A DNA stretch of 32,298 nucleotides from Moraxella sp. (GTDB taxonomy: Bacteria; Pseudomonadota; Gammaproteobacteria; Pseudomonadales; Moraxellaceae). Shown one piece after another: positions 1-32,298 of this stretch. A program made the position numbers and the translations under genes. Below the pieces are notes generated by a model. It did not search any database and was not told where the DNA came from. It was given only the letters and a program-made list of their open reading frames with translations. The DNA lies in contig JAUNEE010000015.1 in NCBI GenBank assembly GCA_030525705.1, positions 1-32,298 on the forward strand, written 5' to 3'. The number at the start of each line of letters is the position of its first letter. Position 1 is the first letter of the stretch.

Positions 1-746
1 TTGAACGGCAAATTGACCTCATCGAAGACGGCGGAAAAGTGGTGCAAGCCACTCGCCTGTATGACCCCGAAAAAGACGAAACTCGGGCAATGCGAACCAA
101 AGAAGAGGCGAACGACTATCGCTATTTCCCTTGCCCAGACCTTTTGCCTGTCATCATTTCTGACGAAACTTTACAAGCCATTAAAGACAAAATGCCAGAA
201 CTCCCCAGCGTGCGAAAAGAACGCTTTGTGAATGAACTTGGCTTATCAGCTTATGACGCCAATGTATTAAATGGTAGCCGAGAGCTTTCTGATTATTTCT
301 TGGAAGTGGTAGAAAAAGTTGGTAAAAATAATGCCAAAATCGGGGCTAACTGGATTATGGGCGATTTATTAGGTTCATTAAATAAAAATGAACTGACCAT
401 TGATAAATCCCCCATCAATGCCGAACGCCTAGCAGGACTTATCACTCGCATTTTGGATAATACCATTAGCGGTAAAATTGCCAAAGAAGTGTTTAATTAT
501 CTTTGGGAAAGCGACAAATCGGCTGATGAAATTATTAGCGAAAAAGGCTTAAAACAAGAAACCGACACAGGGGCGATTGAGGCGATTATTAAAGAAGTCT
601 TAGCCAATAACCAAACAATGGTTGATGAATATAAAGGCGGAAAAGAAAAAGCCTTTAATGGACTGGTTGGTCAGGTAATGAAAGCGAGTAAAGGTAAAGC
701 CAATCCAGCACAGGTGAATGAATTGCTTAAAAAATTAATTGGGTAA
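1..746 (+). CDS. gatB: Asp/Glu-tRNA(Asn/Gln) amidotransferase subunit B, 3' part
   Basis: GatB is the kinase/tRNA-binding subunit of the GatCAB complex, which converts Asp-tRNA(Asn) or Glu-tRNA(Gln) to the amidated forms in the cytoplasm. The reading frame is open from the left edge (first full codon at base 3) and carries the family signatures [21 protein letters not shown] and the [13 protein letters not shown] block that ends the catalytic cradle. After these come the helical linker and the C-terminal YqeY-like tRNA-binding tail, rich in Lys, Ala and Glu (about the last 150 residues, ending NELLKKLIG). The 5' half lies outside the window, so the start and the glutamine-tunnel residues cannot be judged. 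A strong intrinsic terminator follows directly, so this is probably the last gene of its operon. Confidence in the family is high. Confidence 0.95.
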
Positions 747-757
747 GTGGTTTTGAT

Positions 758-790
758 AAATGCCTTATCTTAAAATAAGGCATTTATTTC
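758..790 (+). terminator. Intrinsic terminator after gatB
   Basis: An 11-bp perfect stem (AAATGCCTTAT at 758-768 with ATAAGGCATTT at 775-785) with a 6-nt loop runs into a T-rich tail. It closes the gatB operon and separates it from the restriction-modification unit. Confidence 0.85.
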
Positions 791-811
791 TATTAAATTT
801 TTGGATCAACA

Positions 812-2734
812 ATGGCAAAGAAAGAAAAATCTACCGATTTTTGGGTATATGATTTATTAAAAAATGCTGATATTGCAGATAATTTTGATGCACAGGGTAG
901 TTCTATTTTGGAAATAGACAATGCCTTAAAAACTGCATCAAAAGCCAAAACAGGCAAAGTAGGTATGCCTGAATTTGTCGGTGTAATTAAAGATTTTTTG
1001 ATTGTCATTGAAGATAAAAAAGAGGTTGCCCTACATCAAAAGTACAATGAACAAAATCTGATTTGCCAAGAAACAGACAGCATAAAAAATTATGCCGTCA
1101 ATGGTGCAATACATTATGGTATTCATCTAAGCCAGCACACAACTTATAAAAAGATTATCGCCATTGGTGTCTCTGGCGATGAAAAACGCCATCACATCAC
1201 ACCCATTTTTATTAATGAACGAGGCGAATATAAAGAATTAACCAATATTGAAACCTTTATTTCTTTTAATGAAAATAATATTGATGAATATTATATTAAA
1301 GAAATCCTAAAAGAACAAACACCAGAAGAAAAAACCACCGCAGAAATTCTAAAAAACGCCAAAGATCTGCACGAAGATTTGCGTAATTATGGGAGCATTC
1401 AGGACAAAGACAAGCCATTACTTGTCTCTGGGATTTTATTGGCTTTACGAGAAATGGAATACAAAAACTTCTCCATTGATGATTTGATTGGCGATGATAT
1501 AACAACCGATGGCGAAAAAATCTATACCGCCATTGAAAATCATCTAAAAAGAGTCAAAGTATCACCAGAAGTTAAAAAAGACAAATTACTTAATCAATTT
1601 TCGGTCATCAAAGACACCAAAATCATCAATGAAATTAATGACAACTTAAAGAAAACACCCCTAAAACATTATACTGAATTTTTATACAAACACATTTATC
1701 AAAATATCAAATACACCCAATCCGCCGAAGATTATTTGGGGCGGTTTTATGGCGAATTTATGTCATATTCTGGTGGTGATGGACAAACGCTGGGTATTGT
1801 TTTGACCCCAAAACACATTACCGAGATTTTTTGCGAACTTGTTAATTTATCGCCTGATGATTGTATTCTTGACCCTTGCTGTGGTACGGCTGGATTTTTG
1901 ATTGCAGGTATGCATTATATGCTCCAAAAAGCCACCAGCGATAAACAGAAAAACAACATTCGTAAAAATCAACTGCACGGCATTGAATTACAACCTTATA
2001 TGTTTACGATTGCCACCACCAATATGATTTTGCGTGGTGATGGCAAAAGTAATTTAGACCAAGAAGATTTTTTAAAACAAAATCCCGCCAAATTGCAATT
2101 AAAGGGTTGTAATATTGGTATGATGAATCCGCCTTATTCACAAGGCTCAAAACAAAATCCCAATCTTTATGAAATTGCCTTTACCGAGCATTTATTAAAT
2201 AGTTTAACACCAGATGGCAAGGCGGTTGTTATTGTGCCACAGTCATCAATGACAGGCAAAACCAAAGAAGAACAAGCCATTAAAGCCAATATTTTAAAAC
2301 ACCATAGCCTAGAAGGCGTGATTACTTTAAATAAAAATACTTTTTATGGTGTCGGTACAAATCCGTGTATTGCCGTATTTACCGCAGGCGTACCGCACGA
2401 TAAAGAAAAACTGGTCAAATTTATTAACTTTGAAGATGATGGTTTTGAAGTCCAAAAACATAAAGGCTTAATAGAAACCGAATCCGCCAAAGACAAAAAA
2501 GAACATCTGCTTAATGTCTGGCGTGATGAAATCACCGCACCAACCAAGTTTTGTGTGGAGACCACCATTGAATCTGACGATGAATGGCTACATTCTTTTT
2601 ATTATTTTAATGATGAAATTCCCAGTGAAGCCGATTTTGAAAAAACGGTCGCCGATTATTTAACTTTTGAAGTGAATATGATTACGCACGGTCGTGGGTA
2701 TTTATTTGGAATTGGGGAGAATAATAATGGATAA
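812..2734 (+). CDS. Nuclease-methylase subunit of a BcgI-like restriction-modification system
   Basis: This 640-aa protein has an N6-adenine methylase core typical of HsdM-like proteins: SAM-binding motif I DPCCGTAGF at residues 354-362 and catalytic NPPY at 439-442. Its N-terminal 200 residues are not the usual HsdM helical domain. They contain PEFVGVIKDF then IVIEDKK, which fits a PD-(D/E)xK nuclease site (D61, E67, K69). No separate hsdR gene is present: gatB lies upstream and cls downstream. Fusion of nuclease and methylase with a separate specificity protein is the layout of type IIB enzymes such as BcgI, whose A subunit is of very similar size. A GGA ribosome site precedes ATG 812. The end overlaps the specificity gene by 8 bp, so translation is probably coupled. 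The gene is clearly more A+T-rich than the neighbouring chromosome, consistent with acquisition. A type I M subunit with a distant HsdR is the alternative. Confidence 0.85.
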   Translation: MAKKEKSTDFWVYDLLKNADIADNFDAQGSSILEIDNALKTASKAKTGKVGMPEFVGVIKDFLIVIEDKKEVALHQKYNEQNLICQETDSIKNYAVNGAIHYGIHLSQHTTYKKIIAIGVSGDEKRHHITPIFINERGEYKELTNIETFISFNENNIDEYYIKEILKEQTPEEKTTAEILKNAKDLHEDLRNYGSIQDKDKPLLVSGILLALREMEYKNFSIDDLIGDDITTDGEKIYTAIENHLKRVKVSPEVKKDKLLNQFSVIKDTKIINEINDNLKKTPLKHYTEFLYKHIYQNIKYTQSAEDYLGRFYGEFMSYSGGDGQTLGIVLTPKHITEIFCELVNLSPDDCILDPCCGTAGFLIAGMHYMLQKATSDKQKNNIRKNQLHGIELQPYMFTIATTNMILRGDGKSNLDQEDFLKQNPAKLQLKGCNIGMMNPPYSQGSKQNPNLYEIAFTEHLLNSLTPDGKAVVIVPQSSMTGKTKEEQAIKANILKHHSLEGVITLNKNTFYGVGTNPCIAVFTAGVPHDKEKLVKFINFEDDGFEVQKHKGLIETESAKDKKEHLLNVWRDEITAPTKFCVETTIESDDEWLHSFYYFNDEIPSEADFEKTVADYLTFEVNMITHGRGYLFGIGENNNG

Positions 2735-4301
2735 GTTAAAATTGACGGATAGGGAATGGAAAGGTTTTGCGATTGAGAAATTCTTTAATATCTATACAGG
2801 AAAAGATTTAATTCTATCAAAAATAGAGCAAGGTCATATACCAATAGTTAGCCATAGCGAAATCAATAATGGAATTCAAGCATTTAGTAAAAAAATGCAA
2901 AACTATATAATGTTTAATAGCAATACAACTATTAGTCTTGCAGATAGGGGTACGTTTAAATCTTTTGTACAGCCAAGCAACTTTTATATAGGAACCCGTG
3001 TTAAAGCACTGGAAATCAAAATAAAAATCTCCAAGAATACCTTGAAATTTATAACAACCTGCATAGATAGGCAGAGCATTCTTTTCTCTTATGGAAGAAA
3101 TGCTTGTCAAAGATTAAATAAACTCAATATATTACTCCCTACTGACAATCAAGGAAATCCTGATTGGCAATTTATGGAAGATTATATTAAACAGATTGAG
3201 CAAAAACAAAAAACTGATTTAATCAATTATTATTCCAATAAACTATTGGAAATCATCAGTGATACCAACCATCAAGATGTTCAATGGGGTTATTTTGAAA
3301 TTGGCAAACTTTTTGATTTTATCAATAAACCATCAAAAGGCTTAACTCATTTGCCCTTATCAGAGCGTGGGACAAATTATGTTGGGGCAACCAACCGCAA
3401 CAATGGTGTTTTGGAATATGTAGAAAATAATGAAAAATTAACTTATGATGGAAATGCCATTGTGTTTATTAGAAACGGTGAAGGAGCAATGGGCTATTCG
3501 GTTTATAAAAAAGAAAAATTCATTGCCACACAAGATGTTTCGGTTGGCTACAATGCCAATTTAACCGAATATAGCGGATTATTTATTACTACGATTGCTG
3601 ACAAAATTCGTGGAAAGTATAATTTTGGCTATAAACGCAATCAATCAAGACTTAATAAAGAGATATTAAGACTACCCATAGATAAAAATGGCAATCCTAA
3701 TTGGCAATTTATGGAAGATTTTATCAAAAATATTGAAAAAGATAAAATAGAGACTTTACTTTCTTATCTTAATCAATACAATACCTTAGCCGAGCCGAGC
3801 CGAGCCGAAATAGTATGGGCGAAATTTAAATTAAGTCAAGTTTTTTCTCATATTCAGCGTGGAAAAAGATTGACCAAAAATAATCAACTTGTTGGCACTA
3901 TTCCTTATGTTTCTTCATCATCGTTTAACAATGGCGTAGATAATTTTATTGCAAATAAACAAAATGTTAGGATATTTAAAAATTGCTTAACATTAGCCAA
4001 TAGCGGTAGTGTAGGATCAAGTTTTTATCAAGACTATAGTTTTGTTGCAAGCGACCATATTACAGTATTATTAACAGAAAGTGGAAATCGCTATATCTAC
4101 TTATTTCTAGCAACACAGCTGAATAAATTGGCTGAAAAATATTCATTTAATCGTGAAATCAATGACAAACGTATTCAAAAAGAAACTATTATGCTACCCA
4201 CCGATGATAAAGGCGAGCCGAATTGGGCGTATATGGAAAGCGCAATGAAAGAGATTGAGACTGGACAGGTTTTAAAAATTTTACGATATTATGCGTATTA
4301 A
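2727..4301 (+). CDS. Specificity (S) subunit with three target-recognition modules
   Basis: This 524-aa protein would direct the upstream nuclease-methylase to its DNA target. It has three related modules of about 180 residues. Each opens with an aromatic 'W..F.I..F' segment (W11, W187, W364) and closes with a 'LP.D..G.P.W.FME..IK.IE' block (137-158, 316-337, 490-511), followed in modules 1 and 2 by a helical spacer. Type I and BcgI-type S proteins normally carry two such modules, so this one is half a unit too long. ATG 2727 was chosen because GGGGAG sits 7 bp upstream; it overlaps the methylase stop by 8 bp. A four-copy pentanucleotide repeat encodes residues 355-361, exactly between modules 2 and 3. 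Loss or gain of one unit would stop translation at residue 365 or 363 and leave a normal-sized two-module protein. Family call is firm; the switch is inferred. Confidence 0.88.
   Translation: MDKLKLTDREWKGFAIEKFFNIYTGKDLILSKIEQGHIPIVSHSEINNGIQAFSKKMQNYIMFNSNTTISLADRGTFKSFVQPSNFYIGTRVKALEIKIKISKNTLKFITTCIDRQSILFSYGRNACQRLNKLNILLPTDNQGNPDWQFMEDYIKQIEQKQKTDLINYYSNKLLEIISDTNHQDVQWGYFEIGKLFDFINKPSKGLTHLPLSERGTNYVGATNRNNGVLEYVENNEKLTYDGNAIVFIRNGEGAMGYSVYKKEKFIATQDVSVGYNANLTEYSGLFITTIADKIRGKYNFGYKRNQSRLNKEILRLPIDKNGNPNWQFMEDFIKNIEKDKIETLLSYLNQYNTLAEPSRAEIVWAKFKLSQVFSHIQRGKRLTKNNQLVGTIPYVSSSSFNNGVDNFIANKQNVRIFKNCLTLANSGSVGSSFYQDYSFVASDHITVLLTESGNRYIYLFLATQLNKLAEKYSFNREINDKRIQKETIMLPTDDKGEPNWAYMESAMKEIETGQVLKILRYYAY
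3163..3720 (+). repeat. Pair of 21-bp perfect direct repeats within the S gene
   Basis: The stretch at 3163-3183 recurs exactly at 3700-3720; it begins ATTGGCAATT and ends GGAAGATT. Both copies encode the conserved NWQFMED/DWQFMED block closing modules 1 and 2. The third module has only a diverged copy near 4221. Recombination between them would remove or swap one recognition module in frame, because the spacing of 537 bp is a multiple of three. Confidence 0.9.
3789..3808 (+). repeat. Pentanucleotide tandem repeat (GCCGA)4 inside the S gene
   Basis: Four perfect GCCGA units lie in the coding frame between recognition modules 2 and 3 and encode AEPSRAE. The unit length is not a multiple of three. 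With five units the frame reads into AAA TAG at once; with three units it reaches TAA six codons after the repeat. Only a change of three units (15 bp, residues AEPSR) keeps the frame. The G+C-rich repeat stands out from its A+T-rich surroundings. Confidence 0.95.
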
Positions 4302-4346
4302 ACCACCATTATGCTAAAATACACCTTTTAACAAAGATAAGCTGTG

Positions 4347-5909
4347 ATGATAGACTGGGAACATTGGATTTTTGAAGTTTTAGCCATTGCACATACGCTA
4401 TTATTGCTGGTGTTGGTTGCTTATATTCTCACACGCCAAAAAAACTATGGCGTGGCGATTGCGTGGATTGCCATTTTGGCGTTGATGCCGTTTTTGGGTG
4501 TTGTTTTGTACCTAATTTTTGGACGAGCCTACATCAGCCGTCATTATGGTCAGCGTAACAAAAAAGCCCAAAATCTTTTGTCTGATTTTGCCAAACGCCA
4601 AGACATCAATCTAGGTTCAGATGAGCATTTAGCAAAACTTAATGACGACTGGCAAGCCCTTGCCAAAATGGGTGAAGCTAATACAGGATTTGGGGTGCAG
4701 GGCAATCATACCGCTACTTTGCTTGCTACGCCCGATGCCATTTTTGATGCCATTTTGGCGGACATTCATACCGCCAAAAAGTCTATAATGCTCTCATTTT
4801 ATATCATTCACCCCCAAGGGCGAGTGCTAGAAATTATAGATGCTTTATTGTCCGCCCAAGCTCGGGGTGTGGCGTGTGTTGTGCTTGCTGACAGCGTGGG
4901 AAGTGGTGGATTTTTTAGGTCTAAAAGTTATAAATCCCTTATAAATCAAGGCATTAGGGTTGAAGAATTACTTCCTGTGGGACTATTTAAAACCGTGGTG
5001 GCTCGTGCCGATGTTCGCAATCACCGCAAAATCATCTGTATTGATGAAGATATTGGCTATACAGGAAGTTTTAACTTGGTAGACCCCAGATTTTTTAAGG
5101 CAAAAAGTGGGGTGGGTCAATGGATTGATGTGATGATAAGAACCACCCACAAGCACGATGTCGGCGTCATCAAAGCAATGCTAACCACCATTGCCACCGA
5201 CTTATCCGCCCAGACATCGGACAATCTATCCAACCTAAAACAAGTCATTGGTACTTATACCAAAAAATTTCCCTTACCCAAAAACCGTCTAACCAACACA
5301 CGACAACCGATTGATAATAAACACCAATTTCATTTTGATAGTGTGCATAATGTGGTGATGCAGTTTTTGCCGTCCGCCCCAGAGCTGTCAGGGCATTTGG
5401 TGTATGAGACCATTATCAGTGCCATTTATAATGCCAAAAAATCCATTATCATTACAACCCCTTATTTTGTGCCTGATGAACCCTTGATGCTTGCCTTGAC
5501 CAGCAGTGCAAGGCGAGGCGTGGATATTACGCTGATTATGCCTACGGTCAATGATTCTAAGTTGGTAAAATACGCCTCCCAAGCCAATTTTCAGCCTTTA
5601 TTAGAAGCAGGCATTCGCCTTGCTTTATATCGTGAGGGCTTGTTGCATAGCAAGATTTTGTTGATTGATGATGTGTATGCGTTGTTCGGTACGGTCAATA
5701 TGGATATGCGAAGTTTTTATTTGAATATGGAGGTTACGCTTGCCATTTATCGCACGGACGATGGCTTTGGTTTGATTGATGAAATTGCCCAATTACAACA
5801 ACAATATTTAAGCCATTGTGATTTTATTAGTATGAGTGATTGGCAAAATCGCAAGCTTTATCAACAAGTCAGAGATGGAGCCGTTAGACTTATCAGCCCG
5901 CTGTTATAA
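4347..5909 (+). CDS. cls: Cardiolipin synthase (phospholipase D family)
   Basis: The protein (520 aa) is a membrane-bound enzyme that condenses two phosphatidylglycerol molecules to cardiolipin and glycerol. Two hydrophobic segments lie at about residues 7-28 and 34-58. Two PLD/HKD motifs follow, HRKIICIDE with H226 and HSKILLIDD with H434, each with the downstream G-S/T-x-N element (GSFN, GTVN). Length and order match ClsA-type enzymes. GTG 4344 is directly before ATG 4347; the ATG is preferred, and the ribosome site is weak. A gap of only 45 bp after the specificity gene, with no clear terminator, leaves read-through possible, but the function is ordinary housekeeping. Assignment to ClsA rather than ClsB/C is likely from the N-terminal membrane anchors. 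Confidence 0.93.
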   Translation: MIDWEHWIFEVLAIAHTLLLLVLVAYILTRQKNYGVAIAWIAILALMPFLGVVLYLIFGRAYISRHYGQRNKKAQNLLSDFAKRQDINLGSDEHLAKLNDDWQALAKMGEANTGFGVQGNHTATLLATPDAIFDAILADIHTAKKSIMLSFYIIHPQGRVLEIIDALLSAQARGVACVVLADSVGSGGFFRSKSYKSLINQGIRVEELLPVGLFKTVVARADVRNHRKIICIDEDIGYTGSFNLVDPRFFKAKSGVGQWIDVMIRTTHKHDVGVIKAMLTTIATDLSAQTSDNLSNLKQVIGTYTKKFPLPKNRLTNTRQPIDNKHQFHFDSVHNVVMQFLPSAPELSGHLVYETIISAIYNAKKSIIITTPYFVPDEPLMLALTSSARRGVDITLIMPTVNDSKLVKYASQANFQPLLEAGIRLALYREGLLHSKILLIDDVYALFGTVNMDMRSFYLNMEVTLAIYRTDDGFGLIDEIAQLQQQYLSHCDFISMSDWQNRKLYQQVRDGAVRLISPLL

Positions 5910-5998
5910 AATTAACCAGATGGCGTTTAAGTGCATCTTGACAAAACCAAAAATCGTTACGCACCTGATTGACCAAACCAATTTTAACCATTTTTACA

Positions 5999-6808
5999 AT
6001 GAGAATCAAAAGTGCCATAAAAACCTTACTTCAATCCGCCGACAGTCTACTCATCACAGCAGGAGCGGGAATGGGCGTGGATTCTGGCTTGCCTGATTTT
6101 CGGGGCAATACTGGTATGTGGCAAGCCTACCCTGAACTTGGTCGGCGACAAATGGACTTTACCGCCATCGCCAATCCAACCGCCTTCACCAAAAATCCAC
6201 GCCTTGCTTGAGGATTTTATGGGCACCGCTTGGCACTCTATCGAGCGACCACGCCCCACGCAGGCTTTTTTGAGCTATTAAGTCTTGCCAAAGCTCTTGA
6301 TTTGCCTTATTTTGTGTTTACCAGCAATGTCGACTGTCAATTTCAAAAAGCAGGCTTTAATGCCAATAGAATCTATGAATGCCACGGCTCAATTCATCAT
6401 CTGCAATGTACCACGCCTTGCTCTGATAGCATTTGGACGGCGGACGGCTTAACACCTGTGATTGACAATGAAAAATGTGAGTGGCTTGGGGCGTTGCCGA
6501 CTTGCCCGCATTGTGGCGGTCTGGCTCGTCCTAATATTTTGATGTTTGGCGATTGGTACTGGATTGGCGATAGAAGCGATGCCCAAGAAAATCGCCTACA
6601 AAAGTTTTTGACAGATTATCAAAACCCTGTGGTGATTGAGCTTGGAGCTGGCACAGCAATCCCCACCGTCAGACGCTTTGGCGAACGCTTTGCCCCGCGC
6701 CTAATTCGAATCAATCCAAGAGATGACGGTTTGCCAAAACAAGGTGGGATAAGTTTAAAGATGGGTGCAAAGGCGGGGGTTCGCCACTTATTAGAAGCAC
6801 TGGATTAA
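5999..6808 (+). pseudogene. SIR2-family NAD-dependent deacylase, interrupted by in-frame TGA
   Basis: A sirtuin would remove acyl groups from protein lysines using NAD. The frame from ATG 5999 carries the NAD-binding GAGMGVDSGLPDFRG segment, then stops at TGA 6209-6211. The same frame continues without any indel as GFYGHRLALYR, then TSNVD, the catalytic ECHGSIHH, a zinc site of two Cys pairs (CTTPC, CPHC), FGDWYW and IELGAGTAIPTVR, to a stop at 6808. Sirtuins of this type have Trp where the TGA falls (RLA-W-GFYGHR), so a single TGG-to-TGA change explains the break. The upstream fragment (70 aa) lacks the catalytic His and the downstream part lacks the NAD loop, so neither should work alone. 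The ribosome site before ATG 5999 is poor. A sequencing error or TGA read-through cannot be excluded. Confidence 0.85.
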
Positions 6809-6825
6809 AAATACATTCAAAATAC

Positions 6826-6853
6826 TTGCAAAATTTTCAAAGCTTGCTATAAT
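6826..6853 (+). promoter_or_regulatory. Promoter of tRNA-Pro
   Basis: TTGCAA at 6826-6831 and a consensus TATAAT at 6848-6853 are 16 bp apart, with an extended -10 TGC just before TATAAT. The tRNA begins 12 bp after the -10 box. Confidence 0.75.
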
Positions 6854-6864
6854 GTACGCCTATT

Positions 6865-6941
6865 CGGGGTGTAGCGCAGCTTGGTAGCGCACTTGCATGG
6901 GGTGCAAGGGGTCGCGAGTTCGAATCCCGCCACTCCGACCA
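6865..6941 (+). tRNA. tRNA-Pro (anticodon GGG)
   Basis: This is a 77-nt cloverleaf with an encoded CCA end (6939-6941). The acceptor stem pairs CGGGGTG (6865-6871) with CACTCCG (6931-6937), including one G-U pair. The anticodon stem CTTGC/GCAAG holds the loop ATGGGGT, giving anticodon GGG, and the T loop reads GTTCGAATC. Its terminator forms part of the 61-bp repeat that borders the integrated element. Confidence 0.96.
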
Positions 6942-6943
6942 TA

Positions 6944-7004
6944 TCATAATCTTAGGCTGTCCACAATCGTGCGACAGCCTTTGATTTTTCTAGCTTTCCA
7001 GCCT
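6944..7004 (+). repeat. Left 61-bp direct repeat (attL side)
   Basis: The stretch beginning TCATAATCTTAGG and ending CTTTCCAGCCT is identical to 15008-15068. It begins just behind the tRNA and contains the tRNA terminator hairpin. The identity stops abruptly after 7004 (TTTTAC here, CCTCGC in the other copy). Confidence 0.93.
6954..6989 (+). terminator. Intrinsic terminator of tRNA-Pro
   Basis: AGGCTGTC (6954-6961) pairs with GACAGCCT (6973-6980), with further CAC/GTG pairing inside, followed by a T-rich tract. An identical hairpin is present at 15018-15053 in the right repeat. Confidence 0.8.
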
Positions 7005-7046
7005 TTTTACTGTCTTTGGTTGTCTTGGGCAATCCGTTGCAATCTG

Positions 7047-7075
7047 TGTATTTTTGGGGTATATTACGGGGTACA
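7047..7075 (+). repeat. Element-end motif, left copy (paired GGGGTA)
   Basis: TGTATTTTTGGGGTA is followed after a short spacer by GGGGTACA. The 29-bp unit recurs in the same orientation at 14911-14939 with 3 differences. Its place just inside each end of the element, beside the integrase, suggests arm-type binding sites for the integrase or an excisionase. That role is inferred. Confidence 0.6.
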
Positions 7076-7102
7076 CGAGTTCAACTTTAAAATATACCCC
7101 CG

Positions 7103-8458
7103 ATGAGCCTAACAGACACCGCCATACTTACCTTTAATTAACAGGGCTTACAGCCCACCGACAAATGCACGCCCAACCGCCCAGACAAATATTCAGATGG
7201 CAACGGCTTAGAATTGTGGGTAAGACATACAGGCAATAAAGTTTGGTATGCAGATTACACTTATCAAGGCAAACGCAAAGAGTTGGCAATTGGCAAATAT
7301 CCCGCCATAAGCCTAGCACAAGCACGAGCCAAAAACATTGAAATAAAAACTCTACTGGCACAAGGCATAGACCCCAAAGAACACACCAAGCAAGCCAAAG
7401 CCCTACAGATTGACACTTGTTTTGATGTGTTTGCCCAAAAGTGGCTAGAACACCACGAGACACGCACCAAACCCCACACATTCAAACGAGATAAGAGGGC
7501 GTATCATAACCACATTTTCCCCATCATTGGCAATAAAGACATTTACGCCTTACGCTTGCCTGACATTATGGCGGTGCATGACCGCCTAGCAGTCGCAGGC
7601 AAGACCAGTACCGCCCATAGAGTGATTGGTTGGATAACCGCCATCTATGATTATGCCATTGAAAAAGGCTTGGCGGAAAATCTATACAACCCCATTCCAA
7701 GAAGTATCGGCAAAAGCCTAGTGGAACACAAAACCAAGCACTATCCACGCATTAAAATAACCGAACTGCCCCAGCTACTAGCCGACATTGACAATAGCAA
7801 CTGTGAGCCATTGACCAAATACGGTTTTTATGTGATGTGTTATACCTTTGTTCGCACCAAAGAACTTAGGGGCATGAGATGGAGTGAGATTGATTTTGAA
7901 CACAACCTTTGGCAAATTCCAGCCGACCGCATGAAAAACGGCTTAGCCCACATTGTACCGCTTGCCCCACAAGTGGTTAAAATCTTAAAAGACATTCAAG
8001 TCATGAAATTACATGATGACTTTGTATTTTGTAGCAATCGCAGTCGCAAAGCCGACACACTCTCAGAAAACGCCTTTACCAAAGCACTAAAGACAATGGG
8101 TTATCAAGGGCGTATGACTGGACACGGATTTAGGGGATTGGCAAGTACGAGCCTTTATGAAATGCAATACCCACCACAAGCCATAGAATTGCAGTTATCC
8201 CATGTACAGGGCAATAAGACCGTTCGGGCGTACAATGAAGCCAACCTACTGCCCGCACGCACAAAAATGATGAATGATTGGGCAAATATCGTTGATGAAA
8301 TCAAACACGGCAATTTTGACAGCTACAAAAACAAACGCATGACCGACCATAGCGAACAAGCATTCATCAGCTTTTTAAAGGCACTTAGATACAAAGAGCA
8401 TGAAATCGTTGATGAATTGGCGGTGCATAGATTGGAAGTGATGGAGTTAATGCAGTAA
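7103..8458 (+). pseudogene. P4-type tyrosine integrase with nonsense codon 13
   Basis: The frame starts at ATG 7103 with the usual N terminus of tRNA-targeting integrases (MSLTDTAI), then meets TAA at 7139-7141. It continues in the same frame as QGLQPTDK, YSDGNGLELWV and an otherwise complete integrase to 8458. The catalytic set of the tyrosine recombinase domain is visible: Arg in VRTKELRGMRW, His-x-x-Arg in GHGFRG, His in LSHVQG and Tyr in VRAYNEA. The family recombines attP with a tRNA-linked attB. CAA to TAA is the simplest cause of the stop. The only later candidate start before the core is TTG 7214, which has no convincing ribosome site and would remove part of the N-terminal DNA-binding domain. 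The gene is therefore probably inactive or weakly expressed. A terminator follows directly. Confidence 0.85.
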
Positions 8459-8470
8459 TGCCCCACGCCT

Positions 8471-8491
8471 GCCCCATGATGGGGCTTTTTT
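8471..8491 (+). terminator. Intrinsic terminator after the integrase
   Basis: GCCCC (8471-8475) and GGGGC (8481-8485) enclose a 5-nt loop and are followed by six T residues. Confidence 0.8.
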
Positions 8492-8529
8492 ATGGGCAAA
8501 ATTTGCCAAAAATTCCAATAACCTTTTTT

Positions 8530-8639
8530 CCCTAAAAAATAGTAACTTAGTAACCCTCTATATAAATCAAGGCTTACAGCGATTTTTTTTAGTAACTTTT
8601 TAGTAACTGGTGACTAAATTTAGTAACTTATTCAGTAAC
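8530..8639 (+). other. Left AGTAAC iteron cluster, origin-like
   Basis: Six AGTAAC words, all on the + strand, start at 8541, 8549, 8591, 8602, 8622 and 8634, with A/T runs between them. Bases 8530-8600, read on the other strand, match 14502-14572 without gaps at 60 of 71 positions; the outer 25 bp differ at one base. The cluster lies between the integrase terminator and the toxin-antitoxin promoter and has no coding potential. Iterons near an A+T-rich tract, in an element that encodes its own primase/helicase, fit a replication origin or cis-replication site. The function is inferred. Confidence 0.65.
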
Positions 8640-8751
8640 CACCGCAGGCAGGCGGGTTTTTTGACTGAAAATTAGCCAACTTTAGACACGCCAAACCCAA
8701 TGAAACACACTCTAATACCGCCTACCACCATCTAAGACACTCTAAATTAGA

Positions 8752-8782
8752 TTGATGGCATAAGCCTATCATGTTATCATGT
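8752..8782 (+). promoter_or_regulatory. Candidate promoter/operator of the toxin-antitoxin pair
   Basis: TTGATG (8752-8757) and TATCAT (8775-8780) are 17 bp apart. The -10 lies in a tandem repeat of TATCATGT (8767-8774 and 8775-8782). Ribbon-helix-helix antitoxins usually repress their own promoter through such short repeats, so this is a plausible autoregulatory operator. Confidence 0.45.
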
Positions 8783-8812
8783 ACACAATACAGATATACA
8801 AGGAATGCACCC

Positions 8813-9082
8813 ATGCAAGCAACCGAACGCATCAATTTACGCACCACCGCCCACACCAAAGCCATCATTGAACAGGCAAGCCAGCAATTAGGCGTCAGCA
8901 TGAGTTATTTTATTTTGGATTGTGCCTATCAAAAGGCAAGCCAAACCATCAAGGATAATTCCCAAATCGCCCTAAATAGTGAGGATTGGCAAAGAGCCAT
9001 TGACCGCCTAGACGAACCACCAAGCCCCACGCCTGCCATGCAAGCGTTATTTGACAGGGGTTTTGTTAATGTGGATAACTAA
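8813..9082 (+). CDS. DUF1778-family antitoxin (TacA-like, ribbon-helix-helix)
   Basis: This 89-aa protein begins with the ribbon-helix-helix segment ERINLRTTAHTKAIIEQAS, continues with LGVSMSYFILDCAYQKA typical of DUF1778, and ends in a variable tail (SEDWQRAIDRLDEPPSP) that in this family wraps around and neutralises the toxin. ATG 8813 is preferred over 8771 because it has AAGGA upstream and removes an extra N-terminal stretch that does not fit the family. It overlaps the GNAT toxin gene by 14 bp, the usual antitoxin-first layout. It probably represses its own promoter together with the toxin. Its role here would be to keep the element in the cell line. Confidence 0.9.
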   Translation: MQATERINLRTTAHTKAIIEQASQQLGVSMSYFILDCAYQKASQTIKDNSQIALNSEDWQRAIDRLDEPPSPTPAMQALFDRGFVNVDN

Positions 9083-9551
9083 ACTTGCCAAAGACCACGA
9101 CAAAAGCGGTTTTGATTGTGAGAGTGAAGCCCTAAACCGCTTTATCAAACAGCAGACAAGCCAATTATTAAAACGCCATGAGACCGTTATTTATGGGGCG
9201 ATAGATAACGACCGCCTAGCAGGGTTTTACACTTTGTCAGCGTGTCAGATTATGCAAGCAGATGATACAGAGCTGTTAAAACGCCAAAGCCCCCATAACC
9301 CCATAGGGTGCGTACTTTTGGGACGGCTGGCAGTGGACAAAACCTACAAGGGGCGTGGACTTGGAGCGGATTTACTACTACACGCCATGCAGACGGCTAA
9401 GAAGTTATCACAGATGATGGGGCTTGCCTTTGTCATTGTGGACGCCAAAGACGAGACCGCCAAAGCCTTTTATGAGCGTTTTGGCTTCGTGGAGCTAAGC
9501 CAGCACCCCATGCGTCTATGCTATGCCCTTAAAGACATTCCGAACTTTTAA
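9069..9551 (+). CDS. GNAT-family acetyltransferase toxin (TacT-like)
   Basis: This 160-aa protein belongs to the GNAT toxins paired with DUF1778 antitoxins, which acetylate the amino group of aminoacyl-tRNA and block translation. The acetyl-CoA loop is seen in LAVDKTYKGRGLGADLL (R/K-x-G-x-G pattern). The conserved late Tyr is in FYERFGF, preceded by AFVIVDAKDETAKA. N-terminal residues FDCESEALNRFI and the FYTLSA strand are typical of TacT relatives. ATG 9069 was chosen (AGGGG 8 bp upstream, overlapping the antitoxin end) rather than TTG 9051. All key segments look intact, so the pair is probably active. The acylated tRNA species cannot be read from the sequence. Confidence 0.9.
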   Translation: MWITKLAKDHDKSGFDCESEALNRFIKQQTSQLLKRHETVIYGAIDNDRLAGFYTLSACQIMQADDTELLKRQSPHNPIGCVLLGRLAVDKTYKGRGLGADLLLHAMQTAKKLSQMMGLAFVIVDAKDETAKAFYERFGFVELSQHPMRLCYALKDIPNF

Positions 9552-9559
9552 ACTCTTTT

Positions 9560-9633
9560 GCAAGGCTAGGAGTAATTACCCGAACGGCGGTTATTTCATA
9601 CCTTAGACCGCCATGCCTTGCACTGTTTTTTTT
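9560..9633 (+). terminator. Nested hairpin with T8 tail after the toxin gene
   Basis: GCAAGGC (9560-9566) pairs with GCCTTGC (9615-9621), and inside it GGCGGT (9586-9591) pairs with ACCGCC (9607-9612). Eight T residues follow at 9626-9633. It can end toxin-antitoxin transcription. The large two-level structure is unusual for a plain terminator. Confidence 0.6.
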
Positions 9634-9658
9634 AAGGTATGGAATTGAATAAGGTATG
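9597..9658 (+). promoter_or_regulatory. Three-copy AAGGTATG motif before the 314-aa gene
   Basis: CATACCTT at 9597-9604 is the inverse of AAGGTATG, which occurs at 9634-9641 and 9651-9658. The last copy is 5 bp before ATG 9664 and could also supply the ribosome site (AAGG). An inverted pair plus a direct copy around the start is the pattern of an operator. The binding protein is unknown; the following protein or AlpA are candidates. Confidence 0.4.
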
Positions 9659-9663
9659 AGAGT

Positions 9664-10608
9664 ATGAATAAAAATGAAATTGCCCTAAGTTTTGAGCAAG
9701 CAGAATATTACACCTTGCAAGAGGCGTGTGATTATTTGAATATAAAGCACGGTACAAATAACACCAAACCAAAGAATTTATTAAAATCTATGATTAAACA
9801 CGATACCGATAGTTATGTTTATGGTAGGGGGTTTGGTGTTCAATGTGATTTTGATACACCTTTTGTAAATAGGGATTTTTATCAAAATAATAAGGATTTA
9901 GTTATATCAGAAACGCAGGAATTAGAGAAAGATTTAAGCTTTCATTCTTGTTATTATGGTTTACTATTTAAGCTAGATAAGGAAGTAAAAAGAAAACTGG
10001 TATTTAAAAAAGTAACTTATGGTATTGATTTGATAGAAAACGACTTATTTTGTGGCGTTTTGGATATTGAAAATACCGATAAGAACCCACAATACCCAGA
10101 ATTTTGTTATTCATTTACAAATAAATCAATAAGGTATGAAATACTGGCTTTATATCCAAAGTTTTGTTTTGAGTATGAAGAAATTGATTTTAATGAAATT
10201 TTGCCAAAGTTAAAAGAAATACCCACAGATGAAAATGAATTACCACTTTTAGAAATTTCAATAGATGATGTTATTATTTTACATAAAGATTTGTTAATAC
10301 TTGAAAATAATATTATCAATAACAGCCCAGCATCACCAAGGGAATTTCAAATTAAACCAAGAAAAGGCGTAAGCCCTCAAAAAATACTAGCCAATGAACA
10401 AGCTAAAATCATTGCAAGAGCCTTATGGAATAATGACAAAGAGCAAAAAATCAAGATAAAAGAAATGGCTAGTTTGGTTTATCGTGAATTATATGATAGT
10501 GAATTTAAAAGGCAATTACCCAACAATCAAGACAGCTTAAAAGACTGGATAAGGGACATTGCCCCACCATATGCCACCACAGGGGGCAGACCCAAGAACG
10601 AAGCATAA
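9664..10608 (+). CDS. Uncharacterised 314-aa element protein with HTH-like N terminus
   Basis: The gene is not recognised with certainty. The N terminus (about residues 14-45, YYTLQEACDYLNIKHG then KNLLKSMIKHD) resembles the helix-turn-helix start of excisionase/MerR-like DNA-binding proteins. The middle 160 residues are rich in Asp, Glu, Phe and Tyr without a known motif. The C-terminal 70 residues (from SPQKILANEQAKIIARALW to GGRPKNEA) form a helical region with a DSLKDWIRDIAPPYAT segment, a tail style I associate with small mobile-element proteins in gamma-proteobacteria. The gene is much more A+T-rich than the rest of the element, suggesting a separate origin. It has its own operator-like motifs and a strong terminator, so it is a single-gene unit, an arrangement often seen for accessory or defence cargo. 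A regulator is the alternative. Confidence 0.75.
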   Translation: MNKNEIALSFEQAEYYTLQEACDYLNIKHGTNNTKPKNLLKSMIKHDTDSYVYGRGFGVQCDFDTPFVNRDFYQNNKDLVISETQELEKDLSFHSCYYGLLFKLDKEVKRKLVFKKVTYGIDLIENDLFCGVLDIENTDKNPQYPEFCYSFTNKSIRYEILALYPKFCFEYEEIDFNEILPKLKEIPTDENELPLLEISIDDVIILHKDLLILENNIINNSPASPREFQIKPRKGVSPQKILANEQAKIIARALWNNDKEQKIKIKEMASLVYRELYDSEFKRQLPNNQDSLKDWIRDIAPPYATTGGRPKNEA

Positions 10609-10619
10609 AATAAAAACCT

Positions 10620-10664
10620 AGCAACCTAAGTTTAATCCCATTAACTTAGGTTGCTTTCTTTTTT
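10620..10664 (+). terminator. Intrinsic terminator after the 314-aa gene
   Basis: AGCAACCTAAGTT (10620-10632) pairs perfectly with AACTTAGGTTGCT (10643-10655), followed by a T-rich run to 10664. Confidence 0.88.
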
Positions 10665-10724
10665 GGCCCCGCCCATTTCCCCTACAATACGCCCTAAATC
10701 CATTCCCATCTAGGAGCGTATCAA

Positions 10725-10931
10725 ATGACCCAAGACAATCCAACCTTACCCAAAGACGGTATGAGCCGACTAAGCCAGCTTTTACCCTTTTTGCCCATTG
10801 GTAAATCTACCGTGTGGGCATGGGTAAAGGACGGCAAATTTCCCGCCCCCGTCAAGCTAAGCTCCACCGTTACCGTATGGCGAAACAGCGACATTCACGA
10901 CTGGCTAAACGCACAAGGGGGCAATGTATGA
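10725..10931 (+). CDS. AlpA-family transcriptional regulator
   Basis: This 68-aa protein is of the AlpA/excisionase-like type: MSRLSQLLPFLPIGKSTVWAW is the helix-turn-helix, followed by VKDGKFPAPVKLSSTVTVWR and the closing SDIHDWLNA. AlpA relatives activate or repress integrase and replication genes of P4-like elements and may act as excisionases. GGAG at 10713-10716 lies 8 bp before ATG 10725. Its stop overlaps the next ATG by 4 bp (ATGA), so the two are translationally coupled. It heads the replication-gene run that reaches to 14431, which suggests it controls that operon. A TACAAT at 10683-10688 could be the -10 box but no good -35 was seen. Confidence 0.9.
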   Translation: MTQDNPTLPKDGMSRLSQLLPFLPIGKSTVWAWVKDGKFPAPVKLSSTVTVWRNSDIHDWLNAQGGNV

Positions 10932-11191
10932 CCGCAACACCTGCCACTAAGCCAAAGATGGCCGTTAAACAAATCATCATGCAAAAGCTACTAGCAGGCG
11001 AGATTTTAAGCCCCTTGACCGCCCTACAAGAATTTGGGTGCTTATCCTTGCCACAACGCATTAGCGAGCTTAGGGCAAGGGGCGAGCCAATCCAAGGGCG
11101 AATGGTAACAGAGCCAAACGGCAAACGCCATAACATTTACTGGATAGAAGCCAAAGACCGTGAAAACGTCTATCGTGAGCTTGCTGGCTAA
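10928..11191 (+). CDS. Small helix-turn-helix-like element protein
   Basis: The 87-aa product contains KQIIMQKLLAGEILSPLTAL followed by LSLPQRISELRARG, a winged-helix-like arrangement seen in short phage and satellite proteins that sit between AlpA and the primase. A beta-wing may be formed by EPNGKRHNIYWIE. The start at 10928 overlaps the AlpA stop, which argues for coupled expression and for a real gene. Its role is unknown; DNA binding in replication control or excision is the best guess. Confidence 0.75.
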   Translation: MTATPATKPKMAVKQIIMQKLLAGEILSPLTALQEFGCLSLPQRISELRARGEPIQGRMVTEPNGKRHNIYWIEAKDRENVYRELAG

Positions 11192-11247
11192 CTTTTGCCA
11201 ACCAAAACCCAGCAAAAATTTAAAATCAAACAACCAAGAGAAAAGCC

Positions 11248-11445
11248 ATGCTTATTACATACTTAAAAAAACTCTCACACGACCTACATACTGCCAGCGA
11301 CCTACTTAGCAAGATGAGCAAGGCAAGTCACAACCCTGAAGCCTCTAACATACTAGATGGCATTGTCACACGGCTAAATGTCCATGCCACGCAGATTGAC
11401 AAAATCATCGACCACGCCAAGGCACAAAAACCCCAAAAAACATAG
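11248..11445 (+). CDS. Small helical protein, unknown function
   Basis: The 65-aa product (MLITYLKKLSHDLHTASDLL to the end) is predicted almost fully alpha-helical, with heptad-like spacing of Leu and Ile, ending in a Lys-rich tail. AAGAG lies about 8 bp upstream of ATG 11248. It lies in the same direction as its neighbours, 56 bp after the HTH-like gene. No family is recognised. Confidence 0.55.
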   Translation: MLITYLKKLSHDLHTASDLLSKMSKASHNPEASNILDGIVTRLNVHATQIDKIIDHAKAQKPQKT

Positions 11446-11635
11446 CCTTAAAGCCCATTTGAGAAACCACCCCATGAAAGCACCTTTTTAGCCGTCCAAG
11501 CCCCACCATAGGAAAAACACCACCCGCCGCCCTAAACCGCCACAGAACGCCCCACAAGCGAAAATAGGACATAAAAAAAATCCCCCTTGCCAATCTAAAC
11601 AAGGGGGGAATGCTAAACACCACAAGGGTAATTAT
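11446..11635. other. 190-bp gap without a convincing gene
   Basis: The stretch holds a 17-bp word (TGAGAAACCACCCCATG at 11460-11476) that recurs near the right end of the element at 14839-14855, and a minus-strand terminator at its right side. No reading frame with a ribosome site was found. Confidence 0.6.
11573..11608 (-). terminator. Minus-strand intrinsic terminator without an obvious gene
   Basis: TCCCCCTTG (11581-11589) pairs with CAAGGGGGA (11600-11608), and eight A residues at 11573-11580 give a U-tract only for transcripts read right to left. No minus-strand gene lies to its right inside the element, so it may end an antisense or small RNA. Confidence 0.6.
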
Positions 11636-11896
11636 ATGTTGAATTTAACTAAACTTCAAACGATATTAAATGAAATTATTTCACTTGCCACGCCTGCCAA
11701 AAGCACGCATAATGGCATTCTCTCTCAAAAATTAACAGCCGTTATGCCAAACGGTTTAAATTGGCTTTTTTTTACGCCCAAACACCGCCCCACATGGCAT
11801 TGGTGCAGGCGTGAACCTACCATATTTAAGCCACCATACCGCCCAAAGCGGATTGGTGCGTTTTCCCCTTATGGTGTGGTTGATATTACAAAATAA
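11636..11896 (+). CDS. Possible small element protein (86 aa)
   Basis: ATG 11636 is preceded by AAGGGT at a good distance. The product (MLNLTKLQTILNEIISLATP at its start) has a helical beginning and an ending rich in Arg, Pro and aromatic residues (PPYRPKRIGAFSPYG). No family is recognised. A second frame (11811-12005) overlaps it, has a comparable composition and no good ribosome site, so which of the two is translated is open. The ending reads more like a shadow frame than a folded domain. Confidence 0.35.
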   Translation: MLNLTKLQTILNEIISLATPAKSTHNGILSQKLTAVMPNGLNWLFFTPKHRPTWHWCRREPTIFKPPYRPKRIGAFSPYGVVDITK

Positions 11897-11998
11897 GCCA
11901 TTTGGCGAATATGTAAAGCGGTTACTGTTAATACCGAGAGTGAGACCACACCGCCCTAATACAGGGTTTTCTACTCAAAATTTAACAGGAGCATTCCC

Positions 11999-12205
11999 AT
12001 GCTAAATATCCCCACCCCATCAAAAACCGTTTGCCACCTTGTTAAGTGTCAAGAACTTGGTATTTTTAGAGAATTTACTAACTTTGACACGGCTTACACC
12101 TTTGCCAACCAATTAGCACAGGACTACCCCACCGCCCACATTGAAAGAGCCACATTTACCCAGTATTTTGACAGCTGGGGCGATGACACAGGGGGCAACC
12201 AATGA
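11999..12205 (+). CDS. Small protein upstream of the primase genes
   Basis: The product has 68 aa, including VCHLVKCQELGIFREFTNFD and then AYTFANQLAQDYPTAHIERA. AGGAG lies 8 bp upstream of ATG 11999, the best ribosome site in this part of the element. Its stop overlaps the next start by 4 bp (ATGA), so it is coupled to the zinc-finger protein. The alternating strand-helix-strand pattern suggests a small compact alpha/beta domain. The function is unknown but probably linked to replication. Confidence 0.65.
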   Translation: MLNIPTPSKTVCHLVKCQELGIFREFTNFDTAYTFANQLAQDYPTAHIERATFTQYFDSWGDDTGGNQ

Positions 12206-12504
12206 GCGTACTTGCCAAAATCCTAAGCCAATCCACCCACCACCGTCAAACATACGAGCCGTTACGCCTTGACCCTATCGCCTTTTATGGTCGGTTTCAT
12301 ATTGCCATCAAAAATCAAGGTTGGCAAATGGTGCGTTGCCCATTCCACGATGACAAACACGCCAGTTTATCCGTCAATGGCACGCACGGCGGTTTTATTT
12401 GCCACGCCTGCCACGCCAAAGGCAATATGGTTGGCTTTTATATGCGTATGACAAACACCGACTACAAAACCGCTATGATTGAATTGGGGGCATATGATGA
12501 ATGA
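12202..12504 (+). CDS. CHC2 zinc-finger primase-type protein
   Basis: The 100-aa protein carries the zinc-binding set of DnaG-type primases: C46-x2-H49 in RCPFHDDKHASLSV and C67-x2-C70 in FICHACHAKGN. This domain recognises template DNA during primer synthesis. In standard primases the zinc domain is fused to the TOPRIM catalytic part. Here it is a separate gene that ends inside the start of the TOPRIM-DUF3631 gene (11-bp overlap). The C-terminal YKTAMIELGAYDE matches the helix that normally follows the zinc domain, so the split lies at a natural domain border. The two proteins probably act together. Confidence 0.9.
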   Translation: MSVLAKILSQSTHHRQTYEPLRLDPIAFYGRFHIAIKNQGWQMVRCPFHDDKHASLSVNGTHGGFICHACHAKGNMVGFYMRMTNTDYKTAMIELGAYDE

Positions 12505-14431
12505 TAAACTACAACAAGCCCTACAATGGGCATTAAACAATGATAAGGGGCTAAAAGCAATGGGGGCAAGTATGAATGACTTGACCGCCATTTACCCTTA
12601 TCACAACCAAGGACAAGAAGTCTTTATCAAGGCACGATTTGACAAAGACGGCAAGAAATGGATTAAGCCGTTTTTCTTTGATGGCAACCGCTACAAGATG
12701 GGCGAGCCAAAGCACCTAGACACCAAGCCCCTTTATCTACCTGCCCCATTGGGCGATGTGGTGTATATCGTTGAAGGGGAGAAATGCGTTGATAGATTGG
12801 TAAGCATTGGACTATCCGCCACCACTACAGGGGGAGCGACCAGTATTGATAAATGCGATTTGACACCGCTACAAGGGCGTAAATGCGTGCTATGGCGTGA
12901 TAATGACACCGCAGGCGAGAAATGGCAAGGCGAGCTTATCACCGCCTTAAATCGCCTTAATATCGCCTATGAAGTGATTGATATAACAGGCGTGATGTTG
13001 CCCACTGGCGAGCGTTTGCCAGTCAAGGGCGATTGTGTGGACTTTATTGAAAGTCATTTGCAAGATGGTAACGCAGGCGTGAAAAGTCTAATTGAACGCT
13101 TGCCACGCCTTGACGGCAACGCCATCACCAACGACACCACCAATAACGCACAAATAACAGACAGTAACGACACCGCCACCGCCCTAGCCGACCTTGACGC
13201 ACAAGTGCAAGAACTACAACAAGCCATCAAAGAGCTTGCGGAGCTTGACGAACACCGCTTACATTTACTGCTTTCAAGAGTGGCAAAGCGTTTTGGGGTT
13301 GGGCGGGATAAACTTTTGCAATGGGTGTATGAACACAAGCAAGGCGAGCTGGTACAAGAACCCACCGCCCATCATGAACCCATTAGCCACGATGAAATTT
13401 ACACCGCCCTTTATGGCTTGATTGACCGTCATATTTTTATTAATGAACCGTTAAAAGTTGCATTTGTGCTATGGGTGCTATTTACCTACCTTACCGACAT
13501 TGCAGAGTTCGCCCCGATTGCATGGATAACCGCCCCTGAGCGAGCATGTGGCAAGACCACGCTACTTGATTTATTTGAACGGGTTGTTTACCGCCCCTAT
13601 GCCATGCTAGACCCCACAAAGGCGGTTATCTTTCGGGTGATGGATAAGTTTAAGCCGACCTTGCTTATTGATGAGATTGACACAGGGTTAAAAGACAAGG
13701 CGGACATTTTGGGCATTATCAATGGCGGTTACAGTAAGGGCAAGCCCACAGGACGGATAAATAGCGACAAGGGCAACAGCCTAGAAGCGTTTAACGGTTT
13801 TGGAGCAAAGGTGCTTTGTGGTATTGGCAACCTACAAGGCACAACCGCAAGCCGTTGTATTAGATTTGAGATGAAACGCAAAGGCAAAAGCGACAAAGTA
13901 ACGCCAATGAACAAAAGAACCCTGCCATTTACCCAAACCGAACTTATCCGCCAAAAGTGCAAACGATGGGCAATGGATAACCGCCAAGCCGTTGATGGGG
14001 TAGAAATACCGCTTATTGATATTAGCGATAGGGCATATAACAGCTGGTACATTCTTTTGCAAATTGCCACGGTGCTAGGGGTGTATGATAAGGCGTTGCA
14101 GGCGTGTTTATCCATTTGCCAAACCAAAGATGAACCTAGCCAACACGAGCAGTTACTGCACGACACAAGAGAAGTCTGGCATGGTGAAAAGATGGCGTTA
14201 AGAATGCTATTAGAGCGTTTAACCGCCCTTGATGAAGCCCTATGGCAAACCTACAACAACGGGCAAGAGATGACCGCCCACCAGCTAGGGAAAAAATTAA
14301 GGGGGTTTGGGATTGACACACAGACCGTCAAAACAGGGGCAAGCACCAGTGCCAAGGGCTATTACAAGACCCAATTTGTGCCAGTTTGGGAGCGGTATTT
14401 ATCGCCCAAGGTTAATGAGAGCGAGTTTTAA
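12494..14431 (+). CDS. TOPRIM primase / DUF3631 helicase-like replication protein
   Basis: This 645-aa protein combines a TOPRIM domain (E94 in VYIVEGEK, D136-N-D138 in LWRDNDTAG) with a P-loop ATPase of the DUF3631 type: Walker A APERACGKTTLL with K354 and Walker B TLLIDEID with D393-E394, then INGGYSKGKPTGRI. A Gln/Glu-rich helical linker (about 220-260) separates them. Such proteins serve as the replication initiator and helicase of satellites and integrative elements, comparable in role to P4 alpha. ATG 12494 or 12497 is preferred over TTG 12479 because GGGGG lies just upstream. The C-terminal 150 residues include an HQLGKKLRGFGIDTQ helix-turn-helix-like segment that may bind the nearby iterons. 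A terminator and an iteron cluster follow directly. Confidence 0.92.
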   Translation: MMNDKLQQALQWALNNDKGLKAMGASMNDLTAIYPYHNQGQEVFIKARFDKDGKKWIKPFFFDGNRYKMGEPKHLDTKPLYLPAPLGDVVYIVEGEKCVDRLVSIGLSATTTGGATSIDKCDLTPLQGRKCVLWRDNDTAGEKWQGELITALNRLNIAYEVIDITGVMLPTGERLPVKGDCVDFIESHLQDGNAGVKSLIERLPRLDGNAITNDTTNNAQITDSNDTATALADLDAQVQELQQAIKELAELDEHRLHLLLSRVAKRFGVGRDKLLQWVYEHKQGELVQEPTAHHEPISHDEIYTALYGLIDRHIFINEPLKVAFVLWVLFTYLTDIAEFAPIAWITAPERACGKTTLLDLFERVVYRPYAMLDPTKAVIFRVMDKFKPTLLIDEIDTGLKDKADILGIINGGYSKGKPTGRINSDKGNSLEAFNGFGAKVLCGIGNLQGTTASRCIRFEMKRKGKSDKVTPMNKRTLPFTQTELIRQKCKRWAMDNRQAVDGVEIPLIDISDRAYNSWYILLQIATVLGVYDKALQACLSICQTKDEPSQHEQLLHDTREVWHGEKMALRMLLERLTALDEALWQTYNNGQEMTAHQLGKKLRGFGIDTQTVKTGASTSAKGYYKTQFVPVWERYLSPKVNESEF

Positions 14432-14435
14432 ACTC

Positions 14436-14466
14436 AAAAAACAGTCATCAAGGTGACTGTTTTTTT
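14436..14466 (+). terminator. Intrinsic terminator of the replication operon
   Basis: ACAGTCA (14441-14447) pairs with TGACTGT (14454-14460), extended by A/T pairs on both sides and ending in a T7 run. Confidence 0.85.
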
Positions 14467-14472
14467 ATGCCA

Positions 14473-14572
14473 GTTACTCAAAATTTTAGTAACCGTCACC
14501 GAAAAGTTACTAAAAAAAATCGCTCAAACCCTTGCCACGTATAGAAAGTTACCAAGTTACTATTTTTTAGGG
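14473..14572 (-). other. Right AGTAAC iteron cluster, origin-like
   Basis: GTTACT/GTTACC words, the reverse complement of AGTAAC, start at 14473, 14506, 14548 and 14556, with one AGTAAC on the other strand at 14488. Bases 14502-14572 are the inverted counterpart of 8530-8600 (60 of 71 identical, no gaps). It lies directly behind the primase/helicase terminator. Inferred to be the partner site of the left cluster in replication. Confidence 0.65.
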
Positions 14573-14810
14573 GGTTTTGGCGGTTTTATTTTTTATGGTA
14601 AATTCACTCAGATTTTAGGCATTTTTCTGAACGCTATAAAAAAGGGATTTTTAGCACAAAAACCAATCCGCAACGAAACAGGCGTTTCATAATAAAACCG
14701 CCTTGCCGTTGCCAAGCTTGACTTTAAGCAAAAATGCGAAACAGCCAAAACCACGCCCAGCCCATCACAATTTCTTTACGCTATAAAAAAGCGGTTTTCG
14801 GTGTTTTGGA

Positions 14811-14960
14811 ATGGCAAAAAAAGAAAAACCAGCCCCCATGAGAAACCACCCCATGCACACCCTTATATCTGCCACGCCTGCCCAAAATGCACCCAAAATT
14901 AGGGACACTTTGTATTTTTGGGGTACATTTTGGGGTACAAAATTTTTTAATAAAAAATAA
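14811..14960 (+). CDS. Possible 49-aa peptide at the right element end
   Basis: An ATG frame starts MAKKEKPAPMRNHPM and ends with YFWGTFWGTKFFNKK, the last part being the translation of the paired GGGGTA motif. The RNHPM segment is also encoded by the 17-bp repeat word near 11460. No good ribosome site is visible. It may only reflect conserved DNA sites at the element end. Confidence 0.25.
   Translation: MAKKEKPAPMRNHPMHTLISATPAQNAPKIRDTLYFWGTFWGTKFFNKK
14911..14939 (+). repeat. Element-end motif, right copy (paired GGGGTA)
   Basis: This matches 7047-7075 in 26 of 29 positions and in the same orientation, 68 bp before the right 61-bp repeat. It is a candidate arm-type recombinase site. Confidence 0.6.
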
Positions 14961-15007
14961 ATATAACAAAATCAATAAGTTAAATTACCTGTTTGTAGTA
15001 CGCCACT

Positions 15008-15068
15008 TCATAATCTTAGGCTGTCCACAATCGTGCGACAGCCTTTGATTTTTCTAGCTTTCCAGCCT
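15008..15068 (+). repeat. Right 61-bp direct repeat (attR side)
   Basis: Perfect copy of 6944-7004, including the tRNA terminator hairpin (15018-15053). The chromosome resumes behind it with CCTCGCTC leading to msrA. Confidence 0.93.
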
Positions 15069-15158
15069 CCTCGCTCATCCTTACAATCCCTTCAATGCAC
15101 TTAAATTGACAGCCCGTCAAATTCTGCTATCATAAGCACTTTATTCCAAGGAAAACTT

Positions 15159-15677
15159 ATGCAAAGTATCGTATTAGGCGGTGGTTGTTTTTGGTGTACC
15201 GAAAGTGTGTTTTTAAAATTAAAAGGCGTACAGACCGTAACTTCTGGCTATATGGGCGGAACGGCGGACACCGCCGATTATGAAACGGTCTGCACGGGCG
15301 AAACAGGACATATTGAAGTCATCAAAGTAAAATTTGACCCTGCTATCATTTCACTTGATGAATTGCTAGATGTCTTTTTTGTCATTCACGACCCCACCAC
15401 GCTAAACCGTCAAGGCAATGATGTTGGCACCCAATATGCGTCTGCGATATTTGTTAATAACGAACAAAAAATAATTGCCGACAATAAATTATCCGAATTA
15501 AAAAACAAGGGCGTCAATGCGGTAACGCAAATTCTACCCTTACAAGAATTTTATACCGCCGAAGACTACCATCAAAACTTTTTTAATAAAAACCCCACTC
15601 AAGCCTATTGTAATTTTGCCATTCCGCCAAAGCTGGAAAAGTTAAAAGAGAAATTTAGTTATTTAATTAAGTCATAA
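15159..15677 (+). CDS. msrA: Peptide-methionine (S)-S-oxide reductase
   Basis: MsrA reduces the S epimer of methionine sulfoxide in proteins, using thioredoxin. The 172-aa product starts with the active-site segment LGGGCFWCTE, in which Cys10 is the nucleophile. It also has the family blocks SGYMGG, YETVCTGETGHIEVIKVKFD, DPTTLNRQGNDVGTQYAS and FYTAEDYHQNF. The length equals compact single-domain MsrA, without an MsrB fusion or signal peptide, so it is cytoplasmic. AAGGAAAA lies before ATG 15159. It follows the right border of the element at 90 bp, so before insertion it was the neighbour of tRNA-Pro. Confidence 0.97.
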   Translation: MQSIVLGGGCFWCTESVFLKLKGVQTVTSGYMGGTADTADYETVCTGETGHIEVIKVKFDPAIISLDELLDVFFVIHDPTTLNRQGNDVGTQYASAIFVNNEQKIIADNKLSELKNKGVNAVTQILPLQEFYTAEDYHQNFFNKNPTQAYCNFAIPPKLEKLKEKFSYLIKS

Positions 15678-15691
15678 CATAAGCAATCCGT

Positions 15692-15716
15692 AAGGTGCGT
15701 ATTACGCACCTTTTTT
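15692..15716 (+). terminator. Intrinsic terminator after msrA
   Basis: AAGGTGCGT (15692-15700) pairs with ACGCACCTT (15704-15712), followed by T residues to 15716. Confidence 0.85.
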
Positions 15717-15770
15717 AAAATAATTTTCTTAATTAGAAAATTTAAAAATTTCGTCATTTAATCAAATAAA

Positions 15771-17165
15771 ATGCAAAAACACCCCCTACCCCATCTGCCC
15801 CATAACCCTGCTGAATTAACCGCTCTTTTAATAACAACCTTAAAAGAGCAAGAATGGCATATTTTTTGGTTGTATAATAATGGCAAGCCTGTGATTGGGC
15901 TATTGCCAAAAGTAGTATGGGCATTGATTAATGACAATGGACAATTAAACACTATCATTTATCATTTTAATCAAAATCATTATACTACCCAAAGTCAAAA
16001 AAGTGATTTTAACACTTATCAATCTTTTATTTTAAATTATTATAATCAACAAAAAACTTATTTTAAAGAAAACAATCCTAATAATGACACTTATATCAAT
16101 GGTGTATTAGGCTATGTTAGTTATGACATAGGTGCCAATCAATTAAATCATTCTATCAAATTATCCAATGGACTATTGGCATTGTTTGGGCATTATGATT
16201 GTTATTTAAGTCTTGAAAATAACACTTGGCAATTATGTTATGAAAAGCAAGACGAACGATTTGATCTTATTATTAAGTTGTTAAGCAATTTAAATAATAA
16301 GTTAATTTCTCCAAGCCCCATTTATTTAACCCCCAAAATTAGTAAGACAGCGTATATGACTGCCTTTCACAAAACCCAAGACTATTTAAAGGCGGGGGAC
16401 GCTTATCAAATTAACCTAACCCAACCTTTTGTGGGAATCAGTGATGATAAATTACCTTTAATCAATCATTTACCCAATTTATTTAATCATACCCACGCCC
16501 CGTTTTGTGGCTATTTAAAAATGGGTCAGCAAGAAATCGCCAGTGTATCGCCCGAATTGTTTTTTAAATTTCAAAAAAACAATGGCGACATTATTTTAAT
16601 CACCAAACCCATTAAAGGAACTCGCCCCCGCCATAATGACCCAGCCATTGATGAACAATTTAAAAATGACTTGGCAAAAAGCGAAAAAGACTTGGCAGAA
16701 AATGTGATGATTGTGGATTTACTTAGAAATGATTTGGGCAAATACGCCAAGTTTGGGGCGGTGTCCGTTCCCAAAAAGTTTGCGGTGGAGAGTTTTAGCA
16801 ATGTCCATCATCTTGTTAGCACTGTGCAAGCCACTTTGGGCGATGTGCCTGCCTTGACCGTCTTGTTTGACAGTTTGCCAGCAGGCTCAATCACAGGCAG
16901 TCCTAAAAAACGGGCGTGCGAGCTGATTGATGAATTGGAGCGTGGTAAGCGGGGGGCGTATTGTGGGACGATGGGCTATTTGAATTTTGATGAGACGGGG
17001 CAATGGAATGTCTTAATTCGCACTTTGCAATCGGACTTTGACGGGCAAAAAGTTGGCGTATCGGCTTGGGCAGGCGGTGGCGTTACCGTGCTGTCGGGCG
17101 TTGATGACGAATATCAAGAATGTTTGGATAAGGTGGGGCAGATTAGAAAGATTTTGGCGATGTGA
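15771..17165 (+). CDS. pabB: Aminodeoxychorismate synthase component I
   Basis: This 464-aa chorismate-binding enzyme converts chorismate with ammonia to 4-amino-4-deoxychorismate for folate synthesis, working with a glutaminase partner (PabA/TrpG) that is not in the window. Family blocks are GDAYQINLTQPF, SVSPELFF, ITKPIKGTRPR, ENVMIVDLLRNDLGK, GSITGSPKKRACELI and the C-terminal WAGGGVTVLSGVDDEYQE. The Lys in PIKGT (K282) separates PabB from anthranilate synthase TrpE, which has Ala there. The N-terminal region is A+T-rich and diverged. ATG 15771 lacks a strong ribosome site. It ends in a terminator shared with the convergent pirin gene. Confidence 0.93.
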   Translation: MQKHPLPHLPHNPAELTALLITTLKEQEWHIFWLYNNGKPVIGLLPKVVWALINDNGQLNTIIYHFNQNHYTTQSQKSDFNTYQSFILNYYNQQKTYFKENNPNNDTYINGVLGYVSYDIGANQLNHSIKLSNGLLALFGHYDCYLSLENNTWQLCYEKQDERFDLIIKLLSNLNNKLISPSPIYLTPKISKTAYMTAFHKTQDYLKAGDAYQINLTQPFVGISDDKLPLINHLPNLFNHTHAPFCGYLKMGQQEIASVSPELFFKFQKNNGDIILITKPIKGTRPRHNDPAIDEQFKNDLAKSEKDLAENVMIVDLLRNDLGKYAKFGAVSVPKKFAVESFSNVHHLVSTVQATLGDVPALTVLFDSLPAGSITGSPKKRACELIDELERGKRGAYCGTMGYLNFDETGQWNVLIRTLQSDFDGQKVGVSAWAGGGVTVLSGVDDEYQECLDKVGQIRKILAM

Positions 17166-17174
17166 ATTAAAAGC

Positions 17175-17212
17175 AAAAAATGGGGCTGACATTAAAATCA
17201 GCCCCATTTTTT
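17175..17212. terminator. Bidirectional terminator between pabB and the pirin gene
   Basis: A near-perfect stem (AAAAAATGGGGCTGA with TCAGCCCCATTTTTT) with an 8-nt loop gives a U-tract in both directions. Its right arm contains the pirin stop codon and the last four codons. Confidence 0.88.
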
Positions 17213-18088
17213 AACCACAATCTGTCCAAACTTGCCACTTCTTAAATCACTCATCGCCTGATTGATTTCGTCCATCGTGTTCATCACAAAAGGTCCATAG
17301 CCGACCACAGGTTCGTTTAACGGCTCGCCTGACAAAATCAAAATCTTAGCGTCATTGTTGGCAGTTAGGCTGACTTTGCTACCACCTTTTTCAAAAGTAA
17401 CCAATTCACTTGGGCGGGCGATTTTGTCGTCATTGACCAGCACTGTACCGTCCAAAATCAAAATCAAAAGATTGTGCGTTTCTGGCAAGGTAAATTCATA
17501 ACTACCCCCTGCATTCAGGCGAATGTCCCACAGGTTAATCGGGCTAAAAGTGCTTGCCGTGCCTTGTGTGCCATTAAAGTCGCCCGCAATAATGCGTGCA
17601 ATGCCATTGCCATTGCCATTTAATTCCACCACAGGAATGTCATCGCTGTCAATGGCTTGGTATTTGGGGACGGTCATTTTGTCTTTGGCGGGCAGATTGA
17701 CCCAAAGCTGTACCATTTCAAACATTCCGCCTGTTTTTGAAAAGTTTTCTGAATGGTACTCTTGGTGCATCAGCCCCGAGCCTGCCGTCATCCATTGCAC
17801 ACCGCCTGTACCAATCACACCGCCACCTCCGTGCGAGTCTTTATGTTCCACCTCACCTTGATAGGCAATGGTAACGGTCTCAAAGCCACGATGGGGGTGT
17901 TCGCCCACGCCACGCAAATTGCGGTCAAAATTGGGGGCAAATTCTTGCGGACTGGCGTAGTCCATCAGCAAAAAGGGGTCAAGGTTTCGCCCTGTTTGGT
18001 TGTAATTAAACATAGAACTGACATAAAAGCCATCGCCCACCCAATGTTTGGCGGGGGCAGGGTAGATGTGAGATAGGATTTTCATCAT
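17198..18088 (-). CDS. Pirin family protein
   Basis: The product has 296 aa and two cupin domains. The N-terminal cupin has the pirin metal-binding set H64-x-H66 in HPHRGFETV and H108-x-E110 in GLMHQEYHSE, matching the spacing of characterised pirins. Bacterial pirins often show quercetin 2,3-dioxygenase activity or act as redox-sensitive partners of enzymes and regulators; the substrate cannot be read from the sequence. The HGGGG and GTGGVQWMTAGSG blocks are typical. AAGG precedes two adjacent ATG codons (18088 and 18085); either may be used. It is cytoplasmic with no signal peptide, and is read towards pabB. Confidence 0.92.
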   Translation of the reverse strand: MMKILSHIYPAPAKHWVGDGFYVSSMFNYNQTGRNLDPFLLMDYASPQEFAPNFDRNLRGVGEHPHRGFETVTIAYQGEVEHKDSHGGGGVIGTGGVQWMTAGSGLMHQEYHSENFSKTGGMFEMVQLWVNLPAKDKMTVPKYQAIDSDDIPVVELNGNGNGIARIIAGDFNGTQGTASTFSPINLWDIRLNAGGSYEFTLPETHNLLILILDGTVLVNDDKIARPSELVTFEKGGSKVSLTANNDAKILILSGEPLNEPVVGYGPFVMNTMDEINQAMSDLRSGKFGQIVVKKWG

Positions 18089-18149
18089 GATTGCCTTAAT
18101 TTATTTTAATAATCGTTTAATGGGGATTGATTGATAAAATGCAAGGCAG

Positions 18150-19556
18150 TCAATTTTGGTTATTTTTTCTATAAAATACCCCATATAATCCCAATAACAC
18201 CACAATCCACATAGGCATAAACAATAGCCCAATCAGCGTATCTTTACTCTGCGAAAATAAATATAGCACAAAAACAAAGAACACCAAAGCAAATGCGGAT
18301 AAAAATTTACCAAAGGGCATTTTAAATTCTGATGATTGGTGTAATTGTGGTTGGTCTTTTCTATATTTTAAATAAGCAATTAAAATCAATCCCCAAATTA
18401 CAATAAAACACACCGATGATACCGTACTAATCACTGTAAAGGCTTGAATGATGCTGTCTGTACCGTATAATAACAAAAACGACAATGCCAAATATAACGA
18501 CGAATATATCACGCCATTGATTGGCACACCTGAGTTATTTAATTTTTCAAAGAGTTTTGGGGCATTGCCTTGTTTAGACAACCCATAAACCATACGAGAT
18601 GCCGAATATAGTCCACTATTAGCACTTGAAATGCCTGCCGATAATGCCACAAAGTTAATCACCCCTGCAATCGCCCCAAAGCCGACAAGCCCAAATAATT
18701 GCACAAAAGGACTCACGCCTACCTTTATTTCGCTTAATGGAATGGTCATTAAAATCACCGCCAATGACCCAACAAAAAATAATGCCACTCGGATAGGAAT
18801 TTGGTTAATCGCTTTGGGTAAATTTTGTTTGGGGTTGTCGGTTTCTGCTGCCGCCGTGCCGACCAATTCCGCCCCTGCATTGGCTTGTACCGCTAATTGA
18901 AAAGCGGCAAAAAATCCTGCAATGCCCATTGGCATAAAATTATCTTTATTAAACAAATGACCGATAGACGCTTTTTGTGTGCCAACCGTAAAGCCTGTGG
19001 CAATTAAAAACACACCAACGGCAATAATGGCAATAATGGTAAATACTTTAATCAAAGTTAGATATTTTTCGGCTTCGCCAAACCATTTCACCGCCAAAAA
19101 ATTGATAAACACAATTAAGCCAATATTAAATACCGCAGGCAACCAAAGAGCGATATCAGGATACCAAAATTGCATATAGCCCGTCATCGCCACTGTATTG
19201 GCAATGGCAATAATTAGCCAGCACAGCCAATAAGTCCAGCCGACCATAAATGAAGTCGCCCGCCCCAAATAAGCATAAATCACATCAAGAAAAGAGCGAT
19301 AAGACAAATCGGACAATAACAATTCGCCCATTGCTCGCATTACCAAAAATACAAAAAAACCCACAAGGGCATAAACAATCAATACCGAAGTACCCGCCAA
19401 ACTAATGGTTTTGCCCGCTCCCAAGAAAAATCCCGCCCCAATAACACCGCCAATGGAGAGTAATTGCAAATGGGTGGATTTTAATTGGCGTTTCATTGTC
19501 GGTTTATGAGGATTTTCATTGGCGATAATGGGTGCTTTTAAACTGTCGGTTGGCAT
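18150..19556 (-). CDS. APC-family amino-acid permease
   Basis: This 468-aa inner-membrane transporter has about 12 hydrophobic segments. The first carries IGGVIGAGFFLGAGKTI, the substrate-binding Gly-rich stretch of the amino acid transporter (AAT) group; AGAELVGTAAAET lies in the segment-6 to segment-7 region typical of CycA/ProY/AroP-like permeases. The 30-residue N-terminal tail is polar and cytoplasmic. The closest style is the D-serine/D-alanine/glycine or proline group, but the substrate cannot be fixed by eye. It is separated from the pirin gene by 61 bp in the same direction with no clear terminator, so co-transcription is possible. Confidence 0.9.
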   Translation of the reverse strand: MPTDSLKAPIIANENPHKPTMKRQLKSTHLQLLSIGGVIGAGFFLGAGKTISLAGTSVLIVYALVGFFVFLVMRAMGELLLSDLSYRSFLDVIYAYLGRATSFMVGWTYWLCWLIIAIANTVAMTGYMQFWYPDIALWLPAVFNIGLIVFINFLAVKWFGEAEKYLTLIKVFTIIAIIAVGVFLIATGFTVGTQKASIGHLFNKDNFMPMGIAGFFAAFQLAVQANAGAELVGTAAAETDNPKQNLPKAINQIPIRVALFFVGSLAVILMTIPLSEIKVGVSPFVQLFGLVGFGAIAGVINFVALSAGISSANSGLYSASRMVYGLSKQGNAPKLFEKLNNSGVPINGVIYSSLYLALSFLLLYGTDSIIQAFTVISTVSSVCFIVIWGLILIAYLKYRKDQPQLHQSSEFKMPFGKFLSAFALVFFVFVLYLFSQSKDTLIGLLFMPMWIVVLLGLYGVFYRKNNQN

Positions 19557-19672
19557 TTGGCTTGACCTTTTTCATAAATTATCGAGTATTATAATGAAGT
19601 CAACTATGCCAATAAAATTATGTTTGATGATTTTGTTATTCTAAAAATTCATAATAAAATTTTTATAAAATA

Positions 19673-19704
19673 AAAAAACGCATATTTCTATGCGTTTTTT
19701 AAAA
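19673..19704 (-). terminator. Intrinsic terminator after the LysE-type gene
   Basis: AACGCATA and TATGCGTT enclose a 4-nt loop, with A and T runs on the two sides. It lies 22 bp past the stop of the minus-strand exporter gene. Confidence 0.8.
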
Positions 19705-19725
19705 TACATTTTTTAGAAAAGAAAA

Positions 19726-20358
19726 CTAAATTAGTTTCATCAATGAATGATAACAAGCATAAATGGCGATGGCAAGCAGTACAAAACCACAGGTTTTATT
19801 GATGATATTGATGGTGGTGGCACTTTTTATTTTTGTGAATATCTTCGCATAGACCGATAAAATACTATAATCTAATACAACCCAAACCAAAGTTAAAATC
19901 ACCATAGAAATGATGGGTTCTTTTGAAATTGCAAAGAAAGTCGGAAAAAAGGCAATAAAAAATAAAATATCCTTTGGATTTGAAATTCCTACGAAAAACC
20001 CTTGCGAAAAATAACTGGATAATTTTTTAGCATCTGTTTTTTCTAACTCTTTGTTAATTTGCAAATCCTCAGCTTTATCCTTTAAAATGCCTATCGCAAA
20101 ATAAATCACATATAACGCCCCAAAAAATGTCAGCCACGTCAAAGCCTGTTCATTGATAGAAAACACCCCAGAAATTACCACAAAGGAAATGAGAATTAAC
20201 ATCAAAGAAGCGGTATTCGTCCCTGCAACTGTGGCAAGCCCTGCCTTAAACCCGCCCCGCAAACTGGCATTCACCACCATCGCTGTTACAGGACCCGGCG
20301 TCCCTAAAAATAACACAATGGCAAATATATAAGAAAATAACAAATAAACATTCAGCAT
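19726..20358 (-). CDS. LysE-family amino-acid exporter
   Basis: This 210-aa membrane protein has about six hydrophobic segments. It shows the family signature near the N terminus (FLGTPGPVTAMVVNASLRGG) and GFFVGISNPKDILFFIAFFPTF in the middle, both typical of the LysE/RhtB group that exports amino acids such as lysine, threonine or homoserine lactone. AAGGA lies upstream of the ATG on the minus strand. It stands alone between two terminators. The substrate is not deducible. Confidence 0.92.
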   Translation of the reverse strand: MLNVYLLFSYIFAIVLFLGTPGPVTAMVVNASLRGGFKAGLATVAGTNTASLMLILISFVVISGVFSINEQALTWLTFFGALYVIYFAIGILKDKAEDLQINKELEKTDAKKLSSYFSQGFFVGISNPKDILFFIAFFPTFFAISKEPIISMVILTLVWVVLDYSILSVYAKIFTKIKSATTINIINKTCGFVLLAIAIYACYHSLMKLI

Positions 20359-20455
20359 TAAATGATCCTTTTTAAAACTTTCACCGAATATGCTTTATTA
20401 TTTACAGCGATTACCCGCTTTAATGAGTTTATTTTCGCCATTTTTCATTGATAAG

Positions 20456-20484
20456 ACAAAAATAACCGCCATCTTTCAATGGCG
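20456..20484 (-). terminator. Intrinsic terminator after tauD
   Basis: CGCCAT (20467-20472) and ATGGCG (20479-20484) form the stem, with an A-rich flank at 20456-20466 that becomes the U-tract on the minus strand. It lies 22 bp past the tauD stop. Confidence 0.65.
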
Positions 20485-20505
20485 ATTATTACATTAAACC
20501 GTTTT

Positions 20506-21378
20506 TTAGGCAACGTTTTCTTTCTCTTGTTCTTTATAAAAAGGCTCATCGCCAATCACGGTTGCACGGTGCATAATGCGGTGAGCATCACCATAATCAA
20601 ATAATGCCTTGTGCTGGGTAGCACGATTATCCCAAATTACCACATCGCCTTCCGCCCATTTGTGGCGGACGACAAAGTCATCTTTGATGCTGTGGGCGAA
20701 CAATTTGTCCAAAAGCTCTCGGCTTTCGCTCTCACTAAGTCCGTCAATGTGGCTTGTAAACCCTTCGGTAACAAACAAGCACTCTTTGCCCGTCTCGGGG
20801 TGGGTGCGAACGACTGGGTGTGATAAGGGTGGGTTATTAGCAATCGCTTTTTGGAGTTTTTCGTCATCTTCGGCGGATTGCCCAAAGCGTTCAGCAGGGA
20901 AGGATAGGCGAATGTCGTGCGTGGCGGTCTTGCCACGCAAAAAGTCTTTGGTCTCATCGTCTAGGGCGTCAAATGCCGAGCTTAGGCTTGCCCACAAGGT
21001 GTCGCCCCCAACGGGCGGAATTTTGACCGCACGCAAGACACAGCCCAAAGGGGGCGTTTTGCTAAATGTTACATCGGTGTGCCAAAGTTCGTTGTCTCGT
21101 AGGTCGGTTTGGTGACTGTCAAGGACGATGACTTCTTTGACATCAGGCACGGTCGGGAAAACAGGGTGAATGTGCAACTCGCCAAAGGTGCGGGCAAGGG
21201 CGACTTGCGACTCGCTCGTGAGATTTTGCCCTTTAAAAAATAGCACTTGGTGGGTTAATAAAGCGTCTTTGATAAAGGCGCGTCCTGCCTCGTCCAAGGC
21301 ATTTAAATCAATGCCGTCAATCACTGCACCGATGGTCGGCTTAATGGGGGAAAGGGTGGCGTTTTGAATGCTACTCAT
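20506..21378 (-). CDS. tauD: TauD/TfdA family taurine dioxygenase
   Basis: The enzyme is an Fe(II)/2-oxoglutarate dioxygenase releasing sulfite from taurine or a related sulfonate as a sulfur source. From ATG 21378 the product has 290 aa. The iron ligands H100 and D102 (LWHTDVTF) and H256 (RATQH) and the 2-oxoglutarate-binding R271 (RIMHRATVIGD) keep the spacing known for E. coli TauD, one residue shifted. The longer open frame to 21564 adds 62 residues without family similarity; AGG at a good distance before 21378 supports the shorter form. No taurine ABC transporter genes are adjacent, so uptake must be encoded elsewhere or the substrate differs. The family is certain, the exact substrate less so. 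Confidence 0.9.
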   Translation of the reverse strand: MSSIQNATLSPIKPTIGAVIDGIDLNALDEAGRAFIKDALLTHQVLFFKGQNLTSESQVALARTFGELHIHPVFPTVPDVKEVIVLDSHQTDLRDNELWHTDVTFSKTPPLGCVLRAVKIPPVGGDTLWASLSSAFDALDDETKDFLRGKTATHDIRLSFPAERFGQSAEDDEKLQKAIANNPPLSHPVVRTHPETGKECLFVTEGFTSHIDGLSESESRELLDKLFAHSIKDDFVVRHKWAEGDVVIWDNRATQHKALFDYGDAHRIMHRATVIGDEPFYKEQEKENVA

Positions 21379-21430
21379 GGTTGCCTCGCTGTGATTTTTT
21401 ATGTTTGGTATGAATGCGTTTACTATAGAA

Positions 21431-21443
21431 CACTTTATAAGTG
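21431..21443. promoter_or_regulatory. Short palindrome upstream of tauD
   Basis: CACTT-TAT-AAGTG is a 13-bp inverted repeat 53 bp before the tauD start, overlapping TATA-like sequence on the minus strand. It could be an operator in the tauD-lgt divergent region (21379-21585). That region otherwise shows only a TATAAT at 21547-21552 suited to lgt. Confidence 0.3.
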
Positions 21444-21585
21444 AATAAAAAGAGAATTTTGGCGTTTTGTTATTCTGTTTTTTCATATTAAATTCAGCTG
21501 GGCGACACGACAGAGTAAAAATCCGCTTTTTTCGAGCAAGTTTTGTTATAATAATCACATTCACCTTGATTTAAGCGAGCATTGC

Positions 21586-22455
21586 ATGGCACTTACTCAC
21601 CCCCAATTCGACCCTGTCGCCCTGCGTCTGGGCAGTATCGAGCTACACTGGTATGGTCTGATGTATCTTTTGGCATTTGCAGCTGCCTACGGGCTAGCGA
21701 TGTACCGTGCCAAAAAACGGGGCGACTTCACACCAGACATGGTTTCAGACCTAGTTTTTTATGGGGCGATGGGCGTGATTTTGGGCGGTCGGATTGGCTA
21801 TGTGATTTTATATAATTTTAGCGAACTGCTCGCCAATCCGCTGTACCTGTTCAAGGTCTGGGAGGGCGGCATGAGTTTTCATGGCGGCTTTATGGGCGTG
21901 ATCGTGGCGATGCTTCTATTTGCCCGTAAATATCAAAAATCGCCCTTTGCCGTGCTGGATTTTATCGCCCCGTGCGTGCCAACTGGGCTTTTGTTCGGGC
22001 GGATTGGCAATTTCATCAATGGCGAGCTGTGGGGGCGTGTCTCTGACGGTGGGCATGGGCATTTAATGCTGTTTCCACAAGCGGTGAATGCCGACTATGA
22101 ACTACTCACCACCAGCCCAGAATTACAAAAAATCGCCGTACAAGTGGGCGAATACGCCTTATTGCCCAGACACCCAAGCCAGGTTTATCAAGCATTTAGC
22201 GAGGGTGTTTTATTATTTATCCTACTGTGGTTTTTTAGCACAAAACCCCGCCCAAGATATGCTGTCTCCGCCCTATTTTTATTAGGTTATGGCATTAGCC
22301 GATTTATTACCGAGTTTTTTCGTCAGCCTGATATCGGTTATGAGCTGTTTTTTGGCTGGATGAGTAAGGGGCAATTATACAGTTTGCCGATGATAATTGG
22401 TGGTGTCATTTTAATGTCAATGGCGTATAAAAAAAATATCTATGACTGGAAATAA
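21586..22455 (+). CDS. lgt: Prolipoprotein diacylglyceryl transferase
   Basis: Lgt attaches diacylglycerol from phosphatidylglycerol to the lipobox Cys of prolipoproteins in the inner membrane, the first step of lipoprotein maturation. The 289-aa product has seven hydrophobic segments. The catalytic region FHGGFMG contains H99, and the signature GRIGNFINGELWGR contains R139 and N142, at the spacing of the E. coli enzyme. A TATAAT box (21547-21552, extended -10) lies upstream. The ribosome site is weak. It ends in a strong terminator. Confidence 0.97.
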   Translation: MALTHPQFDPVALRLGSIELHWYGLMYLLAFAAAYGLAMYRAKKRGDFTPDMVSDLVFYGAMGVILGGRIGYVILYNFSELLANPLYLFKVWEGGMSFHGGFMGVIVAMLLFARKYQKSPFAVLDFIAPCVPTGLLFGRIGNFINGELWGRVSDGGHGHLMLFPQAVNADYELLTTSPELQKIAVQVGEYALLPRHPSQVYQAFSEGVLLFILLWFFSTKPRPRYAVSALFLLGYGISRFITEFFRQPDIGYELFFGWMSKGQLYSLPMIIGGVILMSMAYKKNIYDWK

Positions 22456-22456
22456 C

Positions 22457-22488
22457 AAAAAAGGCAATGCAGCTATGTATTGCCTTTT
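22457..22488 (+). terminator. Intrinsic terminator after lgt
   Basis: AAGGCAAT (22461-22468) pairs with ATTGCCTT (22479-22486) with flanking A and T runs. It ends only about 8 bp before the ribosome site of glnD. Confidence 0.8.
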
Positions 22489-22506
22489 TATTGCCAAGGA
22501 TACCTT

Positions 22507-25290
22507 ATGCTTTATTATAAAACCTCATTATTAACCCACCTGTCAGATATTCATTTTTCTATTTATCATGACTTTATAAAAGAATACTCTGCCCCACGCT
22601 GCCTATTATCATCTTTATCTTCTAAAGAATTTTTAGAAGATAAAGACACACATTTGTCAGAATTAAAGATTTGGATAAATGGATTAAATACTTATATTCA
22701 TGACATTATTCATAAAAATACACCAGACGACTTATGCCAAGAACACAGTCTTTTACCGACACTTTTGCGGTTTCGGGCGGGGGTGATTGACAGTATTTTA
22801 GTAACGCTATTTTCTCATCTTGAGCTAACAACCGCCGCTTTATTCGCCCTTGGTGGCTATGGGCGTGCTGAACTGTTCTCGCATTCGGACGTTGATTTAT
22901 TGATTTTACACGAGAACAGCGATCCATTAGACACCCTAAAAACTTTCGTGACTTTATTGTGGGACATCGGTATCTCGCCTGCCGCCCGCATTCATCATAT
23001 TGACGATAAAGAATGTGTGGCAGAAATTACCATCGCCACCAGTTTATTAGAAAATCGTTTTTTGGCAGGAAATACCGACTTTATCCACACCCCAAGCCAA
23101 TGGCTAAAACAACAGTATACACCCACCACTTTTTTTACTGCCAAATACGAAGAATACAAAGCCCGTCATAAAAAAAATGATTATAATGAATACGTCCTAG
23201 AACCGAACATTAAAGAGGGCGTGGGCGGACTTAGAGACATTCATTTTTTACATTGGATTGCTAAGTTTTATTTTAATCTTGCACCTGATATTACTTTAAG
23301 ACAGTTGGTAAAAAGTCGATTTTTAACCGACCAAGAATGCCAAGAACTCATTCATGCCAAACATTATTTGTGGCTCATTCGTCATTATTTGCACCACAAT
23401 GAACAAAAAGACAATAACAAACTTTCGTTTGGGCAACAAAAAACCATTGCCCATCAATTAGGCTTAGAAAACAAAGACGACAATCCCAACTACGCCCCAG
23501 AAATGCTAATGAAACGCTATTACCGCTCGGCAATGACGATTGCCACGCTGGGGCATTATTTGGGTGAATTGTTTTTTAATGAATTTTTGGAAAAAGAAAC
23601 CAAAACTTCCTTAAATAAGCATTATTATCTTAGTCAAAATTATTTTGGGGAGCAATTAGGTATTTTTGATAATAATTTATTTACAAAACACCCTGACGAG
23701 ATTTTAAAAATCTTTTTAACGATGGGCGAGCAAGACATAAAATCCTTAACCGCCAACACCCTACGAGCATTAAGAAATGCCAGCACCAGCATTGATGATA
23801 AGTTTTTAAATAATGAACAGCACAAACAATTATTTTTAAAAAATCTGGACGAGCCGAATTATTTATTCCACCGCCTACGCCTAATGAAACGCACGGGCAT
23901 TCTAGGGGCGTATCTGCCCGCCTTTTCTGCCATCACAGGGCTTATGCAGTATGATTTGTTCCATCGTTATACCGTGGACGCTCATACGCTGTTTTTGGTG
24001 CGTATGCTTCACCGCTTCGGCAACCCCACCTATGCAGACAGCTTCGGCGTGGTGAGTACGGTTTATAAAGAACTGCCGGACAAACTGCCCCTAGTGGTGG
24101 CAGCCTTATTCCATGACATCGCCAAAGGACAAGGCGGTGACCACAGCGAGCTTGGGGCGGTGCTGGCAAAAGGCTTTTGTGCTGAGCATGGGCTTGGTAA
24201 GGCTGACAGCAAGCTTGTGGTGTGGCTGGTAGAAAATCATCTGGTGATGTCTTTGACCGCCCAAAAAAAGGACATTTACAACCCCAAAATCATTAGCGAT
24301 TTCGCACGTTTCGTGGGAGACATTCGCCACTTAGATTATCTGTATCTTTTGACCGTGGCAGACATGAACGCCACCAACAGCCAGCTTTGGAATAACTGGC
24401 GTGCCACTTTATTAAAAAAACTGTATCTTGCTACGCATCATGTGCTAAGTCTCGGCATTGCTAAGCTTGCCCCGGAAAATCTCATCAAAGACACACAGCT
24501 AAAAGCCCGTCAGCGTCTGGCACGGCTGGGCGTGGACATCACCGCCGCCGAACGCCTGTGGCAGGCCCTACCGCCTGAACATTTTTTAAAGCACAATGCC
24601 AGCGACATCACATGGCACACCAAAGCCATCTTAAGCCACGACAAAGACGCCCCGCTGGTGGCACTGCGTCCACACAAAGAAAAAAGCCTGTTTGCCAGTC
24701 AGCTCTTCATTCATACCCAAAACGCCCCAAATCTGTTCGCCACCACCGTCATTTTATTGGACAAATTCGGCTACAGCATTTATGACGCCAGCATCTTAAC
24801 CGATGACAACAACCACGCCCTAGACAGCTACGTCATCACCCGCACCGCCCTGTCTCGGCACAGCATTTTCTCTGAAAGTACTCCCATAAAGGGCGACAGC
24901 CCAGACCCCAAAGCACTCATAGACGCCTTAGGTGCACACCTAAAAAACCCCAGTGCGTTTTTGGCACAGTACCGCCCCGACCGCCACCAAAAGCGTGAAG
25001 CAGGCAGTCTGACTTTGCGTCATTTTACCATCGTGACAGACATTACATTTGAGCGGACGGAAGCGGGATTTGACAATCTACACATCATCACAAAAGACCG
25101 CTCCTCTTTACTGGCGAAAATTGGCTGGGTTTTTGCCACGTTCGGGCTGTGGGTGCATTCTGCGAAAATCACCACCCTAGGCGAGCGTGCTGAGGACGTT
25201 TTTTGTGTGAGTGATGGCGGAAAACCACTCTCCGACATGAAAAAATCCGCCCTAAAAACCACGCTACTGGAGGCTTTCGATGATGGATAA
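22507..25290 (+). CDS. glnD: Bifunctional [PII] uridylyltransferase / uridylyl-removing enzyme
   Basis: GlnD senses glutamine and adds or removes UMP on PII proteins, controlling nitrogen assimilation. From ATG 22507 (AAGGA 6 bp upstream; TTG 22480 is rejected) it has 927 aa. The nucleotidyltransferase site is GGYGRAELFSHSDVDLL (G116 to L132, with D128 and D130). The PNIKEGVGGLRDIHFLHW linker follows. The HD hydrolase has H536-D537 in ALFHDIAKG and the preceding HRYTVDAHTL. Two C-terminal ACT domains start near residues 732 and 858 (the second from HIITKDRSSLLAKIGWVFA). All domains are complete, and the length is somewhat above the E. coli protein. Confidence 0.97.
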   Translation: MLYYKTSLLTHLSDIHFSIYHDFIKEYSAPRCLLSSLSSKEFLEDKDTHLSELKIWINGLNTYIHDIIHKNTPDDLCQEHSLLPTLLRFRAGVIDSILVTLFSHLELTTAALFALGGYGRAELFSHSDVDLLILHENSDPLDTLKTFVTLLWDIGISPAARIHHIDDKECVAEITIATSLLENRFLAGNTDFIHTPSQWLKQQYTPTTFFTAKYEEYKARHKKNDYNEYVLEPNIKEGVGGLRDIHFLHWIAKFYFNLAPDITLRQLVKSRFLTDQECQELIHAKHYLWLIRHYLHHNEQKDNNKLSFGQQKTIAHQLGLENKDDNPNYAPEMLMKRYYRSAMTIATLGHYLGELFFNEFLEKETKTSLNKHYYLSQNYFGEQLGIFDNNLFTKHPDEILKIFLTMGEQDIKSLTANTLRALRNASTSIDDKFLNNEQHKQLFLKNLDEPNYLFHRLRLMKRTGILGAYLPAFSAITGLMQYDLFHRYTVDAHTLFLVRMLHRFGNPTYADSFGVVSTVYKELPDKLPLVVAALFHDIAKGQGGDHSELGAVLAKGFCAEHGLGKADSKLVVWLVENHLVMSLTAQKKDIYNPKIISDFARFVGDIRHLDYLYLLTVADMNATNSQLWNNWRATLLKKLYLATHHVLSLGIAKLAPENLIKDTQLKARQRLARLGVDITAAERLWQALPPEHFLKHNASDITWHTKAILSHDKDAPLVALRPHKEKSLFASQLFIHTQNAPNLFATTVILLDKFGYSIYDASILTDDNNHALDSYVITRTALSRHSIFSESTPIKGDSPDPKALIDALGAHLKNPSAFLAQYRPDRHQKREAGSLTLRHFTIVTDITFERTEAGFDNLHIITKDRSSLLAKIGWVFATFGLWVHSAKITTLGERAEDVFCVSDGGKPLSDMKKSALKTTLLEAFDDG

Positions 25291-25300
25291 TCCCTCACCC

Positions 25301-25344
25301 AAGCCCCTTTTTGGCATAAAAAGCCGTTGACTTTAGGGGCTTTT
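25301..25344 (+). terminator. Possible terminator after glnD
   Basis: AAGCCCC (25301-25307) can pair with GGGGCTT (25336-25342), followed by a few T residues. The loop is long (28 nt), so it is a weak candidate. Confidence 0.35.
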
Positions 25345-25353
25345 CGGTATAAA
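25327..25353 (+). promoter_or_regulatory. Candidate promoter of the WG-repeat gene
   Basis: TTGACT (25327-25332) and TATAAA (25348-25353) are 15 bp apart, shorter than ideal, 33 bp before ATG 25387. Confidence 0.35.
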
Positions 25354-25386
25354 TTAACACTTGTATCAGCTTTGAAACGGTCTTGT

Positions 25387-26142
25387 ATGAAACACCTTAG
25401 TCTTGCTTTTTTCATTAGCCTTGCGTCTTTATCCGCTTTCGCCAACTGCGCCGACGTTGCCGCCATTCCCTCGCACCTAGACCCCTCAGACCTAGAAAAA
25501 TGCGTGGTTTCTTCTGAGCGGATTGCGGTTGTGGACAACAGCACGGGGCGTTACGGCTTTGTGAATACCGCAGGTGAGGTGGTGATACCGCCCACTTTGG
25601 AGCAGGCGTGGAGCTTCCAAGAGGGGCTTGCCGTGGTAAAAAAAGACGGAAAATGGGGACATATCCGCCCCGATGGCACGTTCGCTGTGCCTGCCATCTA
25701 TGATGACGCTTGGGGCTTTAGTGATGGACTTGCCAAGGTCGAAAAAGCGAAAAAAGCTGGTTTTGTCAACCAAAAAGGCGAGATTGTCATTCCCATCAAA
25801 TATGACGAAACCGAACATTGGTTTAATGAACAAAGAGCCGCCGTCAGTATCAATAACAAATGGGGGCTCATTGACAGCAGCGGGCGACTTTTGACCAAGC
25901 TTGACTTTGATAGTATGAGTATGCCCTCCGAGGGATTAATTTTGGCAAGCAAATTAACCCCAAACAACGAAATACGCTACGGCTACCTAAACACAGACGG
26001 TAAGACCGCTATTGCCTTTGATTATGACTTGGCAAGCAACTTTAGCCGTGGCACGGCAACCGTCATCAAAGACGGCGAAAACTATTATATTAACCGCTAT
26101 GGCGAGCAGGTAGAACTCAAAGAAAGCTACCTAAATTTTTAA
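25387..26142 (+). CDS. Exported WG-repeat protein
   Basis: ATG 25387 gives 251 aa with a signal peptide (MKHLSLAFFISLASLSAFA, likely cleaved near residue 19-20). The rest consists of WG-type repeats: GRYGFVNTAGEVVIPP, GKWGHIRPDGTFAVPAIYDD, KAGFVNQKGEIVIPIKYDE, NKWGLIDSSG and GYLNTDGKTAIAFDYD, about five units of some 30-45 residues. These beta-rich repeats occur in many exported bacterial proteins of unknown role, probably in binding other proteins or the cell wall. The longer frame from 25327 is rejected because it buries the signal peptide. It stands as a single gene. Confidence 0.88.
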   Translation: MKHLSLAFFISLASLSAFANCADVAAIPSHLDPSDLEKCVVSSERIAVVDNSTGRYGFVNTAGEVVIPPTLEQAWSFQEGLAVVKKDGKWGHIRPDGTFAVPAIYDDAWGFSDGLAKVEKAKKAGFVNQKGEIVIPIKYDETEHWFNEQRAAVSINNKWGLIDSSGRLLTKLDFDSMSMPSEGLILASKLTPNNEIRYGYLNTDGKTAIAFDYDLASNFSRGTATVIKDGENYYINRYGEQVELKESYLNF

Positions 26143-26197
26143 CAAAAAAGAAACATTGCCAAATATTTATCAATCAATATTTACAGAATGCGTATTA

Positions 26198-26254
26198 AAC
26201 GCTAAAATAAGTCATTCTTTTTTAGCGTTCTTGGCGTTTATTTTTAAATAAACG
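26198..26254. other. Two inverted repeats in the 248-bp gap before the 490-aa gene
   Basis: AACGCTAAAA (26198-26207) pairs with TTTTAGCGTT (26220-26229), and CGTTTATTT (26235-26243) pairs with AAATAAACG (26246-26254). Neither has a clean T-tract behind it, so operator sites or a bidirectional terminator are possible. The rest of 26143-26390 is A+T-rich without a visible gene. Confidence 0.4.
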
Positions 26255-26390
26255 GGTGACTTAAGTTTTTATAAACGCTTGTCACATTATTTTTTTAAAA
26301 GCCGATGAATTTGTGCCACTATTTTACAAATCCGCCCACGCTTTTTAAGCCAAAAACGCTGTTCATACCTCTGCATTCTTAAGTATCCTT

Positions 26391-27863
26391 ATGGCAAAAG
26401 CAACCACCTCCCGAAAAAAAACCGCTGAAACAGACGCCGCTGAGTCAAAAACAGCCAAAAAAACCGCCACAAAAAAAAGCGAGACCAGCGAAAAAAAAGC
26501 CACGTCTCGCAAGAAAAAAACTGAGCGTATCGACACACCCACCCCCGTCAGCACCCGTCCAGACAGCACGCCCGAGCTGATGGCTGTACCAACGCCCGCC
26601 CTGCCTGCCGATGATCTAGCAAAAATCAACGCCCTAAATACCAAGCTTGCCGAGCTTGCCACCATGGTACGTCAGGCGTTCGATACGCATAATTTCGCCT
26701 TGGCACGGCAGATTCTCATCGAGCAAGTTTTAAAACTCGTCCCCAATCACCCCGTCGGTCTAAATGACCTCGCCTTTGCCGAAAAATCACTGGGCAACCT
26801 TGACGCCGCCCACCAGATTGCAAGCTTCGCTCTAAAGCACGCCGCCCCAGAACAGCTGGCGGAAATTTATGATTCACTGGCAAGTATCAGCTACCTAAAA
26901 AACTGCTTCGAGGAAAGCCTGTTCTACGGTCGTGCCGCCATCAACGCAAAAAAATCCGCCGTCAGCACAGAGGTTTACCCCCTCCCAAAACGCAAGAAAA
27001 AAGGACTACACAGCGATAAATCCAAGAACATCATCAGTTTTTCTTTGTTCGGGGCGTCCCCTCGTTATACCGAAACTGCCGTGGTAAATGCGTCTTTGGC
27101 ACAGCATATTTATCCTGAATGGACCTGCCGTTTTTATGTCGATGACAGCGTGCCAGCCCACGTCATCACACGCCTAGAGCAGCATGGTAGCCAGATAGTA
27201 AAAATGGAAAATACCACGCTATCGGGGCTATTTTGGCGGTTTAAGGTGATGGCAGACCCTAGCGTGCATTGTTTTATCATTCGTGATGCCGACTCACTAT
27301 TATCCTACAAAGAAGCCTATGCGGTAAAAGCGTGGCTGGACAGTAAAAAGCACTTTCATATCATGCGTGATGCCTATGAACATAGCGAGCTGATTTTAGC
27401 GGGTATGTGGGGCGGTTATGCAGGCGTATTTGATGACATTGAAACAATGATGGCAACATTTTTAAGCCAGCTAAAAGTCACCAATCGCACCATCGACCAG
27501 CAATTTTTGCGTCAGATGATTTACCCCACTGTCGCCCAAGACGTGCTGGTGCATGACAGCCGTCAATTAGAAATCGGGAGCGAGCCATTCCCTGCCTACC
27601 CTTTGTCCGATGTCGAAAAAATCCCTTATTTTCACATTGGCATGGTGGACGCCCACGCCCAGACCACCACGGTGTATTTGGAACAGCCCGCCCAAAAAGT
27701 TGCGTGGTTTTTGGTCAATGAAAATGAGCAGATGATTTGTTTTTATGAAGCCACACCCACCATAAAAGATGATAAGCTGGTGGTACAGCTAAATCTGCCC
27801 TATTTTTATAGCCAGAACATCACCCAAGGACTCTGGCGCATCAAATACCAAATCCTTGCCTAA
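26391..27863 (+). CDS. Lys-rich tail, TPR-like and glycosyltransferase-like protein, unknown function
   Basis: The 490-aa product has three parts. Residues 1-75 are a disordered tail rich in Lys, Ala, Thr, Ser and Pro, like histone H1-type tails (KTAKKTATKKSETSEKK). Residues 75-190 form helical pairs of TPR character (FALARQILIEQVLKLVPNHP, then LGNLDAAHQIASFALKHA). Residues 205-490 form an alpha/beta domain with NIISFSLFGASPRYTET, YPEWTCRFYVDD, LFWRFKVMADP, the D-x-D-like RDAD at 298-301, and HIMRDAYEHSELILAGMWGG. The last part resembles nucleotide-sugar-dependent glycosyltransferases of unassigned family. No signal peptide is present, so it is cytoplasmic. It is unlinked to capsule or LOS genes here. 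The combination is unusual; the enzymatic role is inferred only. Confidence 0.85.
   Translation: MAKATTSRKKTAETDAAESKTAKKTATKKSETSEKKATSRKKKTERIDTPTPVSTRPDSTPELMAVPTPALPADDLAKINALNTKLAELATMVRQAFDTHNFALARQILIEQVLKLVPNHPVGLNDLAFAEKSLGNLDAAHQIASFALKHAAPEQLAEIYDSLASISYLKNCFEESLFYGRAAINAKKSAVSTEVYPLPKRKKKGLHSDKSKNIISFSLFGASPRYTETAVVNASLAQHIYPEWTCRFYVDDSVPAHVITRLEQHGSQIVKMENTTLSGLFWRFKVMADPSVHCFIIRDADSLLSYKEAYAVKAWLDSKKHFHIMRDAYEHSELILAGMWGGYAGVFDDIETMMATFLSQLKVTNRTIDQQFLRQMIYPTVAQDVLVHDSRQLEIGSEPFPAYPLSDVEKIPYFHIGMVDAHAQTTTVYLEQPAQKVAWFLVNENEQMICFYEATPTIKDDKLVVQLNLPYFYSQNITQGLWRIKYQILA
26414..26520 (+). repeat. Cluster of five A7-A8 tracts at the start of the 490-aa gene
   Basis: Runs of seven or eight A lie at 26414-26421, 26457-26463, 26471-26478, 26491-26498 and 26514-26520, all within Lys codons of the disordered tail. 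Such runs are prone to slippage, and a single-base change in any one would shift the frame of the whole downstream protein. Confidence 0.85.
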
Positions 27864-27885
27864 ACTACTTAATCACAAAAAAAAG

Positions 27886-27916
27886 AAAAACACCGCCTAA
27901 GCAGACGGTGTTTTTT
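27886..27916. terminator. Bidirectional terminator between convergent genes
   Basis: AACACCG and CGGTGTT form the stem around a 10-nt loop, with A and T runs on opposite sides. It serves the + strand 490-aa gene and the minus-strand efflux operon. Confidence 0.82.
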
Positions 27917-27927
27917 ATGCAGCTTTA

Positions 27928-30900
27928 TCAAGCAGGGCGGTTTTTTAGGCGGCGGCTGACATCGTCCATCAGCGTATACACCACAGGAATCACCACCAGA
28001 CTTAAAAAAGTCGAGGTCAAAAGACCGCCCAGTACCGCTGCCGCCATCGGACGGCGAAATGTCGGGTCTGCCCCACCCCAACCAAACACCAAAGGCAGCA
28101 TACCCGCCCCCATGGCGATGGTCGTCATAATGATGGGACGTGCCCGTTTTTGGCAGGCGTCCATAATGGCGTCCAGCTGGCGTTTGCCCTCGTCTTGGGC
28201 GATGATGGCATAATCCACGAGCAAAATAGAATTTTTCGTGGCAATGCCCATCAACATAATAAAGCCAATCATAGACGGCATGGATAAGCTACTACCCGTC
28301 ACAATCAAACCCACGAACGCCCCGCCGATGGACAAAGGCAACGCCATCAAGATGGTAAAAGGTTGCAGTACACGGTGAAACAGCAGCATTAACACCCCAA
28401 AAATACAAATAATCCCCACGCCCATCGCAATCACAAAACCACTAAACAGCTCATTCATGCTCTCTGCCTGCCCCTCTTCGACCATGCTCACCCCCTCAGG
28501 CAAGGCAGAAAGTGTGGGCGTGGCTTTTATTTTTGCCACAAGCTCACCCAAGGGCATTTCGCTATCAGCGGTGATTTTTATGGCGCGCTCTCTATCCAGG
28601 CGGCTAATCTCGCTCGCCCCTGTACTAAAGCGTAACTCTGCCACTTCACGCACCTGCACGCCTGCCTCGCCTTGGCTGGGGACATACAGCTGTTCTAGTA
28701 CATCAAGCCTCGCTTTGTCCTCATCTGGCAGTCTGACCACGATGGGAATTTGGCGGGTGTCGAAGTTCATTTTTGGCAGGGCTTGCTCATAATCGCCTAG
28801 CGTTGCTACCCGAAGCGTATTCGCCAAATCCACGGTGGATACGCCTTTTTGGGCGATGGCGAAACGGTCTGGGTGAACAGACAACTCAGGCTTGGGCAAA
28901 GACGCATTCGTGGTCACCGTCACACCCCCCAAAGCGTTAATATCCCGCACCGCAAACGCCACCGTCTCTTTTAACAGCTCGGGGCGACTACTGGTCAAAG
29001 AAAAACCGTAACCCGACTCACCCCCTGCCGACAGCCCCACCTTGAATCTCGCCCCTGCCACCGTTTCAAGTGCGGTGCGGATTTCTTCTTCGATGGCGGA
29101 TTTACTCGGACGCTCACCCCGTGGCACAAGCGTAATATCCAGTGTGGCAGCATTGGGCGAGCCACCGCTGGCACTTCTTGAGTCCATACTGGCATTCGCT
29201 GAACCCACCGCCGCAAAAACACTGGCAACCCCTTCGATGTCTTTTATCAAAGCCCCCGCCTGTTTTACGGTGCGGCTGGTATCGGCAAGCGTGGCATCAG
29301 GCGTCAGCTCAATGGTAACTTGCGTCTGGTCGCTGTCATCGTCAGGGATAAATGTCGCAGGCAAAAACCCTGCCAAAGACAACGACCCCACAAATAGCCC
29401 AAGCGTTAACGCCAAAGTCACAAAGCGGTGCTTAAGCGTCCATTTGACCATCTGAAGATAAATGGTCATGGCACGGCTGACTTTGTCTTCTTTGGGTTTT
29501 TCAGGCTTTAAAATGTACGCCGCCATCATCGGTGTCACAAGCCGTGCCACCAGCAAAGAAATGAAAATAGAAATGGACGCCGTCCAACCAAACTGCGAAA
29601 AAAACTGCCCCACCACGCCATTCATAAACGCCGTGGGCAAAAACACCGCAATGAGCGTAAAGGTGGTCGCCACCACCGCAAGCCCAATCTCGTCCGCCGC
29701 CTCCATCGCTGCCTCATAGGGCGTTTTCCCCATGTGCAGATGACGCATGATGTTTTCTACCTCCACAATGGCGTCATCAACCAACACCCCAATCACCAAA
29801 GACAGTGCCAACAACGAAATCAAATTCAAGCTAAACCCGAACAAGTGCATCGCTAAAAAGGTCGGAATGATGGACAAAGGCAATGCCGCTGCCGCCACGA
29901 ACGTCGCTCGCCAGTTTTTTAAAAAAAGAAACACCACCACCACCGCCAAAATACAGCCCTCAATGAGCATTTGTAAGGAGGCTTTGTAATCTTGGTAGAT
30001 GGGCTTAGTGTGGTCATAGATTTTCGTGATTTTAATGTTCGGGTTTTCTTTTTCGATGTTCGCCACCGCCGCATCGATACGCTCGACCATCGCCACTTCA
30101 CTTGCCCCTCTGGCACGTGTCACGTGAAACGCCACCGCTGCTTCGCCATCTAGCCATGCTTCACTGCTCGGGTCTGCCGCACCGTCATAGACGTTTGCGA
30201 CTGTATCAAGGCGAGTTGCCCCCATCGGCGTGGTAATTTCAAGGTTTTTTAGTTCGGACAAGCGACCGCCCGCCCCCAAAATTCTCACCGTCTGCGTACC
30301 GCCACCGACCTTGGTTTCACCGCCTGACATATCCGCCCACAAGGCGGCAATCTGCCCCGACAAACTCCCAATGGGCAGCTGCCAGCCACCGAGCCGCACA
30401 GGGTCTGCCGCCACGATGATTTGACGCTCTATCCCGCCAATGCGTGAAATCTGCCCCACACCATCTAAATCAGACAGCTGTTTATTTAGACTATCATCTA
30501 CCCACCAAGACAGCTCAGCAGGCGTCATCGCCTCAGACACCACCGAATAGCTGACCACAGGAAATCCTGCGGTAGAGACTTTCGCCACGATGGGGTCGTC
30601 CGCTGCCGCAGGCAAATCTCCACGCACCTCACTCACCGCCGAGCGGACATCGTCCAGTGCTTCTTGAATGTCTTTTTCTAATTTAAATTCACTGTGTACC
30701 GTCACCACCCCTGTTTGAATGGTACTGCGAATATGCTTCATGCCCTCAATGCTTGACAGCTTATTTTCCACTTTTTTTGCGACATCATTTTCTAGCTGGT
30801 CAGGAGACGCTCCTGCCATTGTCACCGTCACAATCACCGCAGGCAAATCAATGTCAGGAAACTGCTGGATTTTCATGTTTTTAAACGCCAAAATCCCGCC

Positions 30901-30969
30901 CAAACTAAAAAGCGTAAACAGTAAAATCGCCACCAGCGGATTTTTAATGGAATAAGCGGAAAAATTCAT
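27928..30969 (-). CDS. RND-family efflux permease
   Basis: This 1013-aa inner-membrane proton-driven pump has the typical order: a first segment with SIKNPLVAILLFTLFSLGG, the periplasmic loop with FPDIDLPAVIVTV and the entry GASPDQLENDVAKKVE, and a transmembrane block with the proton-relay Asp pair in GVLVDDAIVEVENIMR. The second half repeats this plan and includes IATKNSILLVDYAI. It differs from AcrB in its opening sequence and is closer to the MdtB/MexK-like or uncharacterised HAE1 branch. It overlaps the adaptor gene by 4 bp and would form a tripartite pump with an outer-membrane channel not present in the window. Substrates are not deducible. Confidence 0.94.
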   Translation of the reverse strand: MNFSAYSIKNPLVAILLFTLFSLGGILAFKNMKIQQFPDIDLPAVIVTVTMAGASPDQLENDVAKKVENKLSSIEGMKHIRSTIQTGVVTVHSEFKLEKDIQEALDDVRSAVSEVRGDLPAAADDPIVAKVSTAGFPVVSYSVVSEAMTPAELSWWVDDSLNKQLSDLDGVGQISRIGGIERQIIVAADPVRLGGWQLPIGSLSGQIAALWADMSGGETKVGGGTQTVRILGAGGRLSELKNLEITTPMGATRLDTVANVYDGAADPSSEAWLDGEAAVAFHVTRARGASEVAMVERIDAAVANIEKENPNIKITKIYDHTKPIYQDYKASLQMLIEGCILAVVVVFLFLKNWRATFVAAAALPLSIIPTFLAMHLFGFSLNLISLLALSLVIGVLVDDAIVEVENIMRHLHMGKTPYEAAMEAADEIGLAVVATTFTLIAVFLPTAFMNGVVGQFFSQFGWTASISIFISLLVARLVTPMMAAYILKPEKPKEDKVSRAMTIYLQMVKWTLKHRFVTLALTLGLFVGSLSLAGFLPATFIPDDDSDQTQVTIELTPDATLADTSRTVKQAGALIKDIEGVASVFAAVGSANASMDSRSASGGSPNAATLDITLVPRGERPSKSAIEEEIRTALETVAGARFKVGLSAGGESGYGFSLTSSRPELLKETVAFAVRDINALGGVTVTTNASLPKPELSVHPDRFAIAQKGVSTVDLANTLRVATLGDYEQALPKMNFDTRQIPIVVRLPDEDKARLDVLEQLYVPSQGEAGVQVREVAELRFSTGASEISRLDRERAIKITADSEMPLGELVAKIKATPTLSALPEGVSMVEEGQAESMNELFSGFVIAMGVGIICIFGVLMLLFHRVLQPFTILMALPLSIGGAFVGLIVTGSSLSMPSMIGFIMLMGIATKNSILLVDYAIIAQDEGKRQLDAIMDACQKRARPIIMTTIAMGAGMLPLVFGWGGADPTFRRPMAAAVLGGLLTSTFLSLVVIPVVYTLMDDVSRRLKNRPA

Positions 30970-32165
30970 GGCTTGCCTCCCATGCCGTCAGCCGCTTCCG
31001 TGACCAGCCCCACCAAGCGGACGTTATCGCCATCGCTTAAAAAGTTGCCACCCCCTGCAACCACCAGCGTTTCAGGGCTTAAATCCACCGCCACGTTTGC
31101 CCCTGCACGCTCGCCCAAGCTCACCATTTGACGGCGCGCAGTATAAACCCCCTCCGTCTGTGTCGGTGTCAACACCCACACAAAATCCACGCCATCACTG
31201 CTGGTAATCAAGCGATACGGCAAAGTCGGCACAGTCTGCTCAGACAATAAAAACTGCCCCGTTTGATACATACCCCCGATAAGCCAAGGATTCGGCTCAA
31301 GCGTGGCATGTACCGTCACTTCACGGCTATTATTCGCCACAGGGGACAGTCGTGTGACGGTTGCCGTCACCGTTTTATCGCCCACGTTCAGCTGTGCCAC
31401 CTGCCCGATACCAATAAACGCTGCGTCACTGGGCGAAACACTCGCCTGCCATTCAAGCACGCCATTTTTTATGAGACTAAATAACGCACCCCCCGTGGTC
31501 ATCATGCCCACTTCCGCATTTTTTTCACTAACAACGCCCGAAATAGGAGCGATGACGGCAGTATTCGTCTGACTGGTTTTCACACGGTTTAGGCGTGCAT
31601 TTAATGCTTTGACATTCGCCTCGGCTTGGATTTTTGCGGTGTGGTAGCTGTCGTACTGCTCACGGCTGATGGCGTCAATCTCAATCAAAGGCTCAATCCG
31701 CACCACATCAGCACTCGCCTTGGCAAGTGCCGCCTGTGCCTGCAGCAGCTCCGCTTCCGCCGCCGCCACTTCCTGACGGGCGGTTTCATCGTCCAGCCGT
31801 GCCAAAACCTGCCCCGCTTTGACATAATCCCCGACATCAACCAGCACCGCCGTCACTGCCACACCCGAGACCCTCGCCCCGACCTCAGCCACGTCTTTAG
31901 GGGCAACCACCCCACTGGCAGGCAGGCTTTTTTTGACCGCCGCCATCACAGGACGCACCGCCTCCACCGCCATCACAGGTTTTTTCGAAGTGGCGGTTTG
32001 CTCAGCGGTCTCTTGGACGCTGTCGGGCTGACTGGGGTCTTTTTTTAAAAAATTAGGCAAAAACCCAAGCATAAAACCCACCACCAAGCCAATCGGCAAA
32101 AACACCCACCATGCAGGCGAACGCTTCTTATAAGGACTAGAATGAGTATTATACGGTGCGGACAT
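30966..32165 (-). CDS. RND efflux periplasmic adaptor (membrane fusion protein)
   Basis: The 399-aa product begins with a short cytoplasmic tail (to about residue 18) and one membrane anchor (AWWVFLPIGLVVGFMLGFL). A lipoyl half-motif (VAEVGARVSGVAVTAVLVDVGDYVKAGQVLARLDD), an alpha-hairpin rich in Ala and Gln (about 125-190), the second lipoyl half (TAVIAPISGVVSEKNAEVG) and beta-barrel and membrane-proximal domains follow. It links the permease to an outer-membrane channel. It precedes the permease on the minus strand with a 4-bp overlap, so the two are translated together. GGGAA lies before the ATG. No adjacent regulator is visible. Confidence 0.94.
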   Translation of the reverse strand: MSAPYNTHSSPYKKRSPAWWVFLPIGLVVGFMLGFLPNFLKKDPSQPDSVQETAEQTATSKKPVMAVEAVRPVMAAVKKSLPASGVVAPKDVAEVGARVSGVAVTAVLVDVGDYVKAGQVLARLDDETARQEVAAAEAELLQAQAALAKASADVVRIEPLIEIDAISREQYDSYHTAKIQAEANVKALNARLNRVKTSQTNTAVIAPISGVVSEKNAEVGMMTTGGALFSLIKNGVLEWQASVSPSDAAFIGIGQVAQLNVGDKTVTATVTRLSPVANNSREVTVHATLEPNPWLIGGMYQTGQFLLSEQTVPTLPYRLITSSDGVDFVWVLTPTQTEGVYTARRQMVSLGERAGANVAVDLSPETLVVAGGGNFLSDGDNVRLVGLVTEAADGMGGKP

Positions 32166-32298
32166 AAGTTATTCCCATAAAACAAATGCTTGGCAGTCAA
32201 GCCATAAAAATCAACAAGCCATTGTATAACTAAATCCACACAGACTCAAGCAAACTTCACGCTTTGTGATTTTTTTAAATAAAAAAACACCGCCAGTC
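32166..32298. other. Upstream region of the efflux operon
   Basis: These 133 bp up to the window edge contain the ribosome site of the adaptor gene (GGGAA near 32171-32175) and an A/T-rich stretch with an A7 run followed by CACCGCC at 32281-32294. No gene is visible; a promoter was not identified with confidence. Confidence 0.4.

Follow-up and report, generated by a model that had tools for sequence, protein, structure and literature searches.

A GCCGA repeat between recognition modules as a probable switch between three- and two-TRD specificity subunits in a BcgI-like system of Moraxella

We describe a BcgI-like restriction-modification system in Moraxella sp. that is probably phase-variable: the number of units in a GCCGA tract within its specificity (S) gene sets whether three or two recognition domains (TRDs) are translated, and the three-TRD subunit most likely uses a second or a replaced target site. 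We give this reading a probability of roughly 0.78. The system lies in the window, by which we mean the whole stretch of 32,298 nucleotides that was analyzed (contig JAUNEE010000015.1 of assembly GCA_030525705.1, positions 1 to 32,298 of the forward strand).

The assignment of the system as BcgI-like (Type IIB, or multisubunit Type IIG) holds on the features of its two genes. The gene for the restriction-methylation fusion (RM) subunit (812..2734, + strand; 640 aa, BcgI A-like) encodes an N6_Mtase domain (PF02384, 4.6e-35), and residues 3-638 of the protein match positions 3-636 of the 637-position PADLOC profile REase_MTase_IIG (PDLC03602, 6.2e-173). Residues P53, E67 and K69, which we take to be the nuclease motif (PE...ExK), are invariant in all 78 aligned sequences, and the four residues of NPPY, presumably the methylase motif, are each conserved in 76-77 of the 78. 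An RM subunit of about 640 aa with an N-terminal nuclease motif and an N6-adenine methylase, next to a separate and modular S, is the arrangement by which we recognize BcgI-like systems. A neighboring gene pair in a Staphylococcus phage is annotated bcgIA and bcgIB, the former 46% identical to the window RM. An earlier note on this DNA had placed the S subunit in the BcgI type, and the PADLOC profile matches of RM and S agree with it.

Upstream of the RM gene is the 3' part of a conserved neighbor (39..746, + strand) that we take to be gatB and that has a homolog in 20 of 22 genus genomes. It marks the insertion point of the system, with the RM gene directly behind it in G000, G005, G010 and G018. 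In G009 (L137) the gatB-like gene is followed by a decayed RM that matches piecewise (74% identity over 77 residues), a remnant that suggests that the system was lost from this site.

The S gene (2727..4301, + strand; 524 aa) starts at an ATG at position 2727 and overlaps the 3' end of the RM gene, which ends at 2734. A piecewise scan found three separate Methylase_S domains (PF01420; E values of 5e-10, 4.9e-13 and, for module 3 alone, 5.4e-23), and the PADLOC profile Specificity_II (PDLC03591, 341 positions) matches S in three stretches (6e-56). Matches to a module HMM place module 1 at about 2733..3230, module 2 at about 3261..3767 and module 3, the switchable one, at about 3795..4289, all in frame on the + strand. 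As sequenced, the window S therefore has three TRDs in one chain and not the BcgI-like two, a number that the translated allele of a second Moraxella genome, G010, does have. The window TRDs are 29-30% identical to one another (29.1% for TRD2 against TRD3).

The (GCCGA)4 tract (3789..3808, + strand) is reported by TRF at 3788-3808 as 4.2 copies with a 100% match, encodes linker residues 355-361, and contains the start of the module 3 match; together, TRF and the module HMM place it where the earlier note had put it, in frame where module 2 meets module 3. Three consecutive units gave two overlapping matches in the window and none in 100 dinucleotide shuffles, and four consecutive units occur a single time in the 1.45 Mb of the incomplete source genome; that assembly is fragmentary (64% complete, 87 contigs), and its count of four may represent a collapsed or a slow allele. 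The tract is a frame-shifting simple repeat inside coding sequence, with stops in both other frames. A TAG (3811..3813, + strand) terminates the frame reached by gaining one unit or losing two, and a TAA (3827..3829, + strand) terminates the frame reached by losing one. The computed products are 524 aa with four units, 529 aa with seven, 363 aa with five, 365 aa with three and 358 aa with two, and the lengths that had been worked out by hand for five and three units were reproduced exactly.

Because S had no match in a sequence search of the PDB, we turned to fold comparison. The AlphaFold2 model of S (pLDDT 84) contains one segment with pLDDT below 50, residues 353-359, and the residues encoded by the tract start at 355. 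Just before it, module 2 ends as a long helix (model residues 326-350). Solved two-TRD S (HsdS) structures align to the model up to residues 352-354, and module 3 was matched alone (364-524); the structural alignment omitted low-confidence stretches, which perhaps sharpened the border at 354. The tract is predicted to lie in the one disordered linker, right behind a complete part that resembles a two-TRD subunit, and where module 3 sits with respect to the remainder of S is uncertain (pTM 0.55).

GCCGA tracts of at least four units were found in 3 of the 22 genus genomes searched, always in the S gene. In Moraxella lacunata NCTC10359 (G005, L046; NZ_UGQU01000004.1), with an RM 98% identical to that of the window, the tract has 16 units and is in frame, fusing three modules. 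In G010 (RM 96% identical) it has 20 units and is out of frame, with a stop right behind the tract, such that two modules are translated; module 3 is intact and open in another frame but untranslated, and its frame contains no ATG, GTG or TTG from the preceding stop up to the beginning of the module. Stops fall in both relatives as they do in the window, 1.0 codon and 6.3 codons past the tract. A unit number fixed at four among relatives had been named beforehand as the observation that would speak against a switch; the counts in three Moraxella genomes were 4, 16 and 20, in comparisons made between species representatives or MAGs. Together with the frame lengths, these natural alleles, fused at 4 and 16 units and two-module at 20, give good support to the claim that repeat number decides between three modules and two. 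The modules themselves are shared in a pairwise fashion: module 1 by the window and G010 (95% identical), module 2 by the window and M. lacunata (93.5%), and module 3 by M. lacunata and G010 (95%), the remaining same-position pairs compared among the three being 38-49% identical.

Other members of the family carry other repeats. In a Moraxella MAG (G018, L047), a G8 tract is present at junction 1, between TRD1 and TRD2, and the contig stops within module 2. G748 (L173), from another genus of the Moraxellaceae, has an RM 98% identical to that of the window and an out-of-frame (GAGAGTC)18 at junction 1; its S is 226 aa with one module, and about 390-397 aa were computed with 16 or 19 units. Letters like those that flank the GCCGA tract come after this heptanucleotide tract, and module 3 of M. 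lacunata is 90% identical to the last module of this locus. Set beside Moraxella, G748 illustrates turnover of the repeat unit at module boundaries inside one family. The junction 1 form of the tract was found in relatives such as L047, L048 and L173, and in five Moraxellaceae loci the tract precedes the last module seen, whatever its repeat unit.

Downstream of S, on the + strand, the window contains a gene at 4344-5909, presumably cardiolipin synthase-like, that is absent from this place in G005 and G010. It is followed at 5969-6808 by a gene, which we take to be sir2-like, that is split over two ORFs in the window and is a single open frame in G005 and G010; the split represents either a pseudogene or an assembly frameshift. 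Farther on are a tyrosine integrase (PF00589; 7214-8458, + strand) and, behind it, a stretch that includes a DUF3631 protein (12479-14431); an integrated element may be present here.

The confinement of such tracts to module junctions extends across the RM family. We scanned GTDB genomes with the RM protein and took the best 80 of the loci from 135 relatives; four with at most 300 bases past RM were dropped, and the window and G010 were added, for 78 regions. In 77 of these at least one module of at least 100 HMM positions was present, near-identical loci being counted separately. Tracts were called at a minimum of 8 for G or C, 9 for A or T, six units for dinucleotides, four units for 4- and 5-mers, and three units for 7- and 8-mers. 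By these thresholds, the 88 junctions of the 77 loci (8,125 nt) hold 46 frame-shifting tracts, one per junction. None was found in 75,780 nt of module interior from the same loci, where modules are defined as open-frame HMM matches and an out-of-frame tract within a module would split the match and could escape the count, and none in 141,305 nt of RM genes (G010 left out). Dinucleotide shuffles of the S regions contained 22 tracts on average and 31 at most in 100 runs, against the 46 observed; such shuffles retain the GG or TA pairs of the tracts themselves, and we took the RM genes and module interiors as controls in their place.

In this first set, a junction tract was present in all 24 loci with three or four modules and in 13 of 41 two-module loci, with GCCGA, TA, G, C or A as the unit. 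Loci with junction tracts span the Pseudomonadota, Bacillota, Mycoplasmatota, Bacteroidota, Campylobacterota and Synergistota. (Code 4 was applied to one locus, L060, in part of the analysis; as neither its RM frame nor its S frame contains a TGA, the choice of code is immaterial.) The longest series of modules is in L112, an uncultured Helicobacter MAG with four TRD modules and G14, G16 and G14 at the three junctions, in which modules 1-3 are fused and the fourth is out of frame. In a tree of RM built by a quick method, with SH-aLRT support only, the loci with TA, which have members in Anaerococcus, Fenollaria, Ezakiella and Peptoniphilus, form one clade (95), as do those with GCCGA (83). G and C tracts recur in separate places, and all labels together need 32 changes where the minimum is 12. 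The recurrence of different repeat units at one boundary suggests, from these sequence comparisons, repeated selection for changing the number of modules.

Two later batches of loci were added. From the first, 10 of 14 stretches were scanned (L175-L177 repeat L054, L052 and L066, and L183 is short); L180 repeats L065, and 6 of the 9 new loci had a junction tract. In L179 the third module is decayed, behind a junction without a qualifying tract. Among the 12 stretches scanned in the second batch, L201 and L203 repeat earlier loci, leaving 10 new ones: three with a G junction tract (L202, L204, L211), four with two modules and no junction tract, and two with one module only. The third module of L207 is broken and lies behind (AT)4, below the tract threshold. 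Wider searches, each with its own center included, gave 4 of 393 genomes in the Bacteroides order, 14 of 249 in the Anaerococcus order, 6 of 299 in the Moraxellaceae and 13 of 398 in the Campylobacter order. In plasmid and phage collections, RM matched 20 and 9 records, respectively, at E values of at most 1e-50 (best identities 66% and 53%), and the S region was scanned in 7 of these 29. Three Macrococcus plasmid loci had a split S and no tract, and a tract was likewise absent from two plasmid loci and one Staphylococcus phage, each with two modules. In L216, an unverified faecal contig, G8 lies at junction 1.

Of the 46 tracts, 19 have a phase that fuses the modules and 27 do not, a share that does not differ from one in three (p = 0.27), and exactly one phase fuses in 45 of the 46, the exception being L047, which is cut at the contig end. 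In the 23 three-module loci, the first frame holds one, two or three modules in 8, 8 and 7 cases. In non-fusing phases a stop comes at a median of 2.3 codons past the tract, compared with 7 at random module positions (p about 1e-6), and certain off-frames append long tails of up to 57-69 codons. Tracts start at a median of 27 nt past the end of the module HMM match, close to the natural S stop, which comes at a median of 15 nt (n = 68).

The most direct sign of slippage comes from outside Moraxella, in three nearly identical loci with homopolymer tracts of 8-9 bp: L055 (Onthomorpha MAG), L056 (Bacteroides mediterraneensis) and L057 (Mediterranea massiliensis). Their RM genes are equal in 1,800 of 1,800 bases (L055-L056 and L056-L057), and their S regions, tracts aside, have no mismatch over 877 bases for L055, a short contig, and 1,709 for L056 and L057. 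One G at junction 1 separates L055 from the other two, and one G at junction 2 separates L056 from L057. That RM and S DNA are otherwise identical across three genera suggests that the entire system was transferred very recently. Similarly, L181 and L182 differ by G9 against G10 at junction 2 and by one substitution in about 1,700 nt.

These comparisons bear on whether the tract of the window still switches. It could be a relic within a fixed three-TRD S of the window's own lineage, a possibility that is compatible with switching in relatives, and the repeat of the window is indeed just 20 bp long, against 80 and 100 bp in the two GCCGA relatives. Against this, unit number differs between close relatives, and homopolymers as short as those of L055-L057 differ between otherwise identical ones. 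We consider a relic unlikely, if a serious possibility. The tract is clearly variable among close relatives, and the window allele is most aptly viewed as its three-module state; the four units of the window may slip slowly.

Module 3 appears to be a functional recognition domain whose translation is frequent enough to keep it intact. This reading follows from its low dN/dS and from its likeness to TRDs of other positions. Between G010 (module 3 off) and M. lacunata (on), module 3 has a dS of 0.20, a dN of 0.029 and a dN/dS of 0.15, constraint that may come partly from the translated copy. Three pairs in the TA group gave 0.09-0.10, with dS above 1, and in two of these, L053/L054 and L052/L053, module 3 is off in both members. 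Values elsewhere were 0.08 (L083/L092), 0.37 (L061/L063) and 0.57 for the divergent pair L101/L103. As for likeness, module 1 of the window and module 3 of Campylobacter L101 share 57% identity, and window module 3 shares 64% with module 1 of the Moraxella MAG L047.

We therefore regard as improbable the proposal that two-module S is the sole working form, with a fused module 3 jamming assembly and the tract turning the system on and off rather than changing its specificity. Such jamming could be imagined from the BsaXI complex, described as containing one two-TRD S for two RM subunits (PMC11997821), and from the absence of a confident place for module 3 in our model. But module 3 is intact and its dN/dS is low in most pairs tested, position-3 TRDs are related to TRDs at positions 1 and 2 elsewhere, and a natural three-TRD HsdS is active: JHP1422, the S of Hpy99XV, has three consecutive TRDs and methylates two sites via different TRD pairs (PMC3936762). 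JHP1422 differs from the window S in being Type I and in having identical TRD2 and TRD3, where the window TRDs share 29-30%, and no repeat tract is described in the sections consulted, where the window has GCCGA (PMC3936762).

A change of TRD number by a slippable tract is already known for one versus two TRDs, in BcgI-like enzymes. A close precedent is the BcgI-like Type IIG system HpyUM032XIII of Helicobacter pylori, which resembles the window system in its RM and S, its slippable tract between modules and the setting of TRD number by frame; there, a palindromic methylation site is exchanged for a mixed one, on expression in E. coli, through a G tract that separates TRD1 from TRD2 (PMC4450513). 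It differs in switching between one and two TRDs by G12/G11 at the TRD1/TRD2 boundary, where the window has a pentanucleotide at TRD2/TRD3 and two versus three (PMC4450513). In NgoAV of Neisseria gonorrhoeae, poly-G slippage fuses or truncates S with a change of specificity, and isolates vary naturally; unlike the window system, NgoAV is Type I with separate HsdM and HsdR and alternates between one and two TRDs (PMC9577141, PMC6789123). BsaXI is like the window system in its RM fusion and its separate S of modular TRD-CR units, and TRD1-CR1 alone or a duplicated TRD1 with RM yields a new symmetric specificity (PMC9159934); its S has two TRDs, the changes were engineered, and a natural tract is not among the features described in the accessible text (PMC9159934, PMC11997821).

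In the Type IIG enzymes HpyAXVI/Hpy99XIV the target site changes when a second homopolymer appends an extra recognition domain at the C terminus; these are single chains compared with the MmeI family, and the added domain resembles part of a TRD and not a whole S module as in the window (PMC3936762). DOMO denotes the movement of TRDs from one position to another in S genes, among them an H. pylori Type IIG S gene, and it generates S genes that carry one or three TRDs; the proposed mechanism is recombination at flanking repeats and not, as proposed for the window, frame slippage at a simple repeat (PMC3077401).

HpyUM032XIII and NgoAV also speak to whether out-of-frame alleles yield, besides a two-TRD S, a separate half subunit made from module 3 with its one TRD, the two perhaps recombining as a complex. 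S1 and S2 are separate genes in HpyUM032XIII, but S2 alone is inactive there (PMC4450513), and hsdS2 of NgoAV encodes no active protein (PMC9577141). In Campylobacter L103, an ATG and a Shine-Dalgarno-like stretch precede module 2, past the G tract of junction 1, and given this start both S halves may be made in that locus. Module 3 of G010 has no comparable start codon behind the preceding stop, and we judge split translation very improbable. We attach slightly less weight still to the idea that the tract chiefly tunes spacing, as in EcoR124, with three-unit steps (five residues, AEPSR) shifting the distance between half-sites: the in-frame 4- and 16-unit alleles do differ by 20 linker residues, but two of every three unit changes lose the frame, the tract encodes a linker predicted to be disordered and not part of a rigid helix, and the units of relatives (G, C, TA, 7-mer) shift the frame at every single step. 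Miscounted homopolymers or repeats that mimic frame differences are conceivable where many loci are MAGs or short-read drafts, but the tracts found are confined to junctions, include 2-, 5- and 7-base units, and are present in assemblies of three contigs (G010) and one contig (G748), and we give an artefact hardly any credence.

We thus return to a tract that sets the number of TRDs in S. Replication slippage in culture would alter the number of GCCGA units in the S gene. Unit numbers of the form n = 1 mod 3 would fuse module 3 and give a three-TRD S; all other numbers would bring a stop within seven codons of the tract and leave an S like a complete canonical two-TRD subunit. With two TRDs the enzyme would be directed to one bipartite site, by TRD1 with TRD2, and with three it would most likely also use one or more pairs containing TRD3, for a second or a replaced site. 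We infer that the methylation motif and the cleavage target would change between the two- and three-module states. From the precedents of HpyUM032XIII, NgoAV, JHP1422 and BsaXI, we expect a two-module S to give a single bipartite motif and a three-module S to give at least one more.

In the literature that we searched, which included few subscription papers, we did not find a tract at the TRD2/TRD3 boundary, penta-, hepta- or dinucleotide tracts of this kind, or the family-wide pattern. A survey in FASEB J in 2020 reportedly covers simple repeats in Type I hsdS genes.

A broader proposal, on which we are evenly divided, is that BcgI-like S genes in six phyla are TRD ladders, in which repeat length sets one to four TRDs (four in L112) for a graded multi-specificity instead of an on/off state, with three-TRD forms addressing several half-site pairs. 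A single slip would, should the three-TRD state add a motif, alter methylation across the genome and the cleavage of incoming DNA with the enzyme itself retained. Specificity switching driven by tracts would then cover two-or-three TRDs as well as one-or-two and reach bacteria far removed from Helicobacter and Neisseria, and the natural alleles make it possible to test what an S with three different TRDs recognizes.
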